NCBI GenBank assembly: GCA_014762505.1 | Contig: JABURS010000032.1 | Span: forward strand, 124,001 to 188,000 | DNA length: 64,000 bases | Direction: 5' to 3' | Origin: Chromatiales bacterium | Lineage (GTDB): Bacteria; Pseudomonadota; Gammaproteobacteria; SpSt-1174 | Shown here: in pieces, positions 1 through 64,000 of the stretch | Layout of the letters: each line of letters begins with the position of its first letter | Position numbering within the stretch: position 1 is the first letter of the stretch | Made by a program: the position numbers and the translations under genes | Notes under the pieces: generated by a model | Told to the model about the DNA's origin: nothing | What the model saw: the letters and a program-made list of their open reading frames with translations, nothing else | Databases searched by the model: none

Positions 1-921
1 ACGCTCCTGTTCAATGCCCTGCACGCCGCCAACTGCCAGCACGAGACCGGCGGTAACGTGGTGTCGCTGGCCGAGCAGTTCCAGAAGCGCCAGCGGGGCG
101 GCATGCGCATCCTGGTGGCGGAGGACAACGAGACCAACCAGCAGGTGATCCGCGGCATCCTCGCGCGCGGTGGCCATCAGGTCACCGTGGTCGACGACGG
201 GCAGAAGGCCATGGACCTGCTCGAGGACGATGCGCGGTTCGACATGATGGTGCTGGACATGAACATGCCGAACATGGGCGGCGTGGAGGTGCTGCGCGCC
301 TATCGCTTCATGGCCCGCAGGAAACCGATCCCCGCCATCATCCTCACCGCGGACGCGACCGTGGATGCCCTGCGCGCCTGCGAGGAGGCCGGGGCCACGG
401 CCTATCTGACCAAGCCGGTGAACGCGCGCAAGCTGCTCGAGACGATCGCCCGGCATGGCACGCCCGCCGCTGCGAGGGGCGACGACGTGCGGGAGGATCG
501 GCCGCCCTACGGTGACGATGCCGGGGGCCGCCGGGGAAAGGGGAAGGCCGGCGCGGCGGGGGTGATCGACCGGGACATCCTGGACGGACTGGTGCAGCTG
601 GGTTCCGGCATGGACTTCCTGCGCGACCTGATCCGCGGCTACACGCGGGACGGTCGCCGGCAGCTCGAGGGTCTGGCCGAGGCGGTACGCGAGGGGGATT
701 ACCCGGCCTTTCAGGATGCCGTGCACGCCCTGCGCGGCAGCTCCAGCGAGCTGGGCGCCGAGCGGCTGGTCGGGCTCTGCCTCGAGGCGAGGCAGCTAAG
801 GGCGCTGGATATGGGCGGGGAACGGCCGCAGGATCTGGCGGACCAGATCCATGCGGCGTTCGAGGAGGTCCTGCTGGCGCTGGAGGCCTATGTCTCGGCG
901 CGACGGGATGCCATGACCTGA
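1..921 (+). CDS. rpfC: RpfC-like hybrid sensor kinase, C-terminal part (receiver + Hpt), truncated at window start
   Basis: The frame is open from base 1, so this is the 3' part of a longer gene whose kinase core lies outside the window. About 15 residues after a linker comes a response-regulator receiver domain with the acidic pair in LVAEDN, the phospho-acceptor Asp in VLDMNMP (codon 256-258), the Thr of ILTADAT and the Lys of YLTKPV. A C-terminal Hpt domain carries the motif HALRGSS, with its His at codon 724-726. In Xanthomonas RpfC has this receiver-Hpt tail; it senses the fatty-acid signal DSF, and its receiver binds and restrains RpfF. The convergent rpfF 11 bases downstream makes RpfC by far the best call. 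Without the sensor region the exact ligand cannot be confirmed. Confidence 0.85.
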   Translation, partial: TLLFNALHAANCQHETGGNVVSLAEQFQKRQRGGMRILVAEDNETNQQVIRGILARGGHQVTVVDDGQKAMDLLEDDARFDMMVLDMNMPNMGGVEVLRAYRFMARRKPIPAIILTADATVDALRACEEAGATAYLTKPVNARKLLETIARHGTPAAARGDDVREDRPPYGDDAGGRRGKGKAGAAGVIDRDILDGLVQLGSGMDFLRDLIRGYTRDGRRQLEGLAEAVREGDYPAFQDAVHALRGSSSELGAERLVGLCLEARQLRALDMGGERPQDLADQIHAAFEEVLLALEAYVSARRDAMT

Positions 922-937
922 GGCCCCGGGTCTCAGG
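917..937. terminator. Hairpin spanning both stop codons of convergent rpfC and rpfF
   Basis: CCTGAG at 917-922 pairs with CTCAGG at 932-937, with further CCC/GGG pairing inside. The stem contains the rpfC stop (919-921) and the complement of the rpfF stop (933-935). There is no T-run, so efficient intrinsic termination is uncertain; it may be a short bidirectional barrier. Confidence 0.4.
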
Positions 938-1811
938 CCGCTTCGGTGTCGGCCTTCTGCGACTGACGGCTGACCAGGCGTTCCATCATGCGCAGGTCGC
1001 GGCCGTTGAGCGCGAGGGCCGCGTCCACCCAGATATCGGTGATGTCTGCCAGCTCCTGGTAGGTGACCGGGTCCACGTGGGCACGCACCTTGCGCAGGGC
1101 ACGGAAGCCGTTGCGTGCACGGTTCTCGCGCTTGATGTACTCATACACGGCCATCTCCCCCTCGCCGGCCTCCGCCAGCACGTCCACCACACCCATGTCG
1201 TAGAGTTCCTCGGCGGTGAAGATGCGGCCGCTCAGGATCAGGCGCTCGGCCTGGGCCGGGGTGAGTTTGCGCGACAGCAGGCTGTAGGCGCCCATGCCCG
1301 GGAACAGGTTGAACAGCACCTCCGGCAGGCCGAGCTTGCTGCCCTTCTCGGCGATCAGCACATCGCTGGACATGGCCGTCTCGAAGCCCCCGCCCAGGGC
1401 ATCGCCCTGTACCAGCGAGATGGTGGTGATGTCGCGGTCGAAATGACGGATGTTGGCATGCATGGCGTCGATGCAGCGGCGGGCGTAATGCAGCAGGCCC
1501 TCGCGGTCGCCGGCCTCGACCAGCTGGCGGAACAGGGCGAGGTCGCCACCCAGGTTGTAGACGCCGGGCACGTCGGAGGCGAGCACGTGATAGGCGATGG
1601 GCTGGCCGTTGCAGGCCTGGCCCGAGGCCAGCTGGTCGCACCAGGCGTTCAGGTCCTCGAGCAGGGCGGGCGTGAAGCTCGGGCGCGGCTGGGCATGCAT
1701 GTAGCACCAGGCGACCTCGTGCTTGGCGTCGTAGTGGGTCTTCAGGTTGGTGTAGCGCTTGCTGTTGCGAAGGTCGGTGAGCTTGGCAGTGGCGGCGGTC
1801 TGGCTGTTCAT
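933..1811 (-). CDS. rpfF: DSF synthase RpfF, crotonase-family enoyl-CoA hydratase/thioesterase
   Basis: A crotonase-fold enzyme of 292 residues, close to the 289 of Xanthomonas RpfF. RpfF makes the cis-2-unsaturated fatty-acid signal DSF by dehydrating and then hydrolysing 3-hydroxyacyl-ACP in the cytoplasm. The two catalytic glutamates of the family are visible as E144 (GGGFE) and E164 (GLPE), with the same 20-residue spacing as E141/E161 of Xanthomonas. The oxyanion-hole region NLGGDL is also present. The start at 1811 is chosen because AGGAGAG sits seven bases upstream; the longer open frame to 1913 has no ribosome-binding site. It converges on rpfC with an 11-base gap, the arrangement seen in rpf loci of Xanthomonas. 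Confidence 0.93.
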   Translation of the reverse strand: MNSQTAATAKLTDLRNSKRYTNLKTHYDAKHEVAWCYMHAQPRPSFTPALLEDLNAWCDQLASGQACNGQPIAYHVLASDVPGVYNLGGDLALFRQLVEAGDREGLLHYARRCIDAMHANIRHFDRDITTISLVQGDALGGGFETAMSSDVLIAEKGSKLGLPEVLFNLFPGMGAYSLLSRKLTPAQAERLILSGRIFTAEELYDMGVVDVLAEAGEGEMAVYEYIKRENRARNGFRALRKVRAHVDPVTYQELADITDIWVDAALALNGRDLRMMERLVSRQSQKADTEAA

Positions 1812-2132
1812 GGCGTACTCTCCTGCGAAATGGCGATACGGGACTGGTTTACGGGGTCCGTTCAGGACCTTGGTTTCCAGCGGCGTTACCCACCCCCCAG
1901 TGTGCAGCCGCAATTCCTAGAGCTTAGTCAGCATTTCTTCTTTCCGGTTTTTCCGATGGCGATGGATCAGCGGAGCGTGACGGAATCCGTTGTCTGATGC
2001 AGACCTTTTCATGGTCGCCCGTCGAGCGGTTCCGCTGAGTGAACCTAATCACAGATCGCGTGATGAGGGTATCAGGCCCGTCCTACACAAAAGGCCGACA
2101 GGCTTTGTAAGAAAACTCCGACAGGCGTCGGA
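1812..2132. other. Intergenic region upstream of rpfF; terminator of dctQM at its far end
   Basis: This 321-base stretch has no credible gene. It should hold the rpfF promoter, but no convincing -35/-10 pair was found. A perfect 5-bp stem (GGTCC 1855-1859, GGACC 1865-1869) lies in the probable rpfF leader. An inverted repeat ATCAC-N7-GTGAT at 2048-2064 could be an operator. The end nearest dctM holds two hairpins. Confidence 0.5.
2107..2132 (-). terminator. Rho-independent terminator of the TRAP permease genes
   Basis: On the minus strand the stem TCCGAC-GCCT-GTCGGA (2132-2117) begins right after the dctM stop codon and is followed by GTTTTCTT. A second, imperfect hairpin follows at about 2088-2109. 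Confidence 0.65.
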
Positions 2133-3515
2133 TCAGCTGCCGTAGACGACGCCGGGCAGCCAGGTGGCGAGCCCGGGCCACAGGGCCAGCAGGCCCAGTG
2201 CGATGAGCTGGATGACGATGAAGGGAATGGCCCCGCGGTAGATGTCGCGGGTGGCGAGCTCCGCCGGGGCGACGCCGCGCAGGTAGAACAGGGCGAAGCC
2301 GAAGGGCGGGGTGAGGAAGGAGGTCTGCAGGTTGATGGCGATCATCACGCCCAGCCACACCGGGTCCAGGCCCATGGCCAGCAGCACGGGGCCGACGATG
2401 GGCACGACCACGAAGGTGATCTCGATGAAGTCGAGCACGAAGCCGAGCAGGAACATCACCAGCATGACGATGAGCACGGCGGTGAAGACGCCTCCCGGCA
2501 GGTCGCTCAGCAGCTCGTGCACCAGCTCGTCGCCGCCGAAGCCGCGAAACACCAGCGAGAACAGGGAGGCGCCGATGAAGATGAGAAACACCATGCTGGT
2601 GACGCGCACCGTGGAGCGCATCACCTCGCGCAGTCGGGCCAGGTCCAGCTGCCGGTTGATCAGGGCCAGCAGCAGCGCGCCCACGGCCCCCACCGAGGCG
2701 GCCTCGGTGGGCGTGGCCAGGCCCGCCATGATGGAGCCGAGCACGGCGAGGATCAGCACCAGCGGCGGCAGCAGGGCCTTGATCGCGCGGACGAAGAGTT
2801 CGCCGCCGGGGATGTCGCGCTCGGCCGCGGGCATGGCCGGCATGCTCGCCGGGCGCCACCAGGCCATGCCGATGAGGAAGAGCAGGTACAGCCCCACCAG
2901 CAGCAGGCCCGGGATCACGGCGCCGATGAACAGGTCGCCGACCGAGACGGTCTGGGGCGAAAAGATGCCCTGGTCGAGCTGGGCCTTCTGGTAGGCCGAG
3001 GAGAGCACGTCGCCCAGCAGCACCAGGATGATGGACGGGGGGATGATCTGGCCCAGGGTGCCCGAGGCGCAGATGGTGCCGCTGGCCAGTGCCGGGCTGT
3101 AGCCGCGCCGGAGCATGGTGGGCAGGGACAGCAGGCCCATGGTCACCACGGTGGCGCCGACGATGCCTGTGCTGGCGGCGAGCAGCATGCCGACCAGGAT
3201 CACCGAGATGCCGAGCCCGCCGCGCAGGGGGCCGAACAGCATGGCCATGGTGTCGAGCAGGTTCTCGGCCACGCGCGACCGTTCCAGCATCACGCCCATG
3301 AAGACGAACAGCGGCACGGCGATGAGCGTCTCGTTCTCCATGATGCCGGCCAGCCGCGCCGGCATGGTGACGAGCAGGCCCGAGTCGAAGCCGCCGACCA
3401 GCATGCCCAGCCCGGCAAAGGCCAGGGCCACGCCGGCCAGGGTCAGCGCCACGGGGTAGCCCGCCAGCAGCACGACGATGACCGCCGCGAACATCAGCAG
3501 CGCGAGCCATTCCAT
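2133..3515 (-). CDS. dctM: TRAP transporter large permease (DctM family)
   Basis: Large membrane subunit of a tripartite ATP-independent periplasmic transporter, about 460 residues, almost entirely hydrophobic helices with the family's usual length. Landmarks are the N-terminal helix after MEWLALL, the LFVFMGVMLERS region, SGTLGQIIPPS (a typical DctM half-site), a second conserved ATPTEAASVGA, and FLTPPFGFALFYLRGV near the end. TRAP permeases move organic acids or similar solutes with Na+ or H+. The start overlaps the dctQ stop by one base (TGATG), so the two are translationally coupled. No DctP-type binding protein is encoded next to it, so the substrate cannot be inferred. Confidence 0.92.
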   Translation of the reverse strand: MEWLALLMFAAVIVVLLAGYPVALTLAGVALAFAGLGMLVGGFDSGLLVTMPARLAGIMENETLIAVPLFVFMGVMLERSRVAENLLDTMAMLFGPLRGGLGISVILVGMLLAASTGIVGATVVTMGLLSLPTMLRRGYSPALASGTICASGTLGQIIPPSIILVLLGDVLSSAYQKAQLDQGIFSPQTVSVGDLFIGAVIPGLLLVGLYLLFLIGMAWWRPASMPAMPAAERDIPGGELFVRAIKALLPPLVLILAVLGSIMAGLATPTEAASVGAVGALLLALINRQLDLARLREVMRSTVRVTSMVFLIFIGASLFSLVFRGFGGDELVHELLSDLPGGVFTAVLIVMLVMFLLGFVLDFIEITFVVVPIVGPVLLAMGLDPVWLGVMIAINLQTSFLTPPFGFALFYLRGVAPAELATRDIYRGAIPFIVIQLIALGLLALWPGLATWLPGVVYGS

Positions 3516-4060
3516 CAGAACCGGTCCTCCGCCTGGTGGTCGGCCGGGGTCTCCCGCCCGCGCAGTACGCGCAGCGCGTGGGCGGCCTGGGCCAGGCCCT
3601 GCAGCAGCAGCAGGCCGGCCATCAGCGGGATGAAGGACTTGAGCAGGAACACCAGCGGCAGCCCGCCGGTCTGGCGCGAGCCTTCCAGGATGCGCCAGGC
3701 GCGGGCGACGTAGTCCCAGCTCTCCACCAGGATGAACAGGCAGACCGGTACCAGTAACAGAAGGGCGCCGAGCAGATTCACCAGGGCCTGGCGGCGGGGG
3801 CTCATCTGCCGGTAGAAGATGTCCACCCGCACGTGCTCGTCGTGGCGCAGGGTGTAGGCCACCCCGGCCATGAACACCAGGGCATGCAGGTAGGTCACGG
3901 ATTCCTGCAGGGCGAGGGAATTCCAGTCGAAGCCGTAGCGCAGCACCACCATGGTGAACATCAGCAGCACCATGACCAGGGTCAGCCAGGCGATGGTGCG
4001 ACCCACCCACTCGTTGAGGGTGTCGACAACAGCGGCGAAGCGGGCGAGTACGGCGTCCAT
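3515..4060 (-). CDS. dctQ: TRAP transporter small permease (DctQ family)
   Basis: Small membrane subunit of the TRAP transporter, 181 residues. It has four hydrophobic segments and the family features RYGFDWNSLALQES (conserved aromatic/Glu turn between helices) and HVRVDIFYRQMSPRR after the second helix. It docks onto DctM. The start at 4060 matches the length of the family; the open frame reaches 4258 but the extra N-terminus runs into the divergent gene and is not hydrophobic. It is the first gene of the dctQM operon and is divergent from the outer-membrane protein genes at 4221. Confidence 0.88.
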   Translation of the reverse strand: MDAVLARFAAVVDTLNEWVGRTIAWLTLVMVLLMFTMVVLRYGFDWNSLALQESVTYLHALVFMAGVAYTLRHDEHVRVDIFYRQMSPRRQALVNLLGALLLLVPVCLFILVESWDYVARAWRILEGSRQTGGLPLVFLLKSFIPLMAGLLLLQGLAQAAHALRVLRGRETPADHQAEDRF

Positions 4061-4140
4061 GATCCGCGAAAGATACCGGAAACCATCCCGCACGGGAAAT
4101 CCTGTTAGAACTGTACTGGGCCTGATACCAGTGTTTCGAG

Positions 4141-4146
4141 TAAGAT
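4141..4146 (+). promoter_or_regulatory. Possible -10 element for the first beta-barrel gene
   Basis: TAAGAT resembles a sigma-70 -10 box. It is preceded by an inverted repeat ACTGG-N8-CCAGT (4116-4133), which could be an operator; no good -35 box is present at the right distance, so activator dependence is possible. Confidence 0.3.
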
Positions 4147-4220
4147 GCGCGCGTTCGGCCCGGACAGTGAGGGTCGAACGCCATCGATCAATGGATAAAG
4201 ACGAAAATATGGAGATTATG

Positions 4221-4772
4221 ATGAAAGCCAAATATTGGGGTTGTGCCGCGCTGACCATGGGGCTTCTTGCCGGGGCTTCGACGAACGTTCTGGCGGCTGG
4301 GTCGGCCGGTGATAACTACGTCGGCGTGGGTTATGCGTTCCTCACCTACGATGAATCCGGTGTGCCGGAGGCGGATCTGGGTGCCCTGACTGGCCGGTTC
4401 GGGCACTTCTTCACCGACAATCTGGCGGTGGAAGGCCGTGTCGGGTTCGGTGTTGCCGATGACACGGTGAACGTGCTCGGTGTCGACGTCGATGTCGAGC
4501 TCGACAACTTCATGGGCGTCTATGGTATGGCGCATTTGCCGGTGTCGAACAGCGCCTCTGTCTACGGGATGCTGGGCTTTACCCGTGGCGAACTTACTGG
4601 CTCGGCTGGCAACGTCAGTATCACCGAGAGCGATACGGGGCTTTCCTTCGGTTTTGGTCTGGATTTCAGCCTGAACGAGACCCTGAGCCTCAATGCCGAG
4701 TATGCCCAGTACCTGGACGAGTCGGCGTATGACGTCAGCGGTTTTGCAATCGGGGCGTCGTTCAAGTTCTGA
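4221..4772 (+). CDS. Small outer-membrane beta-barrel protein (OmpA-like/OmpW-size porin fold), copy 1
   Basis: A 183-residue exported protein: a signal peptide ending near NVLAA, then alternating short strands and turns ending in ...GASFKF, with the terminal Phe expected for outer-membrane insertion. It resembles small 8-stranded barrel proteins of the PF13505 type. The start at 4221 is preferred over ATGs at 4191, 4209 and 4218 because GGAG at 4211-4214 is six bases upstream and MKAKYW begins a clean signal peptide. Its product is closely similar in length and motif order to the gene at 4977 (GDNYVGV/GDSYFGV, LGHYFTD-type turns), so the two are tandem paralogues. The function beyond membrane barrel is unknown. 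Confidence 0.8.
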   Translation: MKAKYWGCAALTMGLLAGASTNVLAAGSAGDNYVGVGYAFLTYDESGVPEADLGALTGRFGHFFTDNLAVEGRVGFGVADDTVNVLGVDVDVELDNFMGVYGMAHLPVSNSASVYGMLGFTRGELTGSAGNVSITESDTGLSFGFGLDFSLNETLSLNAEYAQYLDESAYDVSGFAIGASFKF

Positions 4773-4792
4773 TCACCCTGGCCCGCTGAAAA

Positions 4793-4822
4793 GAGGCGCC
4801 CCCGCGTGAGTGGGGGCGCCTC
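4793..4822 (+). terminator. Strong hairpin terminator after first beta-barrel gene
   Basis: GAGGCGCCCCC pairs perfectly with GGGGGCGCCTC around an 8-base loop, followed by TTCCGTTT. It separates the two paralogous barrel genes transcriptionally. Confidence 0.7.
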
Positions 4823-4976
4823 TTCCGTTTGCGGGACGATATTGCATCATGCATGGCGCATTGTCCTGACGGTTGCAGGTTTGTTGCTACAGGGAATGTG
4901 TGATTCAATCGTGAGGCGGGCGCAGGCTTCCCGAACCCATTCCCGGAAACACAACGACAAATACAAGGAACTCGCG

Positions 4977-5528
4977 ATGAAGAACAGGCAGTTGGCAGCG
5001 GCCGTGGTTGCCGCCACGATGGTGCTGGCCTCGGGGCAGGCCCTGGCCGCCGGCAAGGCGGGCGACAGCTATTTCGGTGTCCAGTACGCGGCACTGGAGT
5101 ACAAGGACGATGGGCTCAACGCCGATTTCGAGCCCGGCACCCTGATGTTCCGCCTCGGGCATTACTTCACCGACTACATCGGCCTGGAGGCCCGTCGCGG
5201 CATTGCGCTGAATGACGATACCCAGTCGGTCGGGGGCGTGGATGTGAGTGTCGAGCTCGAGAACTTCACCGGCGTGTACGGCCTCGGTCGTCTGCCGATG
5301 GGCTCGGTGGCCGCCATCTACGGCATGGCCGGCTGGGGTCAGGGCGAGGTGAAGGGTGAGTCCCTGGGTGTGACGGATACTGCCCGTGAGACCGGTCTCA
5401 CCTACGGTGGCGGCGTCGAGTTCTATTTCGGCGAGACCGTCAGCGTGAATGCCGAGTACGTGGTCTATCCCGACGGCCCGGGCTTCGAGGCCACGAGCGT
5501 GAACGCGGGCGTGAACTTCAATTTCTAG
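4977..5528 (+). CDS. Small outer-membrane beta-barrel protein, copy 2 (paralogue of 4221-4772)
   Basis: Also 183 residues: signal peptide ending at ALAA, then a barrel with GDSYFGVQYA at the start of the mature part, RLGHYFTDYIGLEAR in the second hairpin, VSVELENFTGVYGLGRLP in the middle and a terminal ...VNFNF. The order of motifs parallels copy 1 almost residue for residue, indicating a local gene duplication. The start is set by AAGGA at 4966-4970 six bases upstream. Each copy has its own terminator, so they are probably expressed independently. Possible roles (envelope stability, small-molecule pore) cannot be chosen from sequence. Confidence 0.8.
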   Translation: MKNRQLAAAVVAATMVLASGQALAAGKAGDSYFGVQYAALEYKDDGLNADFEPGTLMFRLGHYFTDYIGLEARRGIALNDDTQSVGGVDVSVELENFTGVYGLGRLPMGSVAAIYGMAGWGQGEVKGESLGVTDTARETGLTYGGGVEFYFGETVSVNAEYVVYPDGPGFEATSVNAGVNFNF

Positions 5529-5550
5529 GCCGGGGCTTCCGTCCCTGTAA

Positions 5551-5582
5551 CGCAAAAGGCGCCCCTAGGGGCGCCTTTTGCG
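5551..5582. terminator. Bidirectional terminator between barrel gene 2 and the PP-loop gene
   Basis: A perfect palindrome with arms CGCAAAAGGCGCCCCT / AGGGGCGCCTTTTGCG. A-run and T-run flank the GC core on both strands, so it can terminate both convergent genes. Confidence 0.8.
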
Positions 5583-6632
5583 TCAGACGTACCAGGCCTG
5601 CGGGATGTCGTCGGGCCTGAGCGGCGTGACGGTCACCGGGCGGGGCTCCTCGCCCCTGACGGTGATCGCCACCTCCACGGCCTCGGCGTCCTTGCCCTTG
5701 CTGAAGCGGGCCGCCAGCCGCGCCGCGGTCATCAGGTCCTCGGCACCGATGTCGTGGCCGTCCACCAGCACCAGCGGGCCGGGGTGGCTCAGGGTGCGGA
5801 TGTGGGTGAACTGCTTGCGGTAGCCCTCGAGGAACTTCCCCTCGCCCTCCTCGCGCGCCACGATCACCTTGTAGTGGTCGGCCGGGCGCAGGTGGCGGCC
5901 CACCTTCAGCAGCATGATGTCGTCGAGGTCGTAGTCGCGCTTGCCGCGGTGTTCCCACAGGTCGCCGAGTTTCTTCGCGTAGCTCTCGTCGGTGAGGAAG
6001 CAGCAGCCGCCTGCCGGCTGGGCGTAGTCGTCGAAGCCGAAGCGTTTGGCCATGGCCATCTGTGGCTTGCGGCCGCGGCCGGAGAAGTCGTGCAGCTTCT
6101 CGCGGTCCACCCAGCCCTCGCGCTCGGGCAGGGTGGGGGCCAGGTTCTTCGCGCACAGCGGGCGCAGCAGGCGGTCGTCGGCGCCGGAGTCGCGCACCAC
6201 GATGCGCATGGTGTCCTTGCGCTGCGACATCGGACGCTGGCCGATCACCTCGCCGGTGATGATGAAGTCGAAGCCGTTCTCCTCGATCCACTGCCTCGCC
6301 TTGTTGACCATGAAGACCTTGCAGTCCAGGCAGGGGTTGAGGTTGGCGCCGTAGCCGTGCTTGGGGTTGAGCACCACGTCCTTGTATTCCTCGACGATGT
6401 CGACGATGTGGAGCTTGATGCCGAGCTGCTCGGCCACCCACAGCGCATTGTTGCGCTTGGGCTTTGCCTGATCCTTCTTGCGGATGGCGTGGGTATGCCC
6501 CTCCACGCAGAAGCCGGTGAAGAAGTTGATGCCCTCCACGTGGATGCCCTGCTCCATGATGGTGCGGGCGGCCAGCATGGAGTCCAGGCCACCGGAGATC
6601 AGGGCGACGGCTTTGCGTTGGGTGTTGCTCAT
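5583..6632 (-). CDS. PP-loop ATPase, MnmA/ThiI-like tRNA modification family protein
   Basis: A 349-residue protein with an N-terminal adenylating PP-loop SGGLDS (residues 13-18), as in MnmA, ThiI and TtcA, which activate tRNA or other substrates with ATP before sulfur transfer. Homologues are often labelled tRNA (5-methylaminomethyl-2-thiouridylate)-methyltransferase, a name that is unreliable. Visible cysteines are GFCVEG, NPCLDC and GGCC; the CxxC plus a distant Cys pair could carry persulfide or an Fe-S cluster (inference). It is clearly not MnmA itself, lacking the usual C-terminal barrel and differing in length. The start at 6632 gives MSNTQRK directly before the first strand; the longer frame to 6740 enters a repeat region. 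Confidence 0.7.
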   Translation of the reverse strand: MSNTQRKAVALISGGLDSMLAARTIMEQGIHVEGINFFTGFCVEGHTHAIRKKDQAKPKRNNALWVAEQLGIKLHIVDIVEEYKDVVLNPKHGYGANLNPCLDCKVFMVNKARQWIEENGFDFIITGEVIGQRPMSQRKDTMRIVVRDSGADDRLLRPLCAKNLAPTLPEREGWVDREKLHDFSGRGRKPQMAMAKRFGFDDYAQPAGGCCFLTDESYAKKLGDLWEHRGKRDYDLDDIMLLKVGRHLRPADHYKVIVAREEGEGKFLEGYRKQFTHIRTLSHPGPLVLVDGHDIGAEDLMTAARLAARFSKGKDAEAVEVAITVRGEEPRPVTVTPLRPDDIPQAWYV

Positions 6633-6742
6633 GAGAACGGCTCGAAGGCCCTGCTGGGCCGGCTGAAAATCGGGTCGCGGATTATAGCAGACCTGGTTGA
6701 TCGGGTATTGGGAAGGTCTGGGAGGCACTCGTATACCCAACC

Positions 6743-6813
6743 GTAGGAGCGCTGCAAGGCGCGATCAGTTCTTGTGGTCCTCGGCCACCAATCGCGCCTT
6801 GCAGCGCTCCTAC
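6743..6813. repeat. REP-like inverted repeat, copy 1
   Basis: Two 23-base arms (6743-6765 and 6791-6813) are perfect inverse complements beginning GTAGGAGCGCTGCAAGG. They are separated by 25 bases and lie in the intergenic space between two minus-strand genes. The same element occurs at 48215-48282. The GTAGGAGC start and extragenic position fit the REP/BIME class of elements mobilised by RAYT (TnpA-REP) proteins. Confidence 0.8.
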
Positions 6814-6860
6814 CGGCAACACTTCACTTCTGTGTCCTCTGTGGCAAATCCTCAGGTGTT

Positions 6861-7442
6861 TCAGTGCCGCTGACGCGAGATCTCCGGTGCGAGCAGCCCG
6901 TCGGTGTATCGCGCCAGCTCGCGCCGCGCTGCCTTGCTGCCCGTGTCCTGGATGAGTTCGGCGGCCTCCAGGGCGTTCAGGGCCGGGCGTCCGTCCAGGG
7001 TGCGCATTGCCTGCAGGACCTCCATCAGCGGGACGAAGGCCCGGGCGAGATGGTGGAAGAGTTCGGCTGCCGCGCGACCCAGTTGCTCTGCCACCTGGTC
7101 GTAGGCCGACCGGCCCAGATCGACGAAGTAGCTGATGCGTACCAGGCGCTTCTCGGCCCGGTGCGGGAACAGGCCGGCAGTGAGCAGGCAGCGGTCGCCG
7201 ACATCGCGCAGGCCGCTGGCACGTTCGCCCCTCGTCGCATCGAGGCTGTGCAGGTAGTCGAGGGCAACTACACGGGAGAGTGCGTCGACCTCGTGCAGGC
7301 TGCGGCCGAGCAGCATGACGAGATAGCTCTCCAGGTCCTCGTCCAGTTCACGGGCCGCGCGTTGCTCGGCCTCGCGGACGAGCCGCTGCCATTCGGCGGT
7401 GCTCGTGGGTTCGACGATGAGCCGGCTGTTGGTATCGGGCAT
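6861..7442 (-). CDS. Hypothetical protein, helical, 193 aa
   Basis: I do not recognise this protein. It is 193 residues, charged and probably all-helical, without signal peptide or membrane segment, so cytoplasmic. A strong ribosome-binding site (GGAGGA, seven bases before the ATG) and a codon pattern like the neighbours support it being real. Short alternating charged/hydrophobic stretches ([36 protein letters not shown]) suggest a helical bundle. It stands alone, between the REP-like repeat and the divergent glyQ promoter region. Confidence 0.6.
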
Positions 7443-7566
7443 GGCAGTTCCTCCGCGTCGTGGCCTGCCTATTTGTCTAGCACGTAACGTGCCGCTCATG
7501 GTCGGGTTATCGGCCGAACGGCTTGATTTTCCAGCCTTTCGGGTGGTAGCTCCGGGGGTCTGCCGC

Positions 7567-7572
7567 TATACT
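7567..7572 (+). promoter_or_regulatory. Probable -10 element for glyQS
   Basis: TATACT is five of six to the sigma-70 consensus and lies 30 bases before the glyQ start. The -35 region is weak. Confidence 0.45.
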
Positions 7573-7602
7573 GGCCGCCTTTTCCCAAACCCCTCGAAGA
7601 CG

Positions 7603-8523
7603 ATGTCCAAGTACGACGTTTCGACCTTTCAGGGCCTGATCCTGGGTCTGCAGGACTACTGGGCCGGGCAGGGCTGCGTGCTGCTCCAGCCCTACGACAT
7701 GGAGATGGGTGCCGGCACCTTCCACCCGGCCACCTTCCTGCGGGCCATCGGCCCCGAGCCCTGGCGCACGGCCTACGTGCAGCCCTCGCGCCGTCCCACC
7801 GACGGGCGCTACGGCGAGAACCCCAACCGCCTGCAGCACTACTACCAGTTCCAGGTCATCCTCAAGCCCTCGCCGCTTCAGATCCAGGAGCTGTATCTCG
7901 GTTCGCTGAAGGCGCTGGGCATCGATCCGCTGGTGCACGACATCCGCTTCGTCGAGGACAACTGGGAATCGCCGACGCTCGGCGCCTGGGGACTGGGCTG
8001 GGAGGTGTGGCTCAACGGCATGGAGGTCACCCAGTTCACCTACTTCCAGCAGGTCGGCGGGCTCGACTGCCGCCCGGTGACCGGTGAGATCACCTACGGG
8101 CTGGAGCGCATCGCCATGTACCTGCAGGGCGTGGAGAGCGTGTACGACCTGGTGTGGACCAGGGGCCCGCAGGGCACCGTCACCTACGGCGACGTGTTCC
8201 ACCAGAACGAGGTCGAGCAGTCGACCTACAACTTCGAGCACGCCGACACCGACTCGCTGTTCGCCTGGTTCGACAACTGCGAGAAGGAGAGCCAGCGCCT
8301 GATCGAGGCGGGCCTGCCGCTGCCGGCCTACGAGCAGGTGCTCAAGGCCTCGCACAGCTTCAACCTGCTCGACGCCCGCCAGGCCATCTCCGTCACCGAG
8401 CGCCAGCGCTACATCCTGCGCGTGCGCGCCCTGGCCCGCGCCGTGGCCGAGGCCTATTACGCTGCCCGCGAGACGCTCGGTTTCCCCATGCTGAAGGAAC
8501 AGAAGGATGCCGCCCATGGCTGA
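7603..8523 (+). CDS. glyQ: Glycyl-tRNA synthetase alpha subunit
   Basis: Catalytic subunit of the bacterial (alpha-beta)2 glycyl-tRNA synthetase, which charges tRNA-Gly with glycine and ATP in the cytoplasm. The 306-residue length and N-terminus ([17 protein letters not shown]) are typical. Class II motifs are visible: [17 protein letters not shown] around motif 2 and [15 protein letters not shown] near motif 3. Start chosen at 7603 because homologues begin MSKYD-like just before the FQGLI motif; the longer frame has no support. Its 3' end overlaps glyS by eight bases, so the two subunits are translationally coupled. Confidence 0.97.
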
Positions 8524-10591
8524 TACCCGCGACCTTCTGATCGAGATCGGTACCGAGGAGCTGCCGCCCAGGGCCCTGAAGACCCTGTCCGAGGCCTTCG
8601 GTGCGGGGGTGATGGATGGCCTGGCGCAGGCCGGTCTCACGCCCGGGGCCCTGACGCTGTATGCCGCGCCGCGCCGGCTGGCGCTGCTGGTCGAGGGCGT
8701 GGCGGAGAAGCAGGCCGACCAGGTGATCGAGCGCCGCGGGCCGGCCCTGCAGGCGGCCTTCGACGAAGAGGGCGTGCCGACCAAGGCGGCCGAGGGCTTC
8801 GCCGCCTCCTGCGGGGTCGAGGTGTCGGACCTCGAGAAGCTCGAGACCGACAAGGGCGCCTGGCTCTCCTACAAGCTCGAGCAGCCGGGCAAGGCCACGG
8901 CCGAGCTGGTGCCGGCGATCGTGGAAAAGGCCCTGGCCGGGCTGCCCATACCCAAGCGCATGCGCTGGGGTGCGGGCGAGGCCGAGTTCGTGCGCCCGGT
9001 GCACTGGGTGGTGCTGCTGTTCGGTGACCAGGTGATCGACGCCGGCATCCTCGGCGTGCGGGCCGGGCGCGAAACCCGTGGGCACCGCTTCCATCACCCC
9101 GAGCCGCTGTCCATCGCCGAGCCGAAGAGCTATGCACCGATGCTGCAGACCGAGGGCCACGTGATGCCCGACTTCGCGGCGCGCCGCGAGGCCATCTACG
9201 GCCAGGTGCAGGAGGCCGCGCACCGGCTGGGCGGCACCGCGCTGATCGACGAGGACCTGCTCGACGAGGTGACCGCGCTGGTGGAATGGCCGAGCGCGGT
9301 GAGCGGCGGCTTCGAGAAGACCTTCCTGGACGTGCCGCAGGAGGCCCTGATCTCCACCATGCAGGACAACCAGAAGTACTTTGCGGTGGTGGACAAGACA
9401 GGCGCCCTGATGCCGCACTTCATCACCATCAGCAACATCGAGAGCCGCGACCCGGAGAAGGTGCGCGAGGGCAACGAGCGCGTCATCCGTCCGCGCTTCG
9501 CCGACGCCGCCTTCTTCTGGACGCAGGACCGGAAGAAGCCGCTGGCCGATTACGCCGAGAACCTGAAGACCATCGTCTTCCAGAAGGATCTGGGCACGGT
9601 GTGGGAGAAGTCGCAGCGCGTGGCGAAGCTCGCGGGCTTCATCGCCCAGATCATCGGCGCCGACAAGGGGCAGGCCATGCGCGCGGCGGAGCTCGCCAAG
9701 TGCGACCTGGTCACCTCCATGGTCTACGAGTTCCCGGAGCTGCAGGGCATCATGGGCCGCTACTACGCGCGCCATGCCGGCGAGCCCGAGGCCGTGGCCA
9801 ATGCCCTGGACGAGCAGTACATGCCGCGCCATGCGGGCGATGACCTGCCGGCTGGCGACATCGGCCAGGTGCTGTCGCTGGCCGACCGGCTCGACACGCT
9901 GCTCGGTATCTTCGCCATCGGTCAGAAGCCGACCGGCACCAAGGACCCCTTCGCCCTGCGCCGTGCCGCGCTCGGCGTGCTGCGCACCATCATCGAGAAG
10001 GGGCGCGACCTGGATCTCGAGGTGCTGCTGAACAAGGCCGCCGAGGGGCTGACGGACAAGGTCGAGGCGAAGAAGGCCGTGGGCGAGACCTTCGACTACA
10101 TCCTCGAACGCCTCAAGGCCTACTACACCGATCGCGGCATCGCCGCGGACGTGATCGACGCGGTCATGGCCCAGCGTCCCACGCGGCCGCTGGATTTCGA
10201 CCAGCGCGTGCGTGCGGTGGAGGCCTTCCGCAAGCTGCCGGAGGCCGCGAGCCTGGCGGCCGCCAACAAGCGCATCCAGAACATCCTGAAGAAGGTCGAG
10301 GGCGAGCCGGCCACGACCATCGACCGGGGGCTCCTGCAGGAGCCGGCCGAGGCCGAGCTGGCCGACCGCCTGGCGGCGCTCAGCGAGGCCGTCGCCCCCG
10401 ACTTCGCCAACGGCGACTACGCGGCTGGGCTGACCAAGCTCGCGGCACTGCGCGAGGCGGTGGACCGCTTCTTCGACGAGGTGATGGTGATGGCCGAGGA
10501 TGAGGCCCTGCGCAACAACCGCATCGCCCTGCTCAACACACTCGGCGGCCTGTTCCTGCGCACGGCCGACCTCTCGCGGCTGCAGGGCTGA
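8516..10591 (+). CDS. glyS: Glycyl-tRNA synthetase beta subunit
   Basis: Beta subunit, 691 residues, required for tRNA binding and full activity of the alpha-subunit active site. The N-terminus [18 protein letters not shown] is diagnostic; the middle carries the HD-domain-like region ([26 protein letters not shown]) and the C-terminus the anticodon-binding helices. The start at 8516, with AAGGA upstream inside glyQ, is preferred to 8507. It is followed 11 bases later by gmhB, and the operon continues to the acyltransferase. Confidence 0.97.
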
Positions 10592-10602
10592 CCGGTGGGG
10601 GC

Positions 10603-11151
10603 ATGAAGCTCGTCATCCTCGGCCGTGACGGCGTGATCAACCGGCGACCGGCGTCCGGTATCACGTCGCCGGACGACTGGCAGCCCCTGCCCGGCAGCCT
10701 TGAGGCCATCGCCCGCCTGAACCAGGCCGGTTATACGGTGATGGTGGCCAGCAACCAGCCCGGTATCGCGCAGGGGCTGTACGACGTCGAGACCCTGCAC
10801 GCCGTGCACGAGAAGCTGGCGCGCCAGCTCGCCCAGGTAGGTGGGCGCGTGGATGGCATCGTGTTCTGCCCGCATGGGCCGGACGAGGGCTGCGATTGCC
10901 GCAAGCCCCGGCCCGGGCTCTACCGTGAGATCGCCGCCCGGCTGAACACCCCGCTGCGGGCGGTCCCGGTGATCGGCGACTCGCGCTGCGACCTCGAGGC
11001 GGCAGCCGCGGTCGGCGCCCGCCCCGTGCTGGTGTGCACCGGCGAGGGCGCGGCCAGTATCGCCGCGGGCGGCCTGCCCGGGCACACCCTGATCGTCGAC
11101 GACCTGGCCGCGGCCGTCGACGCCCTGCTGGCCGAGGAGAGGAGCGCATGA
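10603..11151 (+). CDS. gmhB: GmhB-type HAD phosphatase with the nucleophilic Asp replaced by Gly
   Basis: A 182-residue histidinol-phosphatase-type HAD protein. GmhB removes the 7-phosphate of D-glycero-beta-D-manno-heptose 1,7-bisphosphate on the way to LPS core heptose. The family's motif I is LDRDG, where the first Asp is the covalent nucleophile. Here it reads ILGRDGVIN: residue 7 is Gly (codon GGC at 10621-10623), while the general acid/base Asp9 remains. The other motifs look intact: SNQPGIA (motif II), the Zn-binding CPHGPDEGCDCRKP loop and GDSRCDLEAA. So either the enzyme is inactive or altered, or a GAC-to-GGC change or error occurred. It overlaps the next gene by four bases (ATGA). 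Position after glyQS is conserved in Pseudomonas. Confidence 0.85.
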   Translation: MKLVILGRDGVINRRPASGITSPDDWQPLPGSLEAIARLNQAGYTVMVASNQPGIAQGLYDVETLHAVHEKLARQLAQVGGRVDGIVFCPHGPDEGCDCRKPRPGLYREIAARLNTPLRAVPVIGDSRCDLEAAAAVGARPVLVCTGEGAASIAAGGLPGHTLIVDDLAAAVDALLAEERSA

Positions 11152-11897
11152 ACCTGTTTCGTACCCGACCCCTGCTGTACCTGCGTGGCGGCCTGTTCTG
11201 GCTGGGCTTTGCCTCCTCCACCGTGTTCTTCGGCCTGCTCGTGACCCTGCTGCTGCCGCTGCCGAACAACGCACGCTACGCCATTGCCCGCGGCTGGCCG
11301 GCGTTCAACCTCTGGTGGCTGCGGGTGACCTGCGGCCTGAAATACCGTATCGAGGGGCGGGAACACGTGCAGGGCGTGGACGGGGCGGCCGTGGTGCTCG
11401 CCAAGCACCAGTCCACCTGGGAGACCATCGCCTTCAACCGCTTCCTGCCGCGCCAGACCTATGTGCTCAAGCGGGAGCTCATGCGCATCCCCTTCTTCGG
11501 CTGGGGGGCCTCGGTGCTGCTGCCCATCGCCATCGACCGTGCGGCCGGACGACAGGCCGTGCAGCAGCTGCTGGAGCAGGGTAAGCAGCGCCTGGCCGAC
11601 GGCATCTGGGTGGTGATCTTCCCCGAGGGCACGCGCGTGCCGCCGGGGGAGCAGCGGCGCTACAAGATCGGCGGTTCGGTGCTGGCCACCGAGAGCGGCC
11701 ATCCGGTGATTCCCATCGCCCACAATGCGGGCGACTTCTGGCCCCGGCACAGCCTGATCAAGCACCCGGGCGAGATCGTGGTGCGCATCGGCGCACCCAT
11801 CGAGTCGCAGGGCAAGACCCCCGAGGCCCTCACCGAGGAGGTGCAGGCCTGGATCGAGGGGCAGATGCACGAGATCAGCCGGCACTACCGCGCCTAA
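11148..11897 (+). CDS. PlsC-like 1-acyl-sn-glycerol-3-phosphate acyltransferase
   Basis: Lysophospholipid acyltransferase of 249 residues, anchored by an N-terminal hydrophobic segment (WLGFASSTVFFGLLVTLLLPL) at the inner membrane. It would acylate lysophosphatidate or a related acceptor. Motif I is HQSTWE, i.e. HX4E rather than the textbook HX4D, a variant common in this subgroup; motif III is FPEGTRV and a late VIPIAHNAGDFWP resembles motif IV. It is the last gene of glyQ-glyS-gmhB-plsC, overlapping gmhB by four bases. Which of several PlsC paralogues it is cannot be decided here. Confidence 0.88.
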   Translation: MNLFRTRPLLYLRGGLFWLGFASSTVFFGLLVTLLLPLPNNARYAIARGWPAFNLWWLRVTCGLKYRIEGREHVQGVDGAAVVLAKHQSTWETIAFNRFLPRQTYVLKRELMRIPFFGWGASVLLPIAIDRAAGRQAVQQLLEQGKQRLADGIWVVIFPEGTRVPPGEQRRYKIGGSVLATESGHPVIPIAHNAGDFWPRHSLIKHPGEIVVRIGAPIESQGKTPEALTEEVQAWIEGQMHEISRHYRA

Positions 11898-11903
11898 CAG
11901 GCC

Positions 11904-11962
11904 GTCGCGAATTCACTTCGCGACGTGCCGAGTTGAAAAAGGCAGGAAAGCCCTTTTTCAAC
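11904..11962. repeat. Double hairpin after the glyQS operon, possible dispersed element/terminator
   Basis: Two adjacent stems: GTCGCGA-N7-TCGCGAC (11904-11924) and GTTGAAAAAGG / CCTTTTTCAAC (11932-11962). The T-rich arm could terminate transcription of the operon. The paired-stem architecture looks like an extragenic repeat, but no second copy was found in this window. Confidence 0.45.
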
Positions 11963-12041
11963 ATCCTGCTAAATACCCGCCGGTTGTGGCGTTTCTTGTC
12001 CGGCGCGCGGCCGGCGGCGATGATGGCGTCTTTCACCCGCA

Positions 12042-12668
12042 ATGACATCCGACATGCTGCAGAAGATTCTCGAGCTGCGTGACCGCAGCGTCTATTTCCT
12101 CGAGGGTTCCTCCCCGGCCGTCTACTACCTGGTCGACAGGGACGTGCAGGGCGTGCTCATCAATACGCCGCCCTTCGATACGGCCACGCTGGAGGCGCTC
12201 ACCGCGGTTGCCCCGCTGAAGTTCATCTACTTCCCCAGCCACCGCGGGGCGCGGGACGTGGATCGCTGGCGCGAGGTCAGCGGCGCCGAGGCCATGGCCT
12301 TCGAGGCCGAGGTGCCGGCCATCGACGGGGTCATCGATATCAAGCTCGACCGCAAGAGCAAGTTCACCCGCACCATGGACTTCCTGCCCATGGCCGGGGT
12401 GACGGAGGGGAGTTGCGTGCTGCGCTGCCGCAACAAGCCCGGGATCCTGTTCTTCGGTCCCGTGCTGTCGCCGGGCGAGGATGGCTGGCCGACGCTGGTC
12501 TTTCAGGAGGACGACTACTCGATGGAGAGCCGCATGTTCGGTGCCCTGGGGCTGCAGGACGTGGCCTTCGACTATGCCTTCACCGATGTCTTCGAGCCGG
12601 GGGTCACGCGGTTCGGTCCCGGCGCGGCCGAGGCCGTGAACCGGCGCATCGCCGAGTCGCTGGACTAG
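12042..12668 (+). CDS. Degenerate metallo-beta-lactamase-fold-like protein
   Basis: A 208-residue cytoplasmic protein with no signal peptide. The layout resembles the first half of a metallo-beta-lactamase fold: an early strand pair (SVYFLEGSSPAVYYLVD), a strand before the first metal motif (LKFIYFPSHRGARDVDRW, residues 59-76), a later strand with charged loop, and LRCRNKPGILFFGPVL where active enzymes display the core strand and metal ligands. However the HxHxDH motif is absent (SHRGARD instead), so metal hydrolase activity is unlikely. The ATG at 12042 has no clear ribosome-binding site; 12054 is an alternative. Assignment is by fold impression only. Confidence 0.5.
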   Translation: MTSDMLQKILELRDRSVYFLEGSSPAVYYLVDRDVQGVLINTPPFDTATLEALTAVAPLKFIYFPSHRGARDVDRWREVSGAEAMAFEAEVPAIDGVIDIKLDRKSKFTRTMDFLPMAGVTEGSCVLRCRNKPGILFFGPVLSPGEDGWPTLVFQEDDYSMESRMFGALGLQDVAFDYAFTDVFEPGVTRFGPGAAEAVNRRIAESLD

Positions 12669-12684
12669 CGCCGGCAGCGGGTCG

Positions 12685-12707
12685 GCCCCGGTCTCCAGGA
12701 CCGGGGC
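12685..12707. terminator. GC-rich hairpin between convergent genes
   Basis: GCCCCGGTC-TCCAG-GACCGGGGC, a perfect 9-bp stem with 5-base loop and no T-run, in the gap between the gene at 12042 and the minus-strand c-di-GMP gene. Confidence 0.45.
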
Positions 12708-12714
12708 CCGGTGC

Positions 12715-14838
12715 CTATGAGGCCGGCGGGTCCGCCGGGTTGCCGCCCTGCCGATGCACGCCCGTGGGCGGCCCGTCGTTCTCCAGTACCAGTTCGCCCA
12801 CCGGCCGCTCGCGCGCGATGAAATAGCCCTGCGCGTAGTCCACGCGCAATTCCTTCAGTTTCTCGAGTATCTCCCCACTCTCCACGAACTCGGCGATGGT
12901 GCGCTTGCCCATCACGTGGCCGATGTCGTTGATGGATTTCACCATGGCGAGGTCGATGGGGTCGGTGACCACGTCCTTGACGAAGCTGCCGTCGATCTTG
13001 AGGTAGTCCACCGGCAGGGTCTTGAGGTAGCTGTAGGACGACATGCCGGTGCCGAAGTCGTCCAGGGCGAAGCGGCAGCCGCGCTGGGCCAGGGTGGTGA
13101 ACAGCCGGCGCGCATTGGTGAGGTTGGCGATGGCGGTCGTCTCGGTCACCTCGAAGCAGAGCTTGTGGGGCGAGACACCGGCCTCGTCGATCTGGCGCAG
13201 GATGAAGTCGAGGAAGTTCTTGTCGCTGAGCGAGTGGCCGGAGAGGTTGATGGAGCACAGGCCGATGCGGTCCACCGCGCGGCCCAGGCCGCTCAGCCAG
13301 CCCAGGGTGGTGCTGATCACCCAGCGGTCGATCTCGGGGGTGAGGCCGGCGCGCTCGGCGGCCGGCAGGAAGGCCCCGGGCGGCACGAGCTTGCCGTGGA
13401 AGTCGCGCATCTTCAGCAGCATTTCCATGTGCAGGCCCGGATGGTCCGGTGTGGTCAGCGGTTCGATCAGCTGGTAGAAGAGCTCCAGCCGGCCCTCCTT
13501 CAGGGCCTGGTGGACCTGCCCGACCCAGCGCATGTCGCCCTGGCGGCGCATCAGCTGGGTGTCGTCGGGGCTGTACACGCGCACGCGGTTGCGGCCGAGG
13601 TCCTTGGCCGAGTAACAGGCCGCGTCGGCGGCGCTCAGGGCCGATGTCACACTGGGCGTCTCGGACGTGATGGTGACCAGGCCGATGCTCACGCCGATGG
13701 TGAAGGCGTTGCCCTCCCAGGAGAAGCGGAAGTCGCGCACGGTGCGGCGGATCTTTTCCGCGATCTCGAGCCCCACCGTCTCGTCACAGTCCTCCAGCAA
13801 TACGCCGAACTCGTCGCCGCCCAGGCGTGCCAGCGTGTCGCCCTTGCGGATCAGGCCCTCCAGGGTGTCCGACAGGGTACGCAGCAGTTCGTCGCCGGCG
13901 GCGTGGCCGGAGGCGTCGTTTATCACCTTGAACTGGTCCAGGTCGAGGAACAGCAGCACGTGGCTGCTGTCTTCGTGCCGGGCGCGCTGCAGGGCCGACT
14001 CCAGCCGTGCCTGGAACTCGCGACGGTTGGCGAGCCCGGTCAGGGCGTCGTGGCCCGCCTGGTACTCGAGCTGCATGGCCATGGAGCGGGCCTCGGTGAC
14101 GTCGCGGAACACCACCACCGCGCCGGTCACGCGGCCCTTTTCCATGATGGGGAAGGAGGAGTATTCGGCGGCGAAGGAGGTGCCGTTCTTGCGCCAGATG
14201 ACCTCGTCGTCCACGCGCACGCCATGACCCTGGCTGACGGCGCGCTGGACGGCCGAGAGTTCGGGGGCCACCGGGCCTTCGTCCTGGGTGTGGTGGACGA
14301 GCTCGTGCATGTGGCGCCCGAGCACCTCGTGCAGGGGATAGCCGAGCAGGGACTGGCCGGCGCGGTTGATGAAGGTGCAGCGCCCGTCGAGGTCGACGCT
14401 GTAGATGCCCTCGCCGGCAGAATCGAGCAGCAGCTGCAGGTAGTTGGTGAAGCGGCGGCTCTCCGTCTCCAGCTGGCGGCGGGCATGGATGTCGTGCACG
14501 AAGCCGTGGATGTAGGGCGTGTCGTCGTCATGCACCACGCGGGCGGCGACCTCGACCTCCACCCAGTGGTTGTTGCCGGTACGCAGGCGGGTCTCGTAGC
14601 GCAGCGCGCCATCGTGCAGCAACCAGTGCAGGCGGCGCCGGGTGTTTTCCTCCAGCGCGTCCTCCACCTCGCTCAGGTGTCTGCCCAGCAGGTCGTCGTG
14701 GGTTTGCTGCAGCAGCTCGAGCAGGGCCGGGTTGGCCTCGAGGAAACGGCCCTCGGCGTCGAGGATGAAGAAGCCGTCCGGCAGGTTGTCGAGAAAGACC
14801 GCGGCGCTCTCGCCGTCGCTGGCGGGTGATGTGCTCAT
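12715..14838 (-). CDS. PAS-PAS-GGDEF-EAL cyclic di-GMP turnover protein
   Basis: A 707-residue cytoplasmic sensor/enzyme. Two PAS domains (about residues 15-120 and 130-250) precede a GGDEF diguanylate cyclase domain with intact GGDEF (340-344) and a product-inhibition I-site RKGD five residues before it (331-334). A C-terminal EAL phosphodiesterase domain (about 435-690) follows. The EAL signature reads EMLLKM, with Glu472 kept but Arg replaced by Lys; other expected residues (SINLSG, FEVTET, DDFGTG, LKIDGSF) are present, so both activities are possible. There are no membrane helices. The start at 14838 (MSTSPAS) has GAGGAG upstream, while the longer frame to 14883 has none. c-di-GMP is the usual output of DSF signalling, but no link is shown. 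Confidence 0.93.
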   Translation of the reverse strand: MSTSPASDGESAAVFLDNLPDGFFILDAEGRFLEANPALLELLQQTHDDLLGRHLSEVEDALEENTRRRLHWLLHDGALRYETRLRTGNNHWVEVEVAARVVHDDDTPYIHGFVHDIHARRQLETESRRFTNYLQLLLDSAGEGIYSVDLDGRCTFINRAGQSLLGYPLHEVLGRHMHELVHHTQDEGPVAPELSAVQRAVSQGHGVRVDDEVIWRKNGTSFAAEYSSFPIMEKGRVTGAVVVFRDVTEARSMAMQLEYQAGHDALTGLANRREFQARLESALQRARHEDSSHVLLFLDLDQFKVINDASGHAAGDELLRTLSDTLEGLIRKGDTLARLGGDEFGVLLEDCDETVGLEIAEKIRRTVRDFRFSWEGNAFTIGVSIGLVTITSETPSVTSALSAADAACYSAKDLGRNRVRVYSPDDTQLMRRQGDMRWVGQVHQALKEGRLELFYQLIEPLTTPDHPGLHMEMLLKMRDFHGKLVPPGAFLPAAERAGLTPEIDRWVISTTLGWLSGLGRAVDRIGLCSINLSGHSLSDKNFLDFILRQIDEAGVSPHKLCFEVTETTAIANLTNARRLFTTLAQRGCRFALDDFGTGMSSYSYLKTLPVDYLKIDGSFVKDVVTDPIDLAMVKSINDIGHVMGKRTIAEFVESGEILEKLKELRVDYAQGYFIARERPVGELVLENDGPPTGVHRQGGNPADPPAS

Positions 14839-14950
14839 CGGGGCTGACGGCTCCTCTCGGAGGTTTTGGTAAGACCCTAACACATCCGCTGTGGCGGGTG
14901 CGGGGCGCCATGGCGCCCCGCGATGGGGTTGATGTTACCGCAGGTGCGGA

Positions 14951-15325
14951 TCAGTTGCCCGAGCCGTAGCCCTTGCCCTGACCCTGCGACTTGCCCTGGC
15001 CCTGGTTCTGGCCATAGCCCATGCCCTGGCCCTTGCCGGGACCCTGGCCCTGGCCCATCCCCTTGCCGCGGGCCGGGGGCTCGTCGGGCAGGGTCACGCC
15101 CTGTTCACGGGCGCGTTCCTGCATGCGCTGGTGATGCTCCAGGCGGTACTGCTCGCGTTCCTGTTCGGTCTGGAAGCTGCGCATCTGGTTGCGGTGTTCC
15201 TGGATCTCCTGCTCGGTCATGAGCTGGCGGCCGTAGATCACGTCCTCGTCCTGGGCGTAGAGCGGGAAACTGGCAGCAGTGACGAGCAGTGCGGCGCCGA
15301 TGACATTGATCAGCGATTTTTTCAT
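14951..15325 (-). CDS. Secreted protein with Gly/Gln/Lys-rich low-complexity tail
   Basis: A 124-residue exported protein. A signal peptide (MKKSLINVIG... cleaved after PLYA, about residue 24) is followed by a strongly charged helical segment rich in Glu, Gln, Arg and His (about 28-75) containing EQEIQEHRNQMRSFQTEQE. The tail from about 86 to the end is low complexity: repeats of GQG, GKG and GMGYGQ. AAGGAG nine bases before the ATG supports the start. Such Gly/Gln-rich tails are disordered. A role in envelope or matrix interaction is possible, but I do not recognise a characterised family. Confidence 0.7.
   Translation of the reverse strand: MKKSLINVIGAALLVTAASFPLYAQDEDVIYGRQLMTEQEIQEHRNQMRSFQTEQEREQYRLEHHQRMQERAREQGVTLPDEPPARGKGMGQGQGPGKGQGMGYGQNQGQGKSQGQGKGYGSGN
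14970..15060. repeat. CCCTGG-rich short tandem repeat inside the Gly/Gln-rich gene
   Basis: Imperfect 6-base units of the type CCCTGG / CCTTGC encode the GQG/GKG tail. Such tracts are prone to length change, so the tail may vary between strains. Confidence 0.6.
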
Positions 15326-15457
15326 GGTGTATTGCTCCTTGTGATGAGTGGGGGGCGTCCTGATGCCCTGGTGTTCCAGGGTTGCTGAAAGTATGCGCCA
15401 CTGCGGACGGGGCAAGTTTGACGCGCGTCATGCTAACGCATGATGCCGCCGGTGCGA

Positions 15458-15919
15458 CTAACCGTCGGCGCGGATATGCAGGTGGATGCGCCCGCCTTCG
15501 ATCCAGAGCCAGACCGGGTTGCCCCGGTCGAGGCCGCGGTAGTGCTGTGCGGCCCCTTCGACGGGGGGTTGCCACCAGGCGGGCAGGCGTTCACCGCGCG
15601 GCGGTTCGGCCGGCAGCGGGCGTGCTTCCAGGGCGAAGCGCGCGCGCAGGGTGGCGACTACCGCCGGCCCGGCATCGAAGCGGTAGAAGAACAGCGGCCT
15701 GGGTGGCATGCCGGTCTTGTAGCGCAGGCCGTGCGCCTCCGTGATGCCGTCGGCCTGCGGGCCCAGCCAGTGGCGCAGCTCGTGGATGGTCTCCGGCCCC
15801 TTTGTCTCGATGGGGGTGAAGTCGTGCTCGAAGAAGTAGGCGGCGTAGAAGGTCGAACCGATATAGAGCACCGGGATGCTCATGACGATGACCATCACGA
15901 CCACGGCGAGGCGTTTCAT
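15458..15919 (-). CDS. Hypothetical protein with N-terminal signal anchor
   Basis: A 153-residue protein starting with one hydrophobic segment (RLAVVVMVIVMSIPVLYIGSTFYAAYFF) that is probably a membrane anchor. The remaining ~120 residues are soluble, probably periplasmic, rich in Pro and Trp, and end in a strand-like PVWLWIEGGRIHLHI. I do not recognise the family. Its start codon overlaps the tatD stop (ATGA), so it is translated in the tas-DsrE-tatD operon as the last gene. Confidence 0.6.
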   Translation of the reverse strand: MKRLAVVVMVIVMSIPVLYIGSTFYAAYFFEHDFTPIETKGPETIHELRHWLGPQADGITEAHGLRYKTGMPPRPLFFYRFDAGPAVVATLRARFALEARPLPAEPPRGERLPAWWQPPVEGAAQHYRGLDRGNPVWLWIEGGRIHLHIRADG

Positions 15920-16704
15920 GCAGGGCGGTCCTGTAGCGGCAGGTTGAAGAGGCGGCGGGCATTCTCGCAGGTCGCGGCGGCGATGTCCTCCGGGGCCACG
16001 TCGCGCAGGCGGGCCATGGTCTCGATCACCTCCGGCAGGAAGCCCGGTTCGTTGCGCTGGCCGCGGTGTGCGCTGCCCGGCTGGTCCGGGGCGTCGGTCT
16101 CCGCCAGCAGGGCCTCGAGCGGCAGCTCGGCCACCAGCCGGTGCAGGCGTCGGGCGCGCGCGTGGGTGATGGGGCCGCCGAGGCCGAGACAAAACCCCAG
16201 GTCGATGAGCCGGCGGGCCTGCTGTTCGCTGCCGGAGAAGCTGTGGATCACCCCGCGCACGCCGGGATGGCGGCGGATGTACTTGGTGACCTCGTCGTTG
16301 GCCTTGCGCGAGTGCACGATCACCGGAAGGTCGAAGTCGCGGGCGATGCCGAGCTGGGCATCGAAGTACCGTTCCTGCGCCGCACGGTCGGGATCGTCGA
16401 TGTAGAAGTCCAGGCCGCATTCGCCCACGGCCACGGGCCGCTCGCGCTCCAGCCAGCCCGGAAGGGCGTCCAGGTGTTCCGGGCGGTGCTTGGCCATGAA
16501 CATCGGGTGCAGGCCGTAGCTCGCGTACAGCCGCGGGTCGCTGGCCGCCACCGTGCGCATGCGCGGCCAGCTGGCGGCGGTGACGGCCGGCAGCACGATG
16601 GCCTCGATGCCGACGGCGGCCGCGCGTGCGAGCACGGCCGCGCGGTCGGCGTCGAAGGCCGCATCGTCCAGGTGGCAGTGGGAGTCGATCAGGCGCAGGG
16701 TCAT
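15916..16704 (-). CDS. tatD: TatD-family metal-dependent deoxyribonuclease
   Basis: TIM-barrel hydrolase, 262 residues, of the TatD/YcfH/YjjV family; members are Mg2+-dependent 3'-5' DNA exonucleases. Metal ligands are visible as DSHCHLD at the N-terminus, GECGLDFY (Glu), VIVHSRKA (His), GVIHSFSG (His) and LLAETDAPD (Asp). Length is typical. Its stop and start both overlap neighbours by a few bases, so it is translationally coupled with the DsrE-like gene upstream and the unknown gene downstream. The exact paralogue (TatD, YcfH or YjjV) is not certain. Confidence 0.88.
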   Translation of the reverse strand: MTLRLIDSHCHLDDAAFDADRAAVLARAAAVGIEAIVLPAVTAASWPRMRTVAASDPRLYASYGLHPMFMAKHRPEHLDALPGWLERERPVAVGECGLDFYIDDPDRAAQERYFDAQLGIARDFDLPVIVHSRKANDEVTKYIRRHPGVRGVIHSFSGSEQQARRLIDLGFCLGLGGPITHARARRLHRLVAELPLEALLAETDAPDQPGSAHRGQRNEPGFLPEVIETMARLRDVAPEDIAAATCENARRLFNLPLQDRPA

Positions 16705-17177
16705 CGCGGGGGGTAACGCACCAGGATGTAGTCCAGCTGCAGCAGGTTGTCGAGGTGGGCCGGGCCGCTGGGCAGCACCTGCACGTAGGGCGGGAATTCC
16801 TCGGCGAACACGCCGAAGCTCTCGGCATAGGCGCCACAGATGGTGAAGGGGATGCCCTCGCCTGCGAGCTCGCGGGTGATGTCGTGGGTCCAGGGATAGA
16901 AGTCCTCGTTCTCGATGGTGAGCGAGAGGACCTCCAGGCCATGGCTCACGATCTCGATGGGCAGCCCCGGGAAGCGGGCGCGCAGGCGCGCGATGTCGGC
17001 ACGCAGGGCCGGCAGGTGCTGTTCGAGCAGGTTCTGGTCGCCGCTGGCGAACTCGAAGACGACGCCATGCGGCGGCGTTTCGCTGGCCAGCAGTACCTCC
17101 AGCTCGTTTGCCTGCAGGCCCGGTGCGGGCAACAGCAACAGGGCGAGCAGGCTGGCGATGAGCGGGCGGCGCGGCAT
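16701..17177 (-). CDS. Exported DsrE-like protein
   Basis: A 158-residue protein with a signal peptide (hydrophobic run LLALLLLPAPG, cleavage near LQA at residue 23). The mature part has an alternating strand/helix order like small DsrE/DsrF-fold proteins: GVVFEFASGDQNLLEQHLPAL, then IEIVSHGLEVLSL, then IPFTICGAYAESFG with one Cys. DsrE-fold proteins bind or transfer sulfur, but the single cysteine and periplasmic location leave the function open. It starts one base into the tas stop codon (TGATG) and overlaps tatD, so it is cotranslated. Confidence 0.6.
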   Translation of the reverse strand: MPRRPLIASLLALLLLPAPGLQANELEVLLASETPPHGVVFEFASGDQNLLEQHLPALRADIARLRARFPGLPIEIVSHGLEVLSLTIENEDFYPWTHDITRELAGEGIPFTICGAYAESFGVFAEEFPPYVQVLPSGPAHLDNLLQLDYILVRYPPR

Positions 17178-18214
17178 CAGGGACAGGGGTTGGGCTGGCG
17201 GGTGTGGATGGCCTCGATGGCGTCCAGTAGCTCGTCGGAGAGCCGGATCCCGATGCTGTCGATGTCCTCGGCGAGCTGCGCCAGCGAGGTGGCGCCGATG
17301 ATGTTGCTGGTGAGGAAGGGCCGGCTGTTGACGAAGGCCAGCGCCATCTGGGCCGGCGACAGGCCGTGGTCGCGCGCCAGTTCCACGTAGGCCTCGGTGG
17401 CCGCGATGCCCTCCGGGTTGGTGTAGCGGGTGAAGCGGTCGAACAGCGAAAGGCGTGCCCCGTCCGGCTTGCGGCCACCGACGTACTTGCCCGTGAGCAC
17501 GCCGAAACCGAGTGGCGAGTAGGCCAGCAAGCCCGTGTGTTCGCGGTGGGCGATCTCGGCCAGGCCTACCTCGAAGCTGCGGTTGAGCAGGTTGTAGGGG
17601 TTCTGGATGCTGACGATGCGCGGCCAGCCGTGGCGGTCGGCCAGCGCCAGGTAGCGCATCACGCCCCAGGGGGTCTCGTTGGACACGCCGATGTGGCGTA
17701 CCTTGCCCTGCTCGACGAAGTCGGCCAGCACCTCCAGCGTCTCCTCGATGGGGGTGGCCTGCTCGTCCAGGTCGTGCTGGTAGCCGAGCTTGCCGAAGAA
17801 GTTGGTGCTGCGCGCCGGCCAGTGGACCTGGTAGAGGTCGAGGTAGTCGGTCTGCAGGCGCACGAGGCTGTCGTTGAGCGCCTGTTCCATGTAATCGCGC
17901 GTGAGGCGCGGGCCGCCTCGCAGGTAGTCCATCCAGTCGGCCGGGCCGGCCACCTTGGAGGCGATGACCAGCTCGTCGCGCCGCCCGCGCTTGGCCAGCC
18001 AGCTGCCGATGTAGGCCTCGGTGCGGCCCTGGGTCTCCGCCTTCGGCGGCACCGGGTACATCTCGGCGGTGTCGATGAAGTTGATGCCGCGTTCCACGGC
18101 CAGGTCCAGCTGGTCGTGGGCCTCGGCCTCGGTGTTCTGCTCGCCGAAGGTCATGGTGCCGAGGCAGATGCGGCTGACGTCCAGATCGGTGTTGCCCAGG
18201 GTGTTGTAGATCAT
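17177..18214 (-). CDS. tas: Aldo/keto reductase, Tas family
   Basis: NAD(P)H-dependent aldo/keto reductase, 345 residues, strongly resembling E. coli Tas (346 residues) in LGTMTFGEQN, INFIDTAEMYPVPP, QTDYLDLYQVHWP and IVSIQNPYNLLNRSFEVGLAE. The catalytic tetrad Asp/Tyr (FIDTAEMY), Lys (IASKV) and His (QVHW) is complete. Substrate is unknown; the family reduces aldehydes and ketones in the cytoplasm. The start at 18214 (MIYNTLGN) matches Tas; the open frame offers ATGs at 18247 and 18232 too. It leads the operon tas - DsrE-like - tatD - unknown. Confidence 0.9.
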   Translation of the reverse strand: MIYNTLGNTDLDVSRICLGTMTFGEQNTEAEAHDQLDLAVERGINFIDTAEMYPVPPKAETQGRTEAYIGSWLAKRGRRDELVIASKVAGPADWMDYLRGGPRLTRDYMEQALNDSLVRLQTDYLDLYQVHWPARSTNFFGKLGYQHDLDEQATPIEETLEVLADFVEQGKVRHIGVSNETPWGVMRYLALADRHGWPRIVSIQNPYNLLNRSFEVGLAEIAHREHTGLLAYSPLGFGVLTGKYVGGRKPDGARLSLFDRFTRYTNPEGIAATEAYVELARDHGLSPAQMALAFVNSRPFLTSNIIGATSLAQLAEDIDSIGIRLSDELLDAIEAIHTRQPNPCP

Positions 18215-18301
18215 CGCGGACCCGTCGCTCATGGATGGATCACTCATGATAACGCGACGGGCCGCGGCTTGCCGATTGCCCGCGGGCGGGGTGCGGCCTT
18301 C

Positions 18302-18604
18302 TCAGCCGATGCGTCCGGCCCCGGCCAGGGGCATGAGCCAGTAGCGGATGCTGAGCCCGGGCAGCTCCGCGCGCAGGCCGTCGAGCAGGCGCGCCGCCGT
18401 GGCGGCATCGCTCTCGACGTGGAACAGCACGCGGTCCTGCCGGCCCGTCACCTGCTCGGCCAGGGAGAAGCGGCCGTGCTCGGTGCTGTGGCCGAAGCCG
18501 CGGTGGCCGGTGAAGCCGCCAATGGCGTCCTGCGCCAGCAGCCAGTCGACGACGGTCTCCTCGTTCTCGGGATCGGCGACCAGGATCAGCAGGGTCGGGT
18601 TCAT
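18302..18604 (-). CDS. DUF3240-family small protein of the RND operon
   Basis: A 100-residue cytoplasmic protein resembling DUF3240 members, which sit at the end of heavy-metal RND operons and have a ferredoxin-like, PII-type look (MNPTLLILVADPENEETVVDWLLAQ... then a VLFHVESDAATAARLLDGL half). The start overlaps the stop of the RND pump (ATGA), giving coupling. Its role is not established; sensing or adjusting the pump is a guess. Confidence 0.7.
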   Translation of the reverse strand: MNPTLLILVADPENEETVVDWLLAQDAIGGFTGHRGFGHSTEHGRFSLAEQVTGRQDRVLFHVESDAATAARLLDGLRAELPGLSIRYWLMPLAGAGRIG

Positions 18605-21600
18605 GACAGGGCTCCTTTTCTCGGTTCACCGAAGCGTTCGTAGAGTACGGGCAGCAGCACCAGGGTGAGCAGGGTGGAGGTCACCAGCCCGCCGATCACC
18701 ACCACCGCGAGCGGGCGCTGGATCTCCGATCCCGGGCCGGTGGCGAACAGCAGCGGCACCAGGCCGAAGGCCGCGATGCTCGCCGTCATCATCACCGGGC
18801 GCAGGCGGCGGCGCGCCCCCTCGATCACCACCTCGGACAGCGACATGCCCAGTGCGCGCAGCTGGTTGAAGTAGCTCACCAGCACCACGCCGTTGAGCAC
18901 GGCGATGCCGAGCAGGGCGATGAAGCCCACCGAGGCCGGCACCGACAGGTATTCGCCCGAGAGCCACAGGGCGACGATGCCGCCGATCAGGGCGAAGGGG
19001 ATGTTGAGCAGCACCAGCACGGCCTGGCGCACCGAGCCGAAGGTGGAGAACAGCAGCAGGAAGATGAGCCCCACGGCCGCCGGCACCACGATGGAGAGGC
19101 GCTGCGCGGCGCGCTGCTGGTTCTCGAACTCGCCGCCCCAGGCCAGGCGATAGCCCGGCTCGAGCTGCACCTGGGCGGCCACGGCGGCGCGGGCGTCCTC
19201 GACGAAGCTCACCAGGTCGCGGCCGCTGACGTTGGCGATGACCACCACGTTGCGCGCGCCCAGTTCGCGCTTGATCTCCACCGGGCCCTCGATGCGCTGG
19301 ATGCGGGTCACCGAGGACAGCGGCACGCTGCGCCCGTCCGGCAGGCTCACCAGCAGGCCGGCGAAGGCGTCGGGCGAGTTCTGCACGTCCTCGCTGCCGC
19401 GGATCACCAGCGGCGTGCGGCGCATGCCCTCGTAGATGGTGCCCACGCGCCGTCCCTCGAGCTGGGCGCGCAGCAGCTGCTCCAGCGCCTCCACCGACAG
19501 GCCGAGGCGGCCGGCCGCGACGCGGTCGACGTCCACGCGCAGGTACTGCACGCCCTCGTTGCGGGTGTAGTAGACGTCCTCCGCGCCCGCGATCTGCCCG
19601 ACCACGGCGGCGATGTCGGCCGCCCGCGCGTTGAGCACGTCGAGGTCCGCGCCGAACAGCTTGATGGCCAGGTCGCCGCGCACGCCGGTGAGCATCTCGG
19701 AGACGCGCATCTCGATGGGCTGGGTGAAGGCGTAGGCCACGCCCGGGAAGTCGGCCAGCACCTCGCGGATGGCGTCCTGCAGTTCGTCCTTGCTGTCGAA
19801 GCGCCATTCCTCGCGCGGCTTGAGCAGCAGGAAGCCGTCGGTCTGGTTGAGGCCCATCGGGTCCATGCCCAGGTCGTCCGAGCCCGTGCGCGCCACCATG
19901 CCGGCGACCTCGGGGACACGGGCCATCAGGGCGCGCTGTACCCGCTGGTCGATGGCGATGGACTCCTCCAGGCTGATGGAGGGCAGCTTCTCCAGCTGCA
20001 CGATGAGGTCGCCCTCGTCCATGGTCGGCATGAAGCTCTTGCCCACCTGGGTGTAGATCACGGACGCGGCCAGCAGCGCGGCCACCGCCACGCCGCCCAC
20101 CTGCCTCGGGTGGGCGAGCGCCCAGCGCAGGGTCGGGGCATAGACCGCCTGCAGCTTGCGAACCAGCCACGGCTCCTCGTGGGACACCTTGCCGAGAAGG
20201 TAGGAGCTGATCACGGGGATGGCGGTGAGCGAGAGCAGCAGCGAGGCGCCCAGCGCGAAGACGATGGTGAGCGCCACCGGGATGAAGAGCTTGCCCTCCA
20301 GTCCCTCCAGGGTGAGCAGGGGCAGGAAGACGATGACGATGATGAGGATGCCCGAGCTCACCGGGCCGGCCACCTCGCGCACCGCGCGGTAGATCACGTG
20401 CAGGCGCGGCAGGCGGCGGGTGGACTGGCCCTGCGCCAGGTGTGCCACCACGTTCTCCACCACCACCACGGCGGCGTCCACCAGCATGCCGATGGCGATG
20501 GCCAGCCCCCCCAGGCTCATGAGGTTGGCGGACATGCCCACCGCGTCCATGAGGATGAAGGTGGCCAGTGCGGCCAGCGGCAGGATGAGCGCGACGGTCA
20601 CCGCCGCGCGCAGGTTGCCGAGGAACACCGCCAGCAGGATGAGCACCAGCACGATGGCCTCGCCCAGGGCCTTGCTCACGGTGTGCACGGCGCGCTCGAC
20701 CAGGCTGCCGCGGTTATAGAACACGCGCACCGAGACGCCCTCGGGCAGGGTGGGGGCGAGCTCGTCCAGGCGTTGCTGCACGCCTTCCACCACCTCGCGG
20801 GCGTTGGCGCCGCGCAGGCCCAGGACCAGGCCCTCGACGGTCTCCCCGACACCGTTCTGCGTGACCGCGCCGTAGCGCGTCAGGCTGCCCATGCGCACCT
20901 CGGCGACATCGGTCACGCGGATCGGCGTGCCACCGGGGGTGGCGCTGATCACGGTGTGGCGCAGGTCGTCCAGGGTGCGGATGCTGCCCTCGACGCGCAC
21001 CAGCAGCGTCTCCTCGCCCTCGCGCAGGCGGCCGGCGCCGTCGTTGCGGTTGTTCTGGACCAGGGCGTCCTCCAGGTCGGCCAGGGTGATGCCCCGCGCG
21101 TTCAGGCGCGTGACGTCCGGCACCACCTCGAAGGTCGCCACCTGGCCGCCCAGGGCGTTGACGTCGGCCACGCCGGGCACGGTGCGTAGGGCCGGGCGGA
21201 TCACCCAGTCGAGCAGGGCGCGGCGCTCGGGCAGGCTCAGCTCGCCGCCCTCGATGACGAACATGAACATCTCGCCCAGCGGGGTGGTGATGGGCGCCAT
21301 GCCGCCGCTGATGTCGGCCGGCAGGTCGCCCCAGATACCGGAGAGGCGTTCGCTCACCTGCTGGCGGGCCCAGTAGATGTCGGTGCCCTCGGCGAAGTCG
21401 ATGGTGATGTCGGTGAGACCGTACTTGGCCACCGAGCGCAGCATCGCCTGGTCGGGGATGCCGAGCATCTCCACCTCGATGGGGGCGGTGATGCGGGCCT
21501 CCACCTCCTCCGGCGTCATGCCCGGGGCCTTGATGACGATCTTCACCTGCGGGGTGGAGACGTCGGGAAAGGCGTCGATGGGCAGGCGGTTGAAGGCCAG

Positions 21601-21687
21601 TGCACCGAGCACCACGAGCAGCACCACCATCAGCAGCATGAACAGCCGCTGGGCCAGTGCGAAACGGACCAAGTGTGCGAGCATCAT
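18601..21687 (-). CDS. Heavy-metal RND efflux pump, inner-membrane subunit (CzcA/CusA family)
   Basis: A 1028-residue proton-driven pump with the RND pattern: helix 1, large periplasmic domain, helices 2-6, a second large loop, helices 8-12. The start (HLVRFALAQRLFMLL) and DAFPDVSTPQV are typical of HME-RND pumps. In helix 4 it reads AIAIGMLVDAAVVVVENV, CusA-like, lacking the first Asp of CzcA's DFGxxVD. The second loop carries DPMGLNQTDGFLLLKP, resembling CzcA (DPMGPNVSD). Selectivity (divalent vs Cu/Ag) therefore cannot be stated. It overlaps the membrane-fusion gene upstream and the DUF3240 gene downstream. Confidence 0.9.
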   Translation of the reverse strand: MMLAHLVRFALAQRLFMLLMVVLLVVLGALAFNRLPIDAFPDVSTPQVKIVIKAPGMTPEEVEARITAPIEVEMLGIPDQAMLRSVAKYGLTDITIDFAEGTDIYWARQQVSERLSGIWGDLPADISGGMAPITTPLGEMFMFVIEGGELSLPERRALLDWVIRPALRTVPGVADVNALGGQVATFEVVPDVTRLNARGITLADLEDALVQNNRNDGAGRLREGEETLLVRVEGSIRTLDDLRHTVISATPGGTPIRVTDVAEVRMGSLTRYGAVTQNGVGETVEGLVLGLRGANAREVVEGVQQRLDELAPTLPEGVSVRVFYNRGSLVERAVHTVSKALGEAIVLVLILLAVFLGNLRAAVTVALILPLAALATFILMDAVGMSANLMSLGGLAIAIGMLVDAAVVVVENVVAHLAQGQSTRRLPRLHVIYRAVREVAGPVSSGILIIVIVFLPLLTLEGLEGKLFIPVALTIVFALGASLLLSLTAIPVISSYLLGKVSHEEPWLVRKLQAVYAPTLRWALAHPRQVGGVAVAALLAASVIYTQVGKSFMPTMDEGDLIVQLEKLPSISLEESIAIDQRVQRALMARVPEVAGMVARTGSDDLGMDPMGLNQTDGFLLLKPREEWRFDSKDELQDAIREVLADFPGVAYAFTQPIEMRVSEMLTGVRGDLAIKLFGADLDVLNARAADIAAVVGQIAGAEDVYYTRNEGVQYLRVDVDRVAAGRLGLSVEALEQLLRAQLEGRRVGTIYEGMRRTPLVIRGSEDVQNSPDAFAGLLVSLPDGRSVPLSSVTRIQRIEGPVEIKRELGARNVVVIANVSGRDLVSFVEDARAAVAAQVQLEPGYRLAWGGEFENQQRAAQRLSIVVPAAVGLIFLLLFSTFGSVRQAVLVLLNIPFALIGGIVALWLSGEYLSVPASVGFIALLGIAVLNGVVLVSYFNQLRALGMSLSEVVIEGARRRLRPVMMTASIAAFGLVPLLFATGPGSEIQRPLAVVVIGGLVTSTLLTLVLLPVLYERFGEPRKGALS

Positions 21688-22850
21688 TCGCCCCCCCCGA
21701 TGCCCATCCAGGCGCCCTTGATGGCGGCCACCCCGCTGACGGCGATCGCGTCATCCACCGTCAACGGGCCGCGCACCACCAGCCGGTCGCCGTCGGCGGC
21801 GATGCGTTCCACCGCGACCGCGGCAAAGCCGGCCGCGCGGCGCACGAAGACGTAATCGCCGTCCGTGCGGCGCACCACGGCGCTGGCGGGGATGCTGAAG
21901 CTGTCGGTACCCTGCGAGCCCAGCACGCGGGCCTGCACGAACTGGCCGGGGCGCAGGTGTTCGACGCCGGACTCGACCTCGACCCGCACCAGCACGGTCT
22001 CGTCCCCGCTGCTGACGGTGCCGCCGATGAGGCGCACCTGGCCGCGGGCGTTGCCGTCGGCGGTGGCCACGGCATCACCGACGGCCAGGCCGCCGAGCCG
22101 TTCGACGGGCAGGTGCAGCTCCAGCCACAGGCGGTCCAGGGCGGCCAGGCGCAGCACGGGGGCGGACGCCTCCAGGCGCTGGCCGGTCACCGCCATGACC
22201 TCGAGGATCACGCCGTCGCGCGGGGCGCGCAGGGTCAGGCTGGAACCGATCCGGCCGCTGCGGGCCAGGGCATCGAGGTCGCTGTCGGCGATACCCGACA
22301 GCTCCAGGGTCTGGCGCTGGGCGTTGGCGGCGGCGCGGGCCTCCGCGGCGGTGCTGCGGGTCTCCAGCAGGCGGCGCTCGGCGATGATCCCGTCCTTGAA
22401 CAGGGCCTCGTCGCGGCCGAGCTGCTGGCGGGCGAGGCGGTCGCGGGCCAGGGCCTCGAGGTAGCTGCGCTGCAGCGCCAGCAGGCCGGGGCTGCGCAGG
22501 GTGGCCAGTGCCTGGCCGGCAGTGACGGCCTGGCCCTCGGCCACCAGCAGCGTGTCCACCAGTCCGTCCAGGGGCGCGGCGACCACGCTGGCCTGGCCCG
22601 GCGGGATCACCACGCGGGCGGCGACCAGCGGACCGGCGGCGTCGCTGACGGCGAGCGGCCGTGCCGTGGCGATGCCCAGCGCCTCGATCTGCGCCGGCGA
22701 GAAGGCGATCTCCCCGGCCGGTCCAGGATTGGCCAGGCCGACGGCGGAGGCCAGCAGCAGGGCGGTGCCCAGGGCAAGGGCGGTGAGCAGGCGATTTGCT
22801 TGTGTATGATCGGCGCGCCCTTGCGGCGGGCGTCGGCTGAGGCGATTCAT
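21684..22850 (-). CDS. RND efflux periplasmic adaptor (CzcB/CusB-like membrane fusion protein)
   Basis: Periplasmic adaptor of 388 residues linking the inner-membrane pump to the outer-membrane channel. It begins with a hydrophobic export segment (ALALGTALLLASAVGLA), followed by a lipoyl/barrel-sandwich half (VVAAPLDGLVDTLLVAEGQAVTAGQ), a helical hairpin (about 130-215), the second lipoyl half (LRAPRDGVILEVMAVTGQRL) and beta-barrel domains. There is no His-rich metal-binding N-terminus as in CzcB. Start and stop overlap neighbours by four bases, a fully coupled operon. Confidence 0.88.
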   Translation of the reverse strand: MNRLSRRPPQGRADHTQANRLLTALALGTALLLASAVGLANPGPAGEIAFSPAQIEALGIATARPLAVSDAAGPLVAARVVIPPGQASVVAAPLDGLVDTLLVAEGQAVTAGQALATLRSPGLLALQRSYLEALARDRLARQQLGRDEALFKDGIIAERRLLETRSTAAEARAAANAQRQTLELSGIADSDLDALARSGRIGSSLTLRAPRDGVILEVMAVTGQRLEASAPVLRLAALDRLWLELHLPVERLGGLAVGDAVATADGNARGQVRLIGGTVSSGDETVLVRVEVESGVEHLRPGQFVQARVLGSQGTDSFSIPASAVVRRTDGDYVFVRRAAGFAAVAVERIAADGDRLVVRGPLTVDDAIAVSGVAAIKGAWMGIGGGE

Positions 22851-24079
22851 GGGGCAACTCCCAGGGCTTGGTTGTAGCGGGCGATGGCGCGGTCGCGTTC
22901 GAGTTCGCGCAGCACGGTGTCGCGTTCGGCGGAAAAGGCGCGGGCCTGCACGCGCAGCAGGTCGGCGAGCCCGGTCTCGCCGAGGGCGTAGGCCTTGCGG
23001 GCCAGGCGCAGGTTCTCGGCGGCGAGTTCGTGGCGGGCCCGGGCGATGGTGAGCGTCTGCGTGCTCATGGCAATGGCCTCCTCGGCCTCTGCCACGGCCA
23101 GCGACAGCTGGCGGTGCTGGCGGTCGCGCTCGGCCTGTGCGGCGGCGAGCTGGCGCGCGGCGGCACCGTCGGCCGGACCGCGATGCGATTTGAGTCCCAG
23201 CGGGATGGAGAGCCCCACGCCCAGGCTGTCGCGCGTCTGGCCGAACCCGTCGTCCTCGCTGCGCCCGCCAACCGTGAGGACGGGGGCGCCGCCGGCCTGC
23301 TCGCGTACCAGGGCCTGTTCGGCCAGGGCACGGGCAGCCTGGGCCTGGGCCTCGGCCAGCAGTGGGTTGGTCGCGAGGTCGGCGCTCGCACGGGGCTCGG
23401 CGAGCCGGGCGGGCAGGTCGGTGGTGCCGGTGAGCGCCCGCCAGGCCATCAGGGCGTGGTGGGCCTCGGTGTGGGCGGTATTGAAGGCGGCCTCGCGCTG
23501 CAGGGTCTCCTCGCGGGCCAGCAGCAGGTCGGTGCGGGGCACGGCGCCGCTCGCGAGCAGGGTCTGCACCTGGGCCTCGAGTTCGCGCGCGGTGACGGGC
23601 TCCTGTTCGGCCAGGCGCGCGCGGTTGCGGGTGATGGCCAGCGTCCAGGCGGCCTCGCGCACCTCGCCGGCCACCTGCAGGGCCAGGGCGCGGTGACGCA
23701 GTGCGGCCTCGTCGCGGGCGCTGTCCCCGAGGTCGCGGGCGGCGCGCCGCTGGCCGGGCCGCCACAGCGGCAGGTCGAGGCCCGCCTCCCATTCGCGAAG
23801 GCCGGTGTCACTGGCCAGGCGGTCATCCTGCAGGTGCAGGGACAGGCTGGGCTGGTCGCTGACGAGGGTGCGGGCGCGGCGATCCAGCGCGCTGGCCTCG
23901 TAGTCGGCGGCGGCCAGGGTCTGGTACGCGGGGTGGCGCTGCAGCGCGGCATCGACGGCCTGCGCGAGGTCGGCGGCCGGGCTGGCCGTCTCGTCGGGCA
24001 GGGGTGGCGCGGCCGAGGCCGACAGCGCGGCCGTCAGCAGCAGCGCCGGGAGCAGTAGCGATCGGGTGAAACGGTGCAT
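22847..24079 (-). CDS. Outer-membrane efflux protein (TolC/CzcC-like)
   Basis: A 410-residue TolC-family outer-membrane channel subunit. It has a signal peptide (LLLPALLLTAALSASA) then two similar long helical repeats, with landmarks LAQAVDAALQRHPAYQ at the start and LRLARKAYALGETGLADLLRVQARA in the second repeat, as in CzcC. It is the first gene of the operon CzcC-, CzcB-, CzcA-like and DUF3240. A stem-loop in the leader covers its ribosome-binding site (see 24080-24119), pointing to translational control. Confidence 0.88.
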   Translation of the reverse strand: MHRFTRSLLLPALLLTAALSASAAPPLPDETASPAADLAQAVDAALQRHPAYQTLAAADYEASALDRRARTLVSDQPSLSLHLQDDRLASDTGLREWEAGLDLPLWRPGQRRAARDLGDSARDEAALRHRALALQVAGEVREAAWTLAITRNRARLAEQEPVTARELEAQVQTLLASGAVPRTDLLLAREETLQREAAFNTAHTEAHHALMAWRALTGTTDLPARLAEPRASADLATNPLLAEAQAQAARALAEQALVREQAGGAPVLTVGGRSEDDGFGQTRDSLGVGLSIPLGLKSHRGPADGAAARQLAAAQAERDRQHRQLSLAVAEAEEAIAMSTQTLTIARARHELAAENLRLARKAYALGETGLADLLRVQARAFSAERDTVLRELERDRAIARYNQALGVAP

Positions 24080-24119
24080 GGCACATCCTTGGGTCTGGGG
24101 AACCGGGTCCGGATGTGCC
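24080..24119 (-). promoter_or_regulatory. Leader stem-loop sequestering the ribosome-binding site of the efflux operon
   Basis: On the minus-strand transcript GGCACATCC (24119-24111) can pair perfectly with GGATGTGCC (24088-24080). The 3' arm contains the AGGA ribosome-binding site and ends directly at the ATG, so folding would block initiation. No transcript data; the pairing is seen directly. Confidence 0.6.
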
Positions 24120-24198
24120 GTATTAGAGCGGGACAGGCTTAAACCAAACTGAAAGCCGGTTCAGTCGGTCGGCCAGGCAGGGGCGGGATCTGTTACGG

Positions 24199-25296
24199 CT
24201 AGCGCAGGAACAGCGTCAGGACGCCGGTGTAGCCATAGAGGCGGCTGTTGAAGATCTCGCCGTTGGCGAAGAAGCCGACCAGCGGGAACTCGCCCAGCAC
24301 GTCGCTGATCAGGCGCAGTTCCTCGGAGTCATCGCCGAACTGGTGGCGGCCGCGGCCGAGGCAGGAGACATAGATGCCACCGGCGATCTCGCGGCCGGCG
24401 GCGCGGGTCTTGAGGTCCTCGAGCATGCGGCGCATGTCCGTGCGCGCGGTGTTGCCGTCGCGCCGGCAGAACATGATCTGCGCGTCTTCTTCCGGGTAGT
24501 CGCCGATGGCGATGAGCTTCTGGCCGGTGTCGATGCCGATGAGGTTGCGCACCAGGTAGTCGCCGGTGTCGGAGCCGGCGATGGGGAAGGCCGCGAAGAT
24601 GTAGCCGCCCACCCGGTTGAGGTCCTTGGCCAGCACCTCGCCGATGTCGTCGACGAACACGTCGAGCGCGGGGCGCTGGTCCAGTCCGGCGAGGATGTTG
24701 CGCTGGCAGTCGGTGATGCGGTGCCGCGGGCCGATGGGCGTGCAGCCCTGGGTGTGACTGGTGATGACCGACACCGCCGGGGTAAGGGCGATGCCGGAGA
24801 TGCCGCCCTGGCAGATCTCGCCGGCCACCTGCAGGTTGTCGCTCTGCGAGGAGGTGATGCCGCCGTTGACGAAGGCGCCGGGATGACGGCCCAGGCCCTC
24901 GACCAGGGCCGGGGTGGCGGGATTGGCCGGGTCGCCGTGGACCAGGGCGAAGGCGGTGTCGGCCGGCAGCTCCGGGGTGTGTTCGGTGGCCGGGCCGATC
25001 AGGTGGAAGCTGTCCGCCGGCAGCCGACCCGCCAGGACCGCCACGGCCGGCTGGTCGTAGTATTCATGCGCCGTCACGCTGATGGCGATGCCCACCGTGC
25101 CGACCCAGGTGTCGATGCCCGTGCCGTCCTTCAGCAGCCGCAGCAGGGCGGGCAGCTCGCGGGCCAGGGCATCGGTGGCATAGATGAAGCCGACATTGGC
25201 CTCCTCGGGCAGGTCGCCGAGCTGGTCCAGCAGCTGGCGGGCCAGCGGACCGGCGTCGGTGCCGGTGGTATGGGCGAGCGTGAAGGTGGTGGTCAT
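24199..25296 (-). CDS. FIST-domain sensory protein
   Basis: A 365-residue protein with an N-terminal FIST domain and a C-terminal FIST_C region. FIST domains are predicted small-ligand sensors, possibly for amino acids, often near signalling proteins. Family features include GTVGIAISVTAHEYYDQPAVAVL in the first half, the GGITSSQSDN turn, and the closing block GGIYVSCLGRGRHQFG...LGEFPLVGFFANGEI, typical of FIST_C. There is no membrane segment or fused output domain, so any signalling partner must be separate. It overlaps the upstream unknown gene by four bases. Confidence 0.82.
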   Translation of the reverse strand: MTTTFTLAHTTGTDAGPLARQLLDQLGDLPEEANVGFIYATDALARELPALLRLLKDGTGIDTWVGTVGIAISVTAHEYYDQPAVAVLAGRLPADSFHLIGPATEHTPELPADTAFALVHGDPANPATPALVEGLGRHPGAFVNGGITSSQSDNLQVAGEICQGGISGIALTPAVSVITSHTQGCTPIGPRHRITDCQRNILAGLDQRPALDVFVDDIGEVLAKDLNRVGGYIFAAFPIAGSDTGDYLVRNLIGIDTGQKLIAIGDYPEEDAQIMFCRRDGNTARTDMRRMLEDLKTRAAGREIAGGIYVSCLGRGRHQFGDDSEELRLISDVLGEFPLVGFFANGEIFNSRLYGYTGVLTLFLR

Positions 25297-25745
25297 AGAT
25301 TGAGCATGGCTTCGGGTTCGTTGTCCTCGACGGGGATGCCGCGCGTGGTCTCCAGCACCCCCGGTGCCCGGCGTGCCAGCCGCGCGTGGTGGCGTGTCCC
25401 GATCTCGTCCAGGAACCACAGGATCTCGCTGGGGTGCACGGCCTGGCCGCCGCGCGTGAGGTGACGTACCAGCAGCTCGTCCTCGCGTACGAGGACGAAC
25501 AGCGGCAGGGGCAGCTCCAGCGGTTCCAGGAAGGTCTGCGCCACCCATTCGACGGGGGCGGGCCTGCGGCGATCCACCTGGCGCAGGTCGAGGCGGAAAT
25601 AGCCGGCGCCGCCGGCCTGCTTCATGAGTTCTTCCAGCCAGCTGTCCGGAAAGCCACGGTGCACGACCAGGTGCCTGCCGGCGAAACGGGCAAAAAAGGC
25701 GTCGAGCTGGGTGGCGGGGTCCGGCTTGCGGCGAAACAGCGGCAT
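25293..25745 (-). CDS. Hypothetical protein coupled to the FIST gene
   Basis: A 150-residue cytoplasmic protein not recognised as a known family. It starts MPLFRRKPDPATQ and has an alpha/beta pattern (HLVVHRGFPDSWLEELMKQ; GYFRLDLRQV; LPLFVLVREDELLVRHL; SEILWFLDEIGTRHHARL). An alternative start at 25778 adds 11 residues; neither has a strong ribosome-binding site. Its stop overlaps the FIST start (ATGA), so the two are made together and may act together. Confidence 0.6.
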   Translation of the reverse strand: MPLFRRKPDPATQLDAFFARFAGRHLVVHRGFPDSWLEELMKQAGGAGYFRLDLRQVDRRRPAPVEWVAQTFLEPLELPLPLFVLVREDELLVRHLTRGGQAVHPSEILWFLDEIGTRHHARLARRAPGVLETTRGIPVEDNEPEAMLNL

Positions 25746-25932
25746 GATCGAGACGTCGTGTGGAAATGTATCAAGCATAACATCTGCCGCGCGCGTCACT
25801 ACCCGACGCCCCGCAGGGGGATGACGCGCCGCTCGTCGGGCGTGCTCGGCCGGTCAGGCCGAAGCCAGCTCGCCCGGGCAGGCGGATTCCGGTAGGCTGG
25901 CATCACGACACCATCGCCATCGGACGCCTGCC

Positions 25933-26235
25933 ATGAAACTGTTTCGCCTCGTCAGCCTGATCGAGGGCTGCTCACTGCTGGCCCTGCTGTTCGTCGCCAT
26001 GCCGCTCAAGTACTACGCCGGCATGCCCGAGCCCGTGTTCTATGTCGGCATGACCCACGGCATCCTGTTCCTGCTCTATGCCGGCATGGCGCTGGGCGTC
26101 AGCCACCTGCAGGGCTGGTCCATCGGCTACTGGCTGCTGATCTTCCTGCTCGGCGTGATTCCCTTCGGCTTCCTGGTGGTGGATTATCGCCTGCGGCGTG
26201 CCATGCGTTCGGAGCTTGCAGCCGAGGCGGCCTGA
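25933..26235 (+). CDS. Small integral membrane protein, DUF3817-like
   Basis: A 100-residue protein with three hydrophobic segments (LIEGCSLLALLFVAMPLKY; FYVGMTHGILFLLYAGMALGV; YWLLIFLLGVIPFGFLVVDY). The motif order EG...MPLKY...G..HG..F..Y matches DUF3817 proteins, inner-membrane proteins of unknown function. The upstream spacer is not strongly ribosome-binding-like. It sits alone, divergent from the FIST pair. Confidence 0.72.
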   Translation: MKLFRLVSLIEGCSLLALLFVAMPLKYYAGMPEPVFYVGMTHGILFLLYAGMALGVSHLQGWSIGYWLLIFLLGVIPFGFLVVDYRLRRAMRSELAAEAA

Positions 26236-26380
26236 ATCCCACACGCCGCCTGCAGTGCGCGGCACGTGAACTAGACTCTCCGGTTACCCGAATCCATCAG
26301 GCGTTCGTGCGCCAGCCGGCGCGCGGGCGACGGCCCAGGTCATGGGCGCTGCCATCGTGACCCGGGCCCGAGGAGGCACC

Positions 26381-27466
26381 ATGTTCACATCCACGGCAAC
26401 CCGGCACGTTTTTCTCGCATGCCTTCTGCTGCTGGCGACAGCAGCCGGTGCGCAGCCCGGCGTGCTGCAGAATCCCGAATACGCCGGGCAACATCCGGAC
26501 AACGTCCTTCCGCCCAGCGCGATCGACACGCAGACGCTGCCCAACATCGTGGTGGGCGCCGATGCCCCGGACGATGCGCCGCTGCCCTACTACCGGCTCG
26601 CCCCGGATACCTACTTCTTCTACGGCAACATCGCCCAGGTGGACGAACACAACCGGGGTTTCAACGGCAACGCCGGTTTCGTGGTGACCCCCGGGGGCGT
26701 GTTGGTGATAGACAGCCTGGGCACGCCGCGGCTCGCGCGACGCATGATCGCCACCATCCGCCAGGTGACCGACCGGCCGGTGCGCTACCTGATCCTCACC
26801 CACAGCCATCCGGATCATGCCTATGGGGCGGTGGCGTTTCGCGAACTCGGTGGCGTCACCATCGTGGGGCATCCCGGTGTGCTCGATTATCTCGGCTCCG
26901 AGACCCTGGCCGAATCGGCCGATTACCGCCGCGACCTGATCGGCGAGGACATGGCGGGCTTCGAGGCCGTGCGTCCCGACGTGCTGGTCGACCGGCCACG
27001 GCTGGGCGAGCCGCATCGCATCGAGCTGGGTGGCCGGCGCTTCGATCTCTACAATGCCGGCAAACACCATTCCCATGGTGACCTGGTCGTGCATCAGGTC
27101 GATGCGGACATCGTCTGGATCTCGGATCTCGCCTTCAACCAGCGCACCACCTTCATGGGTGACGGCGACAGCCGGCAGATCATCGAGGGGCAGGACTGGC
27201 TGCTGGAGACCTTCGCGGATGCGCAGCTCATGGTCCCCGGCCACGGCAGTGCACAGACCGCGCCGTTCCCCATGGTCACCGACACCCGCGCCTACGTGCA
27301 GCGCCTGCGCGATGAGATGGCCGCGGCGATCGAGAACGGGCTGAGCCTGAGCGAGGCGGTGAACCGCTCGCACTTCCCGGAATGGGAAGGCAGCCGCCTG
27401 TACGAGGAAAACCACCGGCGCAACGCGAGCTTCGTCTATCTCGAGATGGAGATGGCGCTTTTTTGA
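26381..27466 (+). CDS. Exported metallo-beta-lactamase-fold hydrolase
   Basis: A 361-residue protein with a signal peptide (HVFLACLLLLATAAGA) followed by a metallo-beta-lactamase fold. The metal motif THSHPDHAYG (HxHxDH) is intact, with further ligands in GKHHSHGD (His), WISDLAFN (Asp) and VPGHGS (His). A perfect AGGAGG lies four bases before the ATG. The arrangement resembles SoxH-type and quinoprotein-relay hydrolases of sulfur oxidisers and methylotrophs, but the substrate is unknown. It is probably periplasmic and convergent with prk, separated by a repeat-rich gap. Confidence 0.85.
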   Translation: MFTSTATRHVFLACLLLLATAAGAQPGVLQNPEYAGQHPDNVLPPSAIDTQTLPNIVVGADAPDDAPLPYYRLAPDTYFFYGNIAQVDEHNRGFNGNAGFVVTPGGVLVIDSLGTPRLARRMIATIRQVTDRPVRYLILTHSHPDHAYGAVAFRELGGVTIVGHPGVLDYLGSETLAESADYRRDLIGEDMAGFEAVRPDVLVDRPRLGEPHRIELGGRRFDLYNAGKHHSHGDLVVHQVDADIVWISDLAFNQRTTFMGDGDSRQIIEGQDWLLETFADAQLMVPGHGSAQTAPFPMVTDTRAYVQRLRDEMAAAIENGLSLSEAVNRSHFPEWEGSRLYEENHRRNASFVYLEMEMALF

Positions 27467-27492
27467 GGGCCGGGAGGAGAGAGGAGAGAGGA

Positions 27493-27545
27493 GTGAGGCG
27501 TGAGGCGTGAGGCGGAAGGTTTTCACCTGTCGCTCCACGCCTCAC
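27493..27545. repeat. GTGAGGC heptamer repeat and hairpin between convergent genes
   Basis: Three perfect tandem GTGAGGC units (27493-27513) are followed by the inverted copy CACGCCTCAC (27536-27545), which can pair with them. Upstream are degenerate GAGAGGA units. The same motif pair occurs at 55797-55826. Confidence 0.55.
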
Positions 27546-27555
27546 CCCTAACGGC

Positions 27556-28443
27556 TTACCGCTTGCTGATCATCTCGCCGATGATCGGTGCCAGCACCAG
27601 TTCCATGGTGTAGCCCATCTTGCTGCCCGGCACCACGATGGTGTTGCGGCGCGACATGAAGGAATTCGGGATCATGTTCAGCAGGTAGGGGAAGTCCACG
27701 CCGAACTTGGCCGGGTCCTGGAAGCGGACGATGACGAAGCTCTCGTCCGGGGTGGGGATGTCGCGGGCGATGAACGGGTTGGAGGTGTCCACCGTGGCCA
27801 CGCGCTGGAAGTTGATGTCGGTGAGCCCGAACTGCGGGGTGATGCAGTTCACGTAGTCGGGCATGCGACGCAGGATGGTGTCGACGATGACCTCCGCGTC
27901 GTAGCCGCGCTCGGCGTTGTCGCGGAAGATCTTCTGGATCCACTCCAGGTTGACGATGGGCACCACGCCCACGCCCAGGTCGACGTGCTGCGCGACGTCG
28001 GTCTTGTCGGTCTTCACCAGGCCGTGCAGGCCTTCATAGAAGAGCAGGTCCGTCTTTTCGCTGATATCTTCCCAGGGGGTGAACTCGCCCGGGTTGAGGC
28101 TGGTGCCCAGGCGCGCGTTGTGCTCGGCGGCCTCTTCGTCGCTGTGCAGGTAGTAACGGCGCTGGCACTTGCCGGACTCGGCGTAGGTGCGGAAGGTCTC
28201 TTCCAGCTTGTCGAACAGGTTGGCGTTCTCGCCGAAGTGTGAGAAGTGACGGTTGCCGGCCTCTTCTTCCTTCTTCATCTGCGCCTTCATCTCGACGCGG
28301 TTGTAGCGGTGATAGCTGTCGCCCTCGATGATCAGCGGCTTGATGCTCTCGCGTTCGAAGATGTGTTCGAAGGCGCGCTTGACGGTGGTGGTGCCGGCGC
28401 CGGAGGAACCGGTCACGGCAACAATCGGGTGCTTTTTCGACAT
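27556..28443 (-). CDS. prk: Phosphoribulokinase (bacterial octameric type)
   Basis: Converts ribulose 5-phosphate and ATP to ribulose 1,5-bisphosphate, the substrate of RuBisCO; its presence implies Calvin-cycle CO2 fixation. It has 295 residues, the length of the bacterial type. The P-loop is GSSGAGTTTVKRAF, followed by EGDSYHRYNR, the HFGENANLFD region and GLHGLV; the C-terminal core has SNPFIARDIPTPDESFVIV. AGGGAG precedes the ATG. RuBisCO genes are not in the window. It follows the SLC13 transporter on the same strand after about 100 bases with GC-rich hairpin-forming sequence, so cotranscription is uncertain. Confidence 0.95.
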   Translation of the reverse strand: MSKKHPIVAVTGSSGAGTTTVKRAFEHIFERESIKPLIIEGDSYHRYNRVEMKAQMKKEEEAGNRHFSHFGENANLFDKLEETFRTYAESGKCQRRYYLHSDEEAAEHNARLGTSLNPGEFTPWEDISEKTDLLFYEGLHGLVKTDKTDVAQHVDLGVGVVPIVNLEWIQKIFRDNAERGYDAEVIVDTILRRMPDYVNCITPQFGLTDINFQRVATVDTSNPFIARDIPTPDESFVIVRFQDPAKFGVDFPYLLNMIPNSFMSRRNTIVVPGSKMGYTMELVLAPIIGEMISKR

Positions 28444-28547
28444 GGATGTCTACTCCCTTGAAGCTTGCATTGAGTCGTTGAATCCGGTGCGGACCGCCGT
28501 GGCGGCCGCCGGCCCGGCGGTTCGTGCCGGGCCCTGTTGTCTGTTTG

Positions 28548-30407
28548 CTAGAAGACCACGTTCAGCATGATGAGGCTGACCACGAGGAACAGCACGGTCA
28601 TGATGCCGCCGGCCTTCATGTAGTCCTTCACGCGATAGCCACCCGGACCCATGATCAGGGCGTTCACCTGGTGGGTCGGGATGAGGAAGGAGTTGGAGGT
28701 GGCGATGGCCACGGTCAGCGCGAACACGCGCGGATCGGCGTCGATGCCGCTGGCCTGGGCCGCCATGGCGATGGACACCGCCAGCGGCACCAGCAGCACG
28801 GTGGCGCCCACGTTGGACATCACCAGCGTGAAGAAGGTGGCCAGGATGGCGATCGCGGCCTGCAGCACCCAGGGCGAGACGTCGCCGAGCAGCGCGAGCG
28901 TCTCCTGCGCGATCCAGGCGGCGGTGCCGGTGTCCTGCACGGCGGCGCCCAGCGGGATCAGCGAGGCGAGCAGGAACACGGTCTTCCAGGATACGGCCTT
29001 GTAGGCCTCCTCGATGCTGAGCACGCCGGTGATGATCATGCCCACGGCACCGACCAGCAGCGACAGCGACAGGCGGATGTCGATCCCCGGCACGAACTGG
29101 TCGGCCAGGATCAGGGCGACGGCGATGGCGAAGAAGGCGGCGGCATAGCCCACCTTCTGCGGGCGCAGCTCCTCGTGCGGATAGTTCTGGGTGACGACCA
29201 CGAAGTTGCGGTCCTTCTCCAGGCGCGCCAGGGCATTCCAGTAGGCGTGGCAGACCAGGGTGTCGCCGGCATGCAGGATCTCGTCACGCAGGTTCTGGGT
29301 GAGGGTCTTCTCGCCACGGTGGATGGCCAGCACCGACAGACCATAGGTCTTGCGCATCCAGACCTCGCTGAGGCTCTTGCCGACCAGGTCGGAGCGCGGC
29401 GGGATGACCACCTCGCAGATCCCTGCCTTGGTGGGGATGAGGGTCTCGGAGAAGGCCTCGAGCTCGCGGCGCGTCTGCAGGCCGTTGTTGGCGGCGAATT
29501 CCGAGCAGCCTTCCGCGCGGGCCAGGACGCCGAGCACTGAGCCGGGCTCGATGACGACCTCGCGGTGGGGTGCCACGCGCATGTCACTGCCGCGCAGCAG
29601 GCCGATCAGGCGCACACGGTGGGCGCGTTCGACTTCCTGCACCTGCTTGCCGACCAGGGGGCTGTCCTTGGGCACCACCATCTCGGTGAGGTTGTATTCG
29701 AGGCCATAGACGCGCTTGAGATAGTCCATGGTGTTCTCGCCCTGGACGCCCTCGGACTTGGTGGCCGGCAGCACGTAGCGCCCGGCCAGCACGAAGTAGA
29801 GGATGCCGGTGGCGACCAGGGCGAGGCCGATGGCCGACACGTCGAACAGGCCGAACTGTTCCATGCCCTCGGGCAGCAGGTCGTTGAGCAGGATCAGCGG
29901 GCTGGAACCGACCATGGTCATGGTGCCGCCGAGGATGGCGGTGAAGCCCATGGGCATGAGCAGGCGGGACATGGGCAGGCCGGTGCGTGCCGAGATGCGC
30001 GAGACCACCGGCAGGAACAGGGCGGCCGCGCCCACGTTCTGCATGAAGCTGGAGATGATGCCCACGGTGCCCGAGATCATGGGGATGATGCGGGCCTCGG
30101 TGGTGCCGCCGCGGCGCAGGATGAAGCTCGCCACCTTGCTCATGATGCCGGTCTTGTCCAGGCCGGCGCCGATGATCATGACGGCGATGATCGAGATCAC
30201 CGCGTTGGAGGCGAAGCCGTCGAAGAGGTGGGCGGTGTCGGCCACGTTCTCCATGCCGGGGATCAGGGTAACCAGCCCGAGCAGCACCATGACGATGATG
30301 GCGGCCACGTCCACCGGGACGATCTCCGAGACGAACAGGAAGATGGTGAAGCCCAAAAGCCCCAGGACCACCATCATCTGCGGCGTCAGCGTCAATGCTT
30401 CAGTCAT
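28548..30407 (-). CDS. SLC13/DASS-family permease with two TrkA-C domains
   Basis: A 619-residue transporter: about six helices at each end enclosing a soluble central part (about 225-400) with two TrkA-C regulatory domains (SPLVGKQVQEVERAHRVRLIGL...; SDLVGKSLSEVWMRKTYGLSVLAI). Conserved transport motifs are SSFMQNVGAAALFLPV and TSNSFLIPTHQVN in the two halves. The family takes up sulfate, anions or dicarboxylates, usually with Na+. The start at 30407 has GGGGAAG upstream. Substrate not determinable; sulfate or related anions would fit a sulfur oxidiser but is speculative. Confidence 0.85.
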   Translation of the reverse strand: MTEALTLTPQMMVVLGLLGFTIFLFVSEIVPVDVAAIIVMVLLGLVTLIPGMENVADTAHLFDGFASNAVISIIAVMIIGAGLDKTGIMSKVASFILRRGGTTEARIIPMISGTVGIISSFMQNVGAAALFLPVVSRISARTGLPMSRLLMPMGFTAILGGTMTMVGSSPLILLNDLLPEGMEQFGLFDVSAIGLALVATGILYFVLAGRYVLPATKSEGVQGENTMDYLKRVYGLEYNLTEMVVPKDSPLVGKQVQEVERAHRVRLIGLLRGSDMRVAPHREVVIEPGSVLGVLARAEGCSEFAANNGLQTRRELEAFSETLIPTKAGICEVVIPPRSDLVGKSLSEVWMRKTYGLSVLAIHRGEKTLTQNLRDEILHAGDTLVCHAYWNALARLEKDRNFVVVTQNYPHEELRPQKVGYAAAFFAIAVALILADQFVPGIDIRLSLSLLVGAVGMIITGVLSIEEAYKAVSWKTVFLLASLIPLGAAVQDTGTAAWIAQETLALLGDVSPWVLQAAIAILATFFTLVMSNVGATVLLVPLAVSIAMAAQASGIDADPRVFALTVAIATSNSFLIPTHQVNALIMGPGGYRVKDYMKAGGIMTVLFLVVSLIMLNVVF

Positions 30408-30573
30408 GCCGTGCTTCCCCGAGTCGTTATCTTATGTGCAGGCGAAAAATGACGCGCATTATCCCACCGGGGCTGGGTTTTTCCAAGTTGGCCGCCGTTT
30501 GCCCCTTTGCGGGCGGGCAGTTGAGGCTGCCTGACGGCGAATCGCCGACGGCGGTGTTTCGCCCCGGCTGTGG

Positions 30574-30579
30574 TAGCAT
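30574..30579 (+). promoter_or_regulatory. Possible -10 element for nhaD
   Basis: TAGCAT lies about 59 bases before the nhaD start. No matching -35 was found. The rest of the 230-base gap shared with the divergent SLC13 gene shows nothing I can name. Confidence 0.25.
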
Positions 30580-30637
30580 GCGCCGCGCCGGGTGCCGCCC
30601 GGCCTGCCCCAGAATAAAAACGCCAAAGGATCGTCCC

Positions 30638-32095
30638 ATGTCACGTCTGTTGCGCTGCCTGCCGCTGCTGTTGCTGCTTGCCGCCCCCGCCGCGCTGGCC
30701 GCGGAGGGCGGTGGCGCCCTGCTCGACTTCACCGCCAGCACCTACGGGTACCTGGCCGTCGGCATCTTCGTCATCGCCTACCTCCTGGTCATCGCCGAAG
30801 ACCTCATCCACCTGCGCAAGTCCAAGCCCGTGCTGGTGGCCGCCGGTCTGATCTGGCTGCTGGTGGGGCTGGCCTACCAGGGCAGCGAGGCCCAGGCGGC
30901 CATGCAGGGCGCGCTGGAGCACAACCTGCTCGAGTACGTGGAGCTGCTGCTGTTCCTGCTGGCGGCGATGACCTTCATCAACACCCTGGAGGAGCGCGGC
31001 GTATTCGATGCCCTGCGCGCCTGGCTGGTGACGCGCGGCCTGTCCCTGCGCGCCCTGTTCTGGATCACGGGGCTGCTGGCCTTCTGTATCTCGCCGGTGG
31101 CCGACAACCTCACCACCGCGCTGGTGATGGGTGCGGTGGTCATGGCCGTGGGGGGCGATCGGCCGAAGTTCGTGGCGCTGGCCTGCATCAACATCGTGGT
31201 GGGCGCCAATGCCGGCGGCGCCTTCAGCCCCTTTGGCGACATCACCACCCTGATGGTCTGGCAGCGGGGCATCCTGCCCTTTGCCGATTTCTTCCACCTG
31301 TTCCTGCCGGCCCTGGTGAACTGGTTCGTGCCCGCGCTGTTCATGTCGCTGGCGGTGGAGAAGGGGCGGCCAGCGCCGCTGAAGGAGGCGGTACGGGTGA
31401 AGAAGGGCGGCTTCGTCACCATCTTCCTGTTCATCGCCACCATCGCCACGGCGGTGAGCTTCCACAACCAGCTGCACCTGCCGCCGATGCTCGGCATGAT
31501 GATGGGGCTGGGGGTGCTCAAGGTGTACGGCTACTTCCTGCGCCGCCACGAGCTGCGGGCCGGCCGGGAGGCCGACACGCTGTCCGGGCCGGACGAGGTG
31601 GGCTTCGAGAGCAATGCATCCGAGCTGTCCCGCCACTACAAGCCGCGCCAGAAACCCTTCGACATCTTCATCTCCATGAAGCGCGCGGAGTGGGACACGC
31701 TGATGTTCTTCTACGGCGTGATCCTCTGCGTGGGCGGCCTGAGCACCCTGGGCTACCTCGCCCTGGTCTCGGAGTGGATGTATCACGGGCTGGGCGCGAC
31801 CAACGCCAACGTGCTGGTCGGCCTGCTCTCGGCGGTGGTGGACAACATCCCGGTGATGTTCGCGGTGCTGAGCATGACGCCGGACATGAGCGACGGGCAG
31901 TGGCTGCTGGTGACGCTCACCGCCGGGGTCGGCGGCTCGCTGCTGTCGGTGGGCTCCGCCGCCGGGGTGGCTCTGATGGGTCAGGCGCGCGGCGTCTATA
32001 CCTTCTTCTCTCATCTGAAGTGGACCTGGGCCATCGCCCTGGGCTACGCGGCCAGCATCTGGGTGCACTTCCTGGTGAATGCCGATTTGATGTAG
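30638..32095 (+). CDS. nhaD: NhaD-type Na+/H+ antiporter
   Basis: A 485-residue inner-membrane antiporter of the NhaD family, exchanging cytoplasmic Na+ for H+; typical of marine and haloalkaliphilic bacteria. An N-terminal hydrophobic segment ending in ALAAEGG may be a signal sequence or first helix. Characteristic motifs are NTLEERGVFDALR, PVADNLTTALVMGAV and, in the second half, SAVVDNIPVMFAVLSM, which pair as inverted transport repeats, plus GSLLSVGSAAGVALMG. The start has AAAGGA upstream. It is monocistronic, ending before a stem-loop and the convergent trmB. Confidence 0.92.
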   Translation: MSRLLRCLPLLLLLAAPAALAAEGGGALLDFTASTYGYLAVGIFVIAYLLVIAEDLIHLRKSKPVLVAAGLIWLLVGLAYQGSEAQAAMQGALEHNLLEYVELLLFLLAAMTFINTLEERGVFDALRAWLVTRGLSLRALFWITGLLAFCISPVADNLTTALVMGAVVMAVGGDRPKFVALACINIVVGANAGGAFSPFGDITTLMVWQRGILPFADFFHLFLPALVNWFVPALFMSLAVEKGRPAPLKEAVRVKKGGFVTIFLFIATIATAVSFHNQLHLPPMLGMMMGLGVLKVYGYFLRRHELRAGREADTLSGPDEVGFESNASELSRHYKPRQKPFDIFISMKRAEWDTLMFFYGVILCVGGLSTLGYLALVSEWMYHGLGATNANVLVGLLSAVVDNIPVMFAVLSMTPDMSDGQWLLVTLTAGVGGSLLSVGSAAGVALMGQARGVYTFFSHLKWTWAIALGYAASIWVHFLVNADLM

Positions 32096-32149
32096 GGTCG
32101 CCTGATGCAGCCGCCTGCCTGACCTGGCAAGGGGGCGGCCGCGCCCGAG

Positions 32150-32182
32150 ACGACGACGCCCGCTGCATGCGGGCGTCGTCGT
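32150..32182. terminator. 14-bp stem-loop between convergent nhaD and trmB
   Basis: ACGACGACGCCCGC pairs perfectly with GCGGGCGTCGTCGT across the loop TGCAT. No T-run, so termination on either strand is plausible but not typical. Confidence 0.5.
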
Positions 32183-32201
32183 GTCAGTCGTCCGGCAGGC
32201 G

Positions 32202-32891
32202 TCAGCGCCGCCGGTAGAGCAGGTCCCGGACGCCGTGGCCCAGGCGCTGGCCGCGTTGCTCGAACTTGGTGACCGGGCGGTAGTCCGGGCGCTCGCTGTA
32301 CTGTCCGGGGCCCATCACGTTCTCGAAGTCCGGGGCGGCCTCCAGCACCTCGCGCATGTGCTCGGCGTAGTCCTCCCAGTCGGTGGCCGCGTGGAAGATG
32401 CCACCGGGTTTGAGCTTTTTCGCCACCAGTTCAACGAAGTTTGGCTGCACGATACGACGCTTGTGGTGCCGCTTCTTCGGCCAGGGGTCGGCGAAGAACA
32501 GCAGCAGGCGGTCGAGGCTCCCGTCCGGGATGTGGGCCTTCAGTACCTCGACGGCGTCGTCGCAGATCACGCGGACGTTCTCGAGCCCGCCCTTTTCCAC
32601 CAGCTGCAGCAGGTGGCCGACGCCCGGGCGGTGGACCTCGATGCCGATGAAGAGCTGCCCCGGGTCGGCCGCCGCCATCTGCGCCAGCGAGGCGCCGTTG
32701 CCGAAGCCGATCTCCAGCGTCACGGGGCGCTCGCCGGCCAGCAGGGCCTTCAGGTCAGCGGACTGCGCCGGCAGGTCCAGACCGAAGCGCGGCCACAGGG
32801 TGTCCAGCGCGCGCTGCTGTCCGGGCGTGAGCCGGCCCTCGCGGCGCACGAAGCTGCGAATGAGGCGTCTTCTCGGGGTCTCGTCGGTCAC
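32202..32891 (-). CDS. trmB: tRNA (guanine-N7-)-methyltransferase
   Basis: Adds a methyl group to N7 of G46 in tRNA using S-adenosylmethionine. It has 229 residues, with the SAM-binding motif TLEIGFGNGASL, IEVHRPGVG, the conserved FADPWPKKRHHKRRIVQ and the C-terminal SERPDYRPVTKFEQRGQRLGH. The frame begins with GTG (MTDETPRRR). It is the last gene of thiS-thiG-trmB, starting 20 bases after the thiG stop, an order also known in Pseudomonas. Confidence 0.95.
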   Translation of the reverse strand: MTDETPRRRLIRSFVRREGRLTPGQQRALDTLWPRFGLDLPAQSADLKALLAGERPVTLEIGFGNGASLAQMAAADPGQLFIGIEVHRPGVGHLLQLVEKGGLENVRVICDDAVEVLKAHIPDGSLDRLLLFFADPWPKKRHHKRRIVQPNFVELVAKKLKPGGIFHAATDWEDYAEHMREVLEAAPDFENVMGPGQYSERPDYRPVTKFEQRGQRLGHGVRDLLYRRR

Positions 32892-32911
32892 CGCGCGGCT
32901 CGGAGGGCGGC

Positions 32912-33724
32912 TCAGAAGAAGGTGCCGTCGATGGGCGAGGAGGCCGAGGCGTAGCGCTTGCGCGGCATGCGCCCGGCGAGGAAGGCCTCGCGGCCGGCCT
33001 CGATGCCCTTCTTCATGGCCGAGGCCATGAGCACCGGGTTCTGCGCGGCGGCGATCGCCGTGTTCATGAGCACGCCGTCGCAGCCCATCTCCATGGCGAT
33101 GGCCGCGTCCGAGGCGGTGCCCACGCCGGCGTCCACCAGGATCGGCACCGAGGCATTGGCGACGATCTCCAGCACGTTGTAGCGGTTCTGGATGCCGAGC
33201 CCCGAGCCGATGGGGCCGGCCAGCGGCATCACCGCCACGCAGCCGATCTGCTCGAGTTCCCTGGCCATGATCGGGTCGTCGTTGGTGTAGACCATGATCC
33301 TGAAGCCATCCTTCACCAGTGTCTCGGCCGCCTTCAGGGTCTCGGTGATGTGCGGGTAGAGGGTCTTCTCGTCGCCCAGCACCTCGAGCTTCACTAGGTC
33401 GTGGCCGTCCAGCAGCTCGCGCGCGAGCTGGCAGGTACGCACCGCGTCCTTCGCCGAGTAGCAGCCGGCGGTATTCGGCAGGTAGGTGTACCGGTCCGGC
33501 GGCAGTACGTCGAGCAGGTTGGGCTCGTCCGGGTTCTGGCCGATGTTGGTGCGGCGGATCGCCACCGTGATGATCTCGGCGCCGCTCGCCTCGATGGCGT
33601 GTCGGGTCTCGTCCATGTCCTTGTACTTGCCGGTGCCCACCAGCAGGCGCGAGCGGTACTCGACCCCGGCGATGACGAGCGGGTCATGGGTGGTGGAGGC
33701 TGCGGTATCGGGTACGCTGGACAT
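32912..33724 (-). CDS. thiG: Thiazole synthase ThiG
   Basis: TIM-barrel enzyme, 270 residues, that forms the thiazole phosphate moiety of thiamine from 1-deoxyxylulose 5-phosphate, an imine and sulfur from ThiS-thiocarboxylate. Landmarks are [29 protein letters not shown], the Schiff-base lysine region [33 protein letters not shown] and [11 protein letters not shown]. It lies 43 bases after thiS. With thiO at 37649 (glycine oxidase supplying the imine) the thiazole branch is well represented in the window. Confidence 0.96.
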
Positions 33725-33767
33725 GGGTCACCTGTGGATGCGGGCCTGTGGCTACGGGATGGCGGCC

Positions 33768-33968
33768 TCAGCCGCCACCGATGGCATGCACGATCTCGAC
33801 CTTGTCGCCGGCGGCGAGCACGTGGCTCTCGAAGCGGCTGCGCGGCAGGATCTCCTCGTTGACCTCCATGGCCAGGCGCTTGCCGGTGAGCTCGAGGAGC
33901 GTGATCAGGCCGGCCGCGGTGAGCGCGTCCGGGATCTCGCGGGGTTCGCCGTTGAGCAGGATCTGCAT
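33768..33968 (-). CDS. thiS: Sulfur carrier protein ThiS
   Basis: A 66-residue ubiquitin-like sulfur carrier starting MQILLNGEPREI and ending HAIGGG, whose C-terminal glycine is adenylated and converted to the thiocarboxylate that ThiG uses. Size and tail are exactly as expected. It is the first gene of thiS-thiG-trmB; a TAAAAT-like -10 lies upstream on the minus strand at about 34015-34020. I looked for a TPP riboswitch in the leader and did not see one. Confidence 0.93.
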   Translation of the reverse strand: MQILLNGEPREIPDALTAAGLITLLELTGKRLAMEVNEEILPRSRFESHVLAAGDKVEIVHAIGGG

Positions 33969-34095
33969 GGTGTCGGGTCGTGCACGGTGTATGGGTGATT
34001 GACGAAGCCCGCATTTTACACGAAACCAGGCATCGGATTGCGTGCATCCGGCGCGCGAATGGGTATGATGGGAGCCTTCGTCCGGAGAGACACCC

Positions 34096-34380
34096 GTGTT
34101 CACACGCCGCATCCGACACTGGCGCTGGCCGCTGCTCGTCCTGCTGCTGTTCGTCAGCGCGCAGGCGGGCCTGTTCGCGCATGCCCTGGATGCCGATGCC
34201 CATGCCCACGGCGCGTCCTGTGACGCCAGCCTGCTCGCCCACTTCGGTGGCGCACCGACGTCCAGCCCGCCCGGCCTGGTCCTCCCGGATGCCCGTTTCG
34301 AGGCGCCGGTCGTTCTCCTCGCCGATGGCCTGTTCCCGTCGCACCATCATCCCTACGCGCCCCGCGCACCCCCGGTCTGA
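34096..34380 (+). CDS. Small exported His-containing protein at the head of a metal-uptake cluster
   Basis: A 94-residue protein with a GTG start and a GGAGAG ribosome-binding site seven bases upstream. A hydrophobic signal segment (WPLLVLLLFVSAQAGLF) is followed by a short mature part with His clusters (HALDADAHAHG; SHHHPYAP) and one Cys. This looks like the small periplasmic metal-related proteins found in zinc-regulated clusters. It lies 85 bases before the porin-like gene, with a hairpin between. Function unproven; a periplasmic metal chaperone or scavenger is possible. Confidence 0.6.
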   Translation: MFTRRIRHWRWPLLVLLLFVSAQAGLFAHALDADAHAHGASCDASLLAHFGGAPTSSPPGLVLPDARFEAPVVLLADGLFPSHHHPYAPRAPPV

Positions 34381-34406
34381 CCTGCTGTTCCAGCCTGTCT
34401 GAACAC

Positions 34407-34434
34407 GCACTCCGACTCCATTGGTCGGGAGTGC
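34407..34434 (+). other. Intercistronic hairpin between the His-rich gene and porin-like gene
   Basis: GCACTCC-GAC pairs with GTC-GGGAGTGC around a short loop, with a one-base bulge. It may terminate part of the transcript or protect the mRNA. Confidence 0.4.
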
Positions 34435-34465
34435 ACCATACCGTGGATTTTTCTGGGGATTGAGT

Positions 34466-35818
34466 ATGAAACCTGTCCTGTTTGCCGCCGCCTGTCTGGG
34501 CGGCGTGATGAGTCTTTCCACCGCCCTGGCGGCGGAGTCCGATACGGCCGCCCTGAAGGCCGAGATGGAGGCCATGAAGGCCGATTACGAGGCACGGCTG
34601 CGTGCCCTGGAGGCCGAGCGGGCGTTGCCGGCCATGGGTGGCAACACCCGCTCGCCTGGCAGCAATGCCTTCAACCCGGCCATCTCGGCCATCGTCATGG
34701 GCTCTTACGCAAGCTACGACGACGCGCCGGAACGCGAGCTGGCCGGCTTCCAGCTGGGCGGGGAGACCGACTACGCGCCCGAGGGCCTGAGCCTGAACGA
34801 GAGCGAGCTCATCCTCTCGGCCAATGTCGACCAGCGGTTCTCCGGCCAGCTTACCCTGGGCCTGCACGACGGCGAGGAGGGGACGGAACTCGACATCGAG
34901 GAGGCCTTCTTCGACACCCTCGGCCTGCCGGGCGGCACCGGGCTGCGTTTCGGCCGTTTCTATTCGGGCATCGGCTACCTCAACCAGCATCACCCGCATG
35001 CCTGGAATTTTCACGACGCGCCCCTGCCCTATATCGCCTTCCTCGGCGGGCAGTTCGGCGACGACGGCATCCGCGCGAGCTGGGTGGCGCCCACCGACCT
35101 CTACCTGGAGCTGGGCACGGAGTTCTACCAGGGCGGCAGCTTCCCCGGCGGGACCGACCCCGACTTCGGTGACGTGGCCACGGCCTTCGCCCGCATCGGC
35201 GGCGACGTCGGCCGGAGTCATGCCTGGCGGGCGGGGCTGTCGGCCCTGTGGGCCAGTCCGGCCGGCCGCGAGGGCGGTGGTCACGCCCATGGCGGCGCCG
35301 TGGGGCCGGACGTCGAGTTCACCGGCGATTCCGACCTGCTGATCGCCGATCTCGTCTGGAAATGGGCGCCGGACGGTGACTACCGTCGGCGCAGCTTCAC
35401 CCTGCAGGGCGAGTACTTCCACCGCGACGAGCAGGGTGCGGTGGAATTCGCCGAGGGCGGCGAGAGCGCCGATCTGGCCTACGACGGCACCCAGCGCGGC
35501 TGGTACGTGGAGGGCGTGTACGGCTTCAATCCGCGCTGGCGCGCCGGGCTGCGCTACGAGCGCCTGTCGACGGCCAACGACCTGACGGTGCTGGGCCTCA
35601 CCGCCGGCCTGACGCCGGACGAGGTGCTGGAGGAGTCCGGCCTGCAGGACGGCGACGACCCCCAGCGCTGGGGCGCCATGGTGGACTACTCGCCCAGCGA
35701 GTTCAGCCGCATCCGCCTGCAGTACAATCGCGACGAGACGCTGGGTGACAGGGTGAACAACGTCTGGGTCCTGCAGTACGTGATGAGCCTGGGCGCCCAC
35801 GGCGCCCACGCGTTCTGA
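34466..35818 (+). CDS. Porin-like outer-membrane protein with N-terminal coiled coil
   Basis: A 450-residue exported protein. The signal peptide ends near TALAA; a short coiled coil (ALKAEMEAMKADYEARLRAL) follows, as in trimeric phosphate-selective-porin-like or OprP/O-like proteins. The rest is a long series of amphipathic strands with a final aromatic residue (...HGAHAF). His-bearing loops stand out: NQHHPHAWNF and GGGHAHGG, plausible metal sites facing out or into a channel. The start has GGGGAT upstream. It ends ten bases before the ZnuA-like gene, and both are probably one operon, suggesting metal passage across the outer membrane. Confidence 0.72.
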   Translation: MKPVLFAAACLGGVMSLSTALAAESDTAALKAEMEAMKADYEARLRALEAERALPAMGGNTRSPGSNAFNPAISAIVMGSYASYDDAPERELAGFQLGGETDYAPEGLSLNESELILSANVDQRFSGQLTLGLHDGEEGTELDIEEAFFDTLGLPGGTGLRFGRFYSGIGYLNQHHPHAWNFHDAPLPYIAFLGGQFGDDGIRASWVAPTDLYLELGTEFYQGGSFPGGTDPDFGDVATAFARIGGDVGRSHAWRAGLSALWASPAGREGGGHAHGGAVGPDVEFTGDSDLLIADLVWKWAPDGDYRRRSFTLQGEYFHRDEQGAVEFAEGGESADLAYDGTQRGWYVEGVYGFNPRWRAGLRYERLSTANDLTVLGLTAGLTPDEVLEESGLQDGDDPQRWGAMVDYSPSEFSRIRLQYNRDETLGDRVNNVWVLQYVMSLGAHGAHAF

Positions 35819-35827
35819 GGAGGGGCG

Positions 35828-36727
35828 ATGAAGACACTCATGCCATGGCTGCTCATCGGCGCCCTGGCGGCCCTGCACCCGGCCCAGGCGGCCGGGTTGC
35901 GGGTCTTCGCCTGCGAGCCCGAATGGGCGGCGCTCGCCACCGAGCTCGGCGGCGAGCGGGTGGTGGTCACCAGCGCCACCCACGCCGAACAGGATGTGCA
36001 TTACATCCAGGCCCGGCCCAGCCTCATCAGTCAGCTGCGGCGGGCGGACCTGCTGGTCTGCACCGGCGCCGGCCTGGAGGAGGGCTGGCTGCCCATGCTG
36101 CTGCGCCGGGCCAACAACCCGGCCGTACAGCCGGGCCGGCCCGGTCACCTGCTGACCGCCGAGCACGTGCCCCTGCTGGGGACGCCGGACCAGGTCGATC
36201 GCGGGCAGGGGCATATCCATGCCGAGGGCAATCCGCATCTGCAGCTCGATCCACGCCATATCGCCCGTCTGGCCCCGGTGCTGGCCGAACGCCTGGCCGC
36301 GCTCGACCCGGACGGGGCGGCGCAGTACCGGGAGCGGCTGGCCGGCTTCGAGGGCCGCTGGGCCGAGGCCCTGGCCGGCTGGGAGGCGCGCGCCGCACGG
36401 CTGCACGGCCTGCGCGTGGTTGCCCACCACGAGGACTGGCTGTATCTGGCCGCCTGGCTGGAACTGGAGATCGTCGGCAAGCTCGAGCCGCTGCCCGGGG
36501 TGCCGCCGAGCAGCGGACACCTGGCGCGCCTGGAGGCCGGGCTGGCCGGGCAGCCGCCGGCGGCCATCCTGCGCACCGTTTACCAGGATTCCAGGCCCGC
36601 CGACTGGCTGGCCGCGCGTACCGGTGTGCCGGTGCTGGCGCTGCCGCACACGGTGGGCGGCGAGGCGAGTGATCTCCAGGCCCTGTTCGAGCGCATCATC
36701 ACTGCCCTGGAGGGGGTTGCGCCATGA
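35828..36727 (+). CDS. ZnuA-like metal-binding periplasmic protein of an ABC transporter
   Basis: A 299-residue cluster A-I solute-binding protein for Zn2+/Mn2+. The signal peptide ends at QAAG. Metal ligands expected for the family are visible: His58 (EQDVHYIQARPS), His137 (GNPHLQLDP), His200/His201 (VVAHHEDWLYL) and Asp254 (VYQDSRPAD). The His-rich loop of E. coli ZnuA is missing; only GHIHAEG remains. GAGGAGGGG directly upstream gives a strong start. It overlaps the permease gene by four bases. Zinc is more likely than manganese, on the basis of the three-His layout and His-rich neighbours. Confidence 0.85.
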   Translation: MKTLMPWLLIGALAALHPAQAAGLRVFACEPEWAALATELGGERVVVTSATHAEQDVHYIQARPSLISQLRRADLLVCTGAGLEEGWLPMLLRRANNPAVQPGRPGHLLTAEHVPLLGTPDQVDRGQGHIHAEGNPHLQLDPRHIARLAPVLAERLAALDPDGAAQYRERLAGFEGRWAEALAGWEARAARLHGLRVVAHHEDWLYLAAWLELEIVGKLEPLPGVPPSSGHLARLEAGLAGQPPAAILRTVYQDSRPADWLAARTGVPVLALPHTVGGEASDLQALFERIITALEGVAP

Positions 36728-37485
36728 GCCTCGAGGGGCTGGATGCGAGCATCCTGCTGCCGGCCTTCGCGGCCGGCCTGCTGGTGCTCGCCACCCACGT
36801 CCCGCTGGGGCGCGAGGTGCTGGCGCGCGGCATCATCTTCATGGACCTGGCCGTGGCCCAGATCGCGGGCCTGGGTGTGGTGCTCGGTCACGTGCTGGGC
36901 TGGGGCGGGGGCCTTGCCGTGCAGGCCATGGCCTTTGGCGCCGCGGTGCTGGGCGCGTTGCTGCTCTCGGCCTTCGAGCGGCGGCTGGCGAACGTGCAGG
37001 AGGCCTTCATCGGCACGGCCTTCGTGCTGGCGGCCAGCGCCGCCCTGCTGGTGGTGGCGCAAGACCCCCATGCCGCCGGCATGGTCGGTGACCTGCTGGC
37101 GGGGCAGGTGCTGTGGGTGGACTGGTCGCGACTCGGCCCGGTCGCCGTGCTGTACGCGCTGCTGCTGGCCCTGTGGTTCGGCCGGCCGGGCTGGCGCCGT
37201 GGTCCGCGCTTCTACGTGCTGTTCGCCCTGGCGATCACCGCCTCGGTACAGCTGGTGGGGGTCTACCTGGTGTTCGCGAGCCTCATCATCCCGGCGCTGG
37301 CCGTGCATGGCCGGGGCGGCGCCTGGCTGGCCGCCGCGCTGGGCGTGGCGGCATGGATCGCGGGTCTGGTCATCGCGGCCCTGGCCGATCTGCCGGCGGG
37401 GCCGGCGATCGTCTGGACACTGGCGGCGGCCGCCCTGGTCACGGGGCTGGCGCTGCGTGGGCGGGCGACGCGCGGTCAGTCGTGA
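36724..37485 (+). CDS. ZnuB-like metal ABC transporter permease
   Basis: A 253-residue inner-membrane permease with about eight hydrophobic segments and the ABC-3 family signatures MDLAVAQIAGLGVV (start of the domain), VQEAFIGTAFVLAASAALL and the late LVGVYLVFASLIIPA. It starts inside the ZnuA-like gene (ATGA). No ATP-binding subunit (ZnuC) is encoded beside it: the next feature is tRNA-Gly. The transporter must borrow an ATPase encoded elsewhere or be non-functional as an ABC importer. Confidence 0.87.
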   Translation: MSLEGLDASILLPAFAAGLLVLATHVPLGREVLARGIIFMDLAVAQIAGLGVVLGHVLGWGGGLAVQAMAFGAAVLGALLLSAFERRLANVQEAFIGTAFVLAASAALLVVAQDPHAAGMVGDLLAGQVLWVDWSRLGPVAVLYALLLALWFGRPGWRRGPRFYVLFALAITASVQLVGVYLVFASLIIPALAVHGRGGAWLAAALGVAAWIAGLVIAALADLPAGPAIVWTLAAAALVTGLALRGRATRGQS

Positions 37486-37490
37486 CCGCG
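37471..37490. terminator. Hairpin overlapping the stop of the ZnuB-like gene
   Basis: CGCGGTCA-GTCG-TGACCGCG, a perfect 8-bp stem whose 3' arm includes the gene's TGA. No T-run; weak terminator candidate. Confidence 0.4.
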
Positions 37491-37503
37491 GGCGGTCCGC
37501 CAC

Positions 37504-37532
37504 TTGTCCGGCGGCAGGGCCGCGCATAGAAT
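37504..37532 (+). promoter_or_regulatory. Sigma-70 promoter of tRNA-Gly
   Basis: TTGTCC (37504-37509), a 17-base spacer and TAGAAT (37527-37532). The expected start point falls about seven bases before the tRNA. Confidence 0.65.
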
Positions 37533-37545
37533 GAGCCGCACCGCG

Positions 37546-37619
37546 GCGGGTGTAGTTCAATGGTAGAACGGCAGCTTCCCAAGCTGCATACGAGGGTTCG
37601 ATTCCCTTCACCCGCTCCA
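37546..37619 (+). tRNA. tRNA-Gly (anticodon CCC)
   Basis: The acceptor stem GCGGGTG/CACCCGC is perfect and the CCA end is encoded. The anticodon stem GCAGC/GCTGC encloses loop TTCCCAA, giving anticodon CCC. The T-arm contains GGTTCGATT. It is followed 29 bases later by thiO, which has no obvious promoter of its own and may be read through. Confidence 0.95.
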
Positions 37620-37648
37620 CTTCATCGTTACCCTATCGGAAACGCCCC

Positions 37649-38743
37649 ATGACGGATTGCCTGATCGTCGGCGGCGGCTTGCTCGGCATGCTGACGGCGC
37701 GTTACCTGCACGACGCCGGCGCCGATGTCCTGGTGCTCGACCAGTCCGTGCCCGGCCACGAGGCCTCCTGGGCCGGCGGCGGCATCCTCTCGCCCCTCTA
37801 TCCCTGGCGCTACCCCGACCCCGTCACTGCCCTGGCCACCTACGGCCAGCAGCACTATGCCGCCCTGGCCGAGGCCCTGGCCGCGGAATCCGGCGGCGTC
37901 GACCCCGAGTGGACGCAAAGCGGCCTGCTGATGCTGGACGAGGCGGGCGAGGCCGAGACGGCGCTGGCCTGGGCGAAGCGCCACGGGCTGGCGCTGGAAC
38001 GGGTGGCGCCGTCGGCCGTGGCGGAGATCGAGCCCGCCCTGGCCGACGGCCGGCACGAAGGGCTGTGGATGCCGGCGGTCGCCCAGATTCGCAATCCGCG
38101 ACTGGTGAAGGCCCTGCGCGGCAGCCTGGCCAGCCGGGGCATCGACTGCCGCGAGCAGACGCCGGTCGAGCGCCTGCTGATCGAGCAGGGTCGCGTGCGT
38201 GGCGTGGCGACGCCGGTGGGCGAGATCCGCGCCGAGCGCGTGCTGGTGGCCAGCGGCGCCTGGAGCGCCGGGCTGCTGGCCGGGGCCGGGCTCGCCATCG
38301 CGGTCGAGCCCGTGCGCGGACAGATGATCCTGTTCGGCGCGCGGCCCGGTGTGCTCGGCCGCATCGTGCTGGCCGACGACCGCTACCTCATCCCGCGCCG
38401 TGACGGCCATATCCTCTGCGGCAGCACCCTGGAACACGTGGGCTTCGACAAGGGCACCACCCAGGCGGCCATGGAGGAGCTGCACGCCGCGGCCATCGAG
38501 CGCGTGCCCGCGCTGGCCGGCTACCCGGTGGTGAAGCACTGGGCCGGCCTGCGGCCCGGCTCGCCGCAGGGCATCCCCTACATCGGCGCGCATCCGGAGG
38601 TCGAGGGGCTCTACGTCAACGCCGGGCACTACCGCAACGGCGTGGTGCTGGGGCTTGCCTCGGCCTGGCTGGCGGCCGATCTCCTGCTCGGTCGCAGCCC
38701 CGTGCTCGATCCGCAGCCCTACGCGCCCGCTTCACCCCATTAA
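37649..38743 (+). CDS. thiO: Glycine oxidase ThiO
   Basis: FAD-dependent D-amino-acid oxidase-type enzyme of 364 residues that oxidises glycine to the imine used by ThiG for thiazole. The dinucleotide-binding motif VGGGLLGMLTARYL is at the N-terminus, followed by SWAGGGILSPLYPW, the central VASGAWSAGLL and the C-terminal HWAGLRPGSPQGIPYIG with GHYRNGVVLG, both typical of ThiO. In Pseudomonas thiO also lies just before the minor pilin genes, as here. Confidence 0.93.
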   Translation: MTDCLIVGGGLLGMLTARYLHDAGADVLVLDQSVPGHEASWAGGGILSPLYPWRYPDPVTALATYGQQHYAALAEALAAESGGVDPEWTQSGLLMLDEAGEAETALAWAKRHGLALERVAPSAVAEIEPALADGRHEGLWMPAVAQIRNPRLVKALRGSLASRGIDCREQTPVERLLIEQGRVRGVATPVGEIRAERVLVASGAWSAGLLAGAGLAIAVEPVRGQMILFGARPGVLGRIVLADDRYLIPRRDGHILCGSTLEHVGFDKGTTQAAMEELHAAAIERVPALAGYPVVKHWAGLRPGSPQGIPYIGAHPEVEGLYVNAGHYRNGVVLGLASAWLAADLLLGRSPVLDPQPYAPASPH

Positions 38744-38775
38744 AGCCATGGTTAACAGGGGCTAGCGGCAAAAAA

Positions 38776-38803
38776 TAGACTCGATCTAAAAAGCGCGTAT
38801 ACT
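38776..38803 (+). promoter_or_regulatory. Promoter of the Fur-family gene, predicting a leaderless mRNA
   Basis: TAGACT (38776-38781), a 16-base spacer and TATACT (38798-38803). The -10 box ends eight bases before the ATG at 38812, and no ribosome-binding site is present. Transcription would begin at or next to the start codon. Confidence 0.5.
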
Positions 38804-38811
38804 ACCTATCC

Positions 38812-39246
38812 ATGACAGTACCGTTTCACAGCCCGGCCAGGTCGCGCGCAGAGGTGATCGCCCTCCTGCGCGAGCACGACGTGACGCCCACGCAGCAGCG
38901 CGTGGAGATCGGGCAGATCCTTTTCAGCTGCGCCCAGCACGTCTCGGCCGAGCAGGTGCTCGCGCGTCTGGTCGACGTGGACAGCAACGTCTCCAAGGCC
39001 ACCGTCTACAACACCCTGGGGCTGTTTGCCGACAAGGGCCTGATCCGCGAAGTGGTGGTCGATCCCAGCCGTCTGTTCTACGACACCAACCTCGAGCCGC
39101 ATCACCACTTCTTCCACGTGGACAGCGGCCGGCTCGAGGACGTGGCGGCCGACCAGGTCAGCATCGGCCACCTGCCCAGCCTGCCCGAGGGCACCGAAAT
39201 CGATGGCGTCGAGGTCATCATCCGCGTACGCGGCCGCGATTCCTGA
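38812..39246 (+). CDS. Fur-family transcriptional regulator lacking CxxC zinc motifs
   Basis: A 144-residue Fur-family repressor. The winged helix has the typical VTPTQQRVEIGQIL and DSNVSKATVYNTLGLF (recognition helix). The hinge to the dimer domain carries EPHHHFFHVDSGRLEDV: the regulatory His cluster is present (97-99), but the structural CxxC pairs of Fur and Zur are absent; the only Cys is residue 40. This layout resembles Irr-type or PerR-like members rather than classical Fur/Zur. Ligand could be haem, iron or manganese; not decidable. Predicted to be translated from a leaderless transcript. Targets are unknown; no conserved neighbour. Confidence 0.85.
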   Translation: MTVPFHSPARSRAEVIALLREHDVTPTQQRVEIGQILFSCAQHVSAEQVLARLVDVDSNVSKATVYNTLGLFADKGLIREVVVDPSRLFYDTNLEPHHHFFHVDSGRLEDVAADQVSIGHLPSLPEGTEIDGVEVIIRVRGRDS

Positions 39247-39275
39247 TTGAGCTTTCCCCCCGCTTCTTCTATCCT
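39247..39275 (+). promoter_or_regulatory. Promoter of tRNA-Thr
   Basis: TTGAGC (39247-39252), a 17-base spacer and TATCCT (39270-39275), followed by a GC-rich stretch that is typical of stringently controlled stable-RNA promoters. Confidence 0.55.
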
Positions 39276-39332
39276 TAGCCCCCTGCCAGAGCGGGCAAAC
39301 GCCCGTTGTGGCGGCCATTCCCGGTATCCCGT

Positions 39333-39408
<76 letters not shown>

Positions 39409-39465
39409 TTTCTGCTAAGCTCGCCCTGGTTGGTTTTTCGTCCGATTGCTCACAGGGAGGTGCGC

Positions 39466-40011
39466 ATGCGGAACCAGGATGGTTTGACGCTGATCGAGCT
39501 GGTTGTCTCCATGGTGCTGGTTGCCGTACTGGCGGCCTGGGCCATCCCCTCTCTCTCCCATCTTCTGCAACAGCAGCGCCTGACGGTGCGCACCAACGAG
39601 CTGGTGACCGCACTGCACCTGGCCCGGACGACCGCGATCCAGCGGGGCGTGGACGTGATGCTCTGTGCCTCCGCCGATGGCATGAACTGTGGCAGCAATG
39701 CGGGATATACCCCGGGCTGGCTGGTATTCGAGGACCGGGAGCGCAACGGTCTCGTCGATGCGGGCGAACGGGTGCTGTCGATACGGCGTTTCGATGACCC
39801 GTCCGGGCCGTCCATCACCGGCAACCGCATGGTTGCCGACTATGTCTCATTCGACAGACGGGGCTACTCGCGCACCCTGGCCGGCGCCTTCCAGGCGGGA
39901 ACGCTCACGCTGTGCGGCGAGGTGGGCGAGGGCCGTGCCATCACACTGAACAGGGTCGGCCGGGTGCGCGCCAGTCGGGTGCACTGCCCGGACATGCCGT
40001 CTGGAGCCTAA
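39466..40011 (+). CDS. fimT: FimT/GspH-type minor pseudopilin
   Basis: A type IV pilus minor pilin of 181 residues. The prepilin leader MRNQDG is cleaved before LTLIELVV, with Glu at mature position 5, followed by a hydrophobic helix (VVSMVLVAVLAAWAIPSL). The C-terminal globular part is GspH/FimT-like with a two-cysteine pattern (MLCAS, MNCGS) and further Cys near the end. AGGGAGG five bases before the ATG fixes the start. It begins the minor-pilin cluster after tRNA-Thr, in the same order as in Pseudomonas. Confidence 0.88.
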   Translation: MRNQDGLTLIELVVSMVLVAVLAAWAIPSLSHLLQQQRLTVRTNELVTALHLARTTAIQRGVDVMLCASADGMNCGSNAGYTPGWLVFEDRERNGLVDAGERVLSIRRFDDPSGPSITGNRMVADYVSFDRRGYSRTLAGAFQAGTLTLCGEVGEGRAITLNRVGRVRASRVHCPDMPSGA

Positions 40012-40071
40012 AATCTCGCGTTCGTCAGTTTTTTACTTCTTTGTCAGGGTTTGACATCTATAGTAGCCGGC

Positions 40072-40578
40072 ATGAACAGACAATCCGGTTTTACGATTAT
40101 CGAACTGATGATTACGGTGATCCTGATCGCCGTGGTCGCGGCCGTTGCGGTCCCGTCGTTTCGCACCATGGTGCAGAACAACCGGATTGCCACCCAGGCC
40201 AATGGCTTCATAACGGCGATCAACCTCGCGCGCAGTGAGGCCGTGAAGCGGGGGCGTGACGTGTACGTGTCGTCTGCAAGCGGCAACACGGCCTGGGGCG
40301 GCGGCTGGCGCCTCTGGGTCGATGACAACGGCAATGGCAGTGAAGACGCCAGTGAATTACTGCGCGTGTTCGAGGCGCTGGAGGGCGGCACCACGTTGAC
40401 CAGCGTGAACGGACATACCGAGGTGCGCTATCTGGCGAACGGCTACATCTTCCTCGCCAACGCAGGCGACCCCGTGCCGACCTTCGAGCTGCGCATCCCC
40501 AACTGTACCGGGGATTCGGCGCGGGATATCGAGATCAACTTCGTCGGGCGTCCCTCGGTGACGCGCGTGAACTGCTAG
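40072..40578 (+). CDS. fimU: FimU/GspH-type minor pilin
   Basis: A minor pilin of 168 residues with leader MNRQSG cut before FTIIELMI and a hydrophobic N-terminal helix. The globular part includes RSEAVKRGRDVYV, GGGWRLWVDDNGNG and two late cysteines (PNCTGD; VNC), like FimU, which joins the PilVWXE complex that initiates pilus assembly. A TATAGT box at 40059-40064 lies only seven bases before the ATG, hinting at a local promoter with a very short leader; the ribosome-binding site is weak. Confidence 0.85.
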   Translation: MNRQSGFTIIELMITVILIAVVAAVAVPSFRTMVQNNRIATQANGFITAINLARSEAVKRGRDVYVSSASGNTAWGGGWRLWVDDNGNGSEDASELLRVFEALEGGTTLTSVNGHTEVRYLANGYIFLANAGDPVPTFELRIPNCTGDSARDIEINFVGRPSVTRVNC

Positions 40579-40588
40579 GAGGGCGGTC

Positions 40589-41089
40589 ATGATGCAATAC
40601 AGCAATCATCCGGGCCGCCAGGCCGGTTTCAACCTCATCGAGGTGCTGGTGGCGCTGGTCGTGCTGGCAATCGGTCTGCTGGGACTGGCGAGCCTGCAGG
40701 CGAGCTCGCTCAAGTTCAACCACAGCGCCTACATGCGCACCCAGGCCATCAACCTCGCCTACGACATGTCGGATCGCATTCGTGCCAATCGCTCTGCCGC
40801 ACTCTCCGGTGGCTACGAACTGGGCCTGGGTGATGGCCCTCCGGGAGCGGGATCGATCGCCTCGCAGGACCTGACGGAATGGCTCAATGCGCTGAACGCC
40901 CTGCTGCCCAGCGGAGATGGCGCGGTCTGTCGCACCAGTAACAATGCACCGACGGGGTTGGGCAGCTGCGATGGTTCGGGCGATGTCTTCGTCATCGTGG
41001 TGCAGTGGGACGACAGTCGCGGCGCGGACAGCGATGACGCCCGTGCCGCCGAGGAAACCACCCAGTTCATGCTGGTGACGGGATTATGA
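40589..41089 (+). CDS. pilV: Type IV pilus minor pilin PilV
   Basis: A 166-residue minor pilin: leader ending GRQAG before FNLIEVLVALVVLAIGLLGLASLQ, the PilV signature with a continuous hydrophobic helix, then LKFNHSAYMRTQAINLAYDMSDRIRANR, typical of PilV. AGGAGGG upstream allows ATG 40589 or 40592. It ends by overlapping the pilW start (ATGA). PilV is part of the tip-located priming complex with FimU, PilW, PilX and PilE. Confidence 0.88.
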   Translation: MMQYSNHPGRQAGFNLIEVLVALVVLAIGLLGLASLQASSLKFNHSAYMRTQAINLAYDMSDRIRANRSAALSGGYELGLGDGPPGAGSIASQDLTEWLNALNALLPSGDGAVCRTSNNAPTGLGSCDGSGDVFVIVVQWDDSRGADSDDARAAEETTQFMLVTGL

Positions 41090-42210
41090 GCATGCTTGCA
41101 CGCAATGAAGTCAGGGTGGCAGGCCACCAGCGCGGCCTCACCATCGTCGAGATCCTGGTGGCCGTGACGCTGAGCCTGATCCTGCTGGCCGGGGTCACCC
41201 AGCTCTTCATCAGCTCCAAGCGTACCTACGAGGTACAGGACGGCCTCTCGCGGCTGCAGGAGAACGGCCGGTTCGCGGTCGACTACCTGGCGCGCCATGT
41301 GCGTATGGCGGGCTATATGGGCTGCCTGTCCAACGCTGGCCTGATCACGATGCACAACAACCTCAACAATGCCGCCACGTTTGCCAACAACTTCTCGGTC
41401 GGCATCGAGGGATTCGAGGCCAATGGCACGTCGCCCGGAGACGCCTACACGATCACGGCGGAAAACCCGGCGCCTTCGGGTAACGCGGCCGGCTGGTCAT
41501 CCGCGCTGGATGCCGACCTGGTCGGCCGGGTGCTCCCCGGTACGGATGTCATCGTCGTGCGCAACGCGGCGCCATCATCCGTGGCGTTGGTCGATCCGTT
41601 CAACGACAGCGCACAGATCTTTGTCTCAAATCCCAATGATCTGCAGATTGGTGACATTCTGATGGTCACCGACTGCCAGAAGGCATCCGTCTTCCAGGCG
41701 ACAAATGTGCAGTCGACGGGCTTTGGTACCAATACGGTGCATGGTCAGGCGAACATGACGCCCGGCAACAGCAATTCGGTGTGGGGCAGTGACCAGGAGT
41801 ACACCGAAGGCGGCGAGATCATGAAGTCGGAGATGCGCGTCTTCTATGTCGGGCAGGGTGCCAGCGGCCGGCCAGCCCTGTTCCAGCGCTCGCTGCGCAA
41901 CGCCGGCGGCGGGGTGCAGCTGGTGAGCGACGAGCTGGTGGAAGGCGTGGAGAACATGCAGGTGCTCTACGGCGAGGACACGAATGGCGACCGCACGGCG
42001 GATGCGTACCGTGAAGCGGACAACGTGGCCGACTGGGGTCAGGTCGTCAGCGCACGCATTTCGTTGCTGGTGCGCAGCCCCGAGAACTCCCTTCCGGAAC
42101 CCGAGACCAATACCTTCGATGTCGGTGGCGTGGACGTCGACCCGGTCGATGATCGCCGGTTGCGTCAGGTGTTCACCACCACCATCACTCTGCGAAACAG
42201 GGCGTCATGA
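41086..42210 (+). CDS. pilW: Type IV pilus assembly protein PilW
   Basis: A 374-residue minor pilin, the largest of the set, as expected. The prepilin site is HQRG before LTIVEILVAVTLSLILLAGVTQLF. The helix continues into SSKRTYEVQDGLSRLQENGRFAVDYLARHVRMAGYMGC, a PilW hallmark. The C-terminal part has an extended beta-rich domain with VVSARISLLVRS. A second ATG at 41092 is possible. It overlaps pilX by four bases, so pilV-pilW-pilX are coupled. Confidence 0.9.
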   Translation: MSMLARNEVRVAGHQRGLTIVEILVAVTLSLILLAGVTQLFISSKRTYEVQDGLSRLQENGRFAVDYLARHVRMAGYMGCLSNAGLITMHNNLNNAATFANNFSVGIEGFEANGTSPGDAYTITAENPAPSGNAAGWSSALDADLVGRVLPGTDVIVVRNAAPSSVALVDPFNDSAQIFVSNPNDLQIGDILMVTDCQKASVFQATNVQSTGFGTNTVHGQANMTPGNSNSVWGSDQEYTEGGEIMKSEMRVFYVGQGASGRPALFQRSLRNAGGGVQLVSDELVEGVENMQVLYGEDTNGDRTADAYREADNVADWGQVVSARISLLVRSPENSLPEPETNTFDVGGVDVDPVDDRRLRQVFTTTITLRNRAS

Positions 42211-42731
42211 TGGCTCTCAAAGCAAAGATCTCAGGAGTGGAAGCTCAGCGTGGCGCAACACTGGTCGTCGCGCTGGTCTTTCTGCTGATCCTCACGCTGA
42301 TCGGTGTCACCGCCACGCAGACATCGAATCTGCAGGAACGCATGGTGGGTAACACGCTGGACGTGAACCGGGCCTTCCAGAGTGCCGAGGCGGCCCTGCG
42401 TACCGGCGAGGCCTATCTGGAGCAGGCGGTCATCGGCCCGTTCGATGGCTCGGTCAACGGGCTCTATCAGCCGAATGAAGGTGCGACGAGCAACTTCCGG
42501 TATATCTGGCAGGACCCGACAACCGGCTGGATCACGCGACCGGGCACGCTGCCCGAGGTCACACAGCAGCCCCAGTACATCGTCGAGGAAATGCCGCCCA
42601 GGCAGGACCCGCAGGGCAGTCTGGCGGCCGACGAGCCGCTGGGTGACATCCAGTTCTATCGTGTAACCGCCCGGGGATTCGGGCAGACGACCGCGACAAC
42701 GGTCATGGTGCAGTCCACCTACCGGCGCTAG
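42207..42731 (+). CDS. pilX: Type IV pilus minor pilin PilX
   Basis: A 174-residue minor pilin. The leader ends at AQRG before ATLVVALVFLLILTLIGV; Glu5 is absent, as usual in PilX. Downstream QERMVGNTLDVNRAFQSAEAALRTGEAYL is the family's conserved stretch. It overlaps pilW by four bases and leads into pilY1 after about 30 bases. Confidence 0.88.
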   Translation: MMALKAKISGVEAQRGATLVVALVFLLILTLIGVTATQTSNLQERMVGNTLDVNRAFQSAEAALRTGEAYLEQAVIGPFDGSVNGLYQPNEGATSNFRYIWQDPTTGWITRPGTLPEVTQQPQYIVEEMPPRQDPQGSLAADEPLGDIQFYRVTARGFGQTTATTVMVQSTYRR

Positions 42732-42760
42732 GCCGCACGGGTGTGATGAGGGATCAAGTC

Positions 42761-45700
42761 ATGCGCAAGTTCATCAAAACCGGTTTTGCCTTCGCCATCA
42801 GCGTCGCTGCACTGTTCAGTGGCCATGCCTGGTCGGGAACGGTCGCCCAGAAGCCGCTGTTTCTCAGTATCAACTCACCGGCGAACATCATGTTCCTGCT
42901 GGATGACTCCGGTTCCATGCAGTTCGAAGCCATGCCGGATGCGATTACTATTGAAAGATACATGTACCCGCGTGCCGACAGTGTTTATGGCGCCGGCGAC
43001 TACACCAACCAGGTGCCGACATTTGACAGCAATGACGAGCTCAACCGCTTCATGCGCTCGTCGGCGAACAACTCGATCTACTACAACCCCCAGGTCCGGT
43101 ATCGCCCGTGGTCGAAGCCGGACGGTACGCAGTTCGATAATGCGAGCACGAGTTGTGCGCCGCACAATCCATACAACACCGGTGCCGGCTGTCGGCAGTT
43201 CACCGATGTCGATGCCGATGGGGATGCGAGCACTGTCCCCAATCCTGTGAGTAACAGCGCCTACGTCCGCTGGACCAGTTTCAACTGGCTGAACCCGGGT
43301 GTGGGGATCGGGCGCAACCTGAATACGCGGACGGAGACGTTCTGGCCGGCCGTCTACTACACCTATACCGGGCCGGCCGCGGCGGGTCATTACGACGCGG
43401 CCCGCTGGAATACGGCGAACTACACCGAGACGGTCATCAATAACAAGACAGCGACCTACCCCGGTGGCCCGGCGCGTGAGGATTGCGCCAATCCCAGCGC
43501 CTGTACCTTCGAGGAGGAAATCCAGAACTTCGCCAACTGGTACACCTATTACCGCTCACGTGCCCTGCTGGCGCGGGCCGGTGCCGGCTTCGCCTTTGCC
43601 CAGCAGCGCAACAGCACGGTGCGTATCGGGTTTGCCACGCTCAACAAGGGCTTCGAGACCATCGATGGCATCTATACGCGCTCGATCGTCCGTGGTGTGA
43701 GGGAATTCAAGGACGCCAACGTGGACGCCTTCTTCGATGAGCTCTACGGTGTGGATATCCCGGCGGCCGGCACGCCGCTGCCACGCGCCCTGGAAGCAGT
43801 TGGCAACTATTACCGCAGCACCGATGACCGTGGACCCTGGAGCAATACGCCGGGTGAGGCAGGCGGTGACAGCCCCCATTCCGCCTGTCGTGGCAGTTAC
43901 ACGGTGGTCATGACCGATGGCTACTGGGACGAGACCACATTGAGTACCGTCTCGGGGAACGTCGATGGCACGACGGGTCCGACCATCAGCAACCCGAGTG
44001 GTGGCACCTACACCTATACACCGGAGCCGCCGTTCGAGGACAGTTATGACGAGACCCTGGCAGACGTCGCGATGTATTACTGGAGTCGCGATCTGAGAAC
44101 CGATCTGCCGAACAAGGTGCCCCCGAGCCCGGCAGACGAGGCCTTCTGGCAGCACATGACCACCTTCACCATCGGCCTGGGTGTGTCGGGCACGCTGGAT
44201 CCGGAAACCGACCTGCAGGGGCTGATCGACGGCAGCATCCAGTGGCCGGATGCCTCCGGGAACAACAAGGACGAACGCCGGGTGGACGATCTCTGGCACG
44301 CGGCCATCAATGGTCGGGGCGGTTACTACAGCGCCCAGGATCCGGAGAAGTTCGCCGAATCGCTGACCAATTCATTGAACACCATCCTGGGGCGTATCGC
44401 TTCCGCATCGGCAGTGGCGACGAACTCCACGCGACTCGATACCAATACGCTGATCTACCAGGCGCGTTTCGACAGCGAGGACTGGACGGGGCAGCTGCTG
44501 GCCTACGATATCCTGCCCAACGGGCAGGTGGGCGATATCATCTGGGACGCCGCCAGCCTGATCCCTGCACACGGCAGCCGGGATATCTTTACCTGGGACG
44601 ATGCGATCGGTGATGGCGTGGAGTTCCTCTGGGGCAGCCTGAATGCGGCCCAGCAGGCTGCATTGAACCAGGACATGACCGGCGCGGTAGACAGTCTCGG
44701 TGCAGACCGCGTGGCCTTCATCCGCGGCGATCAGTCGGTCGAGGGCAATAATGGCGGGACCTTCCGTAACCGCGATCGCGTGCTCGGCGACATCGTCAAC
44801 TCCGATCCGGCCTATGTCGGTACCGATGATTACGGTTATCGCATCCTTGACGGTGACGGTGGTGACGAGGGATTGAACTACTCGACATTCCGTGCGAGCA
44901 GTGCGTACCTGAACCGGACCAAGATGCTCTACGTCGGGGCGAATGACGGCATGCTGCATGCCTTCGATGCCGAAACGGGTGTCGAGAAGTTCGCCTTCGT
45001 GCCGAACGAAGTGATTCCGGCACTGAACCAACTGACCGATCCGGACTATAACCACCGCTATTTCGTGGATGGGGCTCCGCGGGCCGGGGATGCCTACCTG
45101 AACAGCACCTGGAAGACGGTGCTGCTCGGCTCCACCGGTGCCGGCGGCCGCTCCGTGTTCGCGCTGGATGTGACCAACCCCGATTCGTTCGATGAAACGG
45201 ATGTGATGTGGGAGTTCACCAACGCGGAGCTCGGTTACACGATCGGGCAGCCGACGATCGCGAGGCTGGCGGATGAGAGCTGGGTGGCGATCTTCGGCAA
45301 CGGCTACGACAGCCTGAGCCTGAAGGCGCAGCTCTTCATCGTCGACCTGGCAGACGGTTCCCTGATCAAGACCATCGATACCGGGGTGGGTGACGTCACG
45401 GTGCCGAATGGTCTGGGCACGCCCGTGCCGGTGGACATGGATGGCGACCGGGTAACGGACTACGTCTATGCCGGGGATCTGCAGGGCAACATGTGGAAGT
45501 TCGATCTGACGGCGACCAACAGCAACAGCTGGGGTATCGCCTACAAGCAGGGCAATACGCCCAAGCCCCTGTATCAGGCCTGTGCCGATGCGAACTGCAC
45601 ACAGCCGCGACCCATCACGGTACGCCCGACGGTTGGCCGTCATCCCGATGGCGGCGTGATGGTGTACTTCGGTACCGGCAAGTACTTCGAGGACGGTGAC

Positions 45701-46315
45701 AACGTCGTCGATGCCTCGACCGAGGTCGATGCCTTCTACGGGATTCGCGACAACGGATCGCGCGTGTCCAGCCGCAACAACCTGCAGGAGCAGACCATCC
45801 TGCTGGAGGCGACGGCCGCTGCGGCGAATACCCAGTTCGATATCCGCGCGATCTCGAACAACCCGGTGGACTATGCGTCCAAGTCCGGCTGGTTCATCGA
45901 CCTTGTCTCGCCCGTGAACGGGATCGAGGGCGAGCGGGTCATCAGCCAGGCGGTGCTGCGTAACGGACGCATCATCTTCAACACGGTGATCCCGTCACAG
46001 GATGAGTGCGACTTCGGTGGCAACAGCTGGCTGATGGAGCTCGATGCGGTGACCGGTGGACGCCTTAGCTACTCGGTGTTTGACGCCAACGGTGATGGCA
46101 TCATCGATGACAACGACTTCGTCACCCTGCCGGACGGCAGCAAGGTGCCGGTATCGGGTCGTGGCATGGACGGTATCGGCAAGACGCCCGGCATCATCTC
46201 GGCCGGTGAAGTCGAATACAAGTACACCAGTACCTCGGACGGGAATATCGTGGTCACGGATGAGGCCGGTGGTGGCTCGGCATACGGCCGCCAGTCCTGG
46301 CGTCAGCTGCAGTAA
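42761..46315 (+). CDS. pilY1: PilY1 pilus tip adhesin/assembly protein
   Basis: A secreted protein of 1184 residues that sits at the pilus tip, mediating adhesion, surface sensing and control of retraction. A signal peptide (TGFAFAISVAALFSGHAWS) is followed by a von Willebrand A-like domain with a MIDAS-type DDSGSM near residue 50. The C-terminal half is the PilY1 beta-propeller; a calcium-binding loop DMDGDRVTDYVYAGD (45434-45478) precedes LQGNMWKFD, the classic PilY1 signature. A second Ca-type loop DANGDGIIDDND follows near the C-terminus. The start at 42761 has GAGGGA seven bases upstream; the longer frame from 42743 is unlikely. Confidence 0.92.
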   Translation: MRKFIKTGFAFAISVAALFSGHAWSGTVAQKPLFLSINSPANIMFLLDDSGSMQFEAMPDAITIERYMYPRADSVYGAGDYTNQVPTFDSNDELNRFMRSSANNSIYYNPQVRYRPWSKPDGTQFDNASTSCAPHNPYNTGAGCRQFTDVDADGDASTVPNPVSNSAYVRWTSFNWLNPGVGIGRNLNTRTETFWPAVYYTYTGPAAAGHYDAARWNTANYTETVINNKTATYPGGPAREDCANPSACTFEEEIQNFANWYTYYRSRALLARAGAGFAFAQQRNSTVRIGFATLNKGFETIDGIYTRSIVRGVREFKDANVDAFFDELYGVDIPAAGTPLPRALEAVGNYYRSTDDRGPWSNTPGEAGGDSPHSACRGSYTVVMTDGYWDETTLSTVSGNVDGTTGPTISNPSGGTYTYTPEPPFEDSYDETLADVAMYYWSRDLRTDLPNKVPPSPADEAFWQHMTTFTIGLGVSGTLDPETDLQGLIDGSIQWPDASGNNKDERRVDDLWHAAINGRGGYYSAQDPEKFAESLTNSLNTILGRIASASAVATNSTRLDTNTLIYQARFDSEDWTGQLLAYDILPNGQVGDIIWDAASLIPAHGSRDIFTWDDAIGDGVEFLWGSLNAAQQAALNQDMTGAVDSLGADRVAFIRGDQSVEGNNGGTFRNRDRVLGDIVNSDPAYVGTDDYGYRILDGDGGDEGLNYSTFRASSAYLNRTKMLYVGANDGMLHAFDAETGVEKFAFVPNEVIPALNQLTDPDYNHRYFVDGAPRAGDAYLNSTWKTVLLGSTGAGGRSVFALDVTNPDSFDETDVMWEFTNAELGYTIGQPTIARLADESWVAIFGNGYDSLSLKAQLFIVDLADGSLIKTIDTGVGDVTVPNGLGTPVPVDMDGDRVTDYVYAGDLQGNMWKFDLTATNSNSWGIAYKQGNTPKPLYQACADANCTQPRPITVRPTVGRHPDGGVMVYFGTGKYFEDGDNVVDASTEVDAFYGIRDNGSRVSSRNNLQEQTILLEATAAAANTQFDIRAISNNPVDYASKSGWFIDLVSPVNGIEGERVISQAVLRNGRIIFNTVIPSQDECDFGGNSWLMELDAVTGGRLSYSVFDANGDGIIDDNDFVTLPDGSKVPVSGRGMDGIGKTPGIISAGEVEYKYTSTSDGNIVVTDEAGGGSAYGRQSWRQLQ

Positions 46316-46333
46316 GTGCAGGGAGAGATGTAC

Positions 46334-46657
46334 ATGAAATATACGGCAATGAAGCGAATCGCCCTTGTTGGCGTGCTGGTGGGCGCCTGCCTGGCACCGT
46401 TGTATGTGAGTGCAGGACCTCGGAACTACGAGGTCATGGCCACCATCTCGAATGTCGACCTGGCGGCCAAGGCGGTTTACATCGACGGCACACGCTATCG
46501 GCTCGATGAGCGCACGGTGATCTACCTGCCCACCGGCGAGATCAAGGCCTTCAAGGACCTCAAGTACGAGGACCTGCAGGGGCGCCTGGTGGGCTATGAA
46601 CTGGGGCGCAGCGAGCAGGGTGGGCCGGCGATCAACAAACTCTGGATAGAAGAATAA
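46334..46657 (+). CDS. Small exported protein, PilY2-like by position
   Basis: A 107-residue protein with a signal peptide ([19 protein letters not shown]) and a small beta-rich mature part ([27 protein letters not shown]; ending INKLWIEE). It lies between pilY1 and pilE, exactly where Pseudomonas aeruginosa has pilY2, and its size is similar. AGGGAGAG is seven bases before the ATG. PilY2 is needed for pilus biogenesis, mechanism unclear. Identity is by synteny. Confidence 0.65.
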
Positions 46658-46671
46658 ACGGGATCGATGCT

Positions 46672-47097
46672 ATGAGAAGACAGGAAGGTTCATGCCCTGC
46701 AAGGCAAAAGGGGTTTTCCCTGATCGAGCTGATGATCGTGGTGATGATCATCGGTATCCTGGCGGCCTTCGCCTATCCCTCCTACCAGCGTTATACGCAG
46801 GAGACACGCCGTACGGACGGTCAGGCGGCGCTGATGCGCGTGATGCAGGCCCAGGAGCGCTATTTCACCCGTACCGGGACCTACAGCACCGACCTGGCTG
46901 GCGATCTCAACTTCCCGGCCGATCCCCTGGAGTCTGACGAAGGCTTCTATCAAGTCAGTGCTGCACAATGTGATGGCGGTGCCACGGCTCTGACCAGTTG
47001 TGTGATCCTGACGGCGACGGCGCAGGGCGTGCAGGTTGTGGATGGCAACCTGACCTATGATTCCCGGGGGCAGAAGCTGCCGGCAGACAAGTGGTAG
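46672..47097 (+). CDS. pilE: Type IV pilin-like protein PilE
   Basis: A 141-residue pilin: leader ending ARQKG before [27 protein letters not shown], with Glu5, then a short globular domain with two late cysteines (AAQCDGG; TSCVIL) forming the D-region disulfide. In Pseudomonas PilE is a minor pilin linking the priming complex to the major pilin; here the context is the same. It is the last gene of the cluster, before a strong terminator. Confidence 0.9.
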
Positions 47098-47121
47098 TGT
47101 CCTTTCTTCTTGGACTCTAGC

Positions 47122-47156
47122 AACGAAAAGCGGCGCCTTTGGCGCCGCTTTTCGTT
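47122..47156. terminator. Bidirectional terminator between pilE and ispH
   Basis: AACGAAAAGCGGCGCC pairs perfectly with GGCGCCGCTTTTCGTT around a TTT loop, with A/T runs on both strands. Confidence 0.85.
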
Positions 47157-47180
47157 GGGGCTGTCTGAGCCGTTCGGGTG

Positions 47181-48119
47181 TCAGGCGGTCCGCAATTCCC
47201 GGGGCAGGGCGAAGACCACGTTCTCTTCCAGCCCCTGCGTCTCGCTCACGGTGGTGATGCCACGCGCCTGCAGGTTGTCGATGACCTCCTTCACCAGGAT
47301 CTCGGGCGCCGAGGCGCCGGCGGTGACGCCGACGGCGGTCTTGCCTTCCAGCCACTGGTCCTGGATCTCGCCGGCGTTGTCGATGAGATGGGCCTCGATG
47401 CCGTTCTTCTCGGCGATCTCGCGCAGGCGGTTGGAGTTGGAGCTGTTGGGTGAGCCCACCACCAGGACGAGGTCGCATTGTTCGGCGAGCTTCTTCACGG
47501 CGTCCTGGCGGTTCTGGGTGGCGTAGCAGATGTCGTCCTTGCGCGGGCCCACGATGGCCGGGAAGCGGGTGCGCAGGGCATCGATGACCTCGGCGGTGTC
47601 ATCCACCGAGAGGGTGGTCTGGCTGACGAAGGCGAGGTGCTCGGGGTCGTCGACCTCGAGTGTGGCCACGTCGGCCGGTGACTCGACCAGGTAGATCTTT
47701 CCGCCCTGGGATACGTCGTACTGGCCGAGTGTACCCTCGACCTCGGGGTGGCCGGCATGGCCGATGAGGATGGTCTCCCGTCCCTCGCGGCTGTAGCGCA
47801 CCACCTCCATGTGTACCTTGGTCACCAGCGGGCAGGTGGCATCGAAGACGCGAAGGCCGCGGGCCTCGGCCTCGCGGCGTACGGCCTGCGAGACGCCGTG
47901 GGCGCTGAAGATCACGGTGGCTTGGTTCGGCACCTCGTCGAGTTCCTCGACGAAGACGGCGCCCTTCGCACGCAGACCCTCCACGACGAACTTGTTGTGC
48001 ACCACTTCGTGACGCACATAGATGGGCGCACCGAAGAGCTCGAGCGCGCGCTCGACGATGTCGATGGCGCGGTCGACGCCGGCGCAGAAGCCGCGGGGAT
48101 TGGCGAGGAGTACCTGCAT
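47181..48119 (-). CDS. ispH: 4-hydroxy-3-methylbut-2-enyl diphosphate reductase
   Basis: Last enzyme of the MEP isoprenoid pathway; reduces HMBPP to IPP and DMAPP with a 4Fe-4S cluster. It has 312 residues, with the three cluster cysteines in [21 protein letters not shown] and [10 protein letters not shown]. The start at 48119 ([14 protein letters not shown]) matches homologues; the longer frame to 48155 has no support. It is convergent with pilE. Confidence 0.96.
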
Positions 48120-48214
48120 GGGCGGAAGCTTAGGGGGTTTGTCGGGGACGGGCAACAGTTCCCGGATGGGACATATGGGTATTCGGCAAAAGGGAATTCG
48201 CCGGCCATGGTGTC

Positions 48215-48282
48215 GTAGGAGCGCTGCAAGGCGCGATTGGCATTGGTTGACGTTCCTCGATCGCGCCTTGCAGTGCTCCTAC
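48215..48282. repeat. REP-like inverted repeat, copy 2
   Basis: The left arm (48215-48237) is identical to the left arm at 6743-6765. The right arm (48260-48282) differs from that copy at one base (CAGTGC for CAGCGC), a change that still allows G-U pairing. The spacer of 22 bases is unrelated to copy 1. It lies in the gap between fkpB and ispH. Confidence 0.8.
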
Positions 48283-48312
48283 GGTGCCGTTTTTACCCAG
48301 TGGCCAAGGACC

Positions 48313-48762
48313 TCACGCACCCGACAGCACGTCCAGGATCTCCACGCTGAAGGTGATCTCGTGGCCGGCCAGCGGGTGGTTGAAGTCCATGACGATGCGC
48401 TCGCCGTCGATTTCCTTCACGGCGGCCAGGATCTCGTCGCCGGCCGGCGTCGTGAAGCCGATGATCTGCCCGACCTCGGGCTCCATGTCGCCGGGGAAGT
48501 CGGCGCGGGTGAGCTCCTGAATGCCATCCGGGTCGTGAAAGCCGAAGGCGCTCTCGGGGCCGATGCGCAGGGTCTGGGTGTCGCCGGCCCGCAGTCCCAT
48601 CAGGGCGAGCTCGAGGCCCTGGATGAAGGTACCGTCGCCCAGGGTGAATTCGAGCGGCGCGTCGCCCTCGGTGCTGTCCACCACCAGGCCGGTCTCCAGC
48701 ATGACGGTGTAGTGCAGGGTGACCCGGCTGCCCGGGCCGATCTCAGGTCTTGGATCCGGCAT
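48313..48762 (-). CDS. fkpB: FKBP-type peptidyl-prolyl isomerase FkpB (SlpA-like)
   Basis: A 149-residue cytoplasmic SlpA/SlyD-type FKBP with the insert-in-flap domain. Motifs are VTLHYTVMLETGLVVDST, LGDGTFIQGLELALMGLRAG, the FGFHDPDGIQELTRADFP hinge and VMDFNHPLAGHEITFSVEIL. It catalyses proline isomerisation and may act as a chaperone. The start lies 20 bases inside the end of the molybdoenzyme gene. Adjacent to lspA and ispH as in Pseudomonas apart from that insertion. Confidence 0.9.
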   Translation of the reverse strand: MPDPRPEIGPGSRVTLHYTVMLETGLVVDSTEGDAPLEFTLGDGTFIQGLELALMGLRAGDTQTLRIGPESAFGFHDPDGIQELTRADFPGDMEPEVGQIIGFTTPAGDEILAAVKEIDGERIVMDFNHPLAGHEITFSVEILDVLSGA

Positions 48763-49393
48763 AGCGCTGTTCCCTGAAGGGGTCGCCTTCGTTGTGATAG
48801 CCGCGGGTCTCCCAGAACCCGGGTTCGTCTTCTGCATGCAGGCTGATCGCGACCAGCCACTTGCTACTCTTCCAGAAATAGCGGCTCGGCACCAGGGCGC
48901 GCACCGGGCCGCCGTGCTCGGTGCTGAGCGGTTTGCCGTCCGCCGCGATGGCGAGCAGGGCATCGTCCGCCAGCAGCAGCTCCAGTGGCAGGTTGGCGCT
49001 GTAGCCGTCCATGCCGTGCAGCAGGGCGTGGCGGGCCTCCGGTCTCGGTCCGGCCAGGGCCAGGACGTCACGCAGGCGCACGCCCCGCCAGGGCACGTCG
49101 AGCCGCGACCAGCGGGTGACACAGTGGATGTCGCAGGTGATGTCCACCATCGGCAGCGTATTGAGCTGCGCCCAGTCGATGCGTTGCGGGCGTTCCACCG
49201 CCCCCTTGAGGGTGAGCCGCCAGTCGGCCGGCCGGATCTTCGGCCGATGCCCGAGGTCCAGCACCGGGAAGCGGTCGACCACGCGCTGGCCGGGCGGGAT
49301 GCGGCCACTGGGGTCGTCCTGCGGGCGGCGCGGTCCGGGGTCGCGCCCGATGGCGCGAAGACGTGACTGCAGCCGGCGCACGAATCCGGTCAT
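48743..49393 (-). CDS. Sulfite-oxidase-like molybdopterin oxidoreductase, small soluble type
   Basis: A 216-residue protein with the sulfite oxidase fold. Typical stretches are DWRLTLKGAVERPQRIDWAQLNTLP, ITCDIHCVTRWSRLDVPWRGV with the molybdenum-ligand Cys91 in HCVTRWS, DGYSANLPLELLL and LVPSRYFWKSSKWL. It has no clear Tat signal: RR at 6-7 is not followed by a hydrophobic stretch, so a cytoplasmic location is likely. No haem partner (MsrQ type) is adjacent. It sits between lspA and fkpB, overlapping fkpB by 20 bases; an addition to the usual gene order. In a sulfur oxidiser a role in sulfur-compound chemistry is possible. Confidence 0.8.
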   Translation of the reverse strand: MTGFVRRLQSRLRAIGRDPGPRRPQDDPSGRIPPGQRVVDRFPVLDLGHRPKIRPADWRLTLKGAVERPQRIDWAQLNTLPMVDITCDIHCVTRWSRLDVPWRGVRLRDVLALAGPRPEARHALLHGMDGYSANLPLELLLADDALLAIAADGKPLSTEHGGPVRALVPSRYFWKSSKWLVAISLHAEDEPGFWETRGYHNEGDPFREQRYAGSKT

Positions 49394-49398
49394 GACAC

Positions 49399-49869
49399 TC
49401 AGGTGCGCGACTTGCGCGAGAGGAACAGGGCCTCGGCGATGAGCAGGATCGCGCCGATGGTGATGGCGGAATCGGCGATGTTGAAGGCCGGCCAGTGATA
49501 GCGGCCGTAGTAGAAGTCGAGGAAGTCGATCACGTGCCCATGCCAGAGCCGGTCGATGAGGTTGCCGACGGCCCCGCCGAGGATCAGCGAGAGCGCCGCT
49601 GCCACCACCTTTTCCTCACGCGGCAGGCGCCATAGCCAGTGGATGATGAGCGCGCCGATGCCGAGGGCCAGGGCGACGAAGAACCAGCGCTGCCAGCCGC
49701 CGGCGTCCGCCAGGAAGCTGAAGGCCGCCCCCGGGTTGTAGGCCAGTGAGAAGTTGAAGAAGGGCAACACCGCCTTGGGCGCATACAGGGTGAGGGCATG
49801 CTCGGCGTAGAGCTTGCTGGCCTGGTCGACCAGGATCACCGCCACCGAGAGCCACAGCCAGCGCAGCAT
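49399..49869 (-). CDS. lspA: Prolipoprotein signal peptidase (LspA)
   Basis: Inner-membrane aspartic peptidase that cleaves signal peptides of diacylglyceryl-modified lipoproteins, 156 residues, four hydrophobic segments. Conserved motifs are VDQASK in the first helix, FNFSLAYNPGAAFSFL, GGAVGNLIDR (catalytic Asp) and FNIADSAITIG (second catalytic Asp). It follows ileS by ten bases. Confidence 0.95.
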   Translation of the reverse strand: MLRWLWLSVAVILVDQASKLYAEHALTLYAPKAVLPFFNFSLAYNPGAAFSFLADAGGWQRWFFVALALGIGALIIHWLWRLPREEKVVAAALSLILGGAVGNLIDRLWHGHVIDFLDFYYGRYHWPAFNIADSAITIGAILLIAEALFLSRKSRT

Positions 49870-49879
49870 CCGGATGGCC

Positions 49880-52705
49880 TCAGGCGAAGCTGCGTTGTTC
49901 GCCGCCGCCGGCGACGTTGCTCACGCAGCGACCGCAGAGCTCGGGGTGCTCGGCGTCCGCACCCACGTCCTCGCGGTGGTGCCAGCAGCGGCTGCACTTG
50001 GCGTGTGCGCTCTTCGACACCGTCACCCACACGGTCTCGCCGTTGCGGAGCTTCACGGCGACGGCGTCCTGCGGGCGTTCGGCCGCCGGGTGGCGGCGGG
50101 CGTAGGAGGTGATCAGCACGAAGCGCAGCTCGTCCTCGAGCATGGCCAGCAGGCCGGCGATGGTCGCGTCGTCCTCGACGTAGAGATCGACCTCGGCCTC
50201 CAGGCCCGAGCCGATGTCGCCGGCGGCGCGCACCCGCTCCAGCTCGCGGTTGATGCCCTCGCGCAGCTCGATGACCTGCGCCCAGTAGTCGGCGTTCATG
50301 GGTTCGTCGGTGTCCAGGGCGAACAGGCCCTCGTACCAGGTCTCGAAGAACACGGATTCGCCGCGCTCGCCCGGGATCAGCGGCCAGATCTCCTCGGCGG
50401 TAAAGCTCAGCACCGGGGCGATCCAGCGGGTGAGCGCCTCGATCACGTGGTACATCGCGGTCTGCGCCGAACGGCGCGCGATGCTGTCCTTTTGCGTGGT
50501 GTACTGGCGGTCCTTGATGATGTCGAGGTAGAAGCTGCCGAGCTCCACCGAGCAGAAGTTGTGGATCTCCTGGTAGATGGTGTGGAAGGCGTATTCCTCG
50601 TAGGCGCGGGCGAGCGTCGCCTGCAGCTGCTGGGCCTGGTCCACGGCCCAGCGGTCCAGCGCCAGCATGTCCTCGGGCGCGACCATGTGTGCGGCGGGAT
50701 CGAAGCCGTTGAGGTTGGCCAGCAGGAAACGCGCGGTGTTGCGGATGCGGCGGTAGGCGTCGGCGGTGCGCTTGAGGATCTCGTCGGAGACGGTCATCTC
50801 GCGCGAGTAGTCGCAGCTCGACACCCACAGGCGCAGGATGTCGGCGCCCAGGCTGTTGACCACCTTCTGCGGGGCGACCACGTTGCCCTTGGACTTGGAC
50901 ATCTTCTGCCCCTTGGCGTCCACCGTGAAACCGTGGGTGAGCACCTGCCGGTAGGGCGCGCGGCCGTGCACGGCCACCGAGGTCAGCAACGATGACTGGA
51001 ACCAGCCGCGGTGCTGGTCCGAGCCCTCGAGATACAGGTCGGCCGGACTGCGCAGGTTGTCGCGGTCGTCCAGCACGCAGGCGTGGGTCACACCCGAGTC
51101 GAACCACACGTCCAGGGTGTCGGCGACCTTGTCGTAGTCGCCGGCCTCGGCGCCGAGCAGTTCCTCGGGCTCCAGCGCGAACCAGGCGTCGATGCCGTCT
51201 GCCGCCACACGGCGGGCCACCTCCTCGATGAGCTCGTGGGTGTTGGGGTGCAGCTCGCCGGTCTGCCTGTGAACGAACAGGGCGATGGGCACGCCCCAGG
51301 TGCGCTGGCGCGAGATGCACCAGTCGGGGCGGTTCTCCACCATGCCGCGGATGCGGGCCTGGCCCCAGTCCGGCATCCATTCGACGTTGCCGATGGCCGC
51401 GACGGCGCCGTCGCGCAGGCCGTTCTGGTTCATGCTGATGAACCACTGCGGCGTGGCGCGGAAGATGATCGGCGTCTTGTGGCGCCAGCAGTGTGGGTAG
51501 CTGTGGCGCAGCTTGCCGTCGGCCACCAGTGTGCCGTGTTCGCGCAGCACCTCGATGACATGCCCGTTGACCTTGTGCACCGATTCGCCGGCGAACAGCG
51601 GCGTGTCGGGCAGGAAGCAGCCGTCGCCGCCCACCGGGTTCTCCACCGGCAGGTCGTAACGGCGGCCGACGATGTAGTCGTCCTGGCCGTGGCCGGGCGC
51701 GGTGTGCACGGCGCCGGTACCGCTCTCGGTGGTGACGTGTTCGCCGAGGATCACCGGGACCTGGCGGTCGTAGAAGGGGTGCTTGAGCAGCAGGTGTTCG
51801 AGGTCGGCCCCCTGGCAGCGGCCGAGTTCGGTGATCGCCACCTCGAGACCGAAGCGCGCGAGCGCGGCGTCCTTCAGCTCGGCGGCCAGCACCAGGCGCT
51901 CGTCGCCGGCCTGCAGCAGCAGGTACTCGAGTTCGGGGTGCAGGGCCACGGCCTGGTTGGCCGGCAGGGTCCAGGGGGTGGTGGTCCAGATGACGATGGA
52001 GACCGGGCCCATGCCCGTCGTATCCTGGAAGCGGGCGGCCATGGCATCGGGGTCGACCGCCTCGAAGCGCACGTCGATCTGCGCCGAGGTCTTGTCCTCG
52101 TATTCCACTTCCGCCTCGGCCAGGGCCGAACCGCAGTCCACGCACCAGTGCACGGGCTTCTCGCCCTTGTGCAGGTGGCCGTTGTCGATGATGCGCCCCA
52201 GGGTGCGGATGATGTTCGCCTCGAAGGCGTAGTCCATGGTGAGGTAGGGGCGGTCCCAGTCACCGAGCACGCCCAGGCGGCGGAAGTCGCGCTTCTGCCC
52301 GGCCACCTGCTCGGCGGCGTAGGCGCGGCAGTTGTCGCGGAAGGTCTTCGCATCGACCTTCACGCCGGCCTTGCCGACGCTCTTTTCCACCTGCAGCTCG
52401 ATGGGCAGGCCGTGGCAGTCCCAGCCCGGCACGTAGGGGGCGTCGAAACCGGCCAGCGTCTTGCTCTTGACGATGATGTCCTTCAGGACCTTGTTCACCG
52501 CGTGACCGATGTGGATGTCGCCGTTGGCGTAGGGCGGGCCGTCGTGCAGGATGAACTTCGGCCGGCCGGCGCTGATCTCGCGGATCTTCTCGTAGCGCTT
52601 CGCCGCGTCCCAGGCCGCGAGCATGTCGGGCTCGCGCTGGGCAAGGTTTCCGCGCATGGGAAACTCGGTGTCGGGCAGGTTGAGCGTGTGCTTGTAGTCG
52701 GTCAC
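49880..52705 (-). CDS. ileS: Isoleucyl-tRNA synthetase
   Basis: Class I synthetase of 941 residues, bacterial (IleRS-1) type, charging tRNA-Ile with editing of valine. HIGH motif [11 protein letters not shown], editing domain ([13 protein letters not shown] and [12 protein letters not shown]), KMSKS motif [11 protein letters not shown] and the C-terminal zinc finger [12 protein letters not shown]...LCGRCVSNV are all present. It starts with GTG ([13 protein letters not shown]), with GGGAT upstream. It lies between ribF and lspA in the ribF-ileS-lspA operon. Confidence 0.97.
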
Positions 52706-52727
52706 ATCAAATCCCGTTTATTGAACG

Positions 52728-53672
52728 TTAGGCCGGGTCGGAATACTTGTTGGCGAAAAAGGCGCGTGCGGCCTCGGCGTCGCGGCCGATCTGCGCGATC
52801 AGGGCGTCGAGCGAGTCGAAGCGCTGCTCGTCGCGCAGCCGGTGCAGCAGGTCGACCTGCACGTGGCGGCCGTAGAGGTCGCCGTCAAAGTCCAGCAGGT
52901 GCACCTCCAGGCGGTTCTCCACCCCGTCCACGGTGGGGCGCCGGCCCACGTTGGCCACGCCGGGCAGCGGTTCGCCCGCCACGCCGAACAGCTCCACCGC
53001 GAACACGCCGCGCACCGGCGAGATCTGGCGCTCGAGCTTGAGGTTGGCGGTCGGGAAGCCGATGCTGCGCCCGCGCTTGTCGCCATGCGCCACCCGCCCG
53101 CAGAGGCGGAAGGGGCGGCCGAGCAGCTGTTCGGCCGCGGCCATGTCGCCCGCCTCCAGGGCCTCGCGGATGCGCGTACTGCTCACCCGCGCCGCGCCGA
53201 TGCGGAAGGTGTGCATGTTCACCACCTGGAAGCCCCGGGCCGCGCCGGCGGCCTGGAGCATGGCGAAGTCCCCCGCACGGCCCTGGCCGAAGCGGAAGTC
53301 GTCGCCCACCACCAGGTATTGCACGCCCAGGCCGTCCACCAGCACCCGCTCGATGAAGTCCTGCGCCGGCATGGCGGCGCGCCGCGCATCGAAGCGCAGG
53401 CACAGCAGCCGGTCCACCGAGAAACGCCGCAGCGCCTGCAGCTTCTCGCGAAACCGCGTCAGCCGGGCCGGGGCCTGGTCGCCGAGGAAGTACTCGTGCG
53501 GCAGCGGCTCGAAGGTGATCACCGTGGATGGCAGGCCGAGGGCGTCGGCCTTCTCCGCCAGCTGGCCGAGCACGGCCTGGTGGCCGAGGTGCACGCCGTC
53601 GAAATTGCCGATGGTGGCAACGCAACCACGATGACGCTCGCGCAGATTGTGCAGGCCGCGTATCAGTTCCAT
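52728..53672 (-). CDS. ribF: Bifunctional riboflavin kinase / FAD synthetase
   Basis: A 314-residue enzyme making FMN then FAD. The N-terminal adenylyltransferase domain has TIGNFDGVHLGHQAVL and VVGDDFRFG..RAGD; ISSTRIR appears as VSSTRIREALE. The C-terminal flavokinase has GRVAHGDKRGRSIGFPTANL and FAVELFG. It leads the operon ribF-ileS-lspA. No FMN riboswitch was noticed upstream. Confidence 0.95.
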   Translation of the reverse strand: MELIRGLHNLRERHRGCVATIGNFDGVHLGHQAVLGQLAEKADALGLPSTVITFEPLPHEYFLGDQAPARLTRFREKLQALRRFSVDRLLCLRFDARRAAMPAQDFIERVLVDGLGVQYLVVGDDFRFGQGRAGDFAMLQAAGAARGFQVVNMHTFRIGAARVSSTRIREALEAGDMAAAEQLLGRPFRLCGRVAHGDKRGRSIGFPTANLKLERQISPVRGVFAVELFGVAGEPLPGVANVGRRPTVDGVENRLEVHLLDFDGDLYGRHVQVDLLHRLRDEQRFDSLDALIAQIGRDAEAARAFFANKYSDPA

Positions 53673-53740
53673 GGGCAGTCGGGCTGGGCGCGGCCGGTGG
53701 CCGACGCGGAAAAGGCCCGATTATACGTGGCTTTGCGCCG

Positions 53741-55315
53741 TCAGTCGCGGGTCAGGTCCGCCGGGCGCAGGCCGAGTGCCACCAGCACCGCGGAATAGCT
53801 GAGCGCACCGGCAGCGACCAGGCCGGCGAGCCAGGCCGCGCGCATGGCCCCGCCCATGAGCTCCCACTGGTCGGCTGCCGGGTTGAGCGCGAGCAGTACC
53901 GCCGCCATCACCGCCGTGGCGGCGAGCGTACGCGACCAGGTGGCGAGCCAGCCGGGCCGCGGCCGGTAGATGCCGTGCCGGCGCAGGTTGACATAGAGCA
54001 GCCCGGCGTTGACGAAGCCCGCCAGGGCCGTCGCCAGGGCCAGGCCGGCGTGCGGCGCCGGCGTGTCCGTGAGCAGCCAGGGCGTGAGGATCAGGGCATT
54101 GAAGGCCATGTTGGCGAACATCGCCGTGATGCCGATCTTCACCGGCGTGGCCGTGTCCTGGCGCGAATAAAAGCCGGGCGCCAGGAGCTTGACCAGGATG
54201 AACGCCGGCAGGCCGGTGGCATAGGTCATCAGGCTCAGCGCCGCCATGTCCACGTCCAGGCGCGTGAACTGGCCATACTGGATGAGCGTGAACAGGATGG
54301 GGGCGGCCAGCACGATCAGGCCCGCCATGGCCGGGATGCAGACCAGCACGCCCAGGCGCAGCGCCCAGTCCAGGGTGGCGTTGAAGCCGTCCGCGCTCTC
54401 CGCCGCGTGCTGCTGGGAGAGCCTGGGCAGGATCACGGTGCCGATGGCCACGCCGATCAGGGCCAGGGGCAGCTCCACGAAGCGGTCCGACAGGTACAGC
54501 CAGGTGAGGCTGCCGGTGACGAAGAACGAGGCGATGGTGGTGTTGATGAGGAGGTTCACCTGCGCCACCGAGGAGCCGAACAGGGTGGGCAGCATCAGCC
54601 GGAGGATGCGCCGCACCCCCTCGAAACGGAAGTCGACCCGCGGGCGGGGGACCAGCCCCAGGCGCCAGAGGAACGGGAGCTGGAAGGCCAGCTGCAGCAC
54701 CCCCGCGATGAACACCCCCCAGGCCAGCGCCGTGATGGGGTCGGCCATGAGCGGGGCCAGCCACAGGGCACAGGCGATCAGCGCCAGGTTGAGGAATACC
54801 GGCGTGAAGGCCGGTATGGCGAAGCGACCGAAGCTGTTGAGTATCCCCCCGGCAAAGGCCGTCAGCGAGATGAACAGGATGTAGGGGAAGGTGATGCGCA
54901 GCATCTCGGTGGCCAGCGCATGCTGTTCGGGCTTGTCCTCGAAGTGAAACCCCGCGGCGAAGACGTTAATGATCCAGGGGGCGGCCAGGATGCCCACGGC
55001 CGTGACCAGGAACAGGATCAGCGCCAGGGCGCCCGCGACATGGTCGATCAGGGCCTGCATGTCCTCCCGGCTGCGGCGCTCCTTGTATTCGGAGAGCACG
55101 GGCACGAAGGCCAGCGAGAAGGCCCCTTCGGCGAACAGGCGCCGCAGCAGGTTGGGGATGCGAAAGGCCACGACGAAGGCGTCCGTGGCCCCCGAGGCGC
55201 CGAAGATGACCGCGATCACCGCATCGCGGAGGTAGCCGAACAGGCGCGAGACCAGCGTCATCGCGCTCACGATCGCGCCGGATCTGAAGAGTTTGCGGCT
55301 CAGTGGGGGCTCCAT
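53741..55315 (-). CDS. murJ: Lipid II flippase MurJ
   Basis: Inner-membrane flippase for the peptidoglycan precursor lipid II, 524 residues, about 14 helices. Conserved N-terminus SGAIVSAMTLVSRLFGYLRDAVIAVIFGAS, AFVVAFRIPNLLRRLFAEGAFSLAFVPVL and later PTLFGSSVAQVNLLINT. Start MEPPLSRKLFRS at 55315. In the same order as Pseudomonas (rpsT divergent, then murJ, ribF, ileS). Confidence 0.95.
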   Translation of the reverse strand: MEPPLSRKLFRSGAIVSAMTLVSRLFGYLRDAVIAVIFGASGATDAFVVAFRIPNLLRRLFAEGAFSLAFVPVLSEYKERRSREDMQALIDHVAGALALILFLVTAVGILAAPWIINVFAAGFHFEDKPEQHALATEMLRITFPYILFISLTAFAGGILNSFGRFAIPAFTPVFLNLALIACALWLAPLMADPITALAWGVFIAGVLQLAFQLPFLWRLGLVPRPRVDFRFEGVRRILRLMLPTLFGSSVAQVNLLINTTIASFFVTGSLTWLYLSDRFVELPLALIGVAIGTVILPRLSQQHAAESADGFNATLDWALRLGVLVCIPAMAGLIVLAAPILFTLIQYGQFTRLDVDMAALSLMTYATGLPAFILVKLLAPGFYSRQDTATPVKIGITAMFANMAFNALILTPWLLTDTPAPHAGLALATALAGFVNAGLLYVNLRRHGIYRPRPGWLATWSRTLAATAVMAAVLLALNPAADQWELMGGAMRAAWLAGLVAAGALSYSAVLVALGLRPADLTRD

Positions 55316-55406
55316 GGCATGAGAGGGCCGATCACAGGGGTTTTACCGGAAACCGGGCCGACCCGCAAAGCCGCCGTGCCGCACGGTTTCGCCGGTGAAC
55401 GGGGCG

Positions 55407-55435
55407 TTGACATCGCGGGTGGAAACGGGCAGACT
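55407..55435 (+). promoter_or_regulatory. Probable rpsT promoter
   Basis: A perfect -35 TTGACA (55407-55412) with CAGACT 17 bases later as a weak -10. Confidence 0.45.
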
Positions 55436-55478
55436 ACGCGGCCTTCAGGCTTTACACCGAATTTTTCAGGAGAGTACC

Positions 55479-55742
55479 TTGGCCAATTCAGCTTCCGCCC
55501 GCAAGCGCGCCCGTCAGGCCGAAAAGCGTCGCGAACACAACGTGGCCCTGCGCTCGCGCATGCGCACCTACATGAAGAAGGTCGTCAACGCGATTGCCGC
55601 GGGTGACAAGACCAACGCGCAGGCCGCCTACAAGGAAGCCGTGCCGATGATGGATGCCGGCGTGACCAAGGGCCTGATGCACAAGAACAAGGCCGCTCGT
55701 CACAAGAGCCGCATGAACGCTGCCATCAAGGCGATGGACTGA
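55479..55742 (+). CDS. rpsT: 30S ribosomal protein S20 (TTG start)
   Basis: An 87-residue basic helical protein binding 16S rRNA early in assembly; [17 protein letters not shown] and the C-terminal [20 protein letters not shown] are diagnostic. The start codon is TTG at 55479, with CAGGAGAG upstream; only this start gives the normal N-terminus. E. coli rpsT also starts with UUG, where it takes part in autoregulation of translation. Confidence 0.96.
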
Positions 55743-55757
55743 GTCCCAGCCTGCAGC

Positions 55758-55794
55758 GCATAAAAAAGCCGGCCCTGGGCCGGCTTTTTTATGC
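55758..55794. terminator. Bidirectional terminator after rpsT
   Basis: A perfect 18-bp stem GCATAAAAAAGCCGGCCC with single-base loop, ending in a T6 run on each strand, between convergent rpsT and proB. Confidence 0.9.
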
Positions 55795-55796
55795 GC

Positions 55797-55826
55797 GTGA
55801 GGCGTCGGTATGAAAATCCGCCTCAC
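55797..55826. repeat. GTGAGGCG / CGCCTCAC inverted motif
   Basis: GTGAGGCG (55797-55804) and CGCCTCAC (55819-55826), followed by CTCCTCAC, recall the heptamer repeat at 27493-27545. Both sit between convergent genes. Confidence 0.4.
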
Positions 55827-55837
55827 TCCTCACATCC

Positions 55838-58336
<2,499 letters not shown>

Positions 58337-58359
58337 TGTGTACTACCTCGACTGCGTTC

Positions 58360-58671
58360 TTAGCCCGAAATGCCGGTGATCTGCACTTCGGTGTAATCCT
58401 GACGGTGTCCCATCTGCTTGCGGTGGTGCTTGCGGCGACGGAACTTGACGATTTCGATCTTCTTGCCGCGGCCATGGGCCGTGACGGTCGCGGAGACCTT
58501 GCCGCCCTCGACGTAGGGGGCGCCGACCTTGACGCTCTCGCCTTCGCCGACCAGGAGGACCTTGTCGAAATCAACCGACGAACCGGCCTCGGCGCTGAGC
58601 TTCTCAACGCGGATCACGTCGCCTTCCGCGACTCGATACTGCTTACCACCCGTGGCGATAACGGCGTACAT
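58360..58671 (-). CDS. rplU: 50S ribosomal protein L21
   Basis: A 103-residue protein, [25 protein letters not shown] at the start and [16 protein letters not shown] near the end, both typical. First gene of rplU-rpmA(-obgE-proB), driven by the promoter at 58710-58738. Confidence 0.98.
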
Positions 58672-58709
58672 GGTACTACTCCGGAAACGGTGCTTGAAAA
58701 AGAGGCGGA

Positions 58710-58738
58710 ATTCTAACGGGAGTCGGGGCCCGCGTCAA
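58710..58738 (-). promoter_or_regulatory. Sigma-70 promoter of rplU-rpmA
   Basis: On the minus strand: TTGACG (58738-58733), a 17-base spacer, TAGAAT (58715-58710). About 40 bases before the rplU start. Confidence 0.75.
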
Positions 58739-58789
58739 ACCCCCTGTGCGGCGCCCGCGCCCGGCTGCCGGGCGCGGCGCCACACAGGC

Positions 58790-58818
58790 TTGACACCCCG
58801 CGGGGCGCTTCCTAGCAT
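58790..58818 (+). promoter_or_regulatory. Sigma-70 promoter of ispB
   Basis: TTGACA (58790-58795), a 17-base spacer, TAGCAT (58813-58818). Divergent from the rplU promoter, with about 50 bases between the two -35 boxes. Confidence 0.7.
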
Positions 58819-58845
58819 GCGCAGACCTTGAAACCGGCAGCCCCG

Positions 58846-59814
58846 ATGGAACTGAGCCAGATCCAGGCCCTGATCGCCGACGACATGCAGGCGGTCAACG
58901 CGCTGATCGAGGCGCGTCTCCAGTCCGACGTCGTCCTCATCAACCAGCTCGGCCAATACATTATCAATAGCGGTGGTAAGCGCCTGCGCCCGCAGCTCGC
59001 GCTGCTGGCCGCGCGTGCCTGCGGCTACGACGGCGACCGCCACGTGGACATCGCCGCCATCGTCGAGTTCATCCACACCGCCACCCTGCTGCACGACGAC
59101 GTGGTGGACGAATCCGACCTGCGCCGTGGCAAGGATACCGCAAACACCGTGTGGGGCAATGCCGCCGCCGTGCTGGTGGGCGATTTCCTCTACTCGCGCT
59201 CCTTCGAGATGATGGTGGCGGTGGGCTCCATGCGGGTGATGGAGATCATGTCGAGCACGACCTGCACCATCGCCGAGGGCGAGGTCCAGCAGCTGCTGAA
59301 CTGCCACGATGCCGATACCACCGAGGCGCGCTACCTGGAGGTGATCCACTCCAAGACCGCCAAGCTCTTCGAGGCGGCCTGTCGCCTCGGCGCCGTGCTC
59401 GCCGGCCAGCCGGCGGCGGTGGAGAACGACCTGGCGGCCTATGGCATGCACCTGGGCACGGCCTTCCAGCTCATCGACGACGTGCTGGACTACTCGGCCT
59501 CGGCCGATGAGATGGGCAAGAACGTCGGTGACGACCTGGCCGAGGGCAAGCCCACCCTGCCGCTGATCCACGCCATGCGCCAGGGCACGCCGGCGCAGGC
59601 CCGCGTGGTGCGCGAGGCCATCGAACAGGGCGGCCTGGAGCGCATCGACGAGGTCATGGCGGCCATTGAATCGACGGGGGCAATCGAGTACACTGCCGCG
59701 TCTGCGCGATCGGAGGCCGAACAGGCCATCGCGCGACTGGCCTCCCTGCCGGCTTCACCCTACAGGGAGGCGCTGGCCGCCCTGGCGGAATTCTCCGTCA
59801 ACCGCAGCCACTGA
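58846..59814 (+). CDS. ispB: Polyprenyl (octaprenyl) diphosphate synthase
   Basis: Elongates farnesyl diphosphate with IPP to the ubiquinone side chain, 322 residues. First Asp-rich motif [15 protein letters not shown] with GGKRLRP before it, second [12 protein letters not shown], and [14 protein letters not shown]. The start at 58846 (MELSQIQ) is preferred to the upstream TTG. Divergent from rplU-rpmA, the common gammaproteobacterial order. Chain length (C40 or other) is not readable with certainty. Confidence 0.94.
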
Positions 59815-59821
59815 CTGACCA

Positions 59822-59898
<77 letters not shown>

Positions 59899-59902
59899 AT
59901 TC

Positions 59903-59929
59903 CAAAGGCCACCCAGCGGGTGGCCTTTG
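59903..59929 (+). terminator. Terminator after tRNA-Pro
   Basis: CAAAGGCCACCC-AGC-GGGTGGCCTTTG, a 12-bp stem followed by TCATTT. Confidence 0.75.
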
Positions 59930-59961
59930 TCATTTACGGTGCCGGTTTTCCCCGGGGGTGA

Positions 59962-60621
<660 letters not shown>

Positions 60622-60690
60622 ACCGGCCTGCATCCTATAGAATCAACGGTTCGCCGTCGAAAAACGGCCCGCACTTTTCAGGAGTAACCC

Positions 60691-60954
60691 ATGGCCCGTA
60701 TCACCGTCGAAGACTGTCTCGAAAACGTGGAAAACCGCTTCGAGCTCGTACTGGTCGCCAGCAAGCGCGCCCGCCAGATCTCCCTGGGGCATCAGCCGCA
60801 CGTGGAGCTGGAGAACGACAAGCCCACCGTCCTCGCCCTGCGCGAGATCGCCGAGGGCCTGATCGGCAAGAGCGTGCTCGACGAGGTCGACGCCCGTGAA
60901 CACGCCCCCGTCGAGCAGGGCGTGAGCGAGGACGAGGTGCGGGCCGAGATCTGA
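60691..60954 (+). CDS. rpoZ: RNA polymerase omega subunit
   Basis: An 87-residue subunit that stabilises RNA polymerase beta-prime, [29 protein letters not shown] then [21 protein letters not shown] lies before the ATG; a TATAGAAT sequence at 60636-60643 may be a -10. spoT follows after 16 bases. Confidence 0.96.
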
Positions 60955-60970
60955 AGGCCCGCCCCCCTGT

Positions 60971-63133
60971 ATGGCCGAGAGCGCGACCACCGGTTTCCTG
61001 AGTCCCCAGAACCCCAAGGACACCACGCGGTTTCTGGTCAGCGACCTGTGCTCGATTCTCGAGACCTATCTCGACCCCGATCAGATCAGTGAGGTCTACC
61101 GCGCCTACCTCTTCGGCGCCGAGGCACACGAAGGGCAGACGCGCCAGTCCGGCGAGCCCTACATCTACCACCCCATCGCCGTGGCCAAGACCCTGGCCGA
61201 GATGCGCATGGATCACCACAGCCTCGTGGCGGCGATCCTGCATGATGTCATGGAGGACACGGCCACCGCCAAGGAACAGCTCGAACGCGAGTTCGGCGCC
61301 GAGGTGGCGGAGCTGGTGGACGGTGTCAGCAAGCTGACCCATCTGCACTTCGAATCCAAGGCCGAGGCCCAGGCCGAGAACTTCCGCAAGATGATGCTGG
61401 CCATGGTGCGCGACGTGCGCGTGATGATGGTCAAGCTCGCCGACCGCCTGCACAACATGCGCACGGTCGGCGCCCTGCGCCCCGACAAGCGTCGCCGCAT
61501 CGCCCGCGAGACGCTCGAGATCTACGCCCCCATCGCCCAGCGCCTGGGCATGAACGCCATGCGCCGCGAGCTGGAGCTGCTGGGCTTTCGCGCCTACTGG
61601 CCGCAGCGCTATGCCACCCTGGAGCGCGCCGTGCAGCGCGCCCGCGGCCACCGCAAGGAGGTGCTGCAGCGCATCGAGGCCTCGGTGGTCAACCGCATGG
61701 AGGAGGCCGGGGTGGTGGCGCGCATCATCGGCCGCGAGAAGAACCTCTACAGCATCTACAAGAAGATGCGCGAGAAGGGCCTGTCCTTCGCCGATGTCTT
61801 CGATGTCTATGCCATCCGTATCATCGTCGAGGACGTCGACACCTGTTATCGCTGCCTGGGCATCATGCACAACCTCTACAAGCCGGTGCCGGGACGCTTC
61901 AAGGACTACATCGCCATCCCCAAGGCCAATGGCTACCAGTCGTTGCATACCACCCTGTTCGGGCCGCACGGCATCCCGCTGGAGATCCAGATCCGCACCG
62001 AGGAGATGGATCACGTCGCCGAGTCCGGCATCGCCGCGCACTGGCTGTACAAGAGCGGCGACCGCCATTCCGCCACCGCCCAGGCACGCGCCCGCGAGTG
62101 GATGAAGACCGTGCTGGAGATGCAGCAGAGCGCGGGCGACAGCATCGAGTTCCTGGAGAACATCAAGGTCGACCTGTTCCCGGACGAGGTCTACGTCTTC
62201 ACGCCCAAGGGCGACATCATGGAGCTGCCGCGCGGCGCCACCCCGGTGGACTTCGCCTATGCCGTGCACTCGGACATCGGCAACTCCTGCGTGGCCGCCA
62301 AGATCGACCGTCAGCTGGCGCCGCTGTCCACCCAGCTCGAGAGCGGGCAGGCGGTGGAGGTCATCACCGCGCCCAATGCCCGGCCCAACCCCGCCTGGCT
62401 CGGCTTCGTCGTCACGGGCAAGGCCCGCGCCAACATCCGCCACCATCTCAAGAACCTGAAGGAGGACGAGGCCGGGGTGCTGGGCCGCCGCCTGCTGGAA
62501 AAGGCCCTGACCTCGCTCGGGCGCTCGCTGGACGGCGTGGACGAGGTGCAGATGCACGCCCTGCTGGAGGAGTTCGGCATCCCGGATGTCGCACGTCTCT
62601 ACGAGGACATCGGACTCGGCACCCGCATGGCCCCGCTGGTGGCGCGCCGCCTGGTCGGCGACGCGGAGGTCCCCGCCGACGGCAAGCGCGCGCCGCTCGC
62701 CATCCGCGGCACCGAGGGCATGGTGGTGAGCTTTGCCAAGTGTTGCTACCCGATCCCGGGCGACCCCATCGTCGGCGTGATGAGCACCGGGCGCGGGATG
62801 GTCATCCACCGCGAGGGCTGCCGCAACGTCGCCGAGTTCCGCGACAACCCGGACAAGTGGGTGCCGTTGCAGTGGTCGGACGACATCGATCGCGAGTTCA
62901 CCGCCTCCGTGCGCGTGCAAAGCGCCAACCAGCGCGGCGTGCTGGCCACGCTGGCCAGCAAGATCGCCAGCATGGACGCCAACATCGAGAACGTCTCCTT
63001 CGAGGAGCGCGACGCCACCACCACCACCATCACCTTCCTGCTCTCGGTCCGCGACCGCCGGCACCTGGCGCGCATCATGCGCAGCATCCGCAACGCCCCG
63101 GCCGTGATGAAGATCGCCCGCGCCCGCGGCTGA
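60971..63133 (+). CDS. spoT: Bifunctional (p)ppGpp synthetase/hydrolase SpoT
   Basis: A 720-residue stringent-response enzyme (E. coli SpoT has 702). The N-terminal HD hydrolase domain keeps its HD motif in AAILHDVMEDT; the synthetase domain has IREKNLYSIYKKMREKG-like and KDYIAIPKANGYQSLHTT; then TGS (VYVFTPKGDIMELPRGATPVDFAYAVH), the conserved CCYPIPGDPIVG region and a C-terminal ACT domain. Since the HD and substrate motifs are intact it should hydrolyse ppGpp and probably also make it. Operon with rpoZ. Confidence 0.96.
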   Translation: MAESATTGFLSPQNPKDTTRFLVSDLCSILETYLDPDQISEVYRAYLFGAEAHEGQTRQSGEPYIYHPIAVAKTLAEMRMDHHSLVAAILHDVMEDTATAKEQLEREFGAEVAELVDGVSKLTHLHFESKAEAQAENFRKMMLAMVRDVRVMMVKLADRLHNMRTVGALRPDKRRRIARETLEIYAPIAQRLGMNAMRRELELLGFRAYWPQRYATLERAVQRARGHRKEVLQRIEASVVNRMEEAGVVARIIGREKNLYSIYKKMREKGLSFADVFDVYAIRIIVEDVDTCYRCLGIMHNLYKPVPGRFKDYIAIPKANGYQSLHTTLFGPHGIPLEIQIRTEEMDHVAESGIAAHWLYKSGDRHSATAQARAREWMKTVLEMQQSAGDSIEFLENIKVDLFPDEVYVFTPKGDIMELPRGATPVDFAYAVHSDIGNSCVAAKIDRQLAPLSTQLESGQAVEVITAPNARPNPAWLGFVVTGKARANIRHHLKNLKEDEAGVLGRRLLEKALTSLGRSLDGVDEVQMHALLEEFGIPDVARLYEDIGLGTRMAPLVARRLVGDAEVPADGKRAPLAIRGTEGMVVSFAKCCYPIPGDPIVGVMSTGRGMVIHREGCRNVAEFRDNPDKWVPLQWSDDIDREFTASVRVQSANQRGVLATLASKIASMDANIENVSFEERDATTTTITFLLSVRDRRHLARIMRSIRNAPAVMKIARARG

Positions 63134-63223
63134 CCCCGTTCGGGCACTTACAGCCGGCGCCCGATCCGGTATTCTCTGATGCCACATTCTTGACGCACCC
63201 ACAGCACTTCCCAAGGAGCACCC

Positions 63224-63613
63224 ATGGCGCGCGACATCATCTCCACGGACAAGGCCCCCAAGGCCATCGGCACCTATTCGCAGGCGGTGAGGGTCGACAA
63301 CACCGTCTACATCTCCGGGCAGATCCCGCTCATCCCCGAGACCATGGCGCTGGTGGAGGGCGACATGGACGCCCAGATCCGTCGCGTCTTCGACAACCTC
63401 GCGGCCGTGGCGGAGGCCGCCGGCGGCCGGCTTGCCGACATCGTCAAGCTCAACATCTTCCTCACCGACCTCGCGCACTTCCCGCTGGTCAACCAGGTGA
63501 TGGCCGAGTACTTCGCCGAACCCTATCCGGCGCGTGCCGCCATCGGCGTGGCCAGCCTGCCCAAGGGCGCCGGCGTGGAGATGGACGCCATCCTGCACCT
63601 CGGCCGGGCATGA
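63224..63613 (+). CDS. ridA: RidA-family 2-iminobutanoate/2-iminopropanoate deaminase
   Basis: A 129-residue enzyme hydrolysing reactive enamine/imine intermediates of PLP enzymes. Motifs are [27 protein letters not shown] and the catalytic Arg in [30 protein letters not shown] precedes the ATG. It follows spoT by 90 bases, as in Pseudomonas. Confidence 0.95.
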
Positions 63614-64000
63614 AAGCGCCGGCCGGCCGCAGCGCGGCCCGGTCGGTCGTGTAACTCAAGAATTAGAAAACATTAATATGGCCGTAGTGCACCCGTAACA
63701 AACCCCCTCTGTTAGGGGCCAGAAGGAATGAGATACCCGGGTTAATGTGGGTTGGCGTGGGTTGATGTGAGCGGAAGCCACGCATGGCGCGGGATTCAGC
63801 AGCTTGCCGGTCGGCGAACGCTGGCGGGTGATAGTTTGAGACATTGACCTGGTGAGCGCCAGTTGTGCCGCTAGAAGTGCGACAAGGCGCGGCGGCGCAT
63901 TCAGGGCGTTTAACAGCGTTTACGGAACACCGCGCATAAAGGTGGGTTACCAGCTGTTTAAGGGTGCGCACCTGGCGGCGCAGTGAGCGCAGCTCCTGGT
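63614..64000. other. Gene-poor window end with tandem 10-bp repeats
   Basis: No reliable gene. It begins with an AT-rich patch (63650-63685), has a short CCCCCTC/GAGGGG-like palindrome near 63703-63720, then repeats (63741-63770). Minus-strand sequence from the window edge stays open (QELRSLRRQVRTLKQLV..., ending at 63663) and could be the C-terminus of a gene outside the window, but the tail is Cys/His-rich and unconvincing. Confidence 0.4.
63741..63770 (+). repeat. Three tandem 10-bp repeats
   Basis: Units GTTAATGTGG, GTTGGCGTGG, GTTGATGTGA follow one another without gaps. Iteron-like or integrase arm-site-like repeats of this size occur at mobile-element ends; no integrase is visible here. 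Confidence 0.5.

Follow-up and report, generated by a model that had tools for sequence, protein, structure and literature searches.

A putative four-gene metal-uptake operon with a ZnuB-like permease and no ATPase gene

A four-gene unit is carried by many proteobacteria: a leader is followed by genes for a pore of the outer membrane, a protein that binds metal and a channel of the inner membrane. The channel is descended from an ATP-driven pump, but its family appears to have lost both the ATPase and the part that grips it. The reading towards which we lean, if only slightly, is that the four genes constitute one operon by which a divalent metal, zinc in all likelihood, is imported with no hydrolysis of ATP. 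Features of the copy in the window (the whole 64,000-nucleotide stretch that was analyzed) are collected in Table 1. An earlier note on this DNA had described four consecutive, coupled genes with no ZnuC ATPase among them; the genes are indeed real and consecutive from 34096 to 37485, the binding protein (SBP) and permease ORFs share a 4-nt overlap, and the ORF list of the window holds no ATPase ORF among the four. The next feature found after the permease gene is a tRNA at 37546, and no sigma-70 promoter was recognized by consensus 5' of the leader in the window.

Table 1. Coordinates of the operon and of its notable sites within the window.
Feature	Positions	Strand	Remarks
Leader ORF	34096..34380	+	GTG start, 94 aa
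RAPP codons, presumed ribosome arrest motif	34363..34374	+	one codon before stop; from sequence
Hairpin in the leader-porin intergenic stretch	34407..34434	+	no U-run directly after; not significant alone
Porin gene	34466..35818	+	ATG start, 450 aa
Porin H176 and H178, loop between strands 5 and 6 (own count)	34991..34999	+	invariant in 129 porins
Porin C-terminal GAHGAH, H445 and H448	35798..35809	+	conservation 0.99 and 1.00 of 129 porins
ZnuA-like SBP gene	35828..36727	+	PF01297 match
ZnuB-like permease gene	36724..37485	+	PF00950 match
Place of missing loop, permease residues F152-R162	37177..37209	+	G127 to G179 = 52 residues

Distribution, porin and binding protein

The gene set recurs in relatives: 55/59 unnamed and 78/80 named loci contain all three of porin, SBP, and permease, the two sets overlapping (e.g., L050/L109 and L051/L123), and most testable loci also have a leader. 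Because the three-gene set recurs so widely, the cluster is well beyond chance. A permease relative was found in 98 of the 369 sampled genomes of the host's class, about a quarter, although five of the 98 give weak matches only (E 1e-6 to 1e-5), perhaps to canonical permeases; no relatives were found in viral contigs. Clustering at 90% identity reduces the 135 permeases, among them that of the window, to 120 groups. Four loci (L066, L096, L097, and L103) are without one or more of the genes, through contig ends or apparent decay, L096 having just a permease fragment, and gaps of 621 nt between SBP and permease and of 427 nt between porin and SBP occur in L105 and L064, respectively. These exceptional loci stay in the counts, but leader tests left out loci with <400 nt upstream of the porin, conservation alignments left out sequences with stops or <75% of the window's length, and for structure prediction and family scans a part of the sequences was aligned (37 permeases, 63 leaders, and 36 porins). 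Within 7 kb on either strand in the unnamed set, the commonest flank family besides the leader is response-regulator-like (11 loci), followed by an ABC-ATPase cluster (8 loci).

The porin model (AlphaFold pLDDT 86.3) has the OprP/OprO fold plus an N-terminal helix, and VIA-align superimposes it on OprP (Z 28.5, rmsd 4.7, 318 aligned) and OprO (Z 28.3, rmsd 2.8, 313 aligned). Pfam matches of the window porin are below cut-off or absent, with none to Porin_O_P at E up to 0.01, and 2 of the 36 aligned relatives do match that family. The HHPH and HAH motifs picked out on the porin in the earlier note proved strongly conserved, H176, H178, and H448 being invariant and H445 present in 99% of 129 porins. 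The H176/H178 loop sits between E158-166 and E198-207 of the model, which we take to be the constriction-loop position; the model is of low confidence from residue 446. OprP, as far as its published description goes, has an arginine ladder, whereas porins of the window type have invariant His there instead. The His-bearing porin is suggested as a dedicated outer-membrane entry for the metal.

The SBP scores 116.9 bits with PF01297, for which the cut-off is 29, and matches the structure 1pq4 (E 5.5e-12), and H58, H137, and H201, together with H131, E84, and E220, are invariant over 134 aligned sequences. By its sequence it is a predicted ZnuA-like, cluster A-I protein that presumably binds metal. 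It was correctly said to lack the usual His-rich loop: just GHIHAEG is found there, and the genome's own ZnuA has the full loop (HGQHTHDDHGHAGH).

The leader peptide and signs of metal regulation

The leader begins with a hydrophobic segment (an export signal, judged by eye), followed by H29, H36, H38, C42, H49, and the C-terminal RAPP. The RAPP ending is a detail absent from the earlier note, and it is identical in the sibling locus L048. An RxPP ORF lies upstream in 46/51 unnamed and 63/71 named testable loci (109/122 overall); when these loci are grouped by permease identity of 90%, a RAPP leader is present in 92 of the 105 groups. An alignment of 63 leaders, the window's among them, has R90, P92, and P93 invariant, and H29 and C42 at 90% or more. 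Many relatives have a CxxC, at a spacing of 43-46 to RAPP (setting aside a distant second CxxC in L059); the window leader has C42 and S45, and the second Cys is thus missing. It falls below the DUF2946 cut-off (13.6 vs 23.7 bits), but at E up to 0.01 that family is matched by 20/63 aligned leaders, and six of 63 match DUF2607 weakly. No excess of synonymous codon change was seen between the leaders of the window and L048 (14 vs 23 codons). By the rule used, 13 of the 122 testable loci are without an RxPP leader, and a Zur-like box is present in four of these 13 (L104, L141, L155, and L171); the RxPP match of L060 is probably spurious, showing no Cys/His pattern.

Because of its RAPP ending and the RxPP ORFs preceding 109/122 testable loci, the His-containing peptide is read as a CruR/DUF2946-like, arrest-type regulatory leader that probably stalls its own ribosome, a reading drawn from sequence. 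The same two features disfavor a periplasmic carrier. The intergenic hairpin was not called as an intrinsic terminator; its folding z values are -1.20 and -1.06 in the window, and over 100 loci the mean intergenic MFE z is -1.74, vs -0.56 and -0.23 in controls.

A Zur box upstream of 34096, which the earlier note had proposed looking for, was not found with a 13-base pattern when as many as 2 mismatches were allowed, and the window has one 3-mismatch match to the 10-base Zur core. Among the 123 loci, 12 have a Zur-like box upstream vs one downstream; four of the 12 boxes sit in the gap that separates the leader from a divergently oriented znuA, and in eight of the 12 loci the fetched stretch has no znuC match. 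That the cluster is not metal-regulated seems unlikely because of the RAPP leader.

The permease, the missing ATPase and alternative readings

The permease matches PF00950 in two stretches (49.9 bits against a cut-off of 20.1) and the solved ZnuB chain 9oko_B (E 1.3e-18). Its 253 amino acid AlphaFold model (pLDDT 91.6) superimposes on PsaB (Z 22.9, rmsd 3.5, 243 aligned), and the predicted fold is that of ZnuB/PsaB (ABC-3). Two conserved Gly residues lie exactly 71 residues apart in 23/23 canonical permeases aligned, but 48-53 apart in 131/135 family permeases (52 in 110) and 64-68 in the other four, whose loop is shorter and unlike the canonical one. From its place and from general knowledge of the fold, we take the missing loop to be the carrier of the ATPase coupling helix. 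The loop loss is a detail that the earlier note does not mention. H25, D41, and Q46 occur in 135/135 family members and E93 is invariant, whereas the 23 canonical permeases have A/C/G/S/T at the H25 site, G/A/S/T at the D41 site, and H (22/23) where the family has Q46.

In the proposed mechanism, scarcity of metal would cause the ribosome to stall at RAPP during translation and export of the leader, so that the downstream genes stay expressed; metal bound by the nascent H29/H36/H38/C42/H49 cluster would relieve the stall and turn the operon off. Metal may enter the porin past the constriction-loop His and be handed on at the His-x-x-His tail. The SBP, whose family is established, would bind it at the three-His site, and the permease would take it from the SBP and deliver it to the cytoplasm, by transport that may be passive or ion-driven via the family-specific H25, D41, Q46, and E93.

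The earlier note had envisaged a route for metal from the outer to the inner membrane in which His residues of the porin matter, and a shared ATPase; the first part is borne out by the invariant His, but the second is undercut by the loss of the loop across the family. If the permease were an ordinary ABC subunit, it would borrow the chromosomal ZnuC, as that note supposed, or another ATPase encoded elsewhere. The complete znuABC whose possible existence the note had raised is present: znuA, znuB, and znuC lie elsewhere in the host genome, with a Zur-like box, znuB and znuC being on another contig, and because ZnuC is encoded, sharing could still take place there. Among relatives, znuC is in the flanks of five loci, divergent from the operon together with znuA in L054, L124, L132, and L143 and nearby in L065, and a FetA-like ATPase gene lies 3' of the permease on the same strand in L091 and L098. 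Against borrowing stand the permeases themselves, with the canonical loop absent in 131/135, and the finding that no canonical ABC-3 permease was seen in 40 of the 80 permease-bearing genomes examined. In seven operon-bearing genomes that consist of a single contig, the operon's permease is the sole one of ABC-3 type, and the best ZnuC-model scores are 87-107 bits vs 319 and 329 for ZnuC. Because an AztA-type ATPase beside the second ABC-3 permease of G349 scores just 89 bits with it, the ZnuC model by itself is indecisive, and it was therefore supplemented by an AztA model and by classification with NCBIfam. With the AztA model, the best scores are 124-155 vs 162-222 for canonical-system ATPases, the top 155 being close to the 162 of ZnuC, and model scores by themselves do not exclude an ATPase. 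The classification covered 24 ATPases of the seven genomes (nine, with one positive control, then seven and eight), including the top scorer of every genome with both models; L206 was left out, and L189 is the same gene as the classified L250. All top scorers are of other types: DrrA/NodI-like, ABC-F, cobalamin/heme/siderophore-like, or CysA-like. An earlier ZnuC scan scored 28 candidates in most genomes, and its 23/80 is not an absence count. Near the operons, ten flank ATPase ORFs and four more (two of these being repeats after no match at 1e-45) were classified as ABC-F, MlaF-, PhnT/PotA-, Nik/Opp-, DrrA-, FecE/heme-, FetA-, or PstB-like, none being ZnuC- or AztA-like; these classes leave out L166 and L230, and the ATPases of L148, L156, and L096 (the one next to its permease fragment) were read by eye. 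Apart from the znuC and FetA-like genes already named, the classified neighbors are thus of unrelated types. By loop spacing, co-occurrence, and the ATPase scans, a shared ATPase is unlikely, and we rate a borrowing ABC subunit as very improbable.

It is also quite improbable that the SBP and permease form an inner-membrane sensor or chaperone complex, reporting or buffering periplasmic metal and transporting none. Such a role would fit the absence of a visible energy source, and the strongly conserved charged residues could serve binding instead of transport, but the 253 amino acid model has no cytoplasmic output domain, no flanking family occurs in more than 11 unnamed loci, and an operon that includes a porin suggests uptake. 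Finally, the same architecture could serve copper or some other metal; in the copper case the leader would be a genuine sensor of the CruR type. In the print consulted, most DUF2946 leaders are tied to copper, so the metal could be copper; CruR and CutF leaders are described as responding to copper, and the DUF2946 matches and the CxxC of many relatives' leaders fit. This reading is nonetheless unlikely: the SBP and permease belong to Zn/Mn-type families, the 12 upstream Zur-like boxes include eight away from any znuC match in the fetched stretch, the window leader carries several His but a single Cys, and CutF-like proteins with only a His motif are linked in a published account to Ni/Co, not Cu. 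We infer zinc to be the likeliest metal.

Comparison with known systems

Solitary ECF S-components such as BioY and BtuM transport without an ATPase module, and TRAP transporters provide SBP-dependent, non-ABC transport; their folds are unrelated to that of the window permease, and we know of no type II ABC-derived case of ATPase-less transport. The chances seem to us evenly balanced that these operons represent a widespread class of SBP-dependent metal transporter, whose ancestor, a type II ABC importer, lost its ATPase and docking loop, and which is now a channel or ion-coupled carrier with its own metal-selective porin and a metal-sensing arrest leader: TRAP-like, but of ABC descent. A search of open-licence papers turned up neither this operon nor any ABC-3 permease that does without an ATPase, and a new composition would be added to the RAPP-headed metal-uptake operons. 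The family is a natural experiment in the capabilities of an ABC importer deprived of ATP, its permease being kept under strong constraint although motor and docking loop appear removed throughout, and ATP-independent transport by ABC-derived permeases is directly testable here.

With ZnuABC and PsaBCA, the window operon has the SBP family and permease fold in common, but it is without the ATPase, the canonical loop, and the His-rich loop of the SBP; its permease has Q46 for a conserved H, and D41 and H25 are new. CruR of Bordetella pertussis is described as a nascent chain whose copper binding relieves a stall and shuts the operon down, with a CxxC-to-RAPP spacing of 45 (PMC9426467). Like the window leader, it is a small exported peptide with metal ligands, a C-terminal RAPP, and similar ligand-to-RAPP spacing, heading a metal-uptake operon whose second gene encodes an outer-membrane protein; in CruR-bfrG, however, that protein is a TonB receptor rather than an OprP-type porin, and CruR has a strict CxxC whereas the window leader has His and one Cys (PMC9426467). 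CutFOG of Rhodobacter capsulatus likewise has an exported nascent sensor, a proline-rich tail, and a hairpin before the next gene, but as reported it controls a multicopper oxidase rather than uptake genes, and its hairpin covers the Shine-Dalgarno sequence, whereas the window's is just a predicted hairpin (PMC9973294). The Vibrio ZrgABCDE, an extra Zur-regulated zinc system, differs from the window operon in having, by its published description, its own ATPase and no porin, and its DUF2607 member ZrgD is given there without a known function (PMC9817125). DUF2607 gave two weak matches in the 369 genomes, and ZrgD therefore stays a lead.

Layout and recurrence of the operon

The best reading of the operon is a metal route of porin, SBP and permease that would be gated by stalling at its leader and would work without ATP. 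Sequence shows the order of the genes, their conservation, the lost permease loop and the lack of a recognisable partner ATPase, while the stalling, the identity of the metal and transport without ATP are inferred. The four genes were described in the earlier note as lacking an ATPase, and the ORFs and their Pfam matches bear this out, as the set contains no ORF for an ATPase. The SBP and permease genes overlap by 4 nt, and the upstream neighbour, thiS, is divergent.

Operon genes and downstream features in the window
Feature	Position	Strand	Match
Leader ORF, GTG start, 94 aa	34096-34380	+	DUF2946, 13.6 bits (Pfam), under cut-off
Porin, 450 aa	34466-35818	+	Pfam BBP2, 19 bits, weak, under cut-off
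SBP, ZnuA-like, 299 aa	35828-36727	+	Pfam ZnuA, 116.9 bits
Permease, ZnuB-like, 253 aa	36724-37485	+	Pfam ABC-3, 49.9 bits, two stretches
tRNA	37546		
Fur-family regulator	38812-39246	+	best with Irr/IrrA models, 139.6 bits, just under 150 cut-off
ORFs like type IV pilus minor pilins, then large PilY1-like protein	39430-46315	+	by eye

Irr has been studied in alphaproteobacteria, and the Fur-family regulator of the window lies outside that class.

In the host assembly (2.77 Mb, 43 contigs, completeness listed as 100%), the window is part of contig C32. The genome search for ZnuC proposed in the earlier note found znuC on contig C9, alongside znuA and znuB. There (L088:1-3500), znuA is divergent from znuC and znuB, the DNA between znuA and znuC holds a Fur/Zur-type gene (read by eye) ahead of znuC, and a palindromic Zur-like box, GTTATAATATAAC, precedes that gene. 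Classical zinc uptake is thus present in the host and the window operon is additional to it; among operon relatives, the classical genes are not always found.

A permease relative occurs in 98/369 genomes sampled from the class (5 of the 98 with weak matches only) and in 44/398 sampled from the phylum (profile, E <=1e-30), many at lower scores. A named collection gave at least 571 confirmed relatives, and 80 of these were kept for study, labelled mostly Gammaproteobacteria (several with sulphur-oxidiser names), the rest comprising some of Nitrosomonadales type, two Zetaproteobacteria, and assemblies whose other labels occur once each. The gene order, whose recurrence the earlier note had asked about, is widely kept: porin, SBP and permease stand together in 55/59 first-set loci and 78/80 kept named-collection loci, and a leader, recognised by R[A/G/S/T]PP beginning no more than 16 residues from the end of a small ORF before the porin, was found in 46/51 and 63/71 testable loci, respectively. 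Flanking genes other than operon members are little conserved.

AlphaFold models the porin (pLDDT 86.3) as a barrel that has a helix at its N-terminus and comes closest to OprP/OprO. The HHPH and HAH motifs singled out in the earlier note are conserved across 129 porins. They comprise H176 and H178, which are invariant and sit between strands 5 and 6 (our strand count) in what is presumably the pore-constricting loop of such porins, and the C-terminal GAHGAH (H445, H448), which is just as well conserved and lies beyond the last strand, where model confidence is low. The SBP keeps H58, H131, H137, H201, E84, and E220 in 134/134 sequences; three of these, H58, H137, and H201, line up with His residues in 1pq4.

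The permease loop and the search for an ATPase

The permease profile matches the solved ZnuB chain 9oko_B (E 1.3e-18) with a sole long gap, of about 19 residues present in ZnuB and absent from the family; we take this stretch, between helices, to be the ATPase docking place of type II importers. The G127-to-G179 spacing is 48-53 residues in 131/135 family members (52 in 110) and 64-68 in the other four, as against exactly 71 in 23/23 canonical ABC-3 permeases, which carry sequences such as VHEDLARVEGVPV between the two glycines. H25, D41, Q46, and E93 are invariant in 135/135 family permeases, the canonical residues there being mostly A or C, mostly G, H (22/23), and mostly D. Together, the shortened loop and the invariant residues indicate, at the level of sequence, a family under strong constraint that has changed in a coordinated way. 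The AlphaFold model (pLDDT 91.6, pTM 0.87) is closest to PsaB (Z 22.9, rmsd 3.5, 243 residues aligned), and next come other permeases, BtuC among them (Z 19.0, rmsd 3.6, 240 residues). A second permease subfamily (loci L092-L095) has another short loop, RKRLSFATEEAHPPG-like, replacing the canonical one.

From the 98 permease-bearing class genomes, 80 were taken (host included), picked mostly for completeness; by our count, 40/80 have no ABC-3 permease besides the family's own. Seven of the 40 are single-contig assemblies in which the full operon was read (G082, G084, G124, G127, G133, G262, and G311). Their best ZnuC-model scores are 87-107 bits, versus 319 and 329 for ZnuC, and their best AztA-model scores 124-155, versus 162-222 for canonical-system ATPases. 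Such margins do not settle the matter by themselves, since one AztA-type ATPase reaches only 89 bits with the ZnuC model. For this reason 24 ATPases of the seven genomes were classified, among them the best match of every genome with each of the two models. They proved to be LptB-, DrrA/NodI-, GldA-, ABC-F-, PstB-, CysA-, and cobalamin/heme/siderophore-like, and a true AztA, the positive control, was named correctly by the same classification. With no recognisable ABC-3 ATPase in these genomes, the operon evidently exists without one, its putative docking loop gone. The shared ATPase supposed in the earlier note is disfavoured on both counts, the loop missing in 131/135 permeases and the seven genomes; borrowing of an ATPase of the cobalamin/siderophore type, a class represented among the 24, is still a formal alternative. 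In the operon flanks of relatives, znuC occurs in a few loci, and the other ATPase genes, where classified, are of unrelated types. In two related loci, L091 and L098, the permease is followed on its own strand by a gene for a FetA-like ATPase (iron efflux).

Elsewhere in the phylum, in another class, L228:4823-6408 and L232:4785-6319 each encode an SBP and a permease that belong to a more distantly related family. Their permease loop is also short (by eye), and neither a ZnuC-like match nor a porin homologue was found in the fetched stretch; from these pairs, the ATPase-less permease clade may be wider than the operon family.

The leader ORF

The leader rule holds in 92/105 clusters (90% clustering). 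Of all 40-200-aa ORFs in the first-set loci, targets included, 69/5218 satisfy it. Across 63 aligned leaders, the R, P, and P of RAPP are invariant, a His that follows the hydrophobic segment is kept in at least 90%, as is a Cys, and the Cys-to-RAPP distance is mostly 47-50 residues (48 in the window leader). In CruR, the RAPP-ending arrest leader of Bordetella pertussis, 45 residues separate CXXC and RAPP, a spacing kept in its family, and mutating either motif disturbs regulation (PMC9426467); later work demonstrated in vitro that translation arrests at the PP codons (PMC12992588). The main text of neither paper contains the word zinc, and that of the former contains neither "ABC" nor "porin". 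Unlike the CXXC of CruR, the window leader has C42 and then S45, plus H29, H36, H38, and H49.

The leader-porin RNA is more structured than its shuffles, with a mean z of -1.74 in 100 loci, of which 32 fall below -2. The controls are less structured, at -0.56 inside the SBP gene (13/100 below -2) and -0.23 before the leader (7/99). Taken by itself, the window hairpin at 34407-34434 does not reach significance. Counting against the leader reading, 14 of the 94 codons differ synonymously and 23 non-synonymously between the window leader and its sibling, although the first half and tail are nearly identical. Six of the 63 aligned leaders weakly match Pfam DUF2607, the family of ZrgD, an uncharacterised member of a Zur-regulated Vibrio zinc operon (PMC9817125); ZrgD might also be an arrest leader.

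Which metal

Zinc is favoured as the metal of the operon, as judged from an SBP and permease that belong to Zn/Mn-type families and from Zur-like boxes upstream. The main rival is copper, to which most DUF2946 leaders in the literature are linked (including PMC9426467). The 1200 nt upstream of the porin contain a Zur-like box in 12/123 loci (the window included in the 123); downstream of the permease, as control, one of the same loci has such a box. Near contig ends the stretches examined are shorter. In four of the 12 loci the box separates the leader from a divergent znuA. For the remaining eight, which represent seven permease clusters, the fetched stretch gives no znuC match, though it is short for some. 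The look upstream of 34096 suggested in the earlier note gave no Zur-like box for the window operon. Four of the 13 loci that are leader-less by the leader rule (L104, L141, L155, and L171) have such a box, which suggests that translational zinc control was swapped there for transcriptional control.
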